The notes beneath the pieces were generated by a model that worked only from the letters and a program-made list of their open reading frames with translations, had not been told where the DNA came from and did not search any database. This document shows positions 1 to 64,000 of a stretch of DNA of 64,000 nucleotides, in pieces. The stretch is taken from assembly GCF_041222825.1 (NCBI RefSeq), contig NZ_CP139482.1:4035501-4099500 (forward strand). Reading direction: 5' to 3'. The position numbers and the translations under genes are program-made. Position 1 is the first letter of the stretch; each line of letters begins with the position of its first letter. This DNA is from Candidatus Thalassolituus haligoni. Its GTDB lineage: Bacteria > Pseudomonadota > Gammaproteobacteria > Pseudomonadales > Oceanobacteraceae.

Positions 1-267
1 GCCCAACATAAAAATCGACCGTTTACCGTTGGCTTTGCTGCCGAAACCAACGATGTCGATGCCTACGCCCGCGCCAAACTCGAACGCAAAAACCTCGATA
101 TGATTATCGCCAACGACGTCTCGCGCCAGGATATCGGCTTTGGTGCCGACGATAATGCCGTCACGCTCTACAGCAAACACGGCTCGACCGAATTTACGGT
201 CATGAACAAAGCCTTGCTGGCACGGCAACTACTCGCCGCCATTGCTATCCAGCTCGCGGCGCTATAA
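1..267 (+). CDS. coaBC: CoaBC C-terminal part (phosphopantothenoylcysteine synthetase/decarboxylase), 5' partial
   Basis: The open frame runs in from the left edge and stops at TAA 265-267, leaving 88 codons. It is the end of the CoaB (phosphopantothenate-cysteine ligase) domain of the bifunctional CoA-synthesis enzyme. Visible signatures are VGFAAET (residues 10-16 of the fragment), the KLERKNLD lysine-rich strand and IANDVSR, all typical of the CTP-binding and dimer region. The last residues ([13 protein letters not shown]) match the usual helix at the CoaB end. dut follows 47 nt downstream on the same strand, the normal coaBC-dut order in gammaproteobacteria. The CoaC decarboxylase domain lies outside the window. 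Confidence 0.93.
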
Positions 268-314
268 ACCGCCTCGGTGCATCCACCGCTCATAAAAAAC
301 AGGAACCCGTTACC

Positions 315-773
315 GTGAATACACTGCAATTCAAGATTCTCGACCAACGCCTGGGAGATACCATCCCGCTGCCAGAATACGCCACTCCCGGCTCGGCAGG
401 GCTGGATCTGCGAGCCTGTATTGAAGAAGACAGCCTCACCATTGAGCCGGGCCAGACCGTACTGATCCCTACCGGTATGGCGATTTATATTGAAGATCCT
501 GGCCTCGCCGCCATGCTGTTGCCCCGCTCTGGCCTCGGCCACAAACACGGCATCGTGCTGGGCAACCTGGTCGGCCTGATCGACTCCGACTACCAGGGGC
601 CGCTCATGGTATCGTGCTGGAATCGAAGCGCTGAAGCCTTCACGCTGAATGTTGGCGAACGCCTGGCGCAACTGGTGCTGGTGCCGGTAGTGCAGGCCCA
701 GTTCCGTCAGGTTGCAGAATTTACCGAAACCGAACGTGGCACCGGTGGTTTTGGCCACTCTGGCCGTCACTGA
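315..773 (+). CDS. dut: dUTP diphosphatase (dUTPase)
   Basis: A 152-aa trimeric-type dUTPase, which hydrolyses dUTP to dUMP and pyrophosphate, keeping uracil out of DNA and feeding dTMP synthesis. The start is GTG at 315, with AGGAA about 9 nt upstream. It gives the usual N-terminus (NTLQFKIL) and family length. All five motifs are present in order: [42 protein letters not shown] and the Gly-rich C-terminal arm [12 protein letters not shown] that closes over the active site. It lies between coaBC and argB on the same strand. Nothing is unusual except the non-ATG start. Confidence 0.97.
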
Positions 774-784
774 TCGGCCCGTAG

Positions 785-1798
<1,014 letters not shown>

Positions 1799-1809
1799 CA
1801 GGAGAACCC

Positions 1810-2424
1810 ATGGCACAGGCGGAAGACAAGCTGTCCCGCAGAGACCAGATACTTCAGGCTCTGGTACATATGCTGGAAACCCAGCCCGGTGCCCGAATTA
1901 CCACGGCCAACCTGGCAAAGGAAGTCGGCGTATCAGAAGCGGCGCTGTACCGCCACTTCCCCAGCAAGGCAAAGATGTTTGAAGGGCTGATCAGCTTTAT
2001 CGAAGAAACCATCTTCAGCCGCATCAACCTGATCCTGCAGGATATCGACAGCGCCGAAGCGCGTTGCCAGCATACATTGATGCTGGTACTCACCTTCGCC
2101 GAACGTAACCCTGGCATGTGTCGCCTGTTATCTGGAGATGCACTGTCGGGTGAAACGGAACGCCTGCGCCAGCGCATCCAGCAATTTTTTGAACGGCTGG
2201 AAACCCAGTTCAGACAGATTATTCGGGAAGCCGAATTACGCGAAGACAAACTGCCGCAACATACCGCCAGTGCATTGGCCAATTTGTTGACTGCTGTGGT
2301 AGAAGGCAAAATACGCCAGTTTGTGCGTACCGAGTTTGCACTGAAGCCAACCGCCTACTGGGATGAACAATGGCTCGTGCTGCAAAGCCAGCTGTTAAGA
2401 ACAAAACAAATCCCGACCAACTAA
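1810..2424 (+). CDS. slmA: Nucleoid occlusion factor SlmA (TetR family)
   Basis: A 204-aa TetR-fold DNA-binding protein. The N-terminal helix-turn-helix (about residues 25-55, [24 protein letters not shown]) is followed by an all-helical dimer domain. In SlmA, binding to chromosomal sites activates the protein to block FtsZ assembly over the nucleoid. Length, start (GGAGAACCCATG) and the position right behind argB match the family. Nothing unusual is visible. Confidence 0.93.
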
Positions 2425-2502
2425 CGGACAGGCCCGATTCAGACTGCGCCACAAGCTGTCGTTGGATGTCGCGACAGGCTGTGGTGCAAGATTCCGGTTG
2501 GT

Positions 2503-3213
2503 TTATCGACTGACAGGAGGCTTGGCTTTGGAGAAACGGTCAACCCGCTCAAAATCCACCTCGTCATACAAGGTACCGGGGGGATATACCTGTAATATTC
2601 GCACCCGTTCATATTGTTCTGCGTACTCTCGGGTAATACGCCCCAACTCGGTGCGTCGATCGCGGATATCCCGCTTGCTATCAGCGAGCACTCCCGACAC
2701 TTCATTCAGCTCCTGCTGAATATCCCCAGGGACTTCCACACCTCGGCTGGTAAAACCCTCTGCCTGACGCTGCGCCTGCGCCAGCTTTTGCTCCAGCGCC
2801 TCCTGGCGACGTTCCTGCAGAGAAATGTAAGTACCCACTTCCTCTGCCTTGCGCAACCGTGCCCGTTCAACATCGGATGGCTGCTCATACAAACGCAGAA
2901 GATTAATATCCGCTTCTTTTTGCTGTGCCATTTTTTCCTGGCGCTGCTGCTCTGCGGCCTCTTTGGTGCGCCGCACCACCAGCTCTTCCGCCGTGGGGGC
3001 TGGTGGCACAACATCAATGACCATGCCGTTGCTGCCCAGCACCTCATACCCCTGGCCGAGCAGCTCTGCCGGAATACGATCCCGCAGCACCGTGCGACCA
3101 TCGACCTGAAAACGGTACAGCTTTGCAGCCATGGCTTCGGTCGCCAGTAACGACCCCAGCAGAAAGATCAATAACCGACCGCTGGCCAGCCTACCACTCC
3201 AGCACATTCGCAT
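2503..3213 (-). CDS. DUF4124-type secreted coiled-coil protein
   Basis: A 236-aa protein of unknown function. The N-terminal signal peptide (about residues 1-29, LLIFLLGSLLATEAMAA) is followed by a short DUF4124-like stretch (KLYRFQVDGRTVLRDRIP). A long charged, Gln/Glu/Arg-rich region from about residue 75 to 220 should form coiled coil. The chosen ATG at 3213 overlaps the pyrE stop as TGATG, so translation is probably coupled to pyrE; an in-frame GTG lies at 3219. A periplasmic location is inferred from the signal peptide. No catalytic motif is seen. Confidence 0.72.
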   Translation of the reverse strand: MRMCWSGRLASGRLLIFLLGSLLATEAMAAKLYRFQVDGRTVLRDRIPAELLGQGYEVLGSNGMVIDVVPPAPTAEELVVRRTKEAAEQQRQEKMAQQKEADINLLRLYEQPSDVERARLRKAEEVGTYISLQERRQEALEQKLAQAQRQAEGFTSRGVEVPGDIQQELNEVSGVLADSKRDIRDRRTELGRITREYAEQYERVRILQVYPPGTLYDEVDFERVDRFSKAKPPVSR

Positions 3214-3860
3214 CAGCACACCCCGTACTGCGCCCGATAGGCCTCAATGGCTGACGCATGGTTTTTTAAAGCATCCTGAGTCGCGACATAATCCAGCACC
3301 TGGTTCAGATTCACGATACTGGCCACCCGGATACCAAAATCACGTTCTACCTCCTGAATCGCCGACAGCGAACCCTGGCCTTTCTCCTGACGATCCAGCG
3401 CAATCAGCGCCGCAACCGCTGTCGCCCCGGCCGTATCGGCAATCAGCCCCATGACTTCCCGGATTGCCGTCCCTGCCGTGATAACATCGTCTACAATCAC
3501 AACACGGCCCGCCAATGGAGCACCCACCAGATTGCCCCCTTCACCGTGGGTCTTGGCTTCCTTGCGGTTAAAAACGTAGGGAACATCTTTTTGATAGTCA
3601 TTGGCCAGCGCCACCGTCATGGTCGCAGCCAGGGGGATGCCTTTATAGGCCGGGCCAAAAACAACATCGTACTGCAGACCGGAATCTTCCAGCGCAGCGG
3701 CGTAAAAACGGCCCAGTCTGGCCAGCGCCAGACCACTGTTAAACAATCCGGCATTAAAAAAATAAGGGCTGATTCGACCGGACTTTAGCGTAAACTCACC
3801 AAACTTCAGGACACCCTGCCGAATAGCAAATTCGATAAATTCTTGTTGATAGGCTTTCAT
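3213..3860 (-). CDS. pyrE: Orotate phosphoribosyltransferase
   Basis: A 215-aa enzyme making orotidine monophosphate from orotate and PRPP in pyrimidine synthesis. The frame is open upstream to 4025, but ATG 3860 ([13 protein letters not shown]) gives the standard length and N-terminus. The PRPP-binding loop [13 protein letters not shown] and the [11 protein letters not shown] strand are intact. It is divergent from crc (235 nt apart), as in Pseudomonas, and overlaps the DUF4124 gene downstream. Confidence 0.97.
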
Positions 3861-4095
3861 ATCGTATCCTGAAAAGGGAGCCAATAATAAACAGAACGGA
3901 TAACACAAAGGCAGGAACTGGTCAGTAGCAGACCGGGAAGCAGACACGCCAGCGGCGGGTCGCTGACTCAAAACCACCTTCCCGGGTGCCAGACAAGCAC
4001 GATAAGTGAGACAACTCACAACCAAATATGGCCTCAGTTTACCCGCACTTAGATTGATGGGTTATGATACACGCTTCACTAGTTGGGAACCACGT

Positions 4096-4869
4096 ATGCG
4101 AGTTATCACTTTACAGGTAGACGGACTGCAACAGGCGGTAGATAAAGGCCTGTATACATGGCTGACAATGGCAGACGCCGATGTCGTTGCCATTCAGAAT
4201 CTGCGCGCCAAGGAATATCAGCTGTCTGACGATGTCGTCTACCCGCGAGATTTTAACGCATACTTTTTCGACGCAGAAGCCGACGACTACTCCGGTGTTG
4301 CCATCCTCACCCGGGAGGTTCCCAAGGCCATCATGACCGGCCTGGCGTTTTCCCAGTGCGATATGCAAGGCCGCTACATTCAGGCCGACTTCCCTCATGT
4401 CAGTGTTGGCTCAATCCTGTTCCCTGCCGTTGACGCCTTTAACAACCTGGACGACAAGTTGGCCTTCCAGAAATCGTTTCTGGAACACCTGCAAAAAAAT
4501 CGCCGCAAGCGCCGTGAATTTATTATCTGCGGCAATTTTGAAGCCGCCCACAAAACGGTTGACCTGGCCGACTGGCAAGCCAACCAGAACTCACCAGGCT
4601 TTTTGCCGGAAGAACGCGCCTGGTTTGATCAGATCTTTGGCCCGGCAGGCTATGTCGATGCCTTCCGCGAAGCCAACTTTGGCGAAAACCAGTTCACCTG
4701 GTGGCCAGATGCCGAAAGCGCACGCCGCAACCAGAATGGCTGGCGCAAGGACTATCAGATTTGCAGCCCCGGCATTCGCCAATACGTTGTTGATGCCAAA
4801 ATAGAAAACAGCCTGCAATTTGGTGATCACTCCGCCGTCATGATTGAGTACGAATTCGACGACGAGTAA
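4096..4869 (+). CDS. crc: Catabolite repression control protein Crc (ExoIII-like fold)
   Basis: A 257-aa member of the endonuclease/exonuclease/phosphatase fold that matches Pseudomonas Crc rather than exonuclease III. Crc works with Hfq to repress translation of catabolic mRNAs when preferred carbon is present. Matches include RRKRREF, SPGFLPEERAW, GYVDAFRE and FTWWPD. Catalytic positions of ExoIII are replaced: the metal-binding Glu of the LQE motif is Asn here (AIQNLR), and the GDxN loop reads GNFE. The C-terminal GDHS still resembles the catalytic SDH. The start at ATG 4096 was chosen by homology; the frame is open from 4006. Divergence from pyrE and convergence with rph repeats the Pseudomonas order. 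Confidence 0.9.
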   Translation: MRVITLQVDGLQQAVDKGLYTWLTMADADVVAIQNLRAKEYQLSDDVVYPRDFNAYFFDAEADDYSGVAILTREVPKAIMTGLAFSQCDMQGRYIQADFPHVSVGSILFPAVDAFNNLDDKLAFQKSFLEHLQKNRRKRREFIICGNFEAAHKTVDLADWQANQNSPGFLPEERAWFDQIFGPAGYVDAFREANFGENQFTWWPDAESARRNQNGWRKDYQICSPGIRQYVVDAKIENSLQFGDHSAVMIEYEFDDE

Positions 4870-4902
4870 GTCCTGAGGCGACAGCCACACAAACACCAGC
4901 CA

Positions 4903-4938
4903 TAAAAAAGCCCGCCAGGCCAAACGCCGGCGGGCTTG
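4903..4938 (-). terminator. Rho-independent terminator of rph
   Basis: The 9-bp stem AAGCCCGCC (4909-4917) pairs with GGCGGGCTT (4929-4937). Read on the minus strand it is followed by a run of T (complement of the A-run 4904-4909). It sits between the convergent crc and rph stops and could slow transcripts from both sides. Confidence 0.85.
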
Positions 4939-4962
4939 GGTACTCAACCGAGAAACGACGAA

Positions 4963-5679
4963 TCAGCTGTTCAATGCGTCGATTTGCTTCTGAGACAACT
5001 CATTAATGCCTTTCTCCGCCAGCGCCAGCATGGCATTCAGCTCGTCACGGGTGAAGGTATTACCCTCGGCGGTGCCCTGCACTTCGACAAAACCGCCATT
5101 GGCCGTCATGATCACATTCATATCGGTTTCGGCGTCGGAGTCTTCCAGGTAATCCAGATCCAGCACCGGCTCACCCTTGTAAATACCAACAGAGACTGCG
5201 GCAATCATCTGCTTCAACGGCTCTCCCTTCACCTTGCCGTTTTTCTTCAACCAGCTCATCGCATCCACCAGCGCGACACAAGCGCCGGTAATCGCCGCCG
5301 TGCGAGTACCGCCATCGGCCTGAATCACATCGCAATCAATGGCAATGGTGTTTTCACCCAACGCTTTCAGATCCACCGCTGCGCGCAGGCTGCGGCCAAT
5401 CAGACGGGAAATTTCCACCGTCCGACCCTGCTGTTTGCCTTTGGCGGCTTCACGAATCATGCGCGAGCCGGTTGAGCGTGGCAGCATACCGTATTCTGCC
5501 GTGACCCAACCCTGGCCCTTGCCACGCAGAAAAGGTGGCACACTGGTCTCCACACTGGCGGTACAAATTACCTTGGTGTCACCAAATTCTACCAACACAG
5601 AACCTTCCGCGTGTTTAGTGTAGTGACGGGTAATGCGAACTTCGCGGAGTTGATCAAGGGCGCGACCACTGGGTCTCAT
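4963..5679 (-). CDS. rph: Ribonuclease PH
   Basis: A 238-aa phosphorolytic 3'-5' exoribonuclease that trims tRNA precursors. It starts at ATG 5679 ([14 protein letters not shown]), the typical N-terminus, although the frame is open further upstream. Conserved parts include [26 protein letters not shown], the phosphate-site RSLRAAVDL and [14 protein letters not shown]. It lies divergent from yicC with a 111-nt intergenic space and ends at a strong terminator. The rph-yicC pair is standard in gammaproteobacteria. Confidence 0.97.
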
Positions 5680-5790
5680 ACAATTTCCTTTTCTGTGCTT
5701 CAAACATATTGGGGCGGCATTATAACGACATGGCAGGGGTGTCTGGCCACCGCTACAATGCCCAACACGATAAACGAACGGAGAAACACC

Positions 5791-6666
5791 ATGGTTTACA
5801 GCATGACAGCCTTTGCCCGTCAGCAGGCCGACACACCCGCCGGCCAGGTTATCTGGGAGCTGCGGTCGGTAAACCATCGCTATCTGGAACCGCATTTCCG
5901 CTTGCCCGACAGCTTCCGCGAACTGGAACCGGCACTGCGTGAACTGATGAAAAAACATCTCAATCGCGGCAAGGTGGAATGTGCATTGCGGCTACAATCC
6001 GGCCAGCAAGTTCAGGCATTGAATCTGAATCAGCCGCTGCTGAAGCAACTCAACCAAGCCATAACCGCCGCCACAGCCAGTGTCCCGACAGCCGCCGCTG
6101 CCAATGTGCTCGATATTCTGCAATGGCCCGGAGTGATGGAAAACGAAACTGTCGACGCCAAGGTCGTTCAGCAGGCCACCTTGCAAGCCTTTGAAGACTG
6201 CCTGAAAACCGTCAGCCACCGTCGCGCTCGTGAAGGTCAGAGTCTGGCGGACTTAATTCTCCAACGCCTGGATAATATGGGCAGCCTGGTGGCCAAGGTG
6301 GAAGCTCACCTGCCAGAAGCGCTGGCCGCCCAACGACAACAATTACAACATCGCCTTGCCGATATGCTGGGGGAACGGGAAAACGCTGCCAATCCGGAGC
6401 GGCTGGAACAGGAAATGGTGATACTGGCACAAAAAGCCGATGTCGCCGAAGAACTCGACCGCTTGCGTACTCATATCCAGGAAGTCAAAGCCATTATAAA
6501 ACGCCCGGAACCGATTGGCCGTCGGCTCGACTTTATGATGCAAGAGCTGAATCGTGAGGCAAATACCCTGTCCTCAAAATCGCTGACCACAGTCACCACA
6601 CAAGCGGCTGTCGAAATGAAAGTACAAATCGAGCAAATGCGCGAGCAGATCCAAAACATCGAATAG
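5791..6666 (+). CDS. yicC: YicC/YloC family endoribonuclease
   Basis: A 291-aa YicC family protein (E. coli 287 aa). The family has RNase activity and in E. coli promotes decay of the RyhB sRNA. The start at ATG 5791 follows GGAG and gives [10 protein letters not shown], the family N-terminus; the frame is open from 5611. The N-terminal YicC domain ([18 protein letters not shown]) and the C-terminal DUF1732 part ([22 protein letters not shown]) are complete. The last codons (EQIQNIE-stop) are copied twice downstream, at 10076-10097 and 12266-12287, suggesting that this 3' end is an integration site. Confidence 0.95.
6644..6665 (+). repeat. yicC 3'-end repeat, copy 1 (candidate attachment site)
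   Basis: A 22-nt stretch covering the last codons of yicC. Copies with 19/22 and 18/22 identity lie at 10076 and 12266 in the same orientation. Duplication of a gene 3' end at the borders of foreign DNA is the usual mark of site-specific integration. No integrase gene is visible, so the role is inferred. Confidence 0.55.
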
Positions 6667-6707
6667 GTTCTTGGGTAGAAAGTTACCCGTCCAAGAATGT
6701 CTTAAAT

Positions 6708-6755
6708 GCCCTGTATTTCCTGGTGAAGAGCCTTGTAAATACAGGGCTTTTTTAT
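6708..6755 (+). terminator. Rho-independent terminator downstream of yicC
   Basis: The 11-bp perfect stem GCCCTGTATTT (6708-6718) pairs with AAATACAGGGC (6737-6747), followed by a T-rich tail (6748-6755). It lies 42 nt after the yicC stop on the same strand. Confidence 0.88.
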
Positions 6756-6807
6756 TTTCCTCGTCCAAATCGGTTTGCAGATGTCCGTTACCAACTACCT
6801 GTTTAGT

Positions 6808-6948
6808 GGTGGGCAGCCCCCTCATTTTGGCTCAATAAGCGTTTTGCGGTGAGCAAATTGGTGGGCAGTAAGTTACCCAATTTTCGCATTTAACTCGCCA
6901 CCACAACAGGTTAGCTGCTGATTCAATAAGCAAATCGGTGGTGGGCAG
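6808..6948 (+). repeat. Cluster of GGTGGGCAG motifs
   Basis: GGTGGGCAG occurs at 6808, 6860 and 6940. The related GGTGGGCA(G/A) occurs again at 9985, 9997 and 12262, always in the same orientation and only in the 6.8-12.3 kb accessory segment. Such spaced short repeats near element ends resemble recombinase or transposase binding sites, but the protein is unknown. The rest of 6756-7041 holds no recognisable gene. Confidence 0.5.
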
Positions 6949-7041
6949 CCATTTTTGCACCCGCCATTATTTCAGCAACTATGAAGTAAACATGGTAAAA
7001 CTCACAGCAAAACAGGTTATTCATACAGCATGTCAATGGCC

Positions 7042-7194
7042 ATCTATTTAATCCTGCACGGCTCTGCGCGAGTGTTGCCGTTGTTCAGGGCAAGGCGGCG
7101 AATGCAGCGAAATGACGCGTCCTTTTCATATTCGTCAACACTGCACTGGACGGCGGCAACCCGCGCCCTGCGGAGGCTGCCGGATTAAATAGAT
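7042..7194. repeat. Palindromic element, copy 1
   Basis: Bounded by perfect 13-bp inverted repeats ATCTATTTAATCC (7042-7054) and GGATTAAATAGAT (7182-7194). The inside is GC-rich and non-coding. Related copies sit at 28873-28928 and 59898-60058; copies 1 and 3 share GCCGTGCAGGATTAAATAG (in opposite orientation) at one end. An IS110 remnant begins at the base directly after the right repeat. Confidence 0.7.
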
Positions 7195-7628
7195 GATGAG
7201 ATGGACGCTCCCCATAGGATCCAGCGTCAAATGCGCTCCCTGGAATCGGGGCTCATATCGCGACGGCCATCAAGAGTACGGTGGGCAATGCGGAGGTCTT
7301 TCATAACAGCCGGGATTTTGCGGCGTGGACGGGGTTAACGCCGAGACAAAAGGCCAGTGGTCATAAATCGGTGATGTCAGGGATTACCAAGCGTGGGGAT
7401 GCCTACTTGAGAAAATGACTGGTGCAGGCTGCACGTCACACACTGCGCTGGGCCAAGCGAAACGAAGACCATGCACTTCTGGCTCACCGGAAAGTGGTGT
7501 ACGAGCACGCTAAGCAACAAAATCCCAGACGCTGGTCTGGCGATACCCGAAACTGCAACGTTGCAGGAGCGGTATCACTCAATCCTGCAAAACTGCAGGA
7601 GATTGAACGGAATAAATGTGCGGCTTAA
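7195..7628 (+). pseudogene. IS110 family transposase, internally deleted remnant
   Basis: From about 7228 the frame encodes the C-terminal Transposase_20 region of an IS110 family enzyme: PGIGAHIATAIKSTVG, then DFAAWTGLTPRQKASG, then GITKRGDAYLRK. It is broken by TGA at 7412-7414. Reading continues in the same frame (LVQAARHTLRWAKRN) to the stop at 7628. The 20 nt at 7195-7214 are identical to the upstream end of a second, oppositely oriented copy near 10265-10284. This indicates that the element's 5' end is present and the middle of the transposase has been deleted. It is not functional. Confidence 0.8.
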
Positions 7629-7897
7629 ACGCAGTATTTTGGACAACTGGGTTGAAAACTACCGGCTGATCCCGAACAGAAGCCGCTATTCATTCATGGA
7701 CGGGATGTCAGAACTGCCACGGTCATCGCAACGAACAAGTGATGGTTAACAGGAAATAAATCAAGGGCATATGGCAGGTGTCAGGGCCAAGTCATCCTTG
7801 ATATTGGGGAAGCGTCTATATATGTTCCCTCAAAGTCTACAGATTGTTACTCTTAAAGTAACTTTGTGTAGACCTCGGGATTCTAGGCAAAGCGCTT

Positions 7898-9217
7898 TTA
7901 CCATCTCTGTGATAAATATTGCGTGAAATACAAAGGCATCACGATATTGGTTTGTTCTAACGCTGATGAGCCTTGTGTGCCAGTTAACTTAAAGGTTTTA
8001 CTTGGAGCACATTTTTCAACGTAGGATGCCAACGATTTTGCTCTTGTACGTTTGCCACTTTTGACTTCAACAGGGATGATATCACCTTCATCTGTTGCCA
8101 AAATAAATTCGATTTCGGCGCGTGCGTCATTCCATGAATAACTTGGGTCAACACCAATGGCAGTGAGCTCTTGTTGCACAAAGTTTTCTGCCACATAGCC
8201 TTTGTATTCATATTTTTGTTGCTTAATCTCTTTATAACTACTACCTAGCATATGATTGAGCAGGCCCACATCAAACATAAACAGCTTAACCATATTCTCT
8301 TTTTTATAGGCCGCCAGAGGCGGTTTCGGCATCCCTTCAATAGGGTAGTTTGGCAAGGCTAAGCGGCAACAGTTAAGCCAATGGATCGCGGTTTCAAAAT
8401 CGCTATAACGAGACTTACGTTCATGCACATGCTTAAATTTAAAGCGTTTAACGGACTCATCGCTGACAATTGATAGCTGTGCTGGAATGCTATTAAATAC
8501 CGATTCAATCAGTGTGGCATCGACCTTGCCAGCGTACTTGCCAAAATCGCGGCGATAACCTTCAACTAAATCGGCATGAATTTTAGTGACTTTTTCAACA
8601 CGCTCTAAAATGCTTGAATCTTTAAACCGATACCAAGCAGAAATGGCTTCCGGCATACCACCGGTAAAAAAATAGTCTGTTAGTTTATCCATCAATTTAG
8701 TGTGCACAGCCGATGTGCTTGCTTGACTATCAAACGCTTTGATCAGTGCTTGCTCGTTTGATGCGTAAATAAATTCTTGGAAGGTCAGTGGTCGTAAATT
8801 GTATTGTTCTACCTTGCCCACAGGGAAGGTGTTGAGTAAACCAATATTCGAGCCGCTGGCTGCGACAAAATAAGACGGTGCTTTTTCGGCAAAATACTTA
8901 AGCGAAGTAACGGCACGTTCACATTCGCCAATTTCATCTAATATCAGCAGATCGGTTTCTGGGTTGAACGCCTGATTGGTCAAAAGCTCAATGTTCATTA
9001 ATAGCTCATCAGGTGACAGTGAGCCATCGAACGCTTCTTTGTAGGCGGGATTTTCAAGAAAGTCGATACGAAGGATGTTGGTAAAGGTGTTACCAAACAA
9101 CTCTTGGAGCAGATACGTTTTACCCGTTTGCCTCGCACCATCGATCAATAATGGCTTGCGCATAGGTTGGTTTTTCCATGCAATTATGGCGTTGAGTAAG
9201 TTGCGCTGCATTGTCAT
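7898..9217 (-). CDS. AAA-type ATPase with DUF4143 C-terminal domain
   Basis: A 439-aa protein of the AAA_14/DUF4143 family. Walker A is GARQTGKT (residues 27-34) and Walker B DLLILDE (89-95), followed by a helical region and the DUF4143 part. The C-terminus carries ARAEIEFIL...IIPVEVKSGKR, which looks like a PD-(D/E)XK nuclease-type motif often seen in this family. Biological role is not established for the family. ATG 9217 or ATG 9211 could start it. Base composition is clearly AT-richer than the backbone, and it lies amid mobile debris, so transfer is likely. Two palindromes upstream (9263-9320) look like operators. Confidence 0.85.
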   Translation of the reverse strand: MTMQRNLLNAIIAWKNQPMRKPLLIDGARQTGKTYLLQELFGNTFTNILRIDFLENPAYKEAFDGSLSPDELLMNIELLTNQAFNPETDLLILDEIGECERAVTSLKYFAEKAPSYFVAASGSNIGLLNTFPVGKVEQYNLRPLTFQEFIYASNEQALIKAFDSQASTSAVHTKLMDKLTDYFFTGGMPEAISAWYRFKDSSILERVEKVTKIHADLVEGYRRDFGKYAGKVDATLIESVFNSIPAQLSIVSDESVKRFKFKHVHERKSRYSDFETAIHWLNCCRLALPNYPIEGMPKPPLAAYKKENMVKLFMFDVGLLNHMLGSSYKEIKQQKYEYKGYVAENFVQQELTAIGVDPSYSWNDARAEIEFILATDEGDIIPVEVKSGKRTRAKSLASYVEKCAPSKTFKLTGTQGSSALEQTNIVMPLYFTQYLSQRW

Positions 9218-9262
9218 TTCCCAGCAATTCAGATTGTTAACTGCCTATACCATAACCCAATT

Positions 9263-9320
9263 TACACTTTTACGCGCATTAAAGTGTTTAATTTTACACT
9301 TTTAAGCGCGTAAAAGTGTA
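9263..9320. promoter_or_regulatory. Tandem operator-like palindromes upstream of the ATPase
   Basis: A perfect 10-bp inverted repeat TACACTTTTA (9295-9304) / TAAAAGTGTA (9311-9320) flanks AGCGCG. An imperfect copy, TACACTTTTA-CGCGCAT-TAAAGTGT, lies at 9263-9287. Both lie 45-105 nt upstream of the ATPase start. Two related palindromes in front of one gene suggest a repressor or autoregulatory site; the regulator is not known. Confidence 0.55.
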
Positions 9321-9408
9321 GTTTCGATCTAGTCGAGTACCCTGTATGTCAACCTAAGCCTGAGCCAGTGGATTTTGAGATAACATCCAAATCAGGGCGC
9401 TCAGGAGA

Positions 9409-9835
9409 ATGACCACGCCAAAACCTGCTACCACTGCTAATCCCAAAGTTGAACCCAGTCCCGCACTGGAAAAGCGGGTGCGCAGAGCCTTCAGTACCGA
9501 ATACAAGTTATCCATCATCCAGCAAGCCGAGGCCTGCCAGCATGGTGAGTTAGGGGAACTGCTGCGCCGTGAAAAATTGTATTCCAATCAACTGTCTCAA
9601 TGGCGTCGGGAACGGGCTGAACAAGGGCTGGATGGTCTGAAAAAATCCGCCCCAGGTCCCGCGCCGAAGAAGACCGCTGAGCAAAAACGTATCGAACAGC
9701 TCAAAAAAGAGAACGAGCGGCTACGCAAGCAGATCGAGATTCAGAATGGCTGCCTGACGCTCCAAAAAAAGCCTTGGATCTGCTGGACATGCTCGACGAG
9801 GACGCGTCATGAATCAGTTATCTTCTGCCAGCTAA
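9409..9835 (+). pseudogene. IS3 family orfA with truncated orfB
   Basis: From ATG 9409 (after TCAGGAG) the frame encodes an IS3-type OrfA: basic helix-turn-helix (RRAFSTEYKLSIIQQAE, LLRREKLYSNQLSQWRRE) and a leucine-zipper-like end (EQLKKENERLRKQIEIQ). At an A7 run (9764-9770) the natural frame is lost. The -1 frame continues as ALDLLDMLDEDAS to TGA 9810-9812. An overlapping ATG at 9809 opens only 8 codons of orfB before TAA. The element is therefore a fragment; loss of one A or a slippage site would explain the frame change. Confidence 0.75.
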
Positions 9836-9875
9836 TACCTATCGCATAGAATAAGCGAAAAAATGCCAAGCTCTG

Positions 9876-9993
9876 CTCGATAAAACTTTTCAAAACTGCT
9901 ACTTTTTAACCCTAACGGCAGCGTGTAAGCGGCACTGTTTTTCCATTGCTCACCACTAAGATTCAGTAAAAGCCATAGGCTAGTGGTGGGCAG
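9876..9993 (+). repeat. About 118-bp direct repeat, copy A
   Basis: Strongly similar to 12153-12269, starting with CTCGATAA and sharing CAAAACTGCTA, TTTTTAACCCT and CGGCACTGTTTTTCCATT, and ending in GGTGGGCA. Each copy lies just upstream of a duplicate of the yicC tail, so the two look like equivalent ends of two related inserted units. No gene is seen. Confidence 0.65.
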
Positions 9994-10075
9994 TTTGGTG
10001 GGCAAACAGGCATTTTTGAACGGTTTCTTTTCGATAACTTATTAATTTTATTGTGGTCTAGGCCACTACTCCACA

Positions 10076-10097
10076 AGCAGATCCAGAATATTGAATA
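10076..10097 (+). repeat. yicC 3'-end repeat, copy 2
   Basis: 19/22 identical to yicC 6644-6665. The three differences are at codon third positions, so it still reads KQIQNIE then TAA. This is expected if an element carried a substitute 3' end of yicC from another strain. Confidence 0.6.
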
Positions 10098-10102
10098 ATG
10101 TT

Positions 10103-10246
10103 TCATAGGCGTTCAGCTGAGTAACAGTACCTGAATTTCTCACGACTGAGGCGCAGTTGCTTCAATACCTTGTTCTGCCCGGAGACGATGCAAATCTGGA
10201 AAACGGACTTTGCCAGGTCGATAGCGATGATACTAATATCAGTCAT
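10103..10246 (-). pseudogene. IS110 family transposase, N-terminal fragment
   Basis: On the minus strand ATG 10246 opens 47 codons reading MTDISIIAIDLAKSVFQIC, the conserved RuvC-like (DEDD) start of IS110 transposases. It stops at 10103, next to the yicC-tail repeat. Upstream, GGACGCTCC (10249-10257) and GGAGCGTCC (10268-10276) form a hairpin belonging to the element end. The rest of the transposase is missing. Confidence 0.8.
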
Positions 10247-10383
10247 GTGGACGCTCCTCATATTTGGGGAGCGTCCATCTCATCAACTATGCTGACACAG
10301 CGGGTGCTTGGCGCGCTTTACTGTCTAAACACTCATCCAGACGCTCGAATTTATAGTATTGATATTCGCTCACGGTGACCTTG

Positions 10384-11388
10384 CTATGTGTTAATGGTGA
10401 ATTGAAAAGTTTGTTTTAACAAAGGCTGTACCTGAACCATTCTGGCGACAGATTCATCGTTTAAATAACGTCTCGGATCGATGATGATAAATCCCCAAAA
10501 CTGTAAAAATCGCTCAATAAATCTTGATTCGATTAACGCACTCAAATTTCTTTCAGGTGAGACGTAATCGTCTGAAGAGAATGCCAATAACAAATCGGGG
10601 AAAGCCGTCACCACCTCTTCAATAAGCTCACCCACGTTCTTGTGGCTTTGTATGCGCCACAACATAAACAGCCAAAAGGTACGCAAATCGACATCTTGCT
10701 CAAAACCGTCTAAATATCCCCAGTTATATTTTCTGATTGCGGCTTCTAGCATAAGTTTGAAGAATGCCTGTATACCTTGGGCCTGATACTGTTTTTGAGC
10801 TGACTTTTTAACATGATAACGGCCGCTGCGTCGGTAAATAATGCCGCTAATTTCGGCCAAAACTCGTGTGTAGTGCAACGCATTGAACTTATCTTCATTA
10901 CTGCCAGCAAACTCGCTGATGCTGATATTTATTGGAAACTGAGAGACGGCAAACCCAGGTAATAACTCACTGGCCTGCTTGACTAATTTAGCTGGTAAGT
11001 TGCCTTTGCTGGTTGCTTTAAATGAACCACCATTCTCCATGGATTCATCGAGAATGAGTGCTAAATAGCGCATCACAGGGCTTACAGAAAGATCGTCTGG
11101 CGTACTGATTGTCACCCACTGTAATTCATCAAAAGACGCATAGAGCCAATTGGCCATTTGCGTCGGAGTCACACCACAAAAATCTGGATGAGGTTGATTA
11201 TTGCGATCCTGCACTTTGTGCTGCAAAGCGACGTCGAGTTCATCGGGGGTCAAATCCGGGTTCATAGCCAGCATAGCTTCGACAGCATCAAATACTTGCG
11301 CATGCTGCTTGGATACGTTGTCCATACAGCAACGCTTATATTTTTTACCACTGCCACAGTGGCAAGGATCGTTACGACCGAGTTTCAT
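10384..11388 (-). CDS. SEC-C zinc-motif protein of unknown function
   Basis: A 334-aa protein whose N-terminus is a SEC-C metal-binding motif, GRNDPCHCGSGKKYKRCC (residues 4-21), like the zinc motif at the SecA C-terminus. The remaining 310 residues are not recognised. They are mixed helical with several hydrophobic stretches but no clear signal peptide. ATG 11388 fits the motif at the very N-terminus. AT-rich composition and the neighbourhood of IS remnants and yicC-tail repeats suggest cargo of a mobile unit. Confidence 0.75.
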   Translation of the reverse strand: MKLGRNDPCHCGSGKKYKRCCMDNVSKQHAQVFDAVEAMLAMNPDLTPDELDVALQHKVQDRNNQPHPDFCGVTPTQMANWLYASFDELQWVTISTPDDLSVSPVMRYLALILDESMENGGSFKATSKGNLPAKLVKQASELLPGFAVSQFPINISISEFAGSNEDKFNALHYTRVLAEISGIIYRRSGRYHVKKSAQKQYQAQGIQAFFKLMLEAAIRKYNWGYLDGFEQDVDLRTFWLFMLWRIQSHKNVGELIEEVVTAFPDLLLAFSSDDYVSPERNLSALIESRFIERFLQFWGFIIIDPRRYLNDESVARMVQVQPLLKQTFQFTINT

Positions 11389-11520
11389 TATTGAGTTCTC
11401 TTATTCTTTCAGAGCCTTTATCAAAAATTGAATCGCTCTTTGCAAAGAGCCAACTACCTTTCGTGTATACCAGTACAACCTCATTCCGGCTATGTAGCAC
11501 GCGCAGGCCATCTTAAAGCA

Positions 11521-11850
11521 TTATCCTTGTGAAAAAAACGCCGCGTTTTCCTGTCTGCGCTGATTCAATGTCTTATTGAGCGCGGACACTGTCGCGTTAC
11601 TGATCCCTTGTTGGCGTGCGAGATGAGCGAATTGGCTGAGTACTTCAGACACCTCTTCAACGACTTGCTGAGCTTCGGTCCAATTGGTAAAGCCAGCACT
11701 CGCGGCGAGCTTCTGCATGACTTTCATTGGAGGCGCTTTACCATAACCACCAAAGGCGGTGGCGTGTTCGTTAAACGGGGGCGGGCTATAAGCTACTTGG
11801 GACAGCAGCGCGATTATTGGTAGGTTGAGTGAGCTGATAAAGCCGATCAA
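11521..11850 (-). pseudogene. Remnant resembling the C-terminal end of a HipA-like protein
   Basis: This frame (up to 109 codons) carries ATAFGGYGKAPPMKVMQ followed by a helical tail (EEVSEVLSQFAHLARQQG, TLNQRRQENAAFF). I associate it with the C-terminus of HipA/YjjJ-like kinases. The kinase core is absent and no proper start is present. It follows directly after a frameshifted HipB-like reading frame, so most of hipA appears to be deleted. The assignment rests on partial resemblance and on its neighbour. Confidence 0.4.
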
Positions 11851-12051
11851 GCGAGTCGAGTGACTGCCAAAGCAACAGTAATTGACGAAATGAAATTTTC
11901 CCTGTCAGCTCAAACTTCTTAATGGTTGCGGCCGGTACGCAGCTACGCTCCGCAAGCGCGTGCGTGACAGTTTTGCGCGTTGGCGTAACTCACGCAAATA
12001 AGCAGCATACGCTTGGCTAACATCGGTATCATCAAGTAAGGTGAAATTCAT
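11786..12051 (-). pseudogene. HipB-like XRE antitoxin, frameshifted
   Basis: ATG 12051 reads MNFTLLDDTDVSQAYAAYL then LRELRQRAKLSRT in one frame. A one-base loss near 11970 moves the rest to another frame, reading ALAERSCVPAATIKKFELTG and KISFRQLLLLWQ to a stop at 11786. The second half is typical of HipB-type helix-turn-helix antitoxins. A site TATCC-N8-GGTAA at 12078-12095, close to the known HipB operator TATCC-N8-GGATA, lies 27 nt upstream. The gene is broken. Confidence 0.6.
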
Positions 12052-12152
12052 CAGCAACGACTCACTGGACACAGTTATATCCATTGTAGCGGTAAAAAAA
12101 ACCAAAAATGGCCACCATTGTATCCATAAAAAGAAAAGGTGTTGAAAATTCA

Positions 12153-12269
12153 CTCGATAAGCCTTTCAAAACTGCTATTTTTTTAACCCTGACAGCAGCA
12201 TAAAAACGGCACTGTTTTTCCATTACCTACCACTACGATTCAGCAAAAGTCAAAGGTAACTGGTGGGCA
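12153..12269 (+). repeat. About 118-bp direct repeat, copy B
   Basis: Partner of 9876-9993. It ends in TGGTGGGCA and runs straight into the third yicC-tail repeat. Non-coding. Confidence 0.65.
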
Positions 12270-12287
12270 AATCCAAAATATAGAATA
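12266..12287 (+). repeat. yicC 3'-end repeat, copy 3
   Basis: 18/22 identical to yicC 6644-6665, in direct orientation; the frame is degraded by a TAG. It is likely the distal border of the 6.7-12.3 kb insertion. Confidence 0.5.
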
Positions 12288-12288
12288 A

Positions 12289-12312
12289 TAAAAAAGCCAG
12301 TCAGAGACTGGC
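12289..12312 (-). terminator. Hairpin with T-run on the minus strand
   Basis: GCCAGTC (12296-12302) pairs with GACTGGC (12306-12312). On the minus strand it is followed by TTTTTTATTATT. No minus-strand gene lies just upstream, so it may be a relic of the sequence that originally followed the insertion site. Confidence 0.5.
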
Positions 12313-12827
12313 AAAGATATAAAACGAGGAAGATTGGAACTTACTTTCAGCGTTCTGCCTATGGAATACCGGGACAAACCCGATGAGAGTTGCTTTTACC
12401 ACACACGACTCACATAACAACTGATAACGAAGGTGTCATAAAATCGTGTAATAAAAACAGAATCGATCCGAGCATTCGACAAGCAACTCGGCTGACCAAA
12501 ATTTTCATCAACCGAGCACAAGAAATATTATATAAACTGCATCAAAACATCAATATCAATCTAATATCAATAAATAGTATAAAACAAACACGTCAGACCC
12601 ATTCGAACTATAAATAAATAATTCATCCAACGGTAACATAGCAAGGAAAATTTCAATCTATTGATTTAAAAGCCCGAATTCACATATGATTTATTGACAT
12701 TAACAACGCAATATTCATCCATACGTCATAAAACTGCGGAAGAATCACTATCCCGGCCTGCACCATACCCACCCTTGAACCCGATGGTTTGACAGGCAGC
12801 AAAAGCTTCAAGAACCCAGGTGTCGCA
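12313..12827. other. AT-rich intergenic region before the FecI operon
   Basis: About 515 nt of markedly AT-rich DNA without a convincing gene. A 75-codon open frame at 12390-12617 has no ribosome site or recognisable content. The promoter of the sigma-factor operon must lie here, but no convincing -35/-10 pair could be picked. Confidence 0.5.
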
Positions 12828-13379
12828 ATGAATCTGTATCAGGATGCCCTAGTACTACCAGCCCGGCTGCTGCAAGAAGAAAAGCCAAGGCTGCTGCGTT
12901 TCATAAAAAACAGAGTCCCTTCCAACCAGGAACCGGAAGACATTTTTCAGGAGGCCGTGGCACGCTCGTTGGGACGCTTTAAGGAAGGCCACAGCACCTC
13001 CGATCCGGTGGGCTACACCTATCGGGTCGTGATGAACATCATCAATGACTTTTACCGCAACCAGGAAGAAGTACAGTCACTGCACGAGTTGCCAGAAAAC
13101 ACATTTGCCAGCGAAGCCCCACAACCCGAACGTGTGATTGCTGCCAAGCAGAGGCTAGAAATGTTCATGACCTGCGTTGCCAGCCTGCCGGAGGAAACCC
13201 GCAACCTCATCATACTGCGCAAGGTGCATGGCCTCACCAACAGCCAGATAGCCGCGCGACTGGGGGTTTCCGGCAAGACCATCGAAAAACGCATCAATCG
13301 GGCGATGAAATCCATAGAAGGACGAATGGAACAAAGTATCGAATACCGTCCATCCAGCATTCGCAACAAGGTCAAATAA
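12828..13379 (+). CDS. ECF sigma factor, FecI type
   Basis: A 183-aa RNA polymerase sigma factor. Region 2 (about residues 20-85) includes PEDIFQEAVARSLGRF and TYRVVMNIINDFYRN. Region 4 (about 115-165) includes LPEETRNLIILRKVHGLTN and QIAARLGVSGKTIEKR. ATG 12828 was preferred over TTG 12789 because of a short AGG and the normal N-terminus. Its stop overlaps the fecR start (TAATG). In Fec-type systems the sigma factor is held by FecR and released when the outer-membrane receptor is occupied. Here it probably drives this receptor operon and perhaps the convergent one. Confidence 0.88.
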   Translation: MNLYQDALVLPARLLQEEKPRLLRFIKNRVPSNQEPEDIFQEAVARSLGRFKEGHSTSDPVGYTYRVVMNIINDFYRNQEEVQSLHELPENTFASEAPQPERVIAAKQRLEMFMTCVASLPEETRNLIILRKVHGLTNSQIAARLGVSGKTIEKRINRAMKSIEGRMEQSIEYRPSSIRNKVK

Positions 13380-14434
13380 TGAACAGGGCAACACCACTTC
13401 CCACGCTGACACATCACGAAGAAGAGCGCATCTGCCACTGGTTTTTACACGGCGGTCTGGAGCAGGCAAACGACCAGCAGCGGCTGGAATTTGACCACTG
13501 GCTGGCAGAAAGTGAAGCCCGCCAGCATAAGGCCGACGCTATTTCCGGCATCTGGAACGATCCCGAATTCAGTGCCGCGCTGGCGGCCTTCGACACCAAC
13601 ACATTCGCCGATGAACAACCAAGCCCTCAGAGCTCTTATGCCTCAAGCAACCGCTACCGTTGGCCAGCGACCATTGCCGCCTGCTTGGTGCTGGCAACAG
13701 CCATCGTTATGCACCTCGCACCCAGTGGCAGCCGCCTGCTCAGGCTCCAGACTGAGCGTTTACAAACCAGCCAGCACCCACTTGAAGATGGATCAATTGT
13801 GGATATGAGCAGCAACACTGAGCTGCTGGTTCGCTATGAGCGTGCCGAGCGCCACATCGACCTGACCCAGGGCGAAGCCAAGTTTTCCGTCGCCAAAAAT
13901 CCGCAACGACCATTTATTGTCCAAACCCGGCAGGCAGCCATGAAAGCGCTGGGGACGGTCTTTAACGTCGACCAGCGCGGCTCGATTACAGAGCTCACTG
14001 TGCTGGAAGGTCGGGTCGAAATCAGCCCCATGAGCGGTCAGGGTCAAAAGACCGTGTTAACAGCGGGTCAACGCATTCGGGTCAGCCAACGCGCGTTAGG
14101 CGTCATCAGTCACCTGGACACTGACGCAACCAGTGACTGGGAACATGGTCTGCTGGTCGCCGAAAACCTGCCACTGGCGGAACTGATCATCGAACTCAAC
14201 CGCTATTCCAACCGACACTGGGCAGCCGCCGACAACGTCAACGAACTGACCGTGAACGGCCGTTTCAATTTACGCGACACCAATAAAAATCTGGTGATCC
14301 TGCAGGCATTATATGGTCTTGAAAATCATCCACGAGCCGTTATAAACACCGATATCCAGACCATTTACCTGACCCTCCCCGATATAGATCAAAAAGCGAA
14401 TCAAGAGACGGATAAAGGGATGAATCAAGGCTGA
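13379..14434 (+). CDS. FecR-type anti-sigma/sigma regulator
   Basis: A 351-aa inner-membrane regulator. The N-terminal cytoplasmic DUF4880 domain (about residues 13-70) has HEEERICHWFLHGGLEQ and SGIWNDPEFSAAL. One transmembrane helix (about 98-118, WPATIAACLVLATAIVMHLA) follows, then the periplasmic FecR domain (about 130-235, containing GEAKFSVAKNPQRPFIVQT and LEGRVEI) and a C-terminal domain with ENLPLAELIIELNRYSN. This is the complete architecture for passing a receptor signal to the sigma factor. It overlaps the sigma gene by 1 nt and lies 2 nt before the receptor gene. A shorter paralogue of its N-terminal domain is encoded at 17605-18009. Confidence 0.88.
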   Translation: MNRATPLPTLTHHEEERICHWFLHGGLEQANDQQRLEFDHWLAESEARQHKADAISGIWNDPEFSAALAAFDTNTFADEQPSPQSSYASSNRYRWPATIAACLVLATAIVMHLAPSGSRLLRLQTERLQTSQHPLEDGSIVDMSSNTELLVRYERAERHIDLTQGEAKFSVAKNPQRPFIVQTRQAAMKALGTVFNVDQRGSITELTVLEGRVEISPMSGQGQKTVLTAGQRIRVSQRALGVISHLDTDATSDWEHGLLVAENLPLAELIIELNRYSNRHWAAADNVNELTVNGRFNLRDTNKNLVILQALYGLENHPRAVINTDIQTIYLTLPDIDQKANQETDKGMNQG

Positions 14435-14436
14435 TC

Positions 14437-17400
14437 ATGGGCACTGTCAGCCGTGCCCCACTGATCCGCCGTTGCTGTGAATGCCTCCAGACAAATCATC
14501 GGATGCCCCGTATTCAGCGGCCAGCTCTGGCGCAGTATCCCGGTATCTGCCTGATCATCGGCCTAGCACTACAATCACAAGTACATGCACTCGGCAGCCA
14601 GACAGCGACGAATCCAGCGACGTCTCCAACAGCCGAGTGCAGCAATAGCGATCAGCGCTACCTGCAACTGGCTTCGTCCGGGTTACAAGAAGCCACCGAG
14701 TTATTAGCCAACCGTTTTGGCTTACAACTGGTCAGCAGCGCTGACGTTGTGGCACTACCAGTTAAAAATAACCCCACCCCGGCCTGCCGAACTCTGCCCC
14801 AGTGGCTAAGCCTGCTACTGCCCGACCACATCGGCTATCGAGTGATTGAAGACACCCTGGTGCTCTCGGCACACCTGGCACCAGCCGCGCAAACCACAAC
14901 GACCACCACAATAAAAGCGACACCAACTGCCAACACCGACTTTCCCAATGAAATATTAGTCACTGCCGCGCTACAAGCTGGCGCTACCCGACGCAGTGCT
15001 CCAGAACTGACCGGCAACCATGATTTCAAGCTTGACCGTGAGCAACTCCGCCAAACCGGAGTCCGTAACCTGCCTGCAGCACTGGAACTGGCCTCTGGCG
15101 TCAAGATAGAAAATAATCGCTACGCCATCATTCGTGGCATGACCGGACGTTACCAAACTATTCAGATCAATCGAGGAGAGCTCCCAAGCCTGGATCCTGC
15201 CGGGCAAAACTTTCCGCTCGACTTCATCCCGCTCGGAATTCTCAACAGTGTCGATCTGCAAAAATCCGTGTATGCCGATGCCCCCGGCCAGGCCAGTGCT
15301 GGCATTCTCAACCTCGACACCATGCAACTGCCTGAACACGACTACGCCCAACTGGCTACCAGCTATCTCTATCGCCAAGGCAGCAACCATAGCTCGACGC
15401 TACAGGGCTACGTCAGCAGCAGCGACTGGTACGGGTTTGACGATGGCAGCCGACGCATTCCCGGCTTGCTACTGCACACAGCCCGCCATGGAAGCCTGGA
15501 TGACCTGAGCAACACCCAACGCCAGCAACTGGGAGAAGCCGCTGCCGGCGACATGGGGCTTTATCAGGCTAATAGCCAAGGTAGTGGCGGCCTGGATATC
15601 AGCACAGGATTAAGCCGTCAGATCAGCAACGCCACTCTGGGTGGAACCCTATCGTTCAACCTGCGGGATCACTGGCAAAACACCTGGATCCAATCCACCA
15701 GCTACAGTACAGGAACCGGGTATTCCGGCTCCTCTGCCGACTTCCATCACGAAGACTCAACCCACCAACGCAGCGAACACATTATCGACCTCAGCGTCAT
15801 GACAGCACTGGGCCTCGACATCAACGACGAACACTACTTCGGATTCAATGTACTTTGGCTCCACCAAAGCACCCACAGAGCCGAACTGATCGAAACCCAA
15901 GGAAAGAGCGAAAACAACTTTCCCAGCAACACAGCCTACCGCCGCGCCCTGATCAACTGGACCGAGCGCAGCCTGTTGCAACGCCAACTTTATGGCCGTC
16001 ATCAATTGACCTCTGCCACCGATCTGTACTGGCAAATAGCCTCAACCCAGACCGACTACGACCGACCCCACGACCTGGATTACCGCTACTCAGCCATCTC
16101 TGAAAACAGTGACTACAGCCTCCAGCTGAGTCCATCCACCACCAACATCGGCTGGCGCAGCATGCAACAGCAAAGCCGCTCGGTCAGCCTGCATCTGAAC
16201 CGGATATACAGCCTCAGAACAGACAACCATCTCCTCACCGGAGAGCTGAAATGGGGCTGGGAGAGCAGCCAAAAGCAGCGTCACGGCTACAACCTGCTCT
16301 ACACGTACAGCGGCAGTGACGACCTGACCAGTAATAGCCAACTGATGGAACAACCCAATCCCAACGACATCCTGACCCCCGAACTTATTACCGGCGACGC
16401 CTCATCCAGTGGGTTTATACTACAAGACACCTTGTTCAATACCGACAGCGGCACCTCTCTTAGTGGTCGTTTCTATCGCGCCACCCAAATCAATCGCGCT
16501 ACCTACCTGCTGAACGACCTGGATCTGAGCGAACATTGGCAACTTATCAGCGGCATCCGGCGCGAGTACAACCAGATGAAAGCGGCTCTCTGGAATACCG
16601 AAGCACACGCAGAAGAACCCCTGCAAACCGCCAGTCGCTGGTTGCCATCCCTCGCACTCGAATACCGCCCAGGCTTTCATCAACTGCGGGCTAATTACAG
16701 CCAAACCGTCGTCTGGCCACGATTCAACGAGCTACTGCCCGTGATTTACGAAGACCTGGACACTCGCACCAAAACCATTGGCAACCCGAATTTGAACAAT
16801 TCTGACGTTCACAACTGGGATTTGTCATGGCAGTGGAAACCACTCGACAACCCACTGCGACTGGGCAGCTCGCTCTACCTGAAACGTATCCACCAACCCA
16901 TAGAAGGCACATTCTCCGATAACAGTGAAGCCACCGACCAAGCCAGCTACAGCAACTACAGCTATCAAAACTCCCCCTTTGGACAAGTACAAGGCCTGGA
17001 ACTGGAAGCCGACTACCAATGGCAATGGTCAGGACAAAACATCGAGATTCAAGGCCGTTACGCCAGCATCCGCTCCCGTGTTCAACAACGCGCTATCAAC
17101 CAGCAAAATATTGACGAAACCGAGTCGGACTCCGACGTCATCACGGAGACAACGACATCAGGCAGCCGCCCACTACAAGGCCAACCCGCCTACATCAGCG
17201 CCCTGCGCCTGCAATACCAACCCAGCGATACACACACATTCAGCCTCGTCTACAAGCGCAGCGGCACCCAGCTCTACATCACCAGCGACCGCGACGACCT
17301 GCCTGCGGTTTACCAACAGCCAAGAAACCACCTTGACCTGAACTGGACCTATCAACTCAAACCAGCCCGCCTGACCTTCAACATCAACAACCTCATCGAC

Positions 17401-17490
17401 ACCGCCCACCGCTACCAACAAGGCGGCTACCATTACCTCAGTTACCGCACCGGAAGGGAATATTGGTTAAGCCTTGATGTAGGGTTTTGA
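14437..17490 (+). CDS. TonB-dependent receptor with N-terminal STN signalling domain
   Basis: A 1017-aa outer-membrane transducer. The signal region is at about residues 24-52 (the start at ATG 14437 has AGG 6 nt away; ATG 14503 is an alternative). The STN domain is at about 70-150 (LQEATELLANRFGLQLVSS). The plug is at about 165-300, with NRYAIIRGMTGRYQTIQI and FIPLGILNSVDLQKS. A long beta barrel ends in SLDVGF with the terminal Phe. The STN domain contacts FecR in family members, in keeping with its place in the sigma-fecR operon. The plug motif is shared with the second receptor (24512-27802), so the two are paralogues. The substrate is unknown; nothing points to a particular siderophore. 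Confidence 0.9.
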   Translation: MGTVSRAPLIRRCCECLQTNHRMPRIQRPALAQYPGICLIIGLALQSQVHALGSQTATNPATSPTAECSNSDQRYLQLASSGLQEATELLANRFGLQLVSSADVVALPVKNNPTPACRTLPQWLSLLLPDHIGYRVIEDTLVLSAHLAPAAQTTTTTTIKATPTANTDFPNEILVTAALQAGATRRSAPELTGNHDFKLDREQLRQTGVRNLPAALELASGVKIENNRYAIIRGMTGRYQTIQINRGELPSLDPAGQNFPLDFIPLGILNSVDLQKSVYADAPGQASAGILNLDTMQLPEHDYAQLATSYLYRQGSNHSSTLQGYVSSSDWYGFDDGSRRIPGLLLHTARHGSLDDLSNTQRQQLGEAAAGDMGLYQANSQGSGGLDISTGLSRQISNATLGGTLSFNLRDHWQNTWIQSTSYSTGTGYSGSSADFHHEDSTHQRSEHIIDLSVMTALGLDINDEHYFGFNVLWLHQSTHRAELIETQGKSENNFPSNTAYRRALINWTERSLLQRQLYGRHQLTSATDLYWQIASTQTDYDRPHDLDYRYSAISENSDYSLQLSPSTTNIGWRSMQQQSRSVSLHLNRIYSLRTDNHLLTGELKWGWESSQKQRHGYNLLYTYSGSDDLTSNSQLMEQPNPNDILTPELITGDASSSGFILQDTLFNTDSGTSLSGRFYRATQINRATYLLNDLDLSEHWQLISGIRREYNQMKAALWNTEAHAEEPLQTASRWLPSLALEYRPGFHQLRANYSQTVVWPRFNELLPVIYEDLDTRTKTIGNPNLNNSDVHNWDLSWQWKPLDNPLRLGSSLYLKRIHQPIEGTFSDNSEATDQASYSNYSYQNSPFGQVQGLELEADYQWQWSGQNIEIQGRYASIRSRVQQRAINQQNIDETESDSDVITETTTSGSRPLQGQPAYISALRLQYQPSDTHTFSLVYKRSGTQLYITSDRDDLPAVYQQPRNHLDLNWTYQLKPARLTFNINNLIDTAHRYQQGGYHYLSYRTGREYWLSLDVGF

Positions 17491-17604
17491 CAATACTTGA
17501 AGATGGATTTTTATATCAAAGCCACGATACAAACCCGATATTCCAAAACGACATCACAAGACAAACAAACGGAAAACTGCCCCCAAAGCCGCCAGAACAA
17601 AAAA

Positions 17605-18009
17605 TCACGACCGAATACGGCATGGCAAACCCATAGCAGCGCCAAGGCGCATGACAGCCCAAGAAACACCCCGAAACACCAAAACCACAGCTCTAATCAC
17701 CATACAAACAGCGAAACACAATGCCACCAGCCCTTTGGAATCCACCTCGTCAAATGGATCCCAATCATCAGACGTTACAATGCTCTCCGGCGGCTCCAAT
17801 GCCAGGATGGCGGCAGCGAACTCTGGCGCCTCCCAGATATTCACAACCTCCTCGGCCTTCAGCCAACGGCCAGGTTGACCTCGTAACCAGCATTCAAAAG
17901 ACTCCAGCTGTCGTTCGGTTGCTTGCTCACGCCCACCATGAATAAACCACTGGTATATACGGTATTCCTCAAAGGTTGAGACCTCGCTCAACTGATCCAA
18001 TGTTTTCAT
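17605..18009 (-). CDS. Stand-alone FecR N-terminal (DUF4880-like) membrane protein
   Basis: 134 aa. Residues 14-75 (EEYRIYQWFIHGGREQATE, VVNIWEAPEFAAAILAL) align with the cytoplasmic anti-sigma domain of the FecR protein at 13379. They are followed by an acidic linker and a hydrophobic stretch (about 93-127, GLVALCFAVCMVIRAVVLVF). There is no periplasmic FecR domain, and the DNA beyond the stop shows no remains of one, so it appears short by design. It lies last in the convergent operon, after the 441-aa protein. It may bind the FecI-type sigma without receiving a receptor signal. That role is inferred. Confidence 0.7.
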   Translation of the reverse strand: MKTLDQLSEVSTFEEYRIYQWFIHGGREQATERQLESFECWLRGQPGRWLKAEEVVNIWEAPEFAAAILALEPPESIVTSDDWDPFDEVDSKGLVALCFAVCMVIRAVVLVFRGVSWAVMRLGAAMGLPCRIRS

Positions 18010-18161
18010 CGCGTTACCTTGTCACCAATACCGCAGCGAGGCCTGATACTCCTCATATGTTTTTATTCCTGAATACCCCCAACACCATGCCCAATCCAAC
18101 AACCCAGCCAGAAAACGAACATATTCCACCAATAACCAATAGCGCCTGTGCAGATACCAGA

Positions 18162-18189
18162 AAGGCCCATACCTTATGGTATGGGCCTT
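18162..18189 (-). terminator. Strong hairpin after the 441-aa protein gene
   Basis: A 12-bp perfect stem AAGGCCCATACC (18162-18173) / GGTATGGGCCTT (18178-18189) with a 4-nt loop, 39 nt below the stop of the minus-strand gene. Only a short T stretch follows, so some read-through into the mini-FecR gene is likely. Confidence 0.65.
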
Positions 18190-18227
18190 GGCCTGTATAA
18201 CCCGACTAAAATATCAGGGTTAAAGGC

Positions 18228-19553
18228 TTAGTTGCAGGCTGGAGCAGTCCAAAAAGAAGCCACTTTGGCGAAAGAAGAGGAGCCAGAAGGCGAAAAGGTT
18301 GTTGGATCAACAACAGAGCAATCAACCGTCATCGCGCCAAAGTCAGCTGAAGTAATGTTCGTGGAACTGATGGCATCACAATCCTGAGTAGTACCCGTAG
18401 TATAACCAGTCACTACGATGTTGTTGAAGTAACCGTCAGTACCTTCTTTCAGTTTGAAAACGAAGTCGGTATCGGCATTGGCGTTGTCACCAACAAACTC
18501 AACATAGGCTCCTTCAACAGACGCAGTAGCCAGTGGCGTGGCTGCGTAGTTATTGGGGTTGCCAGCGAGCTCAAAAGCGTGGTCTTCAGCACCGTTTTTG
18601 TCGCCTTGTTCGATGTAAACACGTGTGATAGAACCGTGGAAACCGTAGTCCCAATCGACGCTGTCGTCACCGTTACAAGTCAGCCAGATGTCAGAAACAG
18701 CCACATCACCACCGAAGAACTCGATACCGTCATCGAAGTTTTCGTTAACGTGGATGTTATTGATGGTCGTGGCAGAAGTCACGCCGTACAGAGTCAGACC
18801 GTTGATTTCGTCACCGCCATTGGCAACAGCATCAGGATCATTTACGTTAATTTCGGTACCACCTTCGGTGATCACAACATAGCTCAGAGAGCCGCTGCTG
18901 TATTTGGCATTACCTTGCTGCTCCACTTTCAGAGCCAGGATTTCTTCGGCAGTCAGCCCTGTTGTGTCTTCATCAACAGGCTCGTCACCAAAACCAAAGT
19001 AGTAATTGCTAGAAATACCTTCCATCAGACAGGAATCACTAGAAGTACATTCATTGGCCACACCGTAACCGGACAGAATCACACCGCCCCATTGACCTTC
19101 ACCGCTATAGTCTTCATCGTCACCGGAAAAATCATCATCATCCAGATAAGAGAAAACAATCGGGTCATTGGCCGTACCCTGAGCATTCATCTTGGCACCA
19201 CGGGCAATTACCAGCGCAGCATTGGCATTGCTTGCTACAACATTAACACCCGCTTCAATGCTTAATACTGACTTATCGGCGCTGGCATAGCTGGTATTTT
19301 GCACATAGCCATTACCCACGGTGGTAATCCCGGTCAGTTGCCAAAGAACAGGCAAACCGGTATCGTCACTTTCGTAAGCCAGTGTAATATTACCTCCGGT
19401 GATACTGGCCGGGATCTCACAAACGGTGTAATCATCACCTTCCCAGGTTTCTTCTTCAGAAACCAGTACCCCCACATCATTACATTCAGGATCAACAGCC
19501 CAGACGCCTGCAGATGCCGCCATTACAGAAGCAGCGAGAATAAGCTTTTTCAT
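18228..19553 (-). CDS. Secreted single-module beta-helix-like protein
   Basis: A 441-aa protein with a signal peptide (MKKLILAASVMAASAGVWA) and a strong ribosome site (AAGGAGA, 8 nt before ATG 19553). After a Cys-bearing header (PECNDVG...YTVCEIP), it has LWQLTGITTVGNG, then WGGVILSGYGVANEC and a Cys pair, then repeats of short strands rich in Asn, Asp and Gly (TLYGVTSATTINNIHVNENF, DDGIEFFGGDVAVSDIWL), typical of a right-handed parallel beta-helix. The same module occurs three times in the lipoprotein encoded upstream. Likely exported and exposed at the surface or released. No enzyme motif is recognised. Confidence 0.75.
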   Translation of the reverse strand: MKKLILAASVMAASAGVWAVDPECNDVGVLVSEEETWEGDDYTVCEIPASITGGNITLAYESDDTGLPVLWQLTGITTVGNGYVQNTSYASADKSVLSIEAGVNVVASNANAALVIARGAKMNAQGTANDPIVFSYLDDDDFSGDDEDYSGEGQWGGVILSGYGVANECTSSDSCLMEGISSNYYFGFGDEPVDEDTTGLTAEEILALKVEQQGNAKYSSGSLSYVVITEGGTEINVNDPDAVANGGDEINGLTLYGVTSATTINNIHVNENFDDGIEFFGGDVAVSDIWLTCNGDDSVDWDYGFHGSITRVYIEQGDKNGAEDHAFELAGNPNNYAATPLATASVEGAYVEFVGDNANADTDFVFKLKEGTDGYFNNIVVTGYTTGTTQDCDAISSTNITSADFGAMTVDCSVVDPTTFSPSGSSSFAKVASFWTAPACN

Positions 19554-19984
19554 ATCAATCTCCTTCAATGTATTTCCATATAAATATCTGTACAAAAGTA
19601 CAGACATCGTGTCGATCGAACAGTCCGGCTAACCCGGCTTACCAGCGAATTACTGGTCATTAGCTCCTTAGGAGCACAGCTATAATGACTCAGTAGGCGT
19701 TACAGGAATGAGTCTTATCAATAACAAAAAGGGCCGACAAAAAATTTAATCCAGCACCAAAATTCTTAATATTTAACCTAACCGTCACACAAGCAATTCC
19801 AGCAACAAAAAACTCTTTTAATATCAACCATATTTACTAGCGGTAGAATTTATTTAAAAATAAGAAATTATTTAAAACGCATAAATTATTCACAAACAAC
19901 ATTAAACAAATAGAACCGACTAACAGTTACATACCAGATAACAGAAAACCACCTAAAAATAACAAATAAATCCCCAAAATAAAA
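19554..19984. promoter_or_regulatory. Leader and promoter region of the 441-aa protein gene
   Basis: A 430-nt non-coding stretch. Near the gene, a perfect inverted repeat TCTGTAC-AAAA-GTACAGA (19587-19604) lies 34 nt before the start and could be an operator or leader hairpin. Further up, GCTCC/GGAGC palindromes occur near 19665. The distal part (about 19740-19980) is very AT-rich. No gene is seen. Confidence 0.45.
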
Positions 19985-20004
19985 AAGGGGACCGAAGCCC
20001 CCTC
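19985..20004 (-). terminator. Rho-independent terminator of the three-module lipoprotein gene
   Basis: On the minus strand GGGGCTTCGGTCCCC is followed by TTTTTT, 19 nt beyond the stop at 20023. It separates the receptor-lipoprotein pair from the 441-aa gene, which therefore probably has its own promoter. Confidence 0.75.
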
Positions 20005-20022
20005 TTAAAATTCCGTCAGCAA

Positions 20023-23000
20023 TCAATCACCGATCGACATACCGGCATCCAGAACCAAAGTATAATCAAAAGCTCCCATATAATTATTATCTTCAATCAC
20101 ATCAGCATTAACAGACTGTGAAGCTGAATAATCCAGTAACCATTCATCCATCGACTCATTCCAGTTAAGATCATCCCCCATCATCACACTTTCAGAAGGG
20201 TAACGGACATTCATATCAGGTAGCGCATAGACACCATCAACGGCTTCTTCTGCCTCATCGGCATCATAGAATTTTGGCTGACCTGTTGCGAATACCCAGT
20301 TATAAGAATGCGCATCAGAAATAGTGCTGGCAGCAACCTGATCAACCAGATAGGTATCACTGTCAGGATTATTGGAAAAGTCGGCACAGGAATAGGCGAG
20401 ATTATCGACCACCAGAGTGGTATCCAGCTGTGCTTTAACCGTGTCATCAATATAGAAACAGATATCAACACCTTCTCCTTTATTATATTCATCGTCCCGG
20501 CCACCAAGAACACTATTGTAGAGAAAAAGGCCACTGCCATTGCTCAGATCAATGGCACTACTCACTTCATTCCAGGGATCATACTCCTGGAAATAAGCTG
20601 AAAGGTTTGCAATCGTCGGCATAGACTGAGGCATAGCAGAGGCAGAACCTGAAATCTCTCTCTCAGCATCGGTAACATTCTGACCACGCAACATCGGGTA
20701 AAAACGGTTGCTGTCATCGCTCATCAATTCAGCATTATACCCATCACGATTCAAACGTAGCCGCTCATAAGCCCACACATACTGAATGGTTCCCTGATAA
20801 CCATGATTCCAGACAATGACGCTCCCCCAGCGGTTATAATCAGCATCGAAATACAGATCAGTAAAAGCCGGAACACCACCATCAATCACCACCCGGTCTG
20901 CACCAAGATAAATATCAGGAACCTCATCACGATCACCGCGCAAGACAAGGTGATCAATCACCCCTGAACCAGCCGCATTTAACGCCAGCGTTTTATACAG
21001 GTTCACATACTGAATATCGAAATTAGAGTAATCATTATCATATCCGCCGTAATAACCGTACTTACCTTCAATATTACAAACCTGAGACCCCGTTTCAGCC
21101 GTTGCTGCATCCGGGCACTGGTTATGACGGCCAAATCCATCAACAACCAGATTCATATTAATATTCAGATACCTTTTGCTGCCTTCAGGAGTCTGTTCCT
21201 CTGCGTCGTACTCTTCTTCCCCCTGCAGCACCAGGTGCCCGCCACGGGTAATATGAATAGTACTGCCAGCAGTCTCGCCTGATAACTCCACACCGGCCTT
21301 AACCGTCAGTGTAACAGGATCTGTTTTCATATTGGGCACAACAGAAGAATCAGTAATTTCCTTATGCCCTTCTCCAATATGAACCACACCTTTAACACTC
21401 CAGTGTGTAGGTGCTGCCTGTACAACCTCATCTTCAACATAAAGAATCTCGCCAGTAAAACTGTTAATAGCCCAGCCACTAACTAGAACCTCTGATTCAA
21501 TATTCTCGTAATTTCCACCATTATTCAGGTATTCATCAACCGCTACTTTTGTTTCGCCGGTATAAGGGGAAATCGTAAGGTCTTCGGTATAGGTACCACT
21601 GATGATCCGGCATATTTTAATAGCCGGATAAAAATTTCCTTCTTCAAAAGAAATCTCACCGTCCCCATTCACATCGTATTCAAATTTTTCCCCATAAATT
21701 TCAAAGTCAGATAGCATTCCGGAATAGTCACATGCCTCATCCAGAGAAATAACAACAGAGTCACTCCAGTTGGCATACCAGTCGTCATCACTGTCGGCGA
21801 CGGCACCAATATAACCATCACCATTCAGATAGTTGTAGGCATCGCCGATTAAATCGGCATAGCTGCTCAGATCGGTTGACGTTGCGGTTTCTGCACCAGT
21901 GACCACATAGCCAGTATCCAATACGGCTTCTTCTTCGTATACACCACTGCTGTTGGCAACGTCATAACCGTAGTCGTAACCACTGTCTTCGTCTTCAGCG
22001 GCCAGGGTGCTGTCGCAGTCGAGCACCACGCCATCAAATACAATACCCAGTGGATCACTGCTTAACAGTGCTGCGGTTTCGGCATCGTCGATATCCAGAC
22101 AGGTAGCGAATTCTGAGAACACGGAGTTAAACAGCAGCAGACCCGATCCCTGTTCCAGCAGAATAGCGGTGTTGTCAGAGCCCATACCCGTCGCGGTAAT
22201 ATTGCTGAGTACCGGACGTGAGCGTGGTTCGGCATCGTAATCAGTACTGTCATTAACGCCGTGCAACACTGAACCTGTACTACTGTCACCCGGACTGATC
22301 ACCGCGGTTTCGATGGTTCCGGTATAGCCTGTGCTCCAGGCGATTTGATCGCCAGCGATATTGGCCATCACCAGATTGTCGACGTTGACGGCACCCGCAT
22401 TAATAGTCAGACCATCGCCACCGGCGCCGTATATATCCAGATAAGCAATGTCAGAACCGGCACCGACGTTATTGAGGGTTAAGGCGGCCTGACCGTCTTC
22501 TCCGGTATCGAACAGTCGCAGATATTGGATATCCACCTGGGTGTTATCCTCTGGCAGCGCATCGGAACCATTAATGGTCATGCCACGCCAGGCAGAGGTG
22601 ATTTCACCAGCACCGGTATTGTCACTGGTAATTTCGATAGCCGACGCTGAAGAACCTTTTGCTTTAAACAGAACATCCGGCTGAATAATCAGTTCAGAGT
22701 CACTGCCTGATGAGGCAATCAGCTGACTGCCGGACACCAGATTAAACCTGACCGGATCAGTCAGAGCAGCTTGTTGTTCGCCATCGCTCAGGCCAGAGAA
22801 GTCATTACCAACCTGTATCTGACCGTTAATACGCCAGGCGATATTTTTCGGGTTGTAGTCCGCACTGCCGCCATTAGTCAATCGGCCTTCAATACTGAAG
22901 TTGCTGTATAAAGTTACAGATTGAACAACCGTAGCATTCAGATCGCAGACCTGATAAGTGACACCACCCAACAGCATTGTGTCTTCTGCTAATGAGCCCA

Positions 23001-24468
23001 CACCCATACACTCCGGGTAAATAATTACCGGGCTGTAAGTTCCTCCTGTATTAGAGTTACCCGCCCCCAGTTGACTCACGTCATCCACATTAGTAAAACT
23101 CAAACTGTCGTTGCTAACCGCCCAAATGTAGTTCAGGTAAGGATCCACACCGGTTACCAGGTCGGTAGCATCTGCAATTGCTGCCAATGCATTACTGGTG
23201 CTGTTAGTGATATTGCTACAGTTGAGCAAAGCAGAACCGATGCTGATCTGGCTGGCCGAATCCTGTGGTGCCAGGCAGGTGTCAAAACCCTGTATCACCA
23301 CATCATCGATGGACAGCATTGAAGTACTGGTCAATGCCAGTGCACTGCCCGCCTGATTGTACTGGTCGTACAGTGTGGTGTTGATCAGATCAACCTCTCC
23401 GCCATTCAGAATAAGAGCAGCCGTACTGTTGCTGTGGCTCACCCGAGCAGCAAAGCCGCCCTGATATTCGTTCAGCTCAACCGCAGTACTGGCCGATTCG
23501 GTGATATATGGCGTGGGAACAGATCCGGTGAAAGTATCTGTAAACAGGTTCCAGCTACCGCCATAGGCGGTTATCGCGGTATTGCCAGAATAAGCAATCA
23601 CGTTACCCACTTGTCCTGCTACCGGGGCATAGGCGGTAACGGCGGAATGAATGGTGCCGCCTTCGTAACCTTCGAGCGTTACTTGGGTTTCAGCACCGGC
23701 TTCACCAATCACCGAGCTGGTGCCAGAGCCCAGGGTGTATAAACCGGGCAACCCCTGACTGGTGTTGGTATTGAACCCCAAACCATAAGCAATCAGGTCA
23801 GTGCCGGGGCTGACACCGCCGTAATAACCAAATGGGCCTTCGATGTTACACAGTGCTTCCGGGCTGGCAGTTTGCGGGCATTCCGGCGCAGCGCCGATGC
23901 CATTGATGATGACACCACCCCATTCTCCACCACCAACCAGATTATCGTCCAGCGATTGAATACTGGCAGAGAGCTGGGCGTTACGATGCACAATCACAAC
24001 CGTGCCTTCTTTGGCGTAAACCGCGCTTGAACTGGAACCTAACCGGAACGCTTTGTGATCTGCGAACAGCTCATCCAGTGTTTGGTATTGCTTGCTTTCA
24101 CCCAATTGGTAAACACCATCCAATACCCAGACCAGTGGCTCGTAGTTCCAGCTGGTTTTCAGCTGAATCATGTTGAGGTTATCGGTGATAGAACGGGTAT
24201 TCTCTAATTGACCAAAACTAGTGCTGAGCAGGCAGGCATTCACCTCTTCGCCATCAACCACTACCGGTTCAGTGGGGGTACCAACCACTCCGTACTGCAA
24301 AATTTCACACTGGGCCAGCGATACTTCCATGCTTTCCTGCATGGCGGTTTCATCAGATACATCGGCACCACAGCTGGCCAGTACAGCGGCTGTCAGCGCT
24401 GTGGCCAGTACTTTTGGCAGCGACCGGGGTATATACCGAGCCGCCTGAAACGAATAATTCAATAACAT
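20023..24468 (-). CDS. Large three-module beta-helix lipoprotein with EF-hand
   Basis: A 1481-aa protein. The signal peptide with lipobox LASC puts the lipidated Cys at residue 33. The body has three tandem modules (about 50-485, 485-911, 911-1481). Each starts with a Cys-containing header, then a W-x-hydrophobic-x-G strand, then beta-helix-like repeats. WGGVIINGIGAAPEC (module 1) and the NIEGKYGYYGGYDN stretch (module 3) match WGGVILSGYGVANEC and neighbours in the 441-aa protein. Module 3 contains a perfect calcium-loop sequence DVNGDGEISFEE near residue 929. It lies 43 nt after the second receptor gene, with AGGTGAG before ATG 24468. A surface partner of the receptor, comparable in logic to SusD, is inferred. 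Function unknown. Confidence 0.75.
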   Translation of the reverse strand: MLLNYSFQAARYIPRSLPKVLATALTAAVLASCGADVSDETAMQESMEVSLAQCEILQYGVVGTPTEPVVVDGEEVNACLLSTSFGQLENTRSITDNLNMIQLKTSWNYEPLVWVLDGVYQLGESKQYQTLDELFADHKAFRLGSSSSAVYAKEGTVVIVHRNAQLSASIQSLDDNLVGGGEWGGVIINGIGAAPECPQTASPEALCNIEGPFGYYGGVSPGTDLIAYGLGFNTNTSQGLPGLYTLGSGTSSVIGEAGAETQVTLEGYEGGTIHSAVTAYAPVAGQVGNVIAYSGNTAITAYGGSWNLFTDTFTGSVPTPYITESASTAVELNEYQGGFAARVSHSNSTAALILNGGEVDLINTTLYDQYNQAGSALALTSTSMLSIDDVVIQGFDTCLAPQDSASQISIGSALLNCSNITNSTSNALAAIADATDLVTGVDPYLNYIWAVSNDSLSFTNVDDVSQLGAGNSNTGGTYSPVIIYPECMGVGSLAEDTMLLGGVTYQVCDLNATVVQSVTLYSNFSIEGRLTNGGSADYNPKNIAWRINGQIQVGNDFSGLSDGEQQAALTDPVRFNLVSGSQLIASSGSDSELIIQPDVLFKAKGSSASAIEITSDNTGAGEITSAWRGMTINGSDALPEDNTQVDIQYLRLFDTGEDGQAALTLNNVGAGSDIAYLDIYGAGGDGLTINAGAVNVDNLVMANIAGDQIAWSTGYTGTIETAVISPGDSSTGSVLHGVNDSTDYDAEPRSRPVLSNITATGMGSDNTAILLEQGSGLLLFNSVFSEFATCLDIDDAETAALLSSDPLGIVFDGVVLDCDSTLAAEDEDSGYDYGYDVANSSGVYEEEAVLDTGYVVTGAETATSTDLSSYADLIGDAYNYLNGDGYIGAVADSDDDWYANWSDSVVISLDEACDYSGMLSDFEIYGEKFEYDVNGDGEISFEEGNFYPAIKICRIISGTYTEDLTISPYTGETKVAVDEYLNNGGNYENIESEVLVSGWAINSFTGEILYVEDEVVQAAPTHWSVKGVVHIGEGHKEITDSSVVPNMKTDPVTLTVKAGVELSGETAGSTIHITRGGHLVLQGEEEYDAEEQTPEGSKRYLNINMNLVVDGFGRHNQCPDAATAETGSQVCNIEGKYGYYGGYDNDYSNFDIQYVNLYKTLALNAAGSGVIDHLVLRGDRDEVPDIYLGADRVVIDGGVPAFTDLYFDADYNRWGSVIVWNHGYQGTIQYVWAYERLRLNRDGYNAELMSDDSNRFYPMLRGQNVTDAEREISGSASAMPQSMPTIANLSAYFQEYDPWNEVSSAIDLSNGSGLFLYNSVLGGRDDEYNKGEGVDICFYIDDTVKAQLDTTLVVDNLAYSCADFSNNPDSDTYLVDQVAASTISDAHSYNWVFATGQPKFYDADEAEEAVDGVYALPDMNVRYPSESVMMGDDLNWNESMDEWLLDYSASQSVNADVIEDNNYMGAFDYTLVLDAGMSIGD

Positions 24469-24511
24469 ATTCTCACCTGTTACTTATGTTGGATATCCAG
24501 GAAATTCGGCA

Positions 24512-27500
24512 CTAAAAGTCGTAGCTGACTTTTAGCTTGTATTTAGGGCCAGACTTATAACTCAAATATGCCACATTGTATTTTTCATAATATTGGCGTT
24601 TTTCAGAGTCCAGGATGTTTTCACCTGATAAAGATACCTTTAAATCGTCACCAAAGCGCTTGGTATAGATAATTTTAAGATCATCATAAGGTTCGCTATA
24701 CACATTGGTGACGTTACTGCCCGCATCTGGTGTTACAATGACCAGTTCTTTCCCTTTGCGGTTAAATACCAAGGTAATTTCCTGGCCGGTTTCAATATGA
24801 TCGTATCCCAATTGCAAGTTAGCAATGTAGTCTGGCTGGCCTTGTAATGGACGATTCAGATCAGTTTCTTTGGAGTCTTCAGCAAGAGTTACTTCCGATT
24901 CGATATCGGTGTAGTTACCCTGAACAAAGAAGGCATGGCTGTAACCCAGGTCAAATTCCGTACGAAAATCCAGCTCCCAACCGCTGACCTTGCCGGAATC
25001 GACGTTGACGAAGGTGTAGTAATCGTAGTCATTACCAATGCTGTCGAAAGCGTTTTCGATCGGGTTGTCCATATCTTTACGATAGGCTCCCAAGCTGACG
25101 GATTCGGTATCGCTCGGGTACCATTCCAGACGCATATCGTAGTTTTTGATATCCGCAGGTTTCAGATCCGGATTACCTTTATACGCGGTAAGGGTTTCGA
25201 TATCCCGATAGGTACGCGGTAGCAGCTCGAAGGTTTCTGGCCAGCTGACAGTTTTACTGAAAGCACCACGTAATTGCCAGCGCTCGTTAATAAGCCAGGT
25301 AGCCCCCACGGATGGCAAGGTCTTGGTTTCGTCCAGCAGTTCGTACAATGGCTCCGGATTGTAGTAGTACTGGTCGGCTTCTACCTTGAAGGATTCACGA
25401 CGTACCCCCAAATTAGCGGTGACCGTATTCCACAGGTTCCAATCAGTTTGCAGGTACATGGCGTTGGTGTGTTGTTCAACACGGTACTGATAGCCTTTAT
25501 CGATACCAATATCATCTTCGTCGTTTAAAGAGCCGCCATAATTAACATATAAACCATTACTACCATTAGTGCCATCACCAACATATTCATCGACAAAGAT
25601 ATCCGCAGGATCAGGATACAAAAGGATATCTTCCCTGGTTCCCTGTTCTAACTTATTATCGCGATAGGAGAATCGGTCTTCATAGCCATCCCGAGTGCGG
25701 TCCAATTTGTACAAACCGGCTTTAGCAGTAACGGCAATATTACCCGTTTCGTTAATAGGTAGTTCCAGATCGATACTCGAGGCATTACCATCTTCTTCAG
25801 AATACTCCCAAAGATTATAAGCCGTACTATAGCCAATCAAAAGAGCAGGGTCTGAGGTCTGGCTTCCCTGGTAGGTATAGCGCTGGGCATTGGGGCGATC
25901 GTATTCGCTGGACGAGCGGGCAACTTGCCAATTGGCCTTAAGGTTACCCAAGATCCCAGAAACTTCGGATATATCAAAATAGTGCTCGCCCCATAGCTGA
26001 TGACTGACCAACTGCTCTTCTATCCAATCAATACTTTGGGTCTGAAATTTTTCAATACCTGAGTCCACCGCCCAATCACGCGGGTCTTCTGGCAGAACGA
26101 TATCATTTTGGGCAATCCAGTAACCACTGGCAATATTATATTGGTCTTCAAACTCTGCGGAGCTGGTGGTATGGCGCAGTAAAAGATTGTTTATTCCCAG
26201 GGTGTGGTTTTCTGTAATACGCCAATCGGCGTTTAGCATGGCACTGAGGTCAATAATATTATTGGTATCGTAAGTGACCTTGGATGAGGTCAAAGCGATA
26301 ATATTTTCCTGTTCTCCAGTATCAGAATTATTGACGGTATACAGATCAAAACCATTCTGTATTTTTTCGTCGTTGGTCCATTTATTACTGTAACGGAAAG
26401 CTCCAATCACCCCCAGTCGCTGACCGTCTTCTGTCAGCCAGCTGTCACCGCCAGCCAGGCTGAAGGACACGTCAGCGGGCAGATCACCTTTGTAAATACC
26501 GTAGTTTTCAAAGGACTCACCCAGGTCTTCACGGTATTGGAGAAATTCTTCGCTATACCCAAGTCCATTACTGCCTGCTGAGTCCGGATCACCAAAGAAA
26601 TAGGAACCACGCGCCTGTTTGGCAATGTCTGGCATCTCGCGGAAACCATCGTCATAACCGGTCCAGTCACTGCCGCCACTTTCTTTGCTCATATAGCCTT
26701 CTTCGCTGTTGGCTTTGCCGTAGCCCAGCGTGGCCGATATTTTGAAGAAGCCTTCGTCCGGCGTTGGCTTGGTTTTCATTTCAATATGGCCTGCAGTGGC
26801 AGTGCCAGGCACATCGGCAGTGGCACTTTTTTGCAACGACAGGGTTTGCATAATGCTGGCCGGGAAGATATCCAGCGGCAGATCACGACGGGCCGGATCG
26901 GTAGCAGGCAGCACTGCGCCGTTAAAATAAGTGGATTGGTAACGGCTTTTCATACCACGCACAATGGCATAGCGGCTGTCTTCCAAACTGACCCCGACCA
27001 CCCGTTTAAGCGCCGAGCTGACGGTACTGTCGTCAAAGCGGGCGATCTGGGTAAAGTCCATGGTGTCCATTACCGAGCTGGACATACGTTCCATATCTAC
27101 CGGGTTGTAGGCTTGATAACTGGACGTTGCGATGACCTCTTCGATGGTGCCGTCGTAGCCGTCATCGCTGCTGGCCATCAGGGTTTCGAGGTTGACTGAC
27201 AACTGTGACACGACTTTGACGCCGGAGAGCGTCTGGCTGCGATAATCAGGATGTTGCAGGGTCAGACGGTAGTTACCGGCAGGCAGCTCGATGTCGTAGG
27301 TGCCGTAGCCGTCTGTACGAGCGCTGACATCGGTTCCTTCTACCGAGATCACCACGTTGGCGATGGCTGCGCCAGTTATGTCGTCGGTGATCGCACCTTC
27401 AATCACACCGAACAGAGCGGCATCGTCAGAGCTGACCTGGCCATTGTCGCGGCTCAGCTGACTCAGTGGAATGCGTTTAACGGATTTTTCTGCGCTGGCC

Positions 27501-27802
27501 ACGCCGCTGGTTTTGCTGATGCTAACGAACGCTGCTTCGTCGCTGTCCAGTGTAAAGCTGACGGGTATACGCGTACCCGCCGCTTCAACCACCAGCGCCT
27601 TGCGGCCGCCATCGAGATTGTCGATCCAGAAGCTGCCATTGGCGTCGGTACGGCCCAGTTCCTGACCATCCTCCAGTACGATGGCATCACCCACCGGTTG
27701 ACCATCCATGACAAAATCTACTTTGATGCCCGCTGCCCACAGCGGACTGGCGATCAGCAGCCCTAACGTGCCGGTGATTAGCCGAGTATGTCCAGCCCTC
27801 AT
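24512..27802 (-). CDS. TonB-dependent receptor with carboxypeptidase-like N-terminal domains
   Basis: A 1096-aa outer-membrane receptor. The signal peptide (about 1-24) is followed by an Ig-like regulatory domain (about 25-100, GRTDANGSFWIDNL) and a second CarboxypepD_reg-type domain (about 130-205, ARTDGYGTYDIELPAGNYRL). The plug (about 220-360) has SRYAIVRGMKSRYQSTYFNG and DLPLDIFPASIMQTLSLQKS. A long barrel ends in KLKVSYDF. It lacks the STN domain, so it should transport without directly signalling to FecR. It is first in an operon with the three-module lipoprotein, and its plug is closely similar to that of the STN receptor at 14437. The ligand is unknown. Confidence 0.9.
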   Translation of the reverse strand: MRAGHTRLITGTLGLLIASPLWAAGIKVDFVMDGQPVGDAIVLEDGQELGRTDANGSFWIDNLDGGRKALVVEAAGTRIPVSFTLDSDEAAFVSISKTSGVASAEKSVKRIPLSQLSRDNGQVSSDDAALFGVIEGAITDDITGAAIANVVISVEGTDVSARTDGYGTYDIELPAGNYRLTLQHPDYRSQTLSGVKVVSQLSVNLETLMASSDDGYDGTIEEVIATSSYQAYNPVDMERMSSSVMDTMDFTQIARFDDSTVSSALKRVVGVSLEDSRYAIVRGMKSRYQSTYFNGAVLPATDPARRDLPLDIFPASIMQTLSLQKSATADVPGTATAGHIEMKTKPTPDEGFFKISATLGYGKANSEEGYMSKESGGSDWTGYDDGFREMPDIAKQARGSYFFGDPDSAGSNGLGYSEEFLQYREDLGESFENYGIYKGDLPADVSFSLAGGDSWLTEDGQRLGVIGAFRYSNKWTNDEKIQNGFDLYTVNNSDTGEQENIIALTSSKVTYDTNNIIDLSAMLNADWRITENHTLGINNLLLRHTTSSAEFEDQYNIASGYWIAQNDIVLPEDPRDWAVDSGIEKFQTQSIDWIEEQLVSHQLWGEHYFDISEVSGILGNLKANWQVARSSSEYDRPNAQRYTYQGSQTSDPALLIGYSTAYNLWEYSEEDGNASSIDLELPINETGNIAVTAKAGLYKLDRTRDGYEDRFSYRDNKLEQGTREDILLYPDPADIFVDEYVGDGTNGSNGLYVNYGGSLNDEDDIGIDKGYQYRVEQHTNAMYLQTDWNLWNTVTANLGVRRESFKVEADQYYYNPEPLYELLDETKTLPSVGATWLINERWQLRGAFSKTVSWPETFELLPRTYRDIETLTAYKGNPDLKPADIKNYDMRLEWYPSDTESVSLGAYRKDMDNPIENAFDSIGNDYDYYTFVNVDSGKVSGWELDFRTEFDLGYSHAFFVQGNYTDIESEVTLAEDSKETDLNRPLQGQPDYIANLQLGYDHIETGQEITLVFNRKGKELVIVTPDAGSNVTNVYSEPYDDLKIIYTKRFGDDLKVSLSGENILDSEKRQYYEKYNVAYLSYKSGPKYKLKVSYDF

Positions 27803-28108
27803 TACGTCTCTTCCCTTTTGATAAAAGATAAAAGTTTGTGAACACAGCCGAGCTGCGCCCCCAAGGAACAGAGCTAAAGACGGGATTTTGATGGGGTGGC
27901 GACATTAAGTTTTTGTGACTGCGCGCAGGAGCATGGAAACGGGGGGGATGAAACGAGAACCAACTGGCCCCACGCTCCGTGTGATAGCCCAAGGCGACGA
28001 CAACAGCCACTGTTGCACCAAAGCGTTCGGCAGTGATCAATGCCGCTCAGGAACCAACCCCAGCGCGGAGTGCCACAAAGGTGTTCATTAAAAAAGAGGA
28101 TCAGCACC
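27803..28108. promoter_or_regulatory. Divergent intergenic region, receptor / glutathione transferase
   Basis: 306 nt between oppositely oriented genes; it must contain both promoters. Ribosome sites are clear (GGGAAG before the receptor, AGAGGA before the transferase). No confident -35/-10 or sigma-specific motif was identified. Confidence 0.4.
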
Positions 28109-28783
28109 ATGCTTGACGAATTTCCGATTACCCAACGCTGGCCTGCCAATAATCCCGATATTATCCAGCTCTATAGCGTCGATACGCCGAATGGCCTGAA
28201 GGTATCGGCAATGCTGGAAGAGACCGGCCTGCCCTACGAGAAACACAGCCTCAGTTTCAGTCATGCTGACCAGCACAGCCCGGAGTTTCTTGCGTTAAAC
28301 CCGAACAACAAGATTCCGGCCATCATCGATCCCCACGGCCCGGACGGCAAACCGTTGGCGCTATGGGAAAGTGGCGCCATTTTGTTGTATCTGGCGGAGA
28401 AGAGCGGTCGTTTCCTGCCTACCGGCCGCCATGCCCGTTATGAAACGATCCAATGGTTGATGTGGCAGATGGGCGGTGTTGGCCCGATGTTCGGCCAATT
28501 TGGTTTCTTCCAGAAATTTGGCGGTGCGGATTGGGAGGACAAGCGGGCGCTGGCCCGTTATCAGGATGAAACCGGCCGTCTGCTCAAGGTGCTGAACCAG
28601 CGCCTGAGCGATCATCGGTACGTGATGGGTGATAATTACAGCATCGCGGATATATGGGTCAGGGCGCTCAGCAAGGTGTATGACGCCAAACAGGTGCTGG
28701 AGCTGGAATCTTACCACCACGTCACCCAATGGCTGAATCTGTGTATGGAGCGCACCGGTAGCGTGGCGGTACTGACGCCCTGA
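28109..28783 (+). CDS. Glutathione S-transferase, Nu-class (YfcG/YghU-like)
   Basis: A 224-aa protein with an N-terminal thioredoxin-like GST domain (LYSVDTPNGLKVSAMLEE; PNNKIPAIIDPHGPDGKPL; LWESGAILLYLAEKSGRFLP) and a helical C-domain (WLMWQMGGVGPMFGQFGFF; GDNYSIADIW). The TPNG and NNKIPA/ESGAI patterns are those of Nu-class enzymes, which reduce disulfides with two bound glutathiones. ATG 28109 follows AGAGGA. The C-terminal helix region is slightly shorter than in YfcG. Next to it is a second, unrelated-class GST; a palindromic repeat lies between them. Confidence 0.88.
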   Translation: MLDEFPITQRWPANNPDIIQLYSVDTPNGLKVSAMLEETGLPYEKHSLSFSHADQHSPEFLALNPNNKIPAIIDPHGPDGKPLALWESGAILLYLAEKSGRFLPTGRHARYETIQWLMWQMGGVGPMFGQFGFFQKFGGADWEDKRALARYQDETGRLLKVLNQRLSDHRYVMGDNYSIADIWVRALSKVYDAKQVLELESYHHVTQWLNLCMERTGSVAVLTP

Positions 28784-28872
28784 TTGGCCGCAACGAGTTT
28801 AATAAAGAAGCGGGGCTGTCCTGCAACGTCAATCCATTGCATGATATTGCCTGGCAACGTTTTATTGCTTGA

Positions 28873-28928
28873 GGGACATTTATTTAATCCGGTAGCCCAG
28901 AGTGAGCACCGGATTAAATATATGTCCC
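28873..28928. repeat. Palindromic element, copy 2 (short form)
   Basis: Arms GGGACATTTATTTAATCCGG (28873-28892) and CCGGATTAAATATATGTCCC (28909-28928), nearly perfect inverted repeats around a 16-nt centre. The centre, read on the other strand, gives CCGGTGCTCACTCTGGGCTA, which recurs in copy 3 near 59912. It lies between two GST genes. Confidence 0.75.
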
Positions 28929-28957
28929 CTTGAGCGTTATATTTTCAGGAGATTTTC

Positions 28958-29533
28958 ATGACGATGACTCTGTACGGCAGCCTGGCTTCCCCCTTTGTGC
29001 GACGCATCAGAATGCAGCTGGAGGGTACGGAATACCAACTCCAGCCAGTCAACATTCTGACAGACGAAGACCGGGCATCGTTCGCCACCATTACTCCGAT
29101 CCGCAAAATGCCGGTGCTGGAAGATAACGGCAGCCGTATTTTCGACTCCCACGTGATTCACCACTACCTGCAAAAACGCTTGCAGCAGCCGGAGCTGACG
29201 CTTGCACAGGCGAATCAGGTCAGCGTGATCGATGCGGTGACCGACTCCATGGTCATCCTGTTAATGAGCAAGCGCTCTGAGCTGCCAGTCGCAGAGGATC
29301 GCCTGATCTTCAAACTGCAACGGGAACGTATTGAGGATTCCCTCGGCTGGCTCGATCAGCAAGCGGCCACAGGTCAGCTTGATGCCTGGAATTACGCGGC
29401 AATTTGTATCGTGTGCCTGGTTGACTGGATTCTGTTCCGCGAGCTGCACACCTTGACGGATTACCCCAATCTGGTGGCTGCAGCCCGCCAGTTTGATCAC
29501 CGGGATATTTGCGCCAGCACCCGCCCGCGGTAA
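28958..29533 (+). CDS. Glutathione S-transferase family protein
   Basis: A 191-aa protein starting at ATG 28958 after CAGGAG. The N-terminal GST domain has LYGSLASPFVRRIRMQLEG and the cis-Pro loop RKMPVLEDNGSRIFDSHVI. The C-terminal domain is helical and short (family usually about 200-210 aa), ending in DHRDICASTRPR. The Ser in SLASPFVRR could be the catalytic residue. Substrate unknown. It is separated from the preceding GST by 174 nt including a palindromic repeat. Confidence 0.82.
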   Translation: MTMTLYGSLASPFVRRIRMQLEGTEYQLQPVNILTDEDRASFATITPIRKMPVLEDNGSRIFDSHVIHHYLQKRLQQPELTLAQANQVSVIDAVTDSMVILLMSKRSELPVAEDRLIFKLQRERIEDSLGWLDQQAATGQLDAWNYAAICIVCLVDWILFRELHTLTDYPNLVAAARQFDHRDICASTRPR

Positions 29534-29652
29534 TCAGCCTGGATTATCAACGGCCGAGCAAGTGAACCGCCCGCGAACTAACCGTACGCAGATAGATTGT
29601 CTGCCGCCTGCTAGAATACGGCTCCGATCGTTGTCGTACGGTAAATGTTCCA

Positions 29653-30803
29653 TGCTTCAGGCTCTTGCCAGTGCCCTCACCCCGATTTTTTTGCTGATGC
29701 TATTAGGCATCTTGTTAAGCAGAAAAACCGATTATCTCGACAGCCCGACACTGGGTGCCCTGGTCAGTCATATTGGTGTACCAGCCTTACTGCTGACGTC
29801 CGTCCTGTCGATGAAAATGGATGTGCTGGGCATGGCCAAGCTGGTCGGTACGACCGTGTTGATTCTGGCAATAGTTGCCGTCGTGACCCAGGGGGCGCTC
29901 TCAATTAGTTAACGCGTCCTGTTATGGAGAAAAAATCCATCAGGCAAGGCGTTGAACGCAGAGAATGGTGGGCCCTTTTCAAGTTCAACAACACCGCATG
30001 ATGGATTTTTAACCATAACCCTTCGGGCTGAGGCCTGTTGACTCCAGAACGGTGTTATTCGTCGCTTATTGAGCACGCTAAACCACACTCCTCATGCCTT
30101 GTTCTGAAGCCAACGGGCTCTCAGCAGGTCCGATTGACCAATTGAGAACGCCCCCTAGATATTTCTGCGTCTGATTGGCCAAAGTCCGCGCTTCTATTTA
30201 CCACCGCTAACCAATCCGAATACAGGCAATCTGGGTATTCCGGTGTGTTACGCCCTGTTTGGGGATGAAGGTCTGGCCGCCGCCGTGGTGATCTCTTCAG
30301 TGGTACAAATCAGCCACTTTACCTTGGGTGTAGGCTGTATGTCGGGGGACTTTTCTCCGCGTCAGCTGATCAAAAACGGGCCGATTCTGGCATTGATCAT
30401 CGGTGCCGCGGTGTTGTCTCTTGGGCTGTCGTTGCCGGATCCAGTAATGAAAACCCTGTCGATGCTCGGCGGCATTACCTTACCCATTATGTTGATGCTA
30501 CTGGGCCGTTCCGTAGCACAGTTGAGCTGGTCGGATCGATCGGCATTCGGTCGTACCTTGCTGTTTTCTGCCTGGCGCCCATTCATCGGAGTCGCGGTGG
30601 CCTTGTTGGTTACCCGGATCGTGCCACTATCCGAGACCGAAACCCTGACCATGCTGGTGCAGCAAGCGATGCCCATGGCCGTCATCAGTTACATGTTGAC
30701 AGCGCGTTACAAAGGCCCTGCCGATGAAGTGGCCATGATGATTCTGCTGTCCATGCCCTTTTCGCTACTGGTTGTCAGCGGTATCTGGTGGGTGGCCAAC
30801 TGA
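29653..30803 (+). pseudogene. AEC family transporter, interrupted by a MITE-like element
   Basis: ATG 29653 opens an auxin-efflux-carrier type membrane protein (LASALTPIFLLMLLGILLSR, then four more hydrophobic stretches to VVTQ). The frame runs into an inserted element at 29891 and stops. After the insertion the same protein resumes from about 30159 (FLRLIGQSPRFYLPPL, NTGNLGIPVCYALFGDEG) and continues to 30803 with further membrane segments. Together the parts make a normal AEC protein of about 290-300 aa. Both halves are otherwise undamaged, so the insertion may be recent. Confidence 0.85.
29891..30155. mobile_element. MITE-like insertion in the AEC transporter gene
   Basis: A 265-bp non-coding insert bounded by 18-bp imperfect inverted repeats: GGGGGCGCTCTCAATTAG (29891-29908) and the complement of 30138-30155 (16/18 match). 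Inside, GTTATGG...AAAAATCCATCA (29931-29951) is answered by TGATGGATTTTT..CCATAAC near 30000, forming a second long hairpin. No transposase is encoded. A target-site duplication could not be made out. Confidence 0.75.
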
Positions 30804-30845
30804 CCGCAAACAAGCCTGACCAACAGATTTTGATATACTGGCTGA

Positions 30846-31502
<657 letters not shown>

Positions 31503-31504
31503 AA

Positions 31505-32416
31505 TCAAGCGTTAATCATCAGCGTTTTCCATGCCAGCATCGAGCCATCCGACATTTTATGGGTATCGAGCAAATACTCCTCATAGCCAGATGACGGGAA
31601 GACAGTATCGTTATAATTGTGCGTGTCTGGCGTTCCCCGGCTACTGTATTCAGCGTGACTGGTGAGAATGTCATCGACCAGGTCATCCACAAAACCCACC
31701 TGCGACGTTACGTAGCTGGTATTGTTAATGCTAACAATAAAATGAATGTGCACCGCTCGGCTGCTGTACCAGCCCGGAAAGCAGGTACTGAACCAGACGA
31801 CACCATCGGCATCGGTTGTCTGAGTGCCACGAAAGAAATCGTTGCTGGTATATTCGCTATCGCCCCCAGTACAAAAATTTACCGACTGCATCGCATCGCC
31901 CGAGTACACCCCAAGGCGGTCGCAGTGCCAAATATCGACTACCGCTCCGGCAACCGGATCGCAATTAGCATCCACCAGCCGGAAACACAATCGAGTTGGC
32001 AAGCCGACCCGACCTTCGGATATGTCTTCCCGCGCCACGGTGTCGGAATAACACGGCCCTGCCGTGGTCTGACTGGTCAGATCACAGGTATTGCCATAAC
32101 CTGCATCAAAAGGGTTCGGGTATTCTGCCGACATGCTGTCGGTGCCACCGGAAGCCCAGTCGATTGCTGAATTATCCTGTGCCAGCGACTCATCTGAGGC
32201 AACACTGTCACTGTCAGACGAAGTATCGGTTGATGAATCAGAATCGCTCTCCGCTAAATCAGTAGTATCCGTACGACTGTCAGAGTCCGATACTGACTCC
32301 GAACCACCACATCCAACCAGGCCGGTGACCGGTAGCGTAATGGCCAGAGACGCAGCCAGAGATGTCGCCCGCGCCAGCAATCGGCGACGGCTGAGAATTT
32401 TGACCGTTGGTATCAA
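31505..32416 (-). CDS. Intradiol-dioxygenase-like Tat lipoprotein
   Basis: 303 aa from TTG 32416, chosen because GAGGT lies 4 nt upstream; TTG 32446 is also in frame. The N-terminus SRRRLLARATSLAASLA is a Tat-type signal ending in the lipobox LVGC. A Ser/Asp-rich linker of about 40 residues follows. The folded domain has TAGPCYSD, VVDIWHCDRLGVYSG and WYSSRAVHIHFIV, giving the Tyr, Tyr, His, His iron ligands of intradiol ring-cleaving dioxygenases. Secreted relatives often have unknown substrates. It is inserted head-on between gmk and rpoZ, ending 2 nt from the gmk stop. Confidence 0.8.
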   Translation of the reverse strand: MIPTVKILSRRRLLARATSLAASLAITLPVTGLVGCGGSESVSDSDSRTDTTDLAESDSDSSTDTSSDSDSVASDESLAQDNSAIDWASGGTDSMSAEYPNPFDAGYGNTCDLTSQTTAGPCYSDTVAREDISEGRVGLPTRLCFRLVDANCDPVAGAVVDIWHCDRLGVYSGDAMQSVNFCTGGDSEYTSNDFFRGTQTTDADGVVWFSTCFPGWYSSRAVHIHFIVSINNTSYVTSQVGFVDDLVDDILTSHAEYSSRGTPDTHNYNDTVFPSSGYEEYLLDTHKMSDGSMLAWKTLMINA

Positions 32417-32690
32417 GGTAACCTCACTTTCATTCTCTGCTTGCAACAGAGATGGACTTTGGTGGGCTTACTCTGTCTGAAAACCCGATGTTTTTGATAA
32501 TCGCATATTGTCGCCAACAGCTCTGCAACCCTTGCCAGTACTGACCAAATCCTACAAGCGCTGATATAACCCGACAATTTAATACCCGGTTGACCCGCAT
32601 GATCACCAACAAAGCAGCTTCCATATCCAAGAAAATCAGTTAAAATGCCCGGTTCTACCGATTTCTCATCTGACGGGAACTTTGAATTTT

Positions 32691-32921
32691 ATGGCACGCG
32701 TAACTGTTGAAGATTGTCTGACCAACGTTGATAACCGCTTCGAATTGGTAATGCTTGCGACCAAGCGCGCGCGCCAACTCGCAGTCGAAGGCTTTGAGCC
32801 ACTGGTACCGGAAGAGAACGACAAGCCGACCGTTATTGCCCTGCGCGAAATTTCAGCGGAGCTGGTCACTCCAGCGACGATCGCGGCACAGGAAGAGGCA
32901 GCCAAAGCCGAGCAGTACTAA
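32691..32921 (+). CDS. rpoZ: RNA polymerase omega subunit
   Basis: A 76-aa omega subunit with [20 protein letters not shown] and [12 protein letters not shown], a small protein that helps assemble RNA polymerase and forms one ppGpp site. ATG 32691 was chosen over the in-frame TTG 32682. It sits 35 nt before spoT, the usual pairing that links the ppGpp enzyme with one of its targets. Confidence 0.96.
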
Positions 32922-32956
32922 GTCCACGACAGCGCATCAACCCTTCGGAGACCCTC

Positions 32957-35074
32957 ATGCCCACTCTTGATGCCTTGTCCGAACGACTGTCGCATTACCT
33001 CAGCCGCCAGCAAATCCAGCAGGTGCGCCGGGCTTACTACTACGCCGAGCAGGCCCATGACGGCCAGCGTCGGCGCAGTGGTGAACCCTACATTATTCAT
33101 CCTCTGGCAGTCGCCAGCATCCTCGCCGACATGCACCTGGATCACCAGAGCCTGATGGCGGCCATGCTGCACGATGTGATCGAGGACACAGGCGTTCCCA
33201 AGCCTGCGCTGGCCACCCAATTTGGCGATGTGGTGACGGATCTGGTGGATGGTGTCTCCAAACTGACGCACATCCATTTTGAAGACAAAGAGCAGCAACA
33301 AGCCGAAAATTTCCAGAAGATGGCCATGGCCATGGCGAAAGACATTCGCGTGATTCTGGTCAAGCTCGCCGACCGTTTGCATAACATGCGGACACTTGGG
33401 CCGCTGCGTCCCGACAAGCGCCGCCGCATTGCCCGTGAAACCCTGGACATCTATTCTCCTATTGCGCACAGGCTGGGTCTCAACAGCATCCGTGTCGAAA
33501 TGGAAGACCTCTGCTTTGAAGCCATGCATCCGATGCGCTCAGAGCTGATTCGCAAAGCCGTCAAGAACCACCGTGGCCGCCACGCCGAAATTATTTCGCA
33601 GATTTCAAGCAGCATTCGCGGCCGCCTGAGCGAGTACAACATCTCGGCCCGAGTGGTGGGCCGTGAAAAGCATCTGTACAGCATCTACAGCAAGATGGCG
33701 AAGTCGAAGAAAAAAGACATCGATGAAATCATGGATGTTTATGGCTTCCGTATCATCACCGATGAAGTCGATACCTGCTATCGCATCCTCGGGCTGATGC
33801 ACAGCCTCTACAAGCCGATTTCTGGCCGTTTCAAGGACTACGTCGCCATTCCCAAGGCGAACGGTTACCAGTCGCTCCACACCACGCTGTTTAACGCTGG
33901 CAACGTCCCCATCGAAATCCAGATTCGTACCGAAGAAATGGATGCCATGGCCAACTATGGCATTGCTGCGCATTGGTTGTATAAATCCGAAAGTGATCAG
34001 ACCAGTGGCTCCCAGCGGGCGCGCCAATGGGTGCAGAACCTGCTGGAGCTGCAAAAAAACGCGGGCAGTCCGCTGGAGTTTGTCGAGCACGTCAAGGTCG
34101 ACCTGTTTCCCGATGAGATCTACGTCTTCACCCCAAAAGGCAAGATTCTTACCTTGCCAGCCGGTGCCACCGCTATTGATTTTGCCTACGCCGTGCATAC
34201 CGATGTTGGCAACCAGTGCATTGCCTGTCGCATCGATCGGCAACTGTCACCGCTCAGCGCCAAGCTGCAAAGTGGTCAGACGATACAGGTGGTGACCGCT
34301 CCCAATGCCCAACCGAATCCAGCCTGGCTTAATTTTGTTGTCTCCGGCAAGGCACGTTCCAATATCCGCAGCTATCTGAAAAACCAGCGCCGCTCGGAAT
34401 CCGTGGCTCTGGGTGAACGGCTGCTAAATAAAGCACTGGCCGGGCTCGACAAGTCGTTGGCCGATGTTGATCGCGACCAGATCGATCTGGTGCTGAAAGA
34501 AACCGGTCTGGAACAGTTTGACGATCTGCTTGAAGAAATTGGTTCAGGCAATCGCATGGCACCACTGATGGCACGACGTTTCCTGGCCGCTTATCGGGGC
34601 ACCGATATCGATCTGCAAGCCAGCGCAGAACGTCCCCTTTCTATTCGTGGTACCGAGGGCCTGGTAGTCAGTTTCGCCAAATGTTGCAGCCCCATCCCTG
34701 GCGACCCGATTCTCGGCCACGTCAGCTCTGGCAAGGGTCTGGTGGTACACACAGAAACCTGCCGCAATATTGAAGATTTTCGTAATAACCCGGAAAAGTG
34801 CGTCACCCTCAGCTGGGAAAAAGACATCGACAGCGAGTTTACCGTCACTCTCAAGGTCTATATGGAAAACCGCCGTGGTCTGATTGTTGATCTCGCCAGT
34901 GCCATTCACATGGCGGATGCCAGTATCGACAAGATCAGTGTCGAGGAACGCGATGCCCGCCTCAGCGTTACTCAGCTAAAGGTCAATATTCAGGGGCGCA
35001 AACACTTGGCGCGGGTCATCCGCAAGTTACGTAACGTTGCCGGTGTTAACAAAATAGTCAGACTGAAAAACTGA
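32957..35074 (+). CDS. spoT: Bifunctional (p)ppGpp synthetase/hydrolase SpoT
   Basis: 705 aa with the full RelA/SpoT architecture. The HD hydrolase (about 45-150) has an intact HDVIEDT motif, so hydrolysis should work. The synthetase domain (about 230-350) includes YGFRIITDEVDTCYRILGL and GRFKDYVAIPKANGYQSLHT. The TGS domain is at about 390-450 (VFTPKGKILTLPAGATAIDF) and the ACT domain is at the C-terminus. It starts 35 nt after rpoZ with GGAG before ATG. It controls the alarmone level under carbon, phosphate and fatty-acid stress. Confidence 0.97.
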   Translation: MPTLDALSERLSHYLSRQQIQQVRRAYYYAEQAHDGQRRRSGEPYIIHPLAVASILADMHLDHQSLMAAMLHDVIEDTGVPKPALATQFGDVVTDLVDGVSKLTHIHFEDKEQQQAENFQKMAMAMAKDIRVILVKLADRLHNMRTLGPLRPDKRRRIARETLDIYSPIAHRLGLNSIRVEMEDLCFEAMHPMRSELIRKAVKNHRGRHAEIISQISSSIRGRLSEYNISARVVGREKHLYSIYSKMAKSKKKDIDEIMDVYGFRIITDEVDTCYRILGLMHSLYKPISGRFKDYVAIPKANGYQSLHTTLFNAGNVPIEIQIRTEEMDAMANYGIAAHWLYKSESDQTSGSQRARQWVQNLLELQKNAGSPLEFVEHVKVDLFPDEIYVFTPKGKILTLPAGATAIDFAYAVHTDVGNQCIACRIDRQLSPLSAKLQSGQTIQVVTAPNAQPNPAWLNFVVSGKARSNIRSYLKNQRRSESVALGERLLNKALAGLDKSLADVDRDQIDLVLKETGLEQFDDLLEEIGSGNRMAPLMARRFLAAYRGTDIDLQASAERPLSIRGTEGLVVSFAKCCSPIPGDPILGHVSSGKGLVVHTETCRNIEDFRNNPEKCVTLSWEKDIDSEFTVTLKVYMENRRGLIVDLASAIHMADASIDKISVEERDARLSVTQLKVNIQGRKHLARVIRKLRNVAGVNKIVRLKN

Positions 35075-35095
35075 CCTGACGTTTTTGCCTGGCTC

Positions 35096-35944
35096 TCATT
35101 CGTAACCCAGCTCACTCAGCATAACGTCATACCCTTCCCGGTAGTTACTGAAGCGAAATACGTAGCCCAACGCCTTGAGGCGATCGTTACGACAACGGCG
35201 ATTGGCCCGCCGCGTGACTTCTGGCATATCGTGATCCGGATCCACTTCAGCAATACGATCCTTCAGCCATTCCAACACATCAAACAAGGTGGCAGGCTCA
35301 TCGTCGGTCGCCAGATACAACGTCTCCAACGGCTCACCAGCCAAGGCTTTTTCGCACAGTAACGCCAGTACCCCAACGCAGTCATCACGATGGATGCGAT
35401 TGGTCCACACCGGTGGCTCAGGGTCGCAATGGCCACCATGACGCGCCTGCTCAATCAGCCGATTACGACCGGGGCCATAGATGCCGGTAAAACGGACGGC
35501 TGTACTCTCAAAACGACTGTCTTGCAGTACTTGCTCGGCTTGTAACAGCTCCTTGCCGGCAAAGGAATGAGGCGCGGTCGCCGAGGTTTCATCGACCCAT
35601 TCGCCATCCATCTGATGATACACACTGGAGCTGGATACAAAGATAAAGCGCCGCAAACGTTGATCTGCCAAGGCCTGCAAAACATGCCGTACCCCGTTGA
35701 CGTAATAGTCGTGATAGCCCTCTTTCGAAAACACTGGCGATGCCACGCTGTATATCACCAGATCAAGATCCGCTGGTAACTCCTGTAGTGTTTCCGGGTC
35801 GGTCACATCGGCCTGTAACCATTGCAGGTTAGCGCTGTTTGCTCCGCCACTACGCCGCAAACCCCACACCTGATGGTGCTGAGCCAGTTGCATGGCCAGC
35901 GTGCCGCCAACATCGCCTGCACCCACAATCAGAATACGTGCCAT
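35096..35944 (-). CDS. NAD(P)-dependent epimerase/SDR family protein (YeeZ-like)
   Basis: A 282-aa extended short-chain dehydrogenase-like protein. The Rossmann start ARILIVGAGDVGGTLA has the GxGxxG motif. A serine row with Tyr (FVSSSSVYH) replaces the classical YxxxK, and RFTGIYGPGRNRLIEQA is typical of the YeeZ/NAD-dependent epimerase group. ATG 35944 has AGGAGA upstream; TTG 35947 was rejected. Substrate unknown. It converges on spoT (21 nt between stops). Confidence 0.82.
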   Translation of the reverse strand: MARILIVGAGDVGGTLAMQLAQHHQVWGLRRSGGANSANLQWLQADVTDPETLQELPADLDLVIYSVASPVFSKEGYHDYYVNGVRHVLQALADQRLRRFIFVSSSSVYHQMDGEWVDETSATAPHSFAGKELLQAEQVLQDSRFESTAVRFTGIYGPGRNRLIEQARHGGHCDPEPPVWTNRIHRDDCVGVLALLCEKALAGEPLETLYLATDDEPATLFDVLEWLKDRIAEVDPDHDMPEVTRRANRRCRNDRLKALGYVFRFSNYREGYDVMLSELGYE

Positions 35945-36226
35945 CAAATTCTCCTGGTGATCAAACTGCTACTGAGCGTTGTCTGGTACATCGATCAGCC
36001 CGCCGACCACGGCAAGCCGGGCAGAGGCCGTGTAACACAAGCGACCGATAACGCCACCGGGGGTAAATTCAGCGGTTCCGCTTTTCCACCCTCTCGTGCG
36101 AACGTATTTTTACCTGTTTACTATATTAGTCAACGCCTGAGCACGATCCCGCAGTTCAGGCTTTTACTCCGCCCGTTCCATAGGTAGACTAAATCAAACT
36201 TAAAATAGCCATGAAGGCAGCCAATT

Positions 36227-37123
36227 ATGACCCTGACCGAACTCAAGTACATCGTGACGCTCGCCCAGGAGAAACACTTCGGCCGAGCTGCCGAGAAGTG
36301 TTTTGTCAGTCAACCCACCCTCAGTGTCGCCATCAAGAAGCTGGAAGGTGAACTGGATATTGCTATTTTCGAACGCAGTAAAAGTGCGGTCTCAATCACG
36401 CCCATTGGCGAACGTATCGTCGCCCAGGCACAACGGGTGTTAGAGGAAGCCAGAACCATTCGTGAATTGGCCAGTTCCGGCAAGGATCAACTCAGCTCAC
36501 CGCTCAAGATTGGCGCAATTTTCACCATCGGCCCCTATCTGTTTCCGCATTTGGTGCCACAGATCCACCAGCGTGCGCCAACCATGCCACTGTATCTGGA
36601 AGAAAACTATACCGGAGTATTGCGGCGTCAGCTGCGCGACGGCGATCTCGATGCCATCATTGTAGCGCTTCCATTTAATGAGCCGGATGTACTGACCCGT
36701 CCTCTCTATGATGAAAATTTTGTCGTGGTGTTACCAAAGAACCATCCGTGGAAATCCCAGCAAACCATCACCCCCGACCAACTGGCCGATGAAGATCTGT
36801 TGATGCTCGGCGAAGGCCATTGCTTTCGCGATCAGGTGTTCGAATATTGTCCGGTGCTCGGCCACAAGCACCATACCCGCCTTGGTAGCGTACTGGAGGG
36901 CAGTTCACTGGAAACCCTGAAGCACATGGTGGCGTCTGGACTGGGTATTACGGTGTTGCCGGAAAGCGCGGTGAACAACCTTGATCTCACCCTGGTAATC
37001 ACCCGCCCGTTCACCAATCCGCAGCCATTTCGTACCGTTGCACTGGCCTGGCGGGCCAGCTTTCCACGCGGACAAGCCGTCGATTTGCTGCTGGATACCG
37101 CACGTCAGTGCCGTATTAGCTAA
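36227..37123 (+). CDS. oxyR: Hydrogen peroxide sensor OxyR (LysR family)
   Basis: 298 aa. The N-terminal winged helix-turn-helix is FGRAAEKCFVSQPTLSVAIK. The regulatory domain has both redox cysteines exactly at 199 and 208 in GEGHCFRDQVFEYC, the pair that forms the peroxide-induced disulfide in E. coli OxyR. It activates catalase and peroxidase genes. recG starts 12 nt downstream, as in the Pseudomonas oxyR-recG unit. Confidence 0.95.
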   Translation: MTLTELKYIVTLAQEKHFGRAAEKCFVSQPTLSVAIKKLEGELDIAIFERSKSAVSITPIGERIVAQAQRVLEEARTIRELASSGKDQLSSPLKIGAIFTIGPYLFPHLVPQIHQRAPTMPLYLEENYTGVLRRQLRDGDLDAIIVALPFNEPDVLTRPLYDENFVVVLPKNHPWKSQQTITPDQLADEDLLMLGEGHCFRDQVFEYCPVLGHKHHTRLGSVLEGSSLETLKHMVASGLGITVLPESAVNNLDLTLVITRPFTNPQPFRTVALAWRASFPRGQAVDLLLDTARQCRIS

Positions 37124-37135
37124 GCCCATCCCGCT

Positions 37136-39214
37136 ATGGACAAACAGCTTGATCTGACCCGGCTCAAGGGTGTCGGCCCAAAACTGCGAGAACAGCTACA
37201 ACGGCTGAATATTCACTCGCTGGCCGATTTGATGTTCCACCTGCCCTTCCGCTACGAAGATCGCAGTCGTATCCAGATGATTGGCAGCTTGCAACATCAG
37301 CAACCGGCTGTGATTCAGGGAGAAGTGCGGTCGGCCGATGTACTGTTCGGCAAGCGCCGCAGTCTGCTGGTAAAAATTGCCGACCATAGCGGCGTATTAA
37401 GCATTCGTTTCTATCACTTCAATGCCGCACAGAAAAGCCAGTTCCGGCGCGGCGCACTGGTACGCTGTTATGGTGAAGCCCGCCGTGGTGCCAGCGGGCT
37501 GGAACTTTACCACCCGGAATACCAACTGCTGGAAAACAGTCTGGATGACCTGCCAGAACCGCAGCTGACCCCCGTGTACCCCACCACCGAAGGTATCAGC
37601 CAACAGCGTATCCGCTTGCTGATGGAGCAGGCGCTGGAGTGGCTGGCAGCCAACAACATTCCACTGGACGATTTGTTACCACTCGACTGGCTGCAACAAT
37701 GGGGGCTGCCATCGCTCAAACAGGCATTGCTGTTTTTGCACCGCCCACCCCGAGAAGTAGAATTGGCCGAAATGGCCAGTGGCCACCACCCGGCTCAGCG
37801 TCGGCTGATTCTCGAAGAATTACTCGCGCATCAACTGTCAATGCAACGCTTGCGCTCAAAGTTGCAACAGCAAGGTGCACCCGCCATTCAGGACACCTGG
37901 ACGTTGCACAATGCGCTGCTCGAACAGCTGCCGTTTACTCCTACCCGCGCCCAGCAACGGGTAACAGCGGACATTGTTACCGACCTCGCCCAGCCACTGC
38001 CAATGCTGCGGCTGATACAGGGAGATGTCGGGTCTGGTAAAACACTGGTCGCGGCACTGGCAGCCTGTCATGTGTTAGAGGCGGACTTTCAGGTCGCGCT
38101 GATGGCACCGACGGAAATCCTCGCGGAACAGCACTTTCAGAACTTGAGCGGCTGGTTCGAGCCGTTAGGTATTCATTGTGGCTGGCTGGCCGGTAAAACC
38201 AAGGGCAAGGCCCGAGTCGCTGCACTGGAGTCCATCGCCAGCGGCCAAGCCAGGCTGATTGTAGGCACTCATGCCCTGTTTCAGGATGAGGTACAGTTTC
38301 ATCGCCTCGGCTTGGTGATTGTAGATGAGCAACATCGCTTTGGTGTCCACCAGCGCCTGGCATTAAAAGAAAAGGGTAACCTCGGCGGCTTCTCCCCTCA
38401 CCAGTTGATTATGACCGCAACCCCTATTCCCCGTACTCTGGCGATGAGTGCTTATGCAGATCTGGACACGTCGATCATTGATGAACTGCCACCTGGTCGT
38501 ACCCCTATCACCACGGTGGCGGTGTCTGACCAGCGCCGCGAGGAAGTGATTCAGCGCGTCGATAACGCCTGTCGTGAGCAGGCCCAGGCGTACTGGGTGT
38601 GTACCTTGATTGAAGAAAGCGAAGCCTTGCAATGCCAGGCCGCAGAAAACACCGCCGCCGAGCTGGCCGAACAACTGTCCCATCTGCGTATCGGGTTAGT
38701 ACACGGGCGTATGAAAACCAGCGAAAAAGCCGCCATAATGGCCGCCTTCAAAGCTCACGAGCTGGATCTGCTGGTCGCCACCACCGTGATCGAGGTGGGG
38801 GTTGATGTGCCCAATGCCAGCCTGATGGTGATCGAAAACCCGGAGCGCCTGGGCTTGGCACAACTGCACCAGCTACGTGGCCGCGTCGGCCGTGGTTCCC
38901 TCGCCAGCCATTGTGTATTGCTGTACAAGGCGCCGTTGTCACTCACCAGCAAGCAACGCCTGCAAGTGATGCGTGAAAGTCAGGACGGTTTTTATATTGC
39001 CGAACAGGATCTGATGTTGCGCGGGCCGGGCGAAGTACTTGGCACCCGCCAGACCGGACTGCAAATGTTGCGGGTGGCCGACTTGCAACGCGATGCCGAA
39101 CTGCTCCCCCAGGTACGGGAGATGGCAACCCAGCTCTGGCAGCAGCATCCTGAACGGGTCGAGCCGTTGATCCTGCGCTGGCTCGGAGATGCCGAACGTT
39201 ATGCCGCAGTATAA
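37136..39214 (+). CDS. recG: ATP-dependent DNA helicase RecG
   Basis: 692 aa. The N-terminal wedge/OB domain (about 60-150), the Walker A QGDVGSGKTLVA (about 297-308), the DEQH box with HRFGVHQR, and TATPIPRTLAM are all present. The helicase C-domain has VIEVGVDVPNAS and QLHQLRGRVGRG. The protein remodels stalled replication forks and Holliday junctions. It is probably co-transcribed with oxyR. Confidence 0.97.
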   Translation: MDKQLDLTRLKGVGPKLREQLQRLNIHSLADLMFHLPFRYEDRSRIQMIGSLQHQQPAVIQGEVRSADVLFGKRRSLLVKIADHSGVLSIRFYHFNAAQKSQFRRGALVRCYGEARRGASGLELYHPEYQLLENSLDDLPEPQLTPVYPTTEGISQQRIRLLMEQALEWLAANNIPLDDLLPLDWLQQWGLPSLKQALLFLHRPPREVELAEMASGHHPAQRRLILEELLAHQLSMQRLRSKLQQQGAPAIQDTWTLHNALLEQLPFTPTRAQQRVTADIVTDLAQPLPMLRLIQGDVGSGKTLVAALAACHVLEADFQVALMAPTEILAEQHFQNLSGWFEPLGIHCGWLAGKTKGKARVAALESIASGQARLIVGTHALFQDEVQFHRLGLVIVDEQHRFGVHQRLALKEKGNLGGFSPHQLIMTATPIPRTLAMSAYADLDTSIIDELPPGRTPITTVAVSDQRREEVIQRVDNACREQAQAYWVCTLIEESEALQCQAAENTAAELAEQLSHLRIGLVHGRMKTSEKAAIMAAFKAHELDLLVATTVIEVGVDVPNASLMVIENPERLGLAQLHQLRGRVGRGSLASHCVLLYKAPLSLTSKQRLQVMRESQDGFYIAEQDLMLRGPGEVLGTRQTGLQMLRVADLQRDAELLPQVREMATQLWQQHPERVEPLILRWLGDAERYAAV

Positions 39215-39305
39215 GCCGTTCATGATCCGTTGATTGTTCAGCACGGGCAAAGACGACTATCTGATCTATATTGTCTGTACTAACACTGAAATCAACGGAG
39301 TGGTC

Positions 39306-40700
39306 ATGGCGTTTCTGGCCTCAGTTAAAAAGGCACTCGGGCAATGGAATATTCATCACACAACCAGCGACGACACAACGGGTGATCCAACCATGATCAT
39401 GGATAGTGCAACGCCAGCGCCTGGCAGCCTGGCAAAAGTTATTTTTCTGAAAGATGTCCACGGCAGAGTACAGGTGCTGATTCCATCCAATCGGCTACTG
39501 GATCTGAACCAGCTGGCACATCAGCTGGGACGGCAATTTACTGCCCTGTCACCGGATGAATTGCAAGCGCTGAAGCAAAAACTGGGGCTTGATGACTCTC
39601 CTGCGCTGCCACAACTGACCCAGATAGAAAGCCTGATTGATCACTCATTGCTGGAGCTGGATGAGCTGTATATACAGTCCAGTACGACCAACACTTGTCT
39701 GCGCTTGCCTGCGGATCAATTCCGGGCACTCACCACACGTTCGCATATTGGCCATTATTCGGCCCCGATCCAGACCGACCTGTATCATGCGACCACCGCA
39801 GAAGATACCAATGACATCAACGCTGCCGTACGGCAATTCACTCCATTGCGTATTCAGCAGCGCCTGCAAGACACCCTCGATTTGCCGCCACTGCCAGAAA
39901 CCGCTCGCCGTATCATTGAATTGCGGATCGATCCTAATGCCGACACGGTATCGTTGGCACAGGCCGTTGAACTGGATCCCAGCATGAGTGCCCAGATCCT
40001 CAGCTGGGCCCGTTCACCCTACTATCGATCCAGAGGCAATATTACCACGGTCGAAGAAGCCGTCTTACGAGTGCTAGGGTTTGACCTGGTGATGAACCTG
40101 GCTCTCGGCCTGGCGCTGGGGCGCAGCCTTGATGTGCCTCGTGAAGGCCCGAAAGGCTACACTCCTTTTTGGCAACAAGCCGTACTGGGGGCCGCTTTGG
40201 CCAGCGACCTGGCCCGCCGTTGCAAGTTAAAAAACCGCCCGGATAGTGGCCTCGCCTATCTCTGCGGACTGCTGCATAACTTTGGTTTTCTGGTACTGGC
40301 GCACGTCTTTCCGCCGCAATTTTCGCTGATAAATCGCCATATAGAAGCCAATCCTCATATCAATCGCTGCTATATCGAGCGCCACCTGCTGGCGCTTACC
40401 CGCGAACAGATCGCCGCCAGCTTGCTGCAGCAGTGGGATCTGCCGGAAGAAGTCGTGGTCGCCTTGCGTCAGCAACATAATCCCCACTACGACGGTGAAC
40501 ACGCCGTTTACGCCCGGATTCTGAACGTCACCACTCGCAGCTTACGCGCCCACGGTTATGGTGATGGCCCGCAAGAAGCCCTCGACCCGGACACGCTCAG
40601 CGCGCTGGGTCTGAGTGACAATGCTGCCGGAGAGGCGACCGAAGAGCTGGTCTCCCATGTTGGGGAATTAAGCGATTTGGTGCAGGCACTGTCGGCCTAG
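39306..40700 (+). CDS. HDOD domain protein with N-terminal YbaK-like region
   Basis: 464 aa from ATG 39306 (the frame is open from 39234). Residues about 45-185 resemble a YbaK/aminoacyl-tRNA deacylase-type domain (FLKDVHGRVQVLIPSNRLLD). Residues about 200-410 are an HDOD domain (LPPLPETARRIIELRIDPN; QAVELDPSMSAQILSWARS; CGLLHNFGFLVLAHVFP), a signalling version of the HD fold without catalytic metal ligands. It follows recG, as does a similar gene in Pseudomonas. Role unknown, probably regulatory. Confidence 0.85.
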   Translation: MAFLASVKKALGQWNIHHTTSDDTTGDPTMIMDSATPAPGSLAKVIFLKDVHGRVQVLIPSNRLLDLNQLAHQLGRQFTALSPDELQALKQKLGLDDSPALPQLTQIESLIDHSLLELDELYIQSSTTNTCLRLPADQFRALTTRSHIGHYSAPIQTDLYHATTAEDTNDINAAVRQFTPLRIQQRLQDTLDLPPLPETARRIIELRIDPNADTVSLAQAVELDPSMSAQILSWARSPYYRSRGNITTVEEAVLRVLGFDLVMNLALGLALGRSLDVPREGPKGYTPFWQQAVLGAALASDLARRCKLKNRPDSGLAYLCGLLHNFGFLVLAHVFPPQFSLINRHIEANPHINRCYIERHLLALTREQIAASLLQQWDLPEEVVVALRQQHNPHYDGEHAVYARILNVTTRSLRAHGYGDGPQEALDPDTLSALGLSDNAAGEATEELVSHVGELSDLVQALSA

Positions 40701-40835
40701 GCGTCACTTGTCACTCACCGGTCACTTGTCTCTCGCAGTGAATAGTCAAGTGTTGCGGTTAATCGTTGAATTCAGGTGTGAATTCCACATCGTTTGATCA
40801 GAAGAGCCACAGCCATCAGGGGTAACCTGCACCGA

Positions 40836-41420
40836 CTACTCCTGCGGCGAACACCGGCCCGCAGGTTGATCAGACAGTACGGCGGTATCCGCCAGCGCCG
40901 GCATTAATGCCAGCACACCCTGAATACCCAAGCGTCGCAGATGTTTCTGGTTACGCACGGGAATACGCTCAGGGAAGGGCACCGACGCCAGCGCCTGTTC
41001 AATATGTGCTTCACGAATAATGTGCAGCATGGGAAAGGGTGATCGATTGGTGAAGTTGCCTGGATCATCCAGCGGTTCACCATCAAAACAGTAGTTGGGA
41101 TGAAATGTGGCCAGTTGTAACAGGCCTTCATACCCCATTTGTACCAGTAACTGCTCGCAAATCAGGCTCCAGTTCCAGTATTCATCAAATTCCTTGACCA
41201 ACCCTGGCACTACAAACAGGGCAGTTGGCAGTGCATCCGCATCGGCCCTGGCCACTTCGGTGAGTAAATCCATAAACTCCGCAGTGGCCTGATCAAGATC
41301 CGGATGCTCGCAGACGTCAATCCGCAGACCTGGCATCACTGGCTCGGCAAAAGGACACAGTCCTTCACCTACCACCAGCAGTTCGACCCAGCGTCGGGTG
41401 AGCGTTGCGGCATCCGTCAT
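40836..41420 (-). CDS. DUF1415 family protein
   Basis: A 194-aa protein with the family hallmark GLCPFAEPV near residue 20 and TFHPNYCFDGEPLDDPGNFTNRSPFPM cut here to its key parts TFHP and NRSPFP. The conserved Cys and His residues suggest metal or redox function but none is shown. It starts 6 nt after the HU stop on the same strand and may be co-transcribed. Confidence 0.8.
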   Translation of the reverse strand: MTDAATLTRRWVELLVVGEGLCPFAEPVMPGLRIDVCEHPDLDQATAEFMDLLTEVARADADALPTALFVVPGLVKEFDEYWNWSLICEQLLVQMGYEGLLQLATFHPNYCFDGEPLDDPGNFTNRSPFPMLHIIREAHIEQALASVPFPERIPVRNQKHLRRLGIQGVLALMPALADTAVLSDQPAGRCSPQE

Positions 41421-41426
41421 GGCGAC

Positions 41427-41699
41427 TTACTGCACCGAGTCTTTCAGCGCCTTGCCAGGCTTGAACGCAGGTACTTTGGCGGCAGCAATGGTAATTGGCT
41501 CGCCGGTCTGCGGGTTTTTACCCTGACGCTCAGCGCGCTGACGCACCTCAAACGTACCAAAGCCGATCAGGCTTACGTTGTCGCCTTCAGCCAACGCCTG
41601 GGCAATACGATCGGTCACCACGGTGATGATTTCTGTCGCTTTTTCCTTGCTCAGGTCGGTTTTTTCAGCAATGGCTGCCGCCAGTTCTGGTTTACGCAT
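41427..41699 (-). CDS. hup: DNA-binding protein HU
   Basis: A 90-aa histone-like dimer subunit with MRKPELAAAIAEKTDLSKE, GFGTFEVRQRAERQGKNPQT and the DNA-intercalating arm region with conserved Pro (AAAKVPAFKPGKALKD). ATG 41699 was chosen; the frame is open further up. Its place between the recG/HDOD cluster and rubredoxin fits the Pseudomonas hupA locus. The alpha/beta type cannot be decided here. Confidence 0.95.
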   Translation of the reverse strand: MRKPELAAAIAEKTDLSKEKATEIITVVTDRIAQALAEGDNVSLIGFGTFEVRQRAERQGKNPQTGEPITIAAAKVPAFKPGKALKDSVQ

Positions 41700-41948
41700 G
41701 GAGTTGAATCCTCTCAATAAGTTGGGCATAACGCCCGGATTGTACAGGCCTGCAGCGCAGGCTCAGAAAAACAGTGGTTATCGGTCAATCGGTATTGGAA
41801 TACGGCTTGTTCGTCAGCGCCGCATGCGCTAAAGCATAGTCGAGCAATCAAGGCATGAATCCTGAAATTCTGCTATATACCACGATCATCAATATCAAGA
41901 TGCTGATACGCTTCATGGTTTGTCAGCAAGGCAGCAATCTCCCATCAC

Positions 41949-42263
41949 TCAGGCGTCCGTCGCCAGCATCAGCCGCTCAAACACAAAACGCCCCAGTGGT
42001 GTCTCAAGGTTGCCGTTGAGCCGGTCGATCTCGGTGACACGAGTATTATTCAGTACGGCGATGCCCAGCGTATCTGCCATCTCGGCGGCACTGGCCTGCA
42101 GCAGTTGCCCGCCGTCAGGGCAAATCAGCAGTACTGTGGCGTCTGCGTTACGCTGGCGGTATTCGCGAGCCAAACGGTAGCCTGCCATTCCGGCACCCAG
42201 AATGATCAATGACCAAGGGGCTTCAGGGAGAGTGACCGGGGATGAAGGAGAGACAGGAGCCAA
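41949..42263 (-). pseudogene. Rubredoxin reductase, truncated after the FAD-binding segment
   Basis: About 104 codons from TTG 42263, starting right after the rubredoxin stop. The FAD-binding start SLIILGAGMAGYRLAREYRQ and a further strand RFVFERLMLATDA are recognisable as the first quarter of an AlkT-like rubredoxin-NAD(+) reductase (normally about 380-400 aa). It stops where the GxxP strand should continue. The DNA between here and HU shows no remaining reductase sequence, so the C-terminal three quarters were lost by deletion. Confidence 0.75.
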
Positions 42264-42266
42264 TGA

Positions 42267-42431
42267 TCAAATCTCGATCATTTCAAAGTCGTCTTTGCCA
42301 ACACCACAATCCGGGCAGGTAAAGTCATCCGGTACATCCTCCCAGCAAGTCCCTGGTGGAATACCTTCTTCCGGTGCGCCTTCGGCTTCATCATAAATCC
42401 AGCCACACACCACGCACTGCCACTTTTTCAT
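42267..42431 (-). CDS. Rubredoxin
   Basis: A 54-aa iron protein with two CxxCG knuckles ([27 protein letters not shown]) that bind one iron atom. It normally passes electrons from its NADH reductase to an alkane hydroxylase or other partner. The downstream reductase gene is truncated, so it must use another reductase. Divergent from ubiC. Confidence 0.95.
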
Positions 42432-42578
42432 GCAAATACCTGTCAATCGCTTGTTTACCCGCCGTTTATCACTCGTGTCAGCGGTAAAGGCGCCTAAGCT
42501 ACTGGCCAACCCGGATAAAATCAATGGACAGGGCAATCCTCTTGCCAGTAAATGCGATTTGCCGCATGCTGCGCCGCC

Positions 42579-43163
42579 ATGAAAAGCACTACACCCCGAT
42601 ACCACGCCCGGCTGTTGGCAACCGCGCCTCGCTGGAGTGGACGTTTTCAAACTGCGCTGGCGGGCATTCCCCGACCCTGGCGCTACTGGCTTGATGACGC
42701 CGGATCGCTGACCAAACGTTTGCAGGCGCTGAATCCCGCTGAGTTTTCGGTCGATGTCGTCAGACAATATCACGGCCCAGCCTTGCCCTCTGAATGTGCC
42801 GACCTGAAATTGCGCTGGCGGCAACCGGTATGGGTACGCGAAGTATCACTGCGCCAGGGGCAATACGAGCTGGTAAGAGCCCGTACCGTCATTCCCTTGA
42901 CCAGCCTGGCAAGGGTTGGTCAGCCAATTCGTCATCTTGGCAATCGTTCTCTTGGCAGCTACTTATTCAGCCAGGCCAGCTTGCGCCGACAACCATTGAA
43001 GTTCAGTCAAGCCTGTCAACCGGTAACCGACAGTGCGCATTGTTTTTGCTGGACAAGGCGCTCCGTGTTTACAATCAACGGTGCGCCTCTACTGGTAACG
43101 GAGGCGTTCTCTTCGCTACTGCTATCACCACGCTTCCATTCGCCAGACGACACAAGGCATTGA
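42579..43163 (+). CDS. ubiC: Chorismate lyase
   Basis: 194 aa; converts chorismate to 4-hydroxybenzoate and pyruvate, the first committed step of ubiquinone synthesis. Recognised by [36 protein letters not shown], and [16 protein letters not shown] 42579 was chosen; ATG 42552 is possible. ubiA starts 2 nt after the stop. Confidence 0.9.
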
Positions 43164-43165
43164 TT

Positions 43166-44071
43166 ATGCAATCACCTCTGTCTGCCACACTCGATAAACT
43201 CTGGCCACGCTGGCATCAGTGGATTCAGCTGACCCGGCTGAACAAACCGGTCGGTTCCTACCTGCTGTTATGGCCGATGCTATGGGCGCTATGGGTGGCC
43301 GCCGAAGGTTTGCCATCGATTGCCAACCTGGTGATTTTTACCCTCGGAGTATTTGTGATGCGCTCCGCCGGTTGTGTCATCAACGACTACGCCGATCGTC
43401 ATATCGACCGCCACGTCAAACGCACGCAGGATCGGCCCCTGACGCAGGGCCGCATAGCCGACCGCGAGGCGCTGATCGGTTTTGTTATGCTCTGTCTGAT
43501 CGGCTTGCTGCTGGTGTTAATGACCAATACCCTGACCCTCTGGCTGTCACTCGGCGGGGTTGCTCTGGCAGCACTTTATCCTTACATGAAACGCCACACG
43601 CACCTGCCACAGGTGTTTCTCGGAGCTGCGTTCTCCTGGGCAATTCCCATGGCGTTCGCTGCGCAAGCCAATGAACTGACATCCCTCTGCTGGCTGTTAT
43701 TTATTGCTAACGTCTGCTGGACCGTCGGCTATGACACCATTTATGCCATGGTCGACCGCGACGATGATCTGTTGATCGGTGTCAAAAGCACCGCAATCCT
43801 GTTTGGTGATCTGGACGTCACCATGATTGCCATTCTTTATGGCATGGCGCATTTTTGTCTGCTACTGACAGGCAGCCAATTAGACGCAGGGTGGCCATTC
43901 TACCTCGCCTGGTTAATTGCAGGTGGTTATTTGTGGTGGCAATTACGTGCCATCCGCAGCCGTGAGCGTATGGCCTGTTTAAAGGAGTTTCTGGCAGCTC
44001 ACTGGTATGGCGCGATTATTTGGGTTGGCCTGGTGCTGAACTACGCCCTGGCGACGCCATCTTTGCCCTGA
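43166..44071 (+). CDS. ubiA: 4-hydroxybenzoate octaprenyltransferase
   Basis: A 301-aa integral membrane prenyltransferase that attaches the polyprenyl tail to 4-hydroxybenzoate. The two Asp-rich motifs are seen as NDYADRHID (about residues 70-78) and YDTIYAMVDRDDD (about 190-202). Eight or nine hydrophobic segments follow the family pattern. ATG 43166 was chosen within a longer open frame, giving family length and a start right after ubiC. Confidence 0.96.
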   Translation: MQSPLSATLDKLWPRWHQWIQLTRLNKPVGSYLLLWPMLWALWVAAEGLPSIANLVIFTLGVFVMRSAGCVINDYADRHIDRHVKRTQDRPLTQGRIADREALIGFVMLCLIGLLLVLMTNTLTLWLSLGGVALAALYPYMKRHTHLPQVFLGAAFSWAIPMAFAAQANELTSLCWLLFIANVCWTVGYDTIYAMVDRDDDLLIGVKSTAILFGDLDVTMIAILYGMAHFCLLLTGSQLDAGWPFYLAWLIAGGYLWWQLRAIRSRERMACLKEFLAAHWYGAIIWVGLVLNYALATPSLP

Positions 44072-44102
44072 TCAGGCAATATGCTTGACGCCAATCTCAG
44101 CA

Positions 44103-44120
44103 GTGTCACATGCTTGTAAC
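44103..44120 (+). promoter_or_regulatory. Pho box upstream of phoB
   Basis: GTGTCAC-ATGC-TTGTAAC, two 7-bp direct half-sites with 4-nt spacing like the PhoB consensus CTGTCAT-N4-CTGTCAT. It ends 60 nt before the phoB start and would give autoregulation. Confidence 0.7.
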
Positions 44121-44180
44121 ACTGGATCAGTGTAATACCCCCGCATTATTCCTATTGTGACATTTGCGTGACGAGCCGTT

Positions 44181-44879
44181 ATGACCAAAGCAGGCAAGAC
44201 CGTTCTTATTGTGGACGATGAAGCCCCGATCCGGGAAATGATAGCCGTGGCCCTGGAAATGGCCGGGTATGAATGCCTTGAAGCAGCGAATGTACAGGAA
44301 GCACATGCGCAGATTATCGACAGAAAGCCAGATATGATTTTGCTTGACTGGATGCTGCCAGGCACCAGCGGTGTCGAGTTTGCTCGCCGCCTCAAGCGCG
44401 AAGATCGAACTGCCGAGCTGCCGATCATCATGCTGACTGCCAAGGGCGAAGAAGATAACAAGGTTCAAGGACTGGAAGCGGGGGCGGACGATTACATCAC
44501 CAAACCGTTTTCACCGCGTGAGCTGGTGGCGCGCCTGAAGGCCGTTTTACGGCGCTCAACGCCGCAAGGCATTGAAGAACCAATCGAGGTCAGTGGCCTG
44601 ATGCTCGACCCGGTCTGTCACCGGGTGACCGCCCATGGTAACCCGATTGATATTGGCCCTACCGAGTACCGCCTGTTGCAATTTTTCATGACCCATCAGG
44701 AGCGCGCCTACTCCCGCGCCCAGCTACTGGATCAGGTATGGGGTGGTAATGTCTACGTTGAAGAACGTACCGTCGATGTCCATATTCGCCGTCTGCGCAA
44801 GGCGCTTGGCGAATCCCACGAACAGCTGATTCAGACCGTTCGTGGCACGGGCTATCGCTTTTCGATCAAAGCCTCCTGA
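44181..44879 (+). CDS. phoB: Phosphate response regulator PhoB
   Basis: A 232-aa OmpR/PhoB-type regulator. The receiver domain (1-125) has phospho-acceptor Asp56 ([10 protein letters not shown]) and acidic pocket VDDE. The C-terminal winged helix has [20 protein letters not shown] and HIRRLRKAL. It activates phosphate-starvation genes through Pho boxes; one lies before itself and several lie before pstS. phoR follows after 5 nt. Confidence 0.97.
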
Positions 44880-44884
44880 TTTTG

Positions 44885-46192
44885 ATGACCCCTGTCTGGC
44901 GCAGAGAGCTGCGCCGAATCCTTTATCTGCTGATACTTGCCGTTGGCTGTGGCTACTATTATTTTGGCAAGCCACTGGAAGCCCTGTGCCTGATGATGGG
45001 CATCTATATCTCCTGGCAGTGGCTGCAGCTCTATCGCCTGCATCGCTGGCTGGATCAGGGACAAACCACCGTCTTGCCACGCACACTCGGTATCTGGGGT
45101 TCCATTTTTACGGAAAACCAGCGCTTGCAACAAAGCAGCATCAAACATCAACAGCGCTTGCAGGCCATTATCAACCGCATACAGGATTCAACCGCCGCGC
45201 TGCAGGATTCGGTATTGATGGTCGACGCCACCGGGGCACTGGAGTTCTGGAATCAGGCCGCTCAAAACTACCTTGGCTTACGCAGCCCGGTTGATATTGG
45301 CCAGCCCATTACCAACCTGATTCGAACGCCGGAGTTCAAGGCCTACTTCGACAAGGCGGACTACCACGAACCGCTGACCATTCGCTCTCCAATCAACCCG
45401 CGTATTTACCTGCAATTCAATATCACCTTGTTTGGCCGTAAAGACCGCTTGATCCTGGTGCATGACGTCACCCGCCTGAAGCAACTGGAAGAAATGCGCA
45501 AAGACTTCGTCGCCAACGTCAGCCACGAGTTACGCACCCCCCTCACGGTGATTTCCGGCTACGTCGAAACCATGCAAGCTGCTTCTGAAATGTTGCCACC
45601 CCGCTGGGGACGCATGCTGCAACAGATGAGCGAGCAGAGTCATCGCATGGAAAATCTGCTCAAGGATCTGCTGATGCTGTCGCGGCTGGAAACAGGTGAG
45701 AATGAGCAGGCTCAGCCAGTGGCGTTGCAACCGCTGCTGGAAGCGATTCGCCGTGACGCAGCCTCTCTCAGCAGCAACAAACACACTCTCTCGCTGAGTA
45801 TTGACCACGACCAAAAGCTGATGGGGTTTTATAACGAACTCCGCAGTGCCTTTTCCAACCTGGTATTTAATGCGGTGAAATACACCCCCGAAGGCGGCCA
45901 TGTGAAGCTGCACTGGTACTCAGAGGGCGGCAAAGGTTATTTCAGTGTTACTGACAACGGCATCGGTATTGCTCATCATCATATTCCTCGCCTGACCGAG
46001 CGTTTCTATCGCGCCGACCCGAGCCGCAGCATCGCCACCGGCGGCACCGGTCTAGGACTGGCCATCGTCAAACACGTATTGCTGCATCATGATGGTGAAC
46101 TGCAAATCAGCAGCGAAGAAGGCAAGGGCAGCACGTTTACCTGCGTTTTCCCCGGCAGTCGTCTTTCTGACACTAGCGCGCCTGGCCAATAA
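44885..46192 (+). CDS. phoR: Phosphate sensor histidine kinase PhoR
   Basis: 435 aa. N-terminal hydrophobic segments (about 15-60), a PAS domain (about 90-190), the H-box NVSHELRTPLTVISGYV (His about 213), and the N, G1 and G2 boxes (NLVFNAVKYTPEGG; DNGIGIAHHHIPRLTERF; TGGTGLGLAIVKHVL) are all intact. ATG 44885 was preferred to the adjacent TTG. The kinase is controlled by the Pst transporter and PhoU encoded 4-10 kb away. Confidence 0.96.
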   Translation: MTPVWRRELRRILYLLILAVGCGYYYFGKPLEALCLMMGIYISWQWLQLYRLHRWLDQGQTTVLPRTLGIWGSIFTENQRLQQSSIKHQQRLQAIINRIQDSTAALQDSVLMVDATGALEFWNQAAQNYLGLRSPVDIGQPITNLIRTPEFKAYFDKADYHEPLTIRSPINPRIYLQFNITLFGRKDRLILVHDVTRLKQLEEMRKDFVANVSHELRTPLTVISGYVETMQAASEMLPPRWGRMLQQMSEQSHRMENLLKDLLMLSRLETGENEQAQPVALQPLLEAIRRDAASLSSNKHTLSLSIDHDQKLMGFYNELRSAFSNLVFNAVKYTPEGGHVKLHWYSEGGKGYFSVTDNGIGIAHHHIPRLTERFYRADPSRSIATGGTGLGLAIVKHVLLHHDGELQISSEEGKGSTFTCVFPGSRLSDTSAPGQ

Positions 46193-47054
46193 ACCGCGAC
46201 AAGGCATCCAGCTTGTCCGGATCGTCATCGACAATGCGCAGTCGAATCTGGACAGTCTCGGCGTCCGGATGCGGCTCTTGCGCCTGCAACATGCGAACAA
46301 ACGCATTAATCCGGGCAATATCACCATTGTCAGGATGAATCACATCAACAACGGCCTGCTCCAGTAACACCGGCAGTGCATCCTGACGCCGAAAAACACC
46401 AATCATTTCCTGCAAGCTGATGTCCCGGATAACCAGCCGGGCTTCAACGCCAGAGGCAAAACGGACATTGGCCTGGCCTTTTGCGCCGGTTTTTGACACC
46501 GGTTCAGGATGCGGGGATCTGGCCAGCAAGGGAGAAACAACGGCGGCTCTGGCCGCCCCTGGTGCAGTCTTGCCTACCAGCGCCTGATTGCCCACATTCC
46601 CCATCAACACCGAAGCGCCACTACGGTCTGCTGAAGGTACTGCTTGTTCCGATACGGTAGCTGGTCTTACTTTCAAATGCCGAAACACCATACGGCTCAG
46701 CTTGTCGACAAAGGCATCCCGCGTAAACGGTTTGCCAATATAGCTGGAAACACCGGCTTCAACAGCCTTGAGTACGTGATCACGATCACCACGACTGGTG
46801 ATCATCATAAAAGGCGTGGCTTTGTAATTCGGTTGCTCGCGCATCCATTTCAATACCTCGATACCCGACATCTCAGGCATTTCCCAATCACACAGAACCA
46901 GATCAAAACGATGGCTATCCAATAGCGCCACCGCCTTGCGGCCATTGGTCGCCTCAATCAGCTCACAACCGGGATAGGTTTGACGCACGGCTTTTTTCAC
47001 CAGATCACGAATAAACGCCGCGTCGTCGACTAGCAGAATTGTCAGCTCAGCCAT
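46173..47054 (-). CDS. Response regulator with C-terminal PilZ-like domain (PA5364-like)
   Basis: 293 aa from ATG 47054 (GAGGTG 6 nt upstream; a GTG at 47090 is open too). The receiver domain (1-125) has acceptor Asp56 (LVLCDWEMPEMSG). A Pro/Ala-rich linker follows, and a C-terminal region (ARLVIRDISLQEMIGVFR) resembles a degenerate PilZ domain, lacking a clear RxxxR motif. It is encoded head-on to phoR with a 20-nt overlap of the 3' ends. In Pseudomonas a similar gene sits in the same pho cluster. Output unknown. Confidence 0.78.
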   Translation of the reverse strand: MAELTILLVDDAAFIRDLVKKAVRQTYPGCELIEATNGRKAVALLDSHRFDLVLCDWEMPEMSGIEVLKWMREQPNYKATPFMMITSRGDRDHVLKAVEAGVSSYIGKPFTRDAFVDKLSRMVFRHLKVRPATVSEQAVPSADRSGASVLMGNVGNQALVGKTAPGAARAAVVSPLLARSPHPEPVSKTGAKGQANVRFASGVEARLVIRDISLQEMIGVFRRQDALPVLLEQAVVDVIHPDNGDIARINAFVRMLQAQEPHPDAETVQIRLRIVDDDPDKLDALSRFIGQAR

Positions 47055-47110
47055 CTGCTGCACCTCGGTCAGCAACTTATATCCTGGCACCCTGACGGCG
47101 CCCCGAATCT

Positions 47111-47830
47111 TCAGCTTAGCCGAGACTGATCAGATTGCCGTTGCAGCTGCCACAAGGTTGCACCGATCACCGCTGCCGGTGGCACCAGGCAGTTCAGCAG
47201 CGGAATCGTCATCAATACCGACACCGAGGCACCAAAGCCCCAGGCCGTCCAGCGTTGCGTCGCCACTTGTTCGCGACTGGCACGAAAATCCTGCTGCTGG
47301 TTGTCCAGGGTATAGTCGCTGTACTGCAACGCCATCACCCAGCTACCAAACCAGAACCAGGCCAGCGGCATCAACAAATTGAGGCCAGGCACAAACGACA
47401 GCAACAACAGCAGCAAATAACGCGGCAGGTAATAACCCATTTTGACCAGTTCACGCATCAGCGTACGGGGAATCAGTGCAGCAATGGATTCATCCTCGAC
47501 CACATGGCCCTGGCGCCGTTCGATCTTGCCTGCCAGCAAGCCATAAAACGGGCTTGCCAACAGCAACAGCACTGCACTGAACAGATAACCTGAAATCAGT
47601 GTCGAGAGTAATAACATCAAGGGCACAACCAGCCAGGCAAGCCATCCGAACCAACCGGAGTCCAGCCACTCCCAGCTGGTAACAGACTCAACCAGCCAAT
47701 AAATACCCAGCGCCAGCAACACCAGATTAATCAGAATGGGCAGCCAGACGTAACGGCGTATTCCCGGTTCATTCAACAGTGCAAAGCCGCGCCACAAATA
47801 GCCGGCTCCTATCAATAAATTGTCTTTCAT
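47111..47830 (-). CDS. cysZ: CysZ/EI24 family membrane protein
   Basis: A 239-aa protein from ATG 47830 with about four long hydrophobic segments. It has GAGYLWRGFALLNEPGIRRY, LASPFYGLLAGKIER and the family motif FVPGLNLLMPLAW. CysZ members mediate sulfate uptake for cysteine synthesis. No cys genes are nearby, so the substrate assignment rests on family only. Divergent from trmH. Confidence 0.8.
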   Translation of the reverse strand: MKDNLLIGAGYLWRGFALLNEPGIRRYVWLPILINLVLLALGIYWLVESVTSWEWLDSGWFGWLAWLVVPLMLLLSTLISGYLFSAVLLLLASPFYGLLAGKIERRQGHVVEDESIAALIPRTLMRELVKMGYYLPRYLLLLLLSFVPGLNLLMPLAWFWFGSWVMALQYSDYTLDNQQQDFRASREQVATQRWTAWGFGASVSVLMTIPLLNCLVPPAAVIGATLWQLQRQSDQSRLS

Positions 47831-47904
47831 ACCTGTTCCGTGCATAAAACTGGAAGGTTTTATACAATGCCGCCCCGTTTTGAGCCAGAGAGACATTGCC
47901 GACC

Positions 47905-48612
47905 ATGACGCCAGAACGCCTGAGTTGTGTCATCAACACCCTCAACCGACGCCAGCCAGACCTGTCGGTGATTACCGATGAAGTCTACAAATCGCACAAC
48001 CTCGCTGCGATTGCCCGCTCCTGTGATGCCTTTGGCGTTCAGGATGTGCACTGCGTATGGCCGACCACCACTTACCGGCTCAACAGCGTCACCAGTGCAG
48101 CCGCTGCAGGCTCAGAGAGCTGGGTCACGGTCAATACGCATCCGGATATCGAAGCCGCCATCCGTAGCCACCAGCAGCGCGGCATCAAAGTCTGTGCAGC
48201 CCATCTGACAGACCGGGCTATCGACTTCCGTGCCTATGACTTTACCCAACCAACCGCGATACTGATGGGCACGGAGAAAGAAGGGGTCAGTGATGCGGCC
48301 TCCGAACTGGCTGACGAACACCTGATCATTCCCATGCTGGGTATGGTACATTCTTTTAATGTCTCCGTTGCAGCCGCCATCATTCTTTGTGAAGCCGCCC
48401 GCCAGCGCCAACTGGCCGGCATGTTTGAACAACGCCACCTGAACGATATACGATTCAGTACCCTGTTATTTGAATGGTGCCAACCATCGGCAGCCAGACT
48501 CTGCCAAAAGCACAACCTTCCCTATCCGGCACTACGGGAAGACGGTGAAATTGCTGATCCGCAAGCTTTTTCACAACAAGTGAACGCACAGAGCGCACAC
48601 ACCTCCCGGTAA
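47905..48612 (+). CDS. trmH: tRNA (guanosine(18)-2'-O)-methyltransferase TrmH
   Basis: A 235-aa SPOUT methyltransferase. It has HNLAAIARSCDAFGVQDVH with the catalytic Arg (motif 1), ILMGTEKEGVSD (motif 2) and IPMLGMVHSFNVSVAAAI (motif 3) forming the trefoil knot, plus the C-terminal TrmH extension. ATG 47905 was chosen because MTPERL is the family N-terminus. It methylates G18 in tRNA D-loops. Confidence 0.95.
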   Translation: MTPERLSCVINTLNRRQPDLSVITDEVYKSHNLAAIARSCDAFGVQDVHCVWPTTTYRLNSVTSAAAAGSESWVTVNTHPDIEAAIRSHQQRGIKVCAAHLTDRAIDFRAYDFTQPTAILMGTEKEGVSDAASELADEHLIIPMLGMVHSFNVSVAAAIILCEAARQRQLAGMFEQRHLNDIRFSTLLFEWCQPSAARLCQKHNLPYPALREDGEIADPQAFSQQVNAQSAHTSR

Positions 48613-48668
48613 TCAGCCAGCGTTATTTTCCTTCCCACGACAGAAAAAGAGAGATACACCCACATACC

Positions 48669-48686
48669 TGTGCGAGATATCGCACA
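48669..48686. promoter_or_regulatory. GacA/UvrY-type upstream activating palindrome
   Basis: TGTGCGAGATATCGCACA has perfect 7-bp arms TGTGCGA/TCGCACA around GATA. It matches the known E. coli UvrY site of csrB (TGTGAGAGATCTCTTACA, from memory) at 14 of 18 positions. It is centred about 180 bp before the inferred start of the GGA-rich RNA, the spacing known for csrB. Confidence 0.65.
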
Positions 48687-48855
48687 AACGTGTGGGAAAT
48701 CCGTAATCTGGCCTGCAATACTCCCCTCATTCGTCCCAACCAAAAAATATAACCCTTTGTTTTTCATGGAATTTATTTTTCATTTCAATTTTATGGCAAG
48801 CAATTGGCAGCTTTGTGGAACTTCTGCTCACGGCCAACTTTGGTAAAGTGACAAT

Positions 48856-49301
48856 CACAGGGACAGGAAATCAACGGAAGATTGCCAGGATGGCACCCGC
48901 TTCAGGAAGAAGCGGAGCAGGATATCGCACAGGCAAGTGCAGCCAGGACGGCAAAGGAAATGGACATAGCACATGATGTGCCGGACAAACCAGGGATTGG
49001 CGATAAGGGATCAGGACGGCTCGGTTGAGCAACACAAGGGAATGTCAGGACACACCTCTGGAAGAGGTTCAGGGATATTCGTCATTGGATGATCAGCCAG
49101 GAAGGCAAGGCAAATGGATTGGATTGCCCACGGAAGACCGGCCAGGAGGCCTACCAGGAAGGTAAAAGGACAATGAGAGCAATGGATTTGCTCAGGGATG
49201 ACCAACACGATGGACTGTGACAAGGACGATGCCAGAGGAACCAGGACTGTTCCAGGGTGCTGTGGCGGCCTGTACAGGATGTACTAGTCGCCCAATTTTT
49301 T
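48856..49301 (+). ncRNA. csrB: CsrB-type small RNA (CsrA/RsmA sponge)
   Basis: No protein frame of value exists here, but GGA occurs 33 times in about 445 nt, mostly as AGGA, GGGA or TGGA, and many copies sit between short complementary arms (for example CTGTACA-GGA-TGTAC at 49271-49284). This density on one strand only is the hallmark of CsrB/RsmZ RNAs that titrate the translational repressor CsrA. The 5' end is inferred from a TAAAGT -10-like box at 48844-48849. The 3' end is a GC stem (GGCG/CGCC) with a TTTTTT tail at 49296-49301. A UvrY/GacA-like palindrome lies upstream. Confidence 0.85.
49264..49301 (+). terminator. Terminator of the CsrB-type RNA
   Basis: The hairpin pairs GGCG with CGCC at the base and GTACA with TGTAC around a GGA loop, followed by AATTTTTT (49294-49301). 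Confidence 0.75.
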
Positions 49302-49401
49302 AGCCCCTATTGCTTCTTCAGCTGTACTCCGCACTATCTGCATCTTGCCAGATTCTCACCGCGCTATTCGATTACCCACCCGGTGTACCAACCAATCACC
49401 G

Positions 49402-49722
49402 TTACCCCTTGTGGTATCTCTCCGCCAGAATCCCCAGCACCAAAAAACTCCCAACAACAGAGGCCACATAGACAGGCGCTGACAGACCGATTAATACTCG
49501 GGCCAGCAAAGGTACCAACCAGACCGTTAACGTGCCGTAGCCAAAGGTACAGAGCGCGACAAAGATCAAGACCCGAAAGCCTACCCAGTACTGCCTCACC
49601 AGCTTCCGTACCGTTCGATTAATACTGTCTCCAAAGACCACCAGCAGAGTCGCAATAATCGCCAACGCTATTTCATCATTGTAGGGGCGTAACCACCCGG
49701 ACAAAGAAATCAACAATGCCAT
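49402..49722 (-). CDS. DUF3392 family membrane protein
   Basis: A 106-aa protein with three hydrophobic segments (about 17-35, 47-70, 75-98) and the DUF3392 pattern RPYNDEIALAIIATLLVVFG and YWVGFRVLIFVALCTFGYG. It is a small inner-membrane protein of unknown role found near the same place in related genomes. Confidence 0.8.
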   Translation of the reverse strand: MALLISLSGWLRPYNDEIALAIIATLLVVFGDSINRTVRKLVRQYWVGFRVLIFVALCTFGYGTLTVWLVPLLARVLIGLSAPVYVASVVGSFLVLGILAERYHKG

Positions 49723-49807
49723 TTACGACGGCTCCTTCTATCCAGCGCCAATAGTTTGGTCAAATATACTGCGGGTTTACCGTGAACAGTCAGAATAGCA
49801 GACATAA

Positions 49808-49832
49808 AAAAACCCGCGATATACGCGGGTTT
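49808..49832 (-). terminator. Terminator downstream of tRNA-Thr
   Basis: AAACCCGCG and CGCGGGTTT form a 9-bp stem around ATATA. On the minus strand a T7 run follows. It lies 8 nt beyond the tRNA 3' end and may also act on the opposite strand. Confidence 0.8.
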
Positions 49833-49839
49833 AAAGTAC

Positions 49840-49915
<76 letters not shown>

Positions 49916-50021
49916 TAAGTGGGCGGGAATACTATAGATGCTTTCGATACCCGTCAATGTTTTTTTCACCTAACATACTGAAAAACCCACGCTTTCTGGA
50001 AAATTCCTGCACGAACGCCGT

Positions 50022-50777
50022 TTACTCTCCGGTATGAGGCAAATCATCCTTGTGAGCGCGCTCTTCCATTTCCGTAATGGAGCTATGACGCACATCGGCA
50101 CCACTGACAACGTAGATCACTTGCTCAGATATGTTCCGGGCATGGTCGCCAATACGTTCGATCGCGCGCAAAATCCAGAGTATGTTAATCGCCTGACCGA
50201 TGGAGCGAGGATCTTCCATCATATAGGTAATCAGCTCTCGCAACGCGGCAGAATATTGCTGATCCACGAGCTTGTCGTTACGAACCACATCGAGTGCGCC
50301 ATCGACGTCATTACGGGCAAAGGCATTCAGCGCTCCTGAAATCATTTTACCAATTTCTGCGCCCATATAACGAATCGACTGCTGGCAATAGCCACTATTG
50401 GTCGAGCCACTGATTTCCAGTGCATGAACGGCAATTTTGGTTGCTTCATCGCCGATACGTTCAAGATCGCGAACCACGCGAGAGACGGCCAGAACCATAC
50501 GCAGGTCGGAAGCCGCCGGTTGTCGACGCACAAGAATCTGGGTGCATTCCCGGTCGATAGCGACTTCCATACGATCCACGTCATCTTCCCGGCGAATGAT
50601 GTCATCTGCGGGGGTCGTGTCACCGGTGGTAATCGCTTCAATGGCGTTGGCGACCTGGCGCTCGACCAGTCCGCCCATTTCCATCATCTGACTACGAATG
50701 GCTTCGAGATCCGAATTGAATTGACCGGATATATGCTGGCTGAAATTCATTTCAACCGGTGCGCCCTTGTTTGGCAA
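50022..50777 (-). CDS. phoU: Phosphate transport regulator PhoU
   Basis: A 251-aa protein of two repeated three-helix PhoU domains. Each carries the metal-binding ERIGDEATKIA / ERIGDHARNIS motif. TTG 50777 was chosen because AAGGAG precedes it by 7-8 nt; ATG 50750 (MNFSQHISGQ) is the alternative with a weaker site. It conveys Pst transporter status to PhoR. It lies 13 nt after pstB at the end of the operon. Confidence 0.95.
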   Translation of the reverse strand: MPNKGAPVEMNFSQHISGQFNSDLEAIRSQMMEMGGLVERQVANAIEAITTGDTTPADDIIRREDDVDRMEVAIDRECTQILVRRQPAASDLRMVLAVSRVVRDLERIGDEATKIAVHALEISGSTNSGYCQQSIRYMGAEIGKMISGALNAFARNDVDGALDVVRNDKLVDQQYSAALRELITYMMEDPRSIGQAINILWILRAIERIGDHARNISEQVIYVVSGADVRHSSITEMEERAHKDDLPHTGE

Positions 50778-50790
50778 TTGTGCTCTCCTT

Positions 50791-51594
50791 TTAGCCGAAA
50801 CGGCCAGTAATATACGCCTCAGTCAGTGCATGTTGCGGCGTGGTAAACACGAGATCAGTCGGGTTTACCTCAATCAACTGACCCAGGTGAAAATACGCGG
50901 TGCGTTGGGATACCCGAGCCGCTTGCTGCATTGAGTGAGTAACAATCGCGATAGTGTAGTTCTCTCGCAATTCGTCAATCAATTCTTCAATTTTAGCAGT
51001 TGCAATCGGATCCAGCGCAGAACATGGCTCATCCATAAGAATCACTTCAGGGTCAACCGCAATTGTTCGCGCAATACACAAACGCTGCTGCTGACCACCC
51101 GATAGACCAGTACCCGGTGAATGTAACCGGTCTTTCACTTCCGACCACAAACCTGCCCGCTGCAAGCTGCGCTCGACCACTTCATCCAGTTCATCACGAT
51201 GATTCACCAGCCCGTGAATACGCGGGCCATAGGAAACATTGTCGAAGATGGATTTTGGAAACGGGTTCGGTTTCTGAAAAACCATTCCGACCCGCGCCCG
51301 CAGAGGTACCACGTCGACTTTTGGGCCGTAAATATCCTCGTCATCAAGCAGAATATCCCCCGTAACCCGGCAGATATCAATGGTATCGTTCATCCGGTTA
51401 AGACAACGCAAGAAAGTTGACTTGCCACAACCCGATGGCCCGATCAATGCAATCACTTCGTTGGCACCAATGTCCAGACTTACGTCAAAGATGGCCTGTT
51501 TGTCGGCATAGAAGACGCCAACACTGCGGGCTTTCAGCTTGGGAGAGTCGCAGAACGGTTCGCCGTCGGTTTTGTGGTTTTCGATAATACTCAT
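50791..51594 (-). CDS. pstB: Phosphate ABC transporter ATP-binding protein PstB
   Basis: 267 aa. Walker [10 protein letters not shown], signature [13 protein letters not shown], Walker [13 protein letters not shown] and H-loop VTHSM are intact. It powers high-affinity phosphate import as a dimer. It is placed between pstA (25-nt gap) and phoU. Confidence 0.98.
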
Positions 51595-51619
51595 AACAAA
51601 AAATCCGGATAGTTAGCGT

Positions 51620-52894
51620 TTACCAGCGTCGTTCAAGACGACGACGCAGCCAGACTGCAGCAGTGTTCATCATGATCAGGAAGGCCAGCAATACGATGAT
51701 GGCTCCCGAAGTCCGTTCAGTGAATGCTTGTTCGGGGCTGTCGGACCAAAGAAAGATCTGCACAGGCAACACCGTCGACGGATCCGTAATAAACCCTGGC
51801 ACATCGACCACAAAAGCAATCATGCCGATCATTAATAATGGTGCCGTTTCACCCAGCGCCTGAGCCATACCGATAATGGTTCCCGTCAGCATACCCGGCA
51901 GCGCCAGTGGCAATACATGATGAAAGACCACCTGCATCTTTGAGGCACCCAACCCGAAGGCGGCCTCACGAATGGAGGGCGGTACGGATTTGATCGCCGC
52001 TCGACCGGAAATAATAATGGTCGGCAATGTCATCAATGTCAGCACCAGACCACCAATCAATGGCGTTGAACGGGCGACACCAAAGATGTTGATAAAAATC
52101 GCCAGCCCCAGTAAGCCAAACGTAATGCTGGGCACCGCCGCCAGGTTATTGATGTTGATTTCAACAATTTCGGTGACACGGTTTTTAGGAGCAAACTCTT
52201 CCAGATAAATCGCTGCCGCCACCCCGATAGGGAACGATAACAGGAAGGTTACCATCAGCGTCAGGAAGGTTCCCATCATGGCACCATGAACACCGGCCAA
52301 CTCTGGTTCCCGCGAATCACCATTGGTAAAGAAGGTTGTACTGAAGCGGCTTTTCAATCGCCCCTCAGACGCCCACTGTTCGAGCCAGCCCAGCTGTAAC
52401 TCGCTCAGCCGTCCGGCACGGCCCTCATCACGATCATGCTTGAACCACTGGTCTACATCATCATCCATGATCAGTTCGATATTCAGGGTGGTATCAATCA
52501 GATCCGGGTTGTCCAGTACTGCTTTTTGTAACTGCCAATGTGCACCCACACTGACCAGGCTATACAGCGCACGGCGCTCATTGCGACCAGAAACCGGTAT
52601 CGACTCTTTCAGGTACTGTTTGATCAGCCCTTCATAGTCCGCGTTGCGACGCGCCTCTACCGACGATTGCGGAGTCAGCCCCAGATAGTCTCCGTCGAGG
52701 TACACTTCCGATTGCAACACCGTTTGCTCAAACGCAGAACCGCCCTTGAGGATAATATTCCCAAACAGCACAACCAGGCACAGCAAGCCAAACCCTATCG
52801 ACAACATGCCATACAGACGAAAACGCACTTCTGCACGACGGCGACGCGTCATGCTTTGCTCTACCCTGGCACGGGTAGTCACTTGATCAGTCAT
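51620..52894 (-). CDS. pstA: Phosphate ABC transporter permease PstA
   Basis: 424 aa, with one N-terminal membrane helix, a large periplasmic insert (about residues 60-200) and five or six C-terminal helices. The EAA-type loop AAFGLGASKMQVVFHHVLP is present. The long N-terminal part matches the Pseudomonas-type PstA rather than the 296-aa E. coli form. The start overlaps the pstC end by 8 nt. Confidence 0.95.
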   Translation of the reverse strand: MTDQVTTRARVEQSMTRRRRAEVRFRLYGMLSIGFGLLCLVVLFGNIILKGGSAFEQTVLQSEVYLDGDYLGLTPQSSVEARRNADYEGLIKQYLKESIPVSGRNERRALYSLVSVGAHWQLQKAVLDNPDLIDTTLNIELIMDDDVDQWFKHDRDEGRAGRLSELQLGWLEQWASEGRLKSRFSTTFFTNGDSREPELAGVHGAMMGTFLTLMVTFLLSFPIGVAAAIYLEEFAPKNRVTEIVEININNLAAVPSITFGLLGLAIFINIFGVARSTPLIGGLVLTLMTLPTIIISGRAAIKSVPPSIREAAFGLGASKMQVVFHHVLPLALPGMLTGTIIGMAQALGETAPLLMIGMIAFVVDVPGFITDPSTVLPVQIFLWSDSPEQAFTERTSGAIIVLLAFLIMMNTAAVWLRRRLERRW

Positions 52895-54260
52895 ATTGCT
52901 CCCGGTACTTCTGTACCACTTTCAGCGCCACAAAATTGAGAATCAGAGTCACCAGGAACAACACCAGCCCCAGCGCAAATGCCGCCAAAGTCTTGGAAGA
53001 ATCAAACTCCTGATCACCGACCAGCAAGGTCACAATCTGCACCGTCACTGTCGTCACACTTTCCAGCGGATTTGCCGTCAGATTCGCTGCCAGACCCGCC
53101 GCCATGGCAACAATCATGGTTTCACCAATGGCTCTGGAAACTGCCAGCATGACGGCACCGACGATACCGGGCAATGCCGCCGGAATAACAACATGACGTA
53201 TCGTCTCGCTCTGGGTCGCCCCCAAGCCGTAACTGCCGTCACGCAGAGACTGTGGCACGGCATTAATAACGTCATCAGACAAGGACGATACAAATGGGAT
53301 AATCATCACTCCCATCACCAGTCCAGCCGCCAATGCACTCTCGGACGAAACTTCCAGGCCCACATCCGCCCCCAGACTTTTCAGGATAGGCGCCACCGTC
53401 AGAGCAGCAAAAAAGCCATAAACAACGGTCGGAATACCGGCCAGCACTTCCAGTGCCGGCTTGGCGTAGTTACGAATACGGGGAGTGGCATACTCAGACA
53501 GATAAATGGCAGACATCAGCCCAATCGGGACAGCAATCAGCATGGCAATCATGGAAATCAGCAAGGTACCGGTAAACAGCGGAATGGCACCAAAACTGCC
53601 GGAAGAACCGGACTGATCTGCCCGCAATGCCACCTGGGGTGACCAGGTCGTGCCAAACAGGAAATCAAAGACATTCACTTTGCCAAAAAACATCCAGGCT
53701 TCAAACAGCACACTGCTAAGAATCCCGACGGTCGTCAGCACTGCCACACCGGAGCTGCAGAACAGCAGTGACCGGACAATACCTTCCACTTCGTTTCTGG
53801 CTCGTAGCGCGGGTGCCAGGCGACGCAGGCTGAAGCCAAATCCGGCCAACGCCAATGCCAGCACCAACGCGGTACTCAACATGCGGTTGCGCGACTGCAG
53901 ATCAACCAGGTGCAAGACCACAGGGGCCAATTCCGGATCGGCCTCCACATTCGCACCACCCGCCAGATTATGAACCTTGCTCAGCGCCAGGCTCACGCGG
54001 TTGCCTCCTTCGGCTTGGATCCCGGCTGGCAACTGCGCTTCCAGCAAACGGTCGATAACAGGGCTTTCGAGCATGCCCCAACACAACATTAACAATAAGG
54101 GTGGCAAACAGGTCCAAAGGGCGACCAGTGAGCCATAGTGGCCCGGCAATGAATTCAAAGTGACGCCGGGGCTGACCAGAGAACGAGCTCGGCGAGCGCC
54201 GCCAATGTATGCGATTACAAACAGAATCGCGATGACAAGTAGCAAAATGCTGAAGGTCAT
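52887..54260 (-). CDS. pstC: Phosphate ABC transporter permease PstC
   Basis: 457 aa, a long-form PstC. Two N-terminal helices flank an extracytoplasmic region (about 65-125), followed by the permease core with GSYGLGATQSETIRHVVIPA as the coupling loop and SRAIGETMIVAMAAG. It pairs with PstA to form the channel. The overlap with pstA suggests translational coupling. Confidence 0.95.
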   Translation of the reverse strand: MTFSILLLVIAILFVIAYIGGARRARSLVSPGVTLNSLPGHYGSLVALWTCLPPLLLMLCWGMLESPVIDRLLEAQLPAGIQAEGGNRVSLALSKVHNLAGGANVEADPELAPVVLHLVDLQSRNRMLSTALVLALALAGFGFSLRRLAPALRARNEVEGIVRSLLFCSSGVAVLTTVGILSSVLFEAWMFFGKVNVFDFLFGTTWSPQVALRADQSGSSGSFGAIPLFTGTLLISMIAMLIAVPIGLMSAIYLSEYATPRIRNYAKPALEVLAGIPTVVYGFFAALTVAPILKSLGADVGLEVSSESALAAGLVMGVMIIPFVSSLSDDVINAVPQSLRDGSYGLGATQSETIRHVVIPAALPGIVGAVMLAVSRAIGETMIVAMAAGLAANLTANPLESVTTVTVQIVTLLVGDQEFDSSKTLAAFALGLVLFLVTLILNFVALKVVQKYREQYD

Positions 54261-54334
54261 AATGACTAGCCTGAACAGAACAAGGAACAGCCGTCGATCT
54301 TACCGGCCTGAATAACACATCCGTATGACAGAAA

Positions 54335-54356
54335 CGGAGCCGATGGTATGGCTCCG
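54335..54356 (-). terminator. Intercistronic hairpin between pstS and pstC
   Basis: CGGAGCC (54335-54341) pairs with GGCTCCG (54350-54356). On the minus strand only TTT follows. Such hairpins after a binding-protein gene often stabilise its mRNA or partly terminate, giving more PstS than permease. Confidence 0.6.
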
Positions 54357-54367
54357 CACCCTGACGG

Positions 54368-55408
54368 TTACTGGCCGATCGGGGTCAGTGACTTGACGCT
54401 GGCCGCGACTCCCCGACGACGGGATTCTTCCATCGGAATCATCCCCTTGTCAGCAAGATAACCATCTTCACCGATAGCCCGTGCTGAAGTAAATTCGGCG
54501 AGGTATTCTGCAATACCCGGAATCACCCCGACGTGGGCCTTTTTGACGTAGAAATAAAGTGAACGACTGATTGGGTATTTATCGGCAGCAATGTTGTCGA
54601 ACGTAGGCTCAACACCATCAACCAGAGAGCCTTGCACCTTGTCTTCATTCTGTTCCAGAAAGCTGTAGCCAAAAATGCCGTAGGAATCCGGGCTGGCAGC
54701 CAGTTTCTGTACAATCAGGTTGTCGTTTTCACCGGCTTCGACATAGCCACCGTCTTCACGCAAACCATGGCAAATCGCCTTGTATTTGTCTGGATCGGAT
54801 TTTTTCAGCGCCTTGATAAACGGAAACTGGGTACAGCCCCCTTCCATCGCCAATTCCACAAACGCATCACGGGTTCCGGAGGTTGGCGGAGGCCCCAAGA
54901 CCTTGATCGGTGTATTAGCCAAGGCAGGGTTTACTTGTTTCCAGGTTTTATAAGGGTTGGCGATCAGCTTGTCTGAACCGTCCGCCGCTGGCACCATTTT
55001 CGCCAACGCCAGAAAGATATCTTTGCGCGACAAAGAGGTACGAGGATTGGATGCTGCGTTTGCGAACACGATGCCATCAAAGCCAATCATGACTTCGACA
55101 ATATCCTTGACGCCATTTTTGGTACACAAGGCAATTTCAGACGCCTTGATACGACGAGACGCATTAGTAATGTCAGGTGTGGTATCACCAACACCAGTAC
55201 AGAACAACTTCAGGCCACCACCGGAACCCGTAGACTCGACTTTAGGAGTACGGAACTTGGTCGATTTGCCAAAACGTTCAGCAACGACCGTAGAAAACGG
55301 ATAGACCGTTGAGGAGCCAACAATGCTGATGTAGTTACGCTCAGCAAAAGCGCTTTGACTAAACACTGAAGCCAGCAAAACCACACCGGCAACGAGAGAA
55401 TGTTTCAT
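54368..55408 (-). CDS. pstS: Periplasmic phosphate-binding protein PstS
   Basis: 346 aa with a signal peptide (VAGVVLLASVFSQSAFA). Phosphate-contact regions are recognisable: GSSTVYPFS, ESTGSGGGLKLFC, and GPPTSGTRDAFVE. It is first gene of pstSCAB-phoU; tandem Pho boxes lie 80-135 nt before the start. It captures phosphate for the ABC transporter. Confidence 0.96.
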   Translation of the reverse strand: MKHSLVAGVVLLASVFSQSAFAERNYISIVGSSTVYPFSTVVAERFGKSTKFRTPKVESTGSGGGLKLFCTGVGDTTPDITNASRRIKASEIALCTKNGVKDIVEVMIGFDGIVFANAASNPRTSLSRKDIFLALAKMVPAADGSDKLIANPYKTWKQVNPALANTPIKVLGPPPTSGTRDAFVELAMEGGCTQFPFIKALKKSDPDKYKAICHGLREDGGYVEAGENDNLIVQKLAASPDSYGIFGYSFLEQNEDKVQGSLVDGVEPTFDNIAADKYPISRSLYFYVKKAHVGVIPGIAEYLAEFTSARAIGEDGYLADKGMIPMEESRRRGVAASVKSLTPIGQ

Positions 55409-55485
55409 GCTATTTCCTTCAATGTGACCTGATGATACCCAGCAGGCAGATCGTTTTCAAAAGAGAGGTATTGTCCAGTAACTGT

Positions 55486-55542
55486 ATTACACCTACATGA
55501 CGCGCACCTGTTTATTACAAAAATGTTTCATTTTGGTTACAG
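55486..55542 (-). promoter_or_regulatory. Tandem Pho boxes upstream of pstS
   Basis: On the minus strand GCGTCAT-GTAG-GTGTAAT (complement of 55486-55503) fits a Pho box. Further upstream three half-sites with 11-bp period occur (complements of ATTACAA 55514, GTTTCAT 55525, GTTACAG 55536). An 11-bp repeat is the pattern bound by PhoB oligomers. Confidence 0.65.
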
Positions 55543-55700
55543 GTACTTATTTTCGGGCATGACAGCACACAGCTAGGCACGATGTCACCTTTGTCGTGTT
55601 GCATGACCGTTTTTTGTTCGTACCAATCTCCGACCAGTCTGTATTGTCAACGATCAAAAAGAAGTAAACTTCCGAAAAATAATTTGAATCAGGAATCCCT

Positions 55701-56102
55701 ATGAAAGCCAGATCGAAGGACGATTGCGAACCCAAACCCGATGGCGAGTTGACACTCCGCCTGATTCCATCCCGAGGAGATACCAACACCCACGGCGACA
55801 TCAGCGGTGGCTGGGTGGTGGCACAAATGGATCATGCTGCCGAAACCGTGGCAAGTCGGCTGGCACACGGACGCATCGCCAATGTGGCGCTGGAGTCCGT
55901 CGTCTTTATGTCGCCAATACGCATAGGTGCAGCGGTGTGTTTTTATACCCGTATGCTGGAGATAGGTTCATCGTCAATTCGTATCGCTATTGAAGTCTGG
56001 ACCCAGAACCCGAACGAAAGCGAACGCCGCAAAGTGGTGGATGCCGTTTTCGTCTACGTTGCGATTGATGACACCGGACGAATTCGCCGAGTGCCGCGCT
56101 GA
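55701..56102 (+). CDS. yciA: Acyl-CoA thioesterase, YciA-like hotdog protein
   Basis: A 133-aa protein with the hotdog-fold signature DTNTHGDISGGWVVAQMDHA and FMSPIRIGAAVCFYTR, closely following E. coli YciA in length and spacing. YciA hydrolyses a wide range of acyl-CoAs. ATG 55701; the upstream region shared with pstS is divergent. Confidence 0.87.
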   Translation: MKARSKDDCEPKPDGELTLRLIPSRGDTNTHGDISGGWVVAQMDHAAETVASRLAHGRIANVALESVVFMSPIRIGAAVCFYTRMLEIGSSSIRIAIEVWTQNPNESERRKVVDAVFVYVAIDDTGRIRRVPR

Positions 56103-56211
56103 TTCATACGCGGCACCACGGGCGCAGGAAGTGTTCCGCGACAGGCACAGGCAAGAACGGATAAGCAGGTGAAGCCACCCAAACAGTAGCCCGACCGTCA
56201 CCCCTATATAC

Positions 56212-58392
56212 TTACACCGGTTTCAGTTTGGCGAAGCTGAGTACCAGCCACTTGCTACCTGCTTCATCAAAATTCACTTGCACTCGCAAACCCGGCCCCT
56301 GGCCTTCGAACTGCAATACCGTCCCCTCACCAAACATTTCATGGAATACCCGGCTGCCCAACCCAAACGGCCAATCGGCCGATATCGCCGCCACCAGTTT
56401 ATGGTTGCCAGAGCGAGGCCGACGCGAACTCAACGGACGGGATACGGTATTTTTCAGGCGAACTTCATCCACCAGCTCGGCGGGGATTTCACGAATAAAA
56501 CGCGACGGTGTGCTGAGATTCTCCTGACCATGCAAGCGGCGGCTTTCAGCATAAGTGATCACCAGATGATCCATGGCACGCGTTATACCGACATAGGCCA
56601 AACGCCGCTCTTCTTCCAGGCCATCAGCATCATCCATCGACATTTTGTGCGGGAATAAGCCATCTTCCAGCCCGGTAAGCACCACTTGGGGGAACTCCAG
56701 CCCCTTGGCAGAATGCAGCGTCATCATTTGCACCGCATCTTCATGCTCATCGGCCTGACCTTCACCCGCATCCAGGGCAGCGCTATCGAGAAATTGCACC
56801 AGCAGGCTGGCTTCTTCGTCATCACCACTGCCTTCAAAAACTCGGGCAGCATTCACCAGCTCCTCCAGGTTTTCCACTCGAGCCTGGCCCTTTTCGCCCT
56901 TTTCCTTGCGGTGATGTTCTATCAGCCCCGTCTGGGCAATCACTTGATCCACCAGCTCGTGCAATTCTATGTCATCAATCCCGACACACATCTCGTCAAT
57001 CAGCGTCATAAAACCCGTGACGGCAGCACCAGCCCGTTTCGGCAAGCCCCCCGTTGCAGTCACCTCGGTACAAGCATCCCATAACGAGCAGCCCTGATCT
57101 CGGGCGATTGAACGCAAGGTATCCAGAGTTTTTTCACCAATCGCACGGGTCGGTACGTTAATCACCCGCTCCATCGCAGCATCGTCCTGCCGATTTAACA
57201 ACAGTCGCAGATACGCCATGGCATTCTTGATTTCCAGTCGGTCATAAAAACGCTGGCCACCATAGATGCGGTAGGGAATACCCGCCCGCAGCATGGCCTC
57301 TTCCAAGGTGCGCGACTGGGCATTGGAGCGATAGAGAATCGCCATGTCGGCCCTGGCATGGCCTTTTTTGGCCCAGCTGTCTACCAGGTCGGCGATGTAA
57401 CGGGCTTCATCCTGCTCATTAAAGGCGCGGTACAAACGGATAGGGTCACCCTTTTCACCCGTTGTATGCAGTTGTTTCCCCAGCCGTCCGCTGTTGTTAC
57501 TGATGACGGCGTTGGCGGCATCCAGAATCGTCGCCGTTGAGCGGTAATTTTGTTCCAGCTTGATCATTTCCGCTCCAGCAAAATCCTGCTGGAAATTGCG
57601 AATATTACCGATGTTAGCGCCTCGCCAGCCATAAATGGACTGATCATCATCCCCTACCGCCATCACAGACACCGCATTGCCTGCCAGCAAACGAATCCAG
57701 GCGTACTGAATGTTGTTGGTATCCTGAAACTCATCAACCAGAATATGGCTGAAACGTTGCTGATAATGCTGCAGCAGCTCCGGGTTATGTAACCAGAGCT
57801 CATGAGCTCGCAGCAGGATTTCACCAAAATCGACCATACCGTTTTGCTGGCAGTTTTCTTCATAGACCTGGTAAAACTGCTGCAAGGTACGGGTAAAAGG
57901 GTCGGCGGAGGGAATGACGTGGGCGGCACGCCGCCCTTCATCCTTTTGTTCGTTAATAAACCACTGCATCTGTCGCGGTGGATAGCGGCTATCATCGATA
58001 TTGTTCGCTTTCATCAACCGCTTGATCAGCCGCAGCTGGTCATCGCTGTCCAGGATCTGGAAGTATTGGGGCAAACGGGCTTCACGCCAATGCTGCTTCA
58101 GCAAGCGATGAGCCAGGCCATGAAACGTACCCACCCACATGCCGCTGACCGGCACATCCAGCAACTGCTCCAGACGGCCTTTCATTTCTTTTGCCGCTTT
58201 ATTGGTGAAGGTCACCGCCATCAAGGCAAAAGGCGATACATTTTCAACCTTGAGCAACCAGGCAATGCGATGCACCAGCACGCGGGTTTTGCCCGAGCCT
58301 GCGCCTGCCAGTACCAGCTGATGGGGGGATTGCGCAGCCACCGCATTACGCTGGCCATCGTTTAATTGATCTATTATCAGTGAAGTATCCAT
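56212..58392 (-). CDS. uvrD: DNA helicase II UvrD
   Basis: A 726-aa superfamily 1 helicase. Motifs in order are the Q-motif LNDGQRNAVAA, Walker A AGAGSGKTRVL (about 30-40), VTFTNKAAKEM (Ia), ILVDEFQDTN (II), GDDDQSIYGWRGA (III), LEQNYRS (IV), TLHSAKGLEFP (V) and YVGITRAM (VI). A Tudor-like C-terminus (GLGSRVFHEMFGEGTV) follows. It acts in nucleotide excision and mismatch repair. Divergent from hexR. Confidence 0.97.
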   Translation of the reverse strand: MDTSLIIDQLNDGQRNAVAAQSPHQLVLAGAGSGKTRVLVHRIAWLLKVENVSPFALMAVTFTNKAAKEMKGRLEQLLDVPVSGMWVGTFHGLAHRLLKQHWREARLPQYFQILDSDDQLRLIKRLMKANNIDDSRYPPRQMQWFINEQKDEGRRAAHVIPSADPFTRTLQQFYQVYEENCQQNGMVDFGEILLRAHELWLHNPELLQHYQQRFSHILVDEFQDTNNIQYAWIRLLAGNAVSVMAVGDDDQSIYGWRGANIGNIRNFQQDFAGAEMIKLEQNYRSTATILDAANAVISNNSGRLGKQLHTTGEKGDPIRLYRAFNEQDEARYIADLVDSWAKKGHARADMAILYRSNAQSRTLEEAMLRAGIPYRIYGGQRFYDRLEIKNAMAYLRLLLNRQDDAAMERVINVPTRAIGEKTLDTLRSIARDQGCSLWDACTEVTATGGLPKRAGAAVTGFMTLIDEMCVGIDDIELHELVDQVIAQTGLIEHHRKEKGEKGQARVENLEELVNAARVFEGSGDDEEASLLVQFLDSAALDAGEGQADEHEDAVQMMTLHSAKGLEFPQVVLTGLEDGLFPHKMSMDDADGLEEERRLAYVGITRAMDHLVITYAESRRLHGQENLSTPSRFIREIPAELVDEVRLKNTVSRPLSSRRPRSGNHKLVAAISADWPFGLGSRVFHEMFGEGTVLQFEGQGPGLRVQVNFDEAGSKWLVLSFAKLKPV

Positions 58393-58539
58393 GCCGCGAG
58401 TCTATCAGATTGCACCCGTTGCGGAAGATGCTGATCAACAAATCCCCTGTTTATCCGTACAGCAGGATATTTAACAGGACGATGAGAGAGAGGCACTCTA
58501 TAATCTGTGACCAAATTTCAATTATTCGGACTCATTATT

Positions 58540-59427
58540 GTGAGAAACAGCCCGATTCTGGCCGAAATATCTGCTGCCATACCCAACTTGCGCAAATCCG
58601 AGATCAAAGTGGCGGAATACGTGTTGCGGTCGCCACAGCAAGTGATGCACATGCGCATCGTCGACCTCGCCCAGGAAGCCCAGGTAAGTGAACCAACCAT
58701 CGTCCGGTTTTGCCGTGGCATCGGCTGCAACAGTTTTCAGGAATTCAAGGTTCGCGTCGCCCAGGAAATGGCCATTACCAACAACATTGGTCAATTTGCC
58801 ATCGCCACAGACGACAGCATCAGTAATATTTGCAGCAAGATTGCCGACACCACCATCCAGCGACTGCATCAAGTCAAATCGCAGCTGAAATCAGAACAGG
58901 TAGGGGTCGCTGCCAATGCCATCAGCATGGCCACCCGTGTCGAATTTTATGGCTATGGTGCCTCTGGGGCCGTCGCTATTGATGCACAACACAAGTTTTT
59001 TCGGCTGCAAGTTGCGACAGCGGCTTACAGTGACCCTCATATGCAAGCCATGTCCGCAGTGACTCTGGGGCCTGAAGACGTCGCTGTCGCCATCTCTCAA
59101 AGTGGCCGCACCAAGGATCTGCTCAATTCCATTGCCCTGGCCCAGCATCATGGTGCCAAAGTCGTTAGCCTGGCGCCCGCCAATACTGCGGTCAGCTTGC
59201 AAGCCGACTACCCGATTCATATCAATATTGAAGAAGACACCGAACAATTTACCCCGATGACCTCCCGTATTGCCCATCTGATGGTGATCGACATGCTGGC
59301 AGTCGCCGTCACACAGCGTCGAGGTCCCGAGTTTGCTCGCCATCTCATCAATATCAAACGCAGCATCAAATCATTGCGGCTGGAGCAGGGTAACGAACCC
59401 TTCAATCCGAAAAATATTATCGGTTAA
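58540..59427 (+). CDS. hexR: HexR-type RpiR family regulator
   Basis: A 295-aa protein. The N-terminal RpiR helix-turn-helix has LRKSEIKVAEYVLRSPQQV and EAQVSEPTIVRFCRGIGCNS. The C-terminal SIS sugar-phosphate domain has EFYGYGASGAVAIDAQHKFF and AISQSGRTKDLL. HexR controls glucose catabolism and senses 2-keto-3-deoxy-6-phosphogluconate. GTG 58540 was chosen because a TATAAT at 58498-58503 suggests transcription begins after GTG 58507. The targets (zwf, edd, eda) are outside the window. Confidence 0.87.
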   Translation: MRNSPILAEISAAIPNLRKSEIKVAEYVLRSPQQVMHMRIVDLAQEAQVSEPTIVRFCRGIGCNSFQEFKVRVAQEMAITNNIGQFAIATDDSISNICSKIADTTIQRLHQVKSQLKSEQVGVAANAISMATRVEFYGYGASGAVAIDAQHKFFRLQVATAAYSDPHMQAMSAVTLGPEDVAVAISQSGRTKDLLNSIALAQHHGAKVVSLAPANTAVSLQADYPIHINIEEDTEQFTPMTSRIAHLMVIDMLAVAVTQRRGPEFARHLINIKRSIKSLRLEQGNEPFNPKNIIG

Positions 59428-59539
59428 ATAGCTAACCGGTTGGCAGATACATCAATCCAGGTCATTACTGTCATTCGAATGCAACTTGGAAAATCAAAAA
59501 TCGTCATAGCCCTGCCAAACCAACCCAAGGAGCGTGACA

Positions 59540-59728
59540 ATGGAAGCTGCAATCAAGTTTGAAACTCATGAACAGGTTGTGACGTTTGACCCCCAAGGTA
59601 ATGTAGTGGTCAACAAAGCCAGCAAGATGCCCGCCAAAGTAGTTGCGCGCCGAGCGATTGAAGCGCATCGCGAACGCAAGCATCTGGAGCAAGACCTTGA
59701 TCGCTATTACGATTTTATCGACCTCTGA
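59540..59728 (+). CDS. Small conserved hypothetical protein
   Basis: 62 aa from ATG 59540, with AAGGAG 7 nt upstream, a strong argument for translation. An N-terminal beta-like part (VTFDPQGNVVVNKASK) is followed by a basic helix (KVVARRAIEAHRERKHLEQD) and an acidic, aromatic end (RYYDFIDL). I know similar small proteins with an ARRAIE helix from Pseudomonas, but no function. No membrane segment. Confidence 0.7.
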   Translation: MEAAIKFETHEQVVTFDPQGNVVVNKASKMPAKVVARRAIEAHRERKHLEQDLDRYYDFIDL

Positions 59729-59897
59729 TTTTTTTGTCCGGCTGCCCTGCAGCCGGACTGCCGCTCCCCACTAGCAATAATATCCAAGAGCCTCGCAGCA
59801 CTGGCCCGAGCGCTTCGCTCACAGACACTCACAGACAAAGTCGCTATTGATATTGACCCCACCGCGCCGCTTTAAGTATTTGTACCGCACTAAAGGC

Positions 59898-60058
59898 GAC
59901 ATCTATTTAATCCGGTGCTCACTCTGGGCTAGCGGATGGTGTCGAATCACGAAGCCGACTTGCAGGCCTGACGGGTCCTGTCAAACGTCGGCGACACAGA
60001 GTCGAGATCATCCGGCAGCCCCCGGGTTGCCGCCGTGCAGGATTAAATAGATTGTCCC
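59898..60058. repeat. Palindromic element, copy 3 (long form)
   Basis: ATCTATTTAATCC (59901-59913) and GGATTAAATAGAT (60040-60052) are perfect inverted ends; GAC/GTCC flank them. The left interior matches the centre of copy 2, the right interior matches copy 1 (GCCGTGCAGGATT). Apart from this element and the amtB terminator, nothing is seen in 59729-60135. Confidence 0.75.
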
Positions 60059-60073
60059 CTAAACAGTAGACAT

Positions 60074-60106
60074 AAAAAAACCCGACCAACAATGGCCGGG
60101 TTTTTT
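60074..60106 (-). terminator. Terminator of amtB
   Basis: AAAAAACCCGACC and GGCCGGGTTTTTT form a stem with one G-U pair. On the minus strand it ends in T7. It lies 30 nt beyond the amtB stop. Confidence 0.8.
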
Positions 60107-60135
60107 GCGGGAGTCCGTTACCGCATCAGACGAAC

Positions 60136-61404
60136 TTACTTGCCAGTAAATTCTGGGTAAGCTTCCATACCACATTCTGAAATATCAACACCTTCGTACT
60201 CGGCCTCTTCGCTCACACGCAGACCCATCACCGCCTTGATGATCATCCAAGTGATGAAAGAAGCAACAAAGACCCATACAAAGATAGTGATTGCACCCAT
60301 CAGCTGGCCACCAAAAGAAGCACCGTCATTAGTAACCGGTACAACCATCAGACCAAACAGACCCACAACACCATGAACAGAGATCGCACCAACGGGATCA
60401 TCAATCTTCATTTTGTCCAGAGTCAGGATAGCGACAACAACAATCAAGCCACCCACAAAGCCAATCAAGGTCGCGACAAAAGGAGTCGGCGTTGAAGGCT
60501 CAGCAGTAATCGCCACCAGACCAGCCAGTGCACCATTCAGACACATGGTCAGATCCGCCTTGCGGAACAGTACGAAGGCCAGCAACAGAGCACCGATCAA
60601 ACCACCAGCAGCCGCTGCGTTAGTGTTAGTGAACACAACTGCAACTGCGTTGGCATTGGCAATATCGCCCAGTTTCAGTACAGAACCACCGTTGAAACCG
60701 AACCAGCCCATCCACAGGATGAAACAGCCCAGCGTTGCCAGCGGCAGGTTGGCACCAGGGATTGCACGGATTTCACCATTTGGACCGTACTTGCCTTTAC
60801 GTGCACCCAGCAGAATAACACCCGCCAGAGCAGCAGCAGCACCCGCCATGTGAACAATACCGGAACCAGCAAAGTCAGAGAAACCGAAGTCATCACCCAG
60901 GCTGAACATTCCGAACACGGAGTTGCCACCCCAAGTCCAGCTGCCTTCCATTGGATAGATAAAACCAGTCATAACAACGGCAAAGACCATGAAAGCACCC
61001 AGCTTCATACGCTCAGCAACCGCACCAGACACAATAGACATGGCAGTTGCTACGAAGACAACCTGGAAGAAGAAGTCAGACGCACCGGCGTAGATTGAAC
61101 CACCCTGGAAACCGTCTTCACGTGCCGCAAAGTCACCCAACACAGCAGCAGGATCCACATCTGCAATACCGTCCAGAAAGAAACCACCGCCGTACATCAA
61201 CTCGTAGCCACACACCAAGTACATGGTGCAAGCGATCGCATACAGCGCGATGTTTTTAGTCAGAATTTCGGTCGTGTTTTTGGCGCGAACCAGGCCCGCT
61301 TCCAGCATGGCAAAACCAGCAGCCATCCACATAACCAACGCGCCACATACCAGGAAATAAAAGGTGTCCATGGCGTATTGCAATTCGTAAATATTGTTTT
61401 CCAT
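60136..61404 (-). CDS. amtB: Ammonium transporter
   Basis: A 422-aa channel of the Amt family with about 11 membrane helices. Conserved segments include WMAAGFAMLEAGLVRAKN, GGNSVFGMFSLGDDFGFSDF with DFAGSGIVHMAGAAAALAG (first pore His) and ISVHGVVGLFGLM (second pore His). It lies 54 nt after glnK on the same strand; GlnK blocks the channel when nitrogen is plentiful. Confidence 0.96.
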   Translation of the reverse strand: MENNIYELQYAMDTFYFLVCGALVMWMAAGFAMLEAGLVRAKNTTEILTKNIALYAIACTMYLVCGYELMYGGGFFLDGIADVDPAAVLGDFAAREDGFQGGSIYAGASDFFFQVVFVATAMSIVSGAVAERMKLGAFMVFAVVMTGFIYPMEGSWTWGGNSVFGMFSLGDDFGFSDFAGSGIVHMAGAAAALAGVILLGARKGKYGPNGEIRAIPGANLPLATLGCFILWMGWFGFNGGSVLKLGDIANANAVAVVFTNTNAAAAGGLIGALLLAFVLFRKADLTMCLNGALAGLVAITAEPSTPTPFVATLIGFVGGLIVVVAILTLDKMKIDDPVGAISVHGVVGLFGLMVVPVTNDGASFGGQLMGAITIFVWVFVASFITWMIIKAVMGLRVSEEAEYEGVDISECGMEAYPEFTGK

Positions 61405-61458
61405 TCTAAGCCCCCCGCATCAGGCTAGATTTTATCTGTTAGTTAGAACTGAAAAGGA

Positions 61459-61806
<348 letters not shown>

Positions 61807-61828
61807 CTATTTTAAGCTAAAGGATGGG

Positions 61829-61856
61829 AATGGCCTGTGCGAGGGCACAGGCCATT
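61829..61856 (-). promoter_or_regulatory. Strong intercistronic hairpin between the torF-like gene and glnK
   Basis: A perfect 12-bp stem AATGGCCTGTGC / GCACAGGCCATT with a 4-nt loop, 9 nt after the porin stop. There is no T-run on the minus strand. It is more likely an mRNA processing or stability element than a full terminator. Confidence 0.6.
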
Positions 61857-61865
61857 GTATGCTTT

Positions 61866-62519
61866 TTACATCTCGATAGGCAGGCTGTAAGACACAACGT
61901 AACGCATGGACTTGTCGTAGCTGTCTTCGTTGGCTTCATCAACAATCTTGGATACAGTGAATCCAACACTGTCGTTGTAAGCGTAAGACACGTCAAGGTG
62001 AGTGTACTCATCATCGATATCGCTGTAGTTACCCAGAGCAACAGAGAAGCTGGTATCAGGAATATCAACACCCAGTACGGTGTACAGGCCATCTGCATCA
62101 GAATCGCTTGGTACGTAGAAAGTAATACCAACCATGCTGTAAGACAGACCCAGGTAAAATTCTGCAGCGTCGTCGAATTCGTCAGCAGCAGTTTCTGAAT
62201 AAATGTATGTGACATAACCCAGGTCATAGCCAAAGTCACCGACTGCGCCAGCAAAACCGGCATAGAAGTCAGTTTCATTACCCAGAGAGGAATCACCGGA
62301 AGAGGTCCATACGCCAGCGTACAGGCCAGATTCATGGCTGTAGTCCAAAGCGCCGGATACAACTGCCGTGCCCTTATCCAGACCCAGATCCTGACCACGC
62401 CACAGGTACATACTGGCAATGTCGACAGAAGCAGAAATTTCTGCCTGGGCAGTTTGAACAGCGGTCAGACCTGCAGTCATGGCACCAGCAAGAACGATAG
62501 CTTGAGACAATTTTTTCAT
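61866..62519 (-). CDS. TorF family putative porin
   Basis: A 217-aa protein with a signal peptide (MKKLSQAIVLAGAMTAGLTA...AQA). The mature part starts EISASVDIASMYLWRGQD, the TorF (TIGR02001-type) signature. Repeated amphipathic beta strands follow, and the end is VVSYSLPIEM. ATG 62519 has AAGGA upstream. It is first in an operon with glnK and amtB behind a sigma-54 promoter, so it probably lets ammonium or small nitrogen compounds cross the outer membrane. That role is inferred. Confidence 0.85.
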   Translation of the reverse strand: MKKLSQAIVLAGAMTAGLTAVQTAQAEISASVDIASMYLWRGQDLGLDKGTAVVSGALDYSHESGLYAGVWTSSGDSSLGNETDFYAGFAGAVGDFGYDLGYVTYIYSETAADEFDDAAEFYLGLSYSMVGITFYVPSDSDADGLYTVLGVDIPDTSFSVALGNYSDIDDEYTHLDVSYAYNDSVGFTVSKIVDEANEDSYDKSMRYVVSYSLPIEM

Positions 62520-62624
62520 CGTTTTTTCCTTCATCGGTTAGCGAAGCTAGTCATTGATCAGACTCGATGCTTTGGGATCCGGAATTGCGACCTTGAGCAC
62601 CGTTTTAATTCTGTGAGTGAGAGT

Positions 62625-62642
62625 TAGCAGTGACCGTGCCAA
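62625..62642 (-). promoter_or_regulatory. Sigma-54 (RpoN) promoter of the torF-glnK-amtB operon
   Basis: On the minus strand TTGGCACGGTCACTGCTA has GG and GC separated by exactly 10 nt, matching the -24/-12 consensus TGGCAC-N5-TTGC well on the -24 side. It lies about 105 nt before the porin start. Confidence 0.78.
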
Positions 62643-62735
62643 CTTTGAAAACCCCGTTATTAGTGGGTTTCCTGATATAATTTTCTGGGTTCTGAGAATC
62701 CATTTGCTCATTTATCGAGCACTGTATTTCTTTTA

Positions 62736-62783
62736 GCACCATACTGGTGCGCATATTCGTAACCATTGGCGCCACAACAGTGC
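62736..62783. promoter_or_regulatory. NtrC-type enhancer sites
   Basis: GCACC-ATACT-GGTGC (62736-62750) is a perfect GCACC-N5-GGTGC palindrome as bound by NtrC. A weaker one, GCGCC-ACAAC-AGTGC, is at 62769-62783. Both are about 100-155 bp upstream of the sigma-54 promoter, a normal enhancer distance, and lie between the promoter and ubiK. Confidence 0.72.
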
Positions 62784-62843
62784 CATGCTAGCCAAGCAGC
62801 TCTCTGAGCGTGCAACAGCCGTCAAAACAGCGGGAGATAAAAA

Positions 62844-63098
62844 ATGAACGCCAACGAAATACGCTTTAAAATCGAGCAGTTACTGGCACAGTCACCCTTT
62901 GCATCCTTGTCAGAAGAAATGCACAAGAATATGGCATCCCGACTGCAGTTGCTGTTCAGTAGTGCCAATCTGGTGACACGGGAAGAATTCGAGTCACAGC
63001 AGCGCGTATTGGAAAAAACCCACACACTGCTGCTCGAGCTGGAAAGCCGACTGGCTCAGCTGGAAAATCAGCCGTCTACCGACGACACCCCCACCTGA
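62844..63098 (+). CDS. ubiK: Ubiquinone biosynthesis accessory factor UbiK
   Basis: An 84-aa protein with an N-terminal amphipathic helix (MNANEIRFKIEQLLAQSPF) and a C-terminal coiled coil (VTREEFESQQRVLEKTHTLL), the BMFP/YqiC architecture. UbiK forms trimers and binds UbiJ and lipids in aerobic ubiquinone synthesis. GGAGATAAAA precedes ATG 62844. Divergent from the nitrogen operon. Confidence 0.9.
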   Translation: MNANEIRFKIEQLLAQSPFASLSEEMHKNMASRLQLLFSSANLVTREEFESQQRVLEKTHTLLLELESRLAQLENQPSTDDTPT

Positions 63099-63271
63099 CG
63101 CGCTTTCCAGACATCGTAGCCATTCACGGCCAGATGCAGCGCCAATGCCAACCCTGCTGCGGTAGCAATAGCGCTCAAACCGCGGAATTCGAGCAAAAAG
63201 AAGCCGCTCGAGAGCATCAGAAAACTGGGATAAAAAAGCGTGCGTTTAAGGACGAGTTGCAATTTGTTCAT
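63068..63271 (-). CDS. Small two-helix membrane protein
   Basis: A 67-aa hypothetical protein with two hydrophobic segments (about 14-27 and 31-50) and a basic N-terminus (MNKLQLVLKR). ATG 63271 follows GGAGAACCGCC. The 3' end overlaps ubiK by 31 nt in convergent orientation. It lies after eutC on the same strand. Not recognised. Confidence 0.55.
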   Translation of the reverse strand: MNKLQLVLKRTLFYPSFLMLSSGFFLLEFRGLSAIATAAGLALALHLAVNGYDVWKARQVGVSSVDG

Positions 63272-63316
63272 GGCGGTTCTCCGGCTGGTATCAGTAAATG
63301 TAGTGATTATTAATAG

Positions 63317-64000
63317 TTAGAGTGTATTCAGCAGCAAGTTTCCGGGCTTGTTCTTCAGCTGCTGCTGACCGTTATCGGATTCATCTTTTAATGCCACCCC
63401 GGACAGCTGACGGCGACCGGCTTCCAGCAGCAGGTACATCAGTTTATGAGTTGCTTCTTCATAACGCAGACCTTCGTGACGCACATTGGAGATGCAATTA
63501 CGGTTGGCGTCGTGCTTGCCACTGGCAGGCTGCCAGGTGAAGTAGATGCCCAGCGAGTCCGGCGAACTTAATCCAGGGCGCTCACCAATCAGCATCACCA
63601 GCATACGAGCCTTGAGGATCTCGCCGATAGGATCGCCAATTGCCACCCGCCCCTGCTCAACCATCACCACAGGCCCCACCCGCAGCGGCGTATCGGCCAG
63701 CGAAGCCAGCAAACTGCCCAGCAGCGGTGCGGCATGTCGTTGTACCGCCAGCGAAGACAATCCATCTGCAACAACAATCGCAATATCAAACGCCGCCGGT
63801 TGGCTGTCAGTCAGCCATTGCGCCAGCCACTCCCGACTAGCAACAGACAGTTGGCGACCATAGTCCGGTCGTTGCAAATACTGAGGTCGATCATTGGCCT
63901 GACTGGCCAGTTTCAGCACAGGCCCCTTGAGTCCGGCTTGTAATAGCGTCTGTTCGAGATCCTGCTGCAGCTGCACAAAATCCAGCGGCAAATGCACGGC
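63317..64000 (-). CDS. eutC: Ethanolamine ammonia-lyase small subunit EutC, 5' partial
   Basis: At least 226 residues, running off the right edge; about 40 N-terminal residues are outside. VVADGLSSLAVQRHAAPLL, MLIGERPGLSSPDSLGIYFTW and DANRNCISNVRHEGLRYEEA are characteristic. With EutB (expected outside the window) it splits ethanolamine into acetaldehyde and ammonia using adenosylcobalamin. This links to the nitrogen genes next door only by position. Confidence 0.94.
   Translation of the reverse strand, partial: AVHLPLDFVQLQQDLEQTLLQAGLKGPVLKLASQANDRPQYLQRPDYGRQLSVASREWLAQWLTDSQPAAFDIAIVVADGLSSLAVQRHAAPLLGSLLASLADTPLRVGPVVMVEQGRVAIGDPIGEILKARMLVMLIGERPGLSSPDSLGIYFTWQPASGKHDANRNCISNVRHEGLRYEEATHKLMYLLLEAGRRQLSGVALKDESDNGQQQLKNKPGNLLLNTL

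Follow-up and report, generated by a model that had tools for sequence, protein, structure and literature searches.

The RNA Candidate Lies Between trmH and a DUF3392 Gene

The window analyzed here is a stretch of 64,000 nt (positions 4035501–4099500) from the single-contig genome (4.38 Mb) of Candidatus Thalassolituus haligoni. An earlier note on this DNA had placed a CsrB-type small RNA between trmH and a DUF3392 gene, and both neighbours were confirmed by profile matches. The following features are located in this region (positions are those of the window):

47896–48612, plus strand: trmH, upstream neighbour (TrmH NF008295, 266.8 bits, cut-off 227)
48669–48686, no strand assigned: 18-bp inverted repeat TGTGCGAGATATCGCACA, a candidate GacA/UvrY box; the pattern is matched in full nowhere else in the genome, and the box is kept in relatives
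48691–48699, plus strand: TGTGGGAAA, a possible additional half site, 4 bp downstream of the box
48750–48762, plus strand: IHF-like site TAACCCTTTGTTT, differing from YAANNNNTTGATW at one position
48844–48849, plus strand: TAAAGT, putative -10 element, located where relatives have TATCTT-like elements
48856–49301, plus strand: candidate CsrB/RsmZ-type RNA with 33 GGA motifs, conserved, start estimated to within a few nt
48960–49069, plus strand: sub-threshold match to the Rfam RsmY model (24.5 bits, gathering score 57)
49237–49253, plus strand: conserved, covarying hairpin with AGGA in the loop, preceding the terminator
49254–49301, plus strand: conserved, covarying 3′ block AGGGTGCTGTGGCGG and terminator stem-loop with an AGGAT loop and a T run
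49402–49722, minus strand: DUF3392 gene, convergent downstream neighbour (PF11872, 110.8 bits)

The starting point was the claim that 33 GGA motifs, many of them in AGGA or GGGA form, occur within about 445 nt on the plus strand, which was considered to be far above random expectation. A recount of positions 48855–49300 (446 nt) reproduced number, strand, and size, with 33 GGA on the plus strand and one on the minus strand. The subtypes AGGA, GGGA, and ANGGA occur 16, 6, and 15 times, respectively. When the stretch was shuffled 2000 times with its dinucleotide composition preserved, the count on the plus strand was 18.3 ± 2.7 with a maximum of 28, and 33 motifs were reached in none of the shuffles; for AGGA the shuffles yielded 5.5 ± 2.1 with a maximum of 13. 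The runner-up non-overlapping 445-nt stretches of the whole window contain 14 GGA on the plus strand and 13 on the minus strand. Further downstream, on the minus strand at 49804–49915, a tRNA gene is followed by a strong hairpin and a T run, where weak and probably spurious Rfam leader matches were obtained.

The Upstream Region Is Arranged Like That of E. coli csrB

The interval named in the earlier note begins exactly at the inverted repeat at 48669–48686, the start of which is approximately 187 nt away from the RNA start that we place near 48856. In comparison to TGTGAGATATATCTCACA, the box matches at 14 or more of the 18 positions in 31 of the 33 places read in the family, while weak boxes at about the usual distance were found in G007 (TGTAAGCATTTTCCTACA) and G023 (TGTAATAGATATCGTACA). 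Genome G004, which has two RNAs at the locus, carries the boxes TGTAAGACATGTCTTACA and TGTAAGACATCTCTTACA, whose form TGTAAG..CTTACA we take to be that of Pseudomonas GacA boxes. IHF-like sites were called with the IHF consensus YAANNNNTTGATW. In 26 of 29 loci scored (G007 was among those left out), the best match has no more than one mismatch and is located at a distance of 80–82 nt from the start of the box, and E. coli csrB has a perfect match at 89. The E. coli counterpart of the box is TGTGAGAGATCTCTTACA at -191 to -174. In the part of the source that was available, this csrB box is described as specifically bound by UvrY and centred at -183/-182, with an extra TGTAGGAGA located 5 bp downstream, with which we compared the possible half site at 48691–48699, and with a putative IHF site lying between this box and the promoter (PMC4682653).

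GGA Motifs Are Located in Predicted Hairpin Loops and the 3′ End Is Conserved

The earlier note had suggested that several of the motifs lie in hairpin loops. Folding and loop counting agreed with this, since GGA occurs in 10 of the 13 hairpin loops of the window RNA's minimum free energy structure, compared to 2.4 ± 0.9 in shuffles. In a control fold of E. coli CsrB, 9 of 14 loops contained GGA. Altogether, 15 of the 33 GGA are fully unpaired (0.45 vs 0.34 in shuffles), and the total folding energy is mildly low, with a z value of -1.62 and 6 of 100 shuffles being equally low. In all 30 RNAs folded with eight shuffles each, the GGA nucleotides are unpaired more often than the other nucleotides and more often than shuffled GGA, whereby the RNA lengths are approximate because the starts were placed at a fixed 184 nt from the box start (by hand in G007) and the sequences of G012 and G060 contain a little promoter. 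A weak case is G015, where one of five loops contains GGA and the fully unpaired share is 0.12 vs 0.19 in shuffles. Left out of the folding were G061, G023, G059 (the window's own species), and G063 (a shortened locus with an unreliable count).

A generic scan of the plus strand for promoters and terminators reported neither at the RNA. Nevertheless, the terminator that had been noted at the RNA end was recovered as a hairpin followed by six T (49264–49301), which is conserved and covaries in relatives. For the covariation analysis, an alignment of 21 sequences was used, from which L037 (3′ stretch identical to that of the window) and L015 (missed by the pattern) were left out. Both sides have changed in 13 of the 18 pairs of the two 3′ hairpins, whose covariation score of 0.344, compared to at most 0.110 with partners slid, was reached by none of 500 shuffles in which relatedness was kept. 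One of five covariation measures, the number of further pair types, was not above the shuffles (130 of 500). Directly before the terminator stem, AGGGTGCTGT (49254–49263) is nearly invariant throughout the family and lies mostly outside of predicted stems.

The Locus Is Conserved Within the Family

By BLASTN, a match was obtained in 17 of 55 genomes, the window's own genome included. A covariance model for the 3′-terminal 73 nt, built from 21 sequences (16 distinct), matched 33 of the 44 family genomes at 34 places and in all eight genera, with genus g3 being represented only by a weak match of 27.3 bits in G007. Among 390 genomes drawn from the order, 15 were matched by the model, all within this family, whereby distant relatives may have been lost in this search because its filters were stricter. 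Eleven family genomes gave no match. In two of them, G002 and G019, trmH is followed by a box and by a GGA-rich RNA sequence that is cut off at the contig end, and in the remaining nine, eight of which belong to genus g3, the trmH query was without a match at an E value of 1e-20.

The box and the neighbouring genes were read at 32 of the 34 places (the G023 box was added later and G061, at a contig edge, was left out). In 24 of these 32 loci DUF3392 lies downstream, and trmH lies upstream in 30; in G008 trmH was not found in the locus. Each of the 22 matched loci has a single conserved 3′ block, and the second copy of G004 belongs to another locus.

The Genome Encodes CsrA and GacA

The genome encodes one CsrA above the NCBIfam cut-off, as well as a GacA that is 56% identical to UvrY of E. 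coli, is located directly before uvrC, and scores above the cut-off of the UvrY/SirA/GacA model. Within the family, csrA was found in 41 of 44 genomes and as a single match in 37 of these 41. More than one CsrA match was obtained in four genomes (three each in G015, G013, and G062, and two in G019), whereby two of the three matches in G015 are neighbouring partial matches. No link between GGA number and csrA copy number was seen in the window's genus, because all seven genomes of this genus have one csrA.

A second Csr RNA was searched for in the genome by means of CAGGA clusters, boxes, and the RsmY model, and none was found, whereby an RNA of low motif density might escape such a search. Clusters of three CAGGA gave 29 matches genome-wide, of which three fall into the RNA described here, and the other 26 regions have at most 13 GGA per 400 nt, compared to 32 at this RNA. 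The looser box pattern TGTRMGN6CKYACA led to one further site at genome position 3986476, which has no GGA-rich neighbour, the surroundings containing no more than 7 GGA per 300 nt. The 20 weak genome-wide matches of the RsmY model say little, because 13 of 14 control genomes matched as well.

The earlier note had also connected the RNA with hexR and crc. The gene at 58507–59427 encodes a protein with RpiR-type HTH and SIS domains, and the gene at 4006–4869, which adjoins pyrE, encodes an Exo_endo_phos protein; both are consistent with the names given, but neither name is proven to that level, and the link of the RNA to these two genes is circumstantial.

The RNA Is Close to Known Csr and Rsm RNAs

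No Rfam family reached its gathering score at the RNA, either in the window or in 16 family loci, and the E. coli csrB control scored 380.4. In the window, a second sub-threshold RsmY match of 16.1 bits was obtained, and the CsrB model gave no match at an E value of 1. In 5 of the 16 family loci the CsrB model matched below its gathering score of 71, with the best match at L091 (O. kriegii; 55.7 bits, E value 2.3e-12), followed by L086 (35.1 bits), L076 (33.3 bits), L077 (30.8 bits), and L096 (18.5 bits). The CsrC model (gathering score 61) matched L075 with 16.4 bits. The Rfam comparison that had been proposed for the CsrB and RsmY models therefore agrees with such an affiliation as far as sub-threshold matches are concerned, but not at the level of the gathering score. 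Judged by its sequence, the RNA resembles and probably works like CsrB/RsmZ, being located near that clan and below the score for Rfam membership.

With E. coli CsrB (RF00018) it shares many GGA in hairpin loops, a predicted terminator, an 18-bp box that starts near -187 to -191, and an IHF-like site between box and start. It differs in its genomic place, which is next to trmH instead of syd/yqcC, in the absence of a match at gathering score, and in its size. As had been stated before, it is longer and richer in motifs, with about 446 nt and 33 GGA, and this comparison holds because CsrB of strain MG1655 has 369 nt and 22 GGA. With RsmY, RsmZ, and RsmX of Pseudomonas, the RNA would share the logic of a GacA-driven sponge that we propose here, and the short family members are of Rsm size. 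Rsm RNAs are given 6–10 GGA in the accessible part of PMC7911923, whereas the window RNA is approximately four times longer and stays below the gathering score of 57 of RsmY (RF00195). CsrR1 and CsrR2 of Alcanivorax (PMC9788540) and Pf1–3 of Pseudoalteromonas (PMC11882849) are likewise described, in the available portions of these reports, as GGA-rich intergenic or leader RNAs with proposed or shown CsrA binding. The same portions assign 6 unpaired GGA to CsrR2 and 25, 21, and 9 GGA to Pf1, Pf2, and Pf3, respectively, next to 22 for E. coli CsrB and 14 for CsrC. CsrR1 originates in the 5′ UTR of hfq, CsrR2 is found together with ferredoxin, and trmH is unmentioned in that portion of PMC9788540. 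Our comparison of sizes refers to the RNAs named here, and no record is claimed.

In the open-licence literature nothing was found on csrA in Oceanobacter, and none of the matches listed there combined Thalassolituus with CsrA, sRNA, GGA, or RsmA. The available parts of two texts touching on CsrB and Oceanospirillales (PMC8639471, PMC9788540) do not show the trmH locus. In that of InvenireSRNA (PMC5568370), Marinobacter, Hahella, and Thalasso- are unmatched and Oceano- occurs only as Oceanobacillus. The RNA is a candidate CsrA partner for a marine family (Oceanobacter, Thalassolituus, Oleibacter) in which Rfam stays below the cut-off at this locus.

A GacA-Activated Sponge RNA Is the Most Probable Explanation

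We consider it very probable that positions 48856–49301 encode a free-standing sponge RNA of the CsrB/RsmZ kind that is activated by GacA. The CsrB/RsmZ-type identity proposed in the earlier note is supported by the GGA density, the GacA/UvrY-type box at the E. coli distance, the IHF-like site, the conserved terminator, and the GGA hairpins, as well as by the conservation in the family, the sub-threshold Rfam matches, and the presence of CsrA and GacA. According to this explanation, phosphorylated GacA would bind to the inverted repeat at 48669–48686 and, helped by IHF bending, would drive transcription that begins near 48856 and ends at the terminator (49301). The RNA would present GGA in many short hairpin loops and bind several CsrA dimers, and the sequestration of CsrA would free CsrA-controlled mRNAs, by which carbon flow might be affected. 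In the Oceanobacter clade, such an RNA has reached 33–44 GGA, and at least a part of this growth would go back to tandem duplication within the RNA.

Since 30 of 32 loci have trmH immediately before the RNA and in the same orientation, the GGA-rich stretch could also be a long trmH 3′ UTR to which CsrA binds either in cis or once the UTR has been processed. We regard this as very improbable and rejected it, because about 243 nt with the RNA's own box, IHF-like site, and -10-like element lie between trmH and the RNA, because G004 has a separate box for each of two tandem RNAs, and because the G008 locus is without a detected trmH. It would also be conceivable that two or more separate short RsmY-like RNAs are arranged in tandem, as the two sub-threshold RsmY matches and an internal repeat at a distance of approximately 155 nt might indicate. 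Such an arrangement is hardly to be expected with a single box and a single conserved terminator, a simple scan found no internal terminator, and the 3′ block is present once per locus in the 22 matched loci with the second G004 copy lying elsewhere; thus, this possibility, too, was rejected as very improbable.

CsrA binding is deduced from the motif alone and the stretch is G-rich on one strand, so that the GGA density might be a compositional effect or serve another partner, e.g., a different RNA-binding protein. However, the GGA count exceeds that of dinucleotide shuffles, the motifs, like those of E. coli CsrB, are placed in hairpin loops, the box is of GacA type, and the genome has both csrA and gacA. 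For these reasons a compositional effect was rejected, and we assign this explanation an extremely small probability.

The Number of GGA Motifs Varies Widely at One Locus

At this one syntenic locus, the sponge RNA candidates range from 7 GGA in about 146 nt up to 44 GGA in about 552 nt. The short members (G010, G015, G027, and G007) have 7–8 GGA in 144–147 nt, intermediate family members have 10–26 GGA, and those of the window's genus have 33–44 GGA in 438–591 nt. Among the loci counted, 33–44 GGA are confined to the Oceanobacter clade. In a UvrC tree, i.e., a single-protein tree with a midpoint root in which 28 of 35 rows carry a GGA count, the five genomes of the Oceanobacter group whose loci are complete form one clade (support 100/100).

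Internal repeats were detected in several of the RNAs. In the window RNA the repeat spans 72 nt at 71%, in G001 it spans 116 nt at 76% with three copies of a unit of approximately 53 nt, in G005 it spans about 250 nt at 71%, and in G002, as far as the RNA is visible, it spans 150 nt at 93%. No internal repeat was found at an E value of 0.01 in G003, in either RNA of G004, in G009, or in G014; therefore, the repeats of these RNAs are too old to be seen, or other routes were taken. Part of the growth of the RNA is accounted for by internal repeats.

What is new here is the size series of 7–44 GGA at one syntenic locus, while the kind of molecule is already known. We see about an even chance that this is one orthologous locus in which the number of CsrA sites changed approximately six-fold (from 7 to 44 GGA), from RsmZ scale to beyond CsrB, tandem duplication within the RNA being a main route, and this in lineages that mostly have one csrA. 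If true, the capacity would be set by the sites per molecule and not by added sRNA genes as in Vibrio and Pseudomonas, for which the available parts of PMC6262261 and PMC7911923 describe extra capacity via gene copies. Moreover, the Rsm and Csr types of RNA would then be bridged by one locus. With the natural series of 7–44 motifs, the reasons for the large size differences between sponge RNAs become directly testable.

In G004 (L100, contig 29:148500–153000), two complete tandem RNAs with 39 GGA each, every one of them preceded by its own box, are located between trmH and DUF3392. In G002 (L132, contig 63), the contig stops inside of the 150-nt tandem repeat, and 27 GGA are contained in the 342 nt that are visible, so that the whole RNA would have at least this number.
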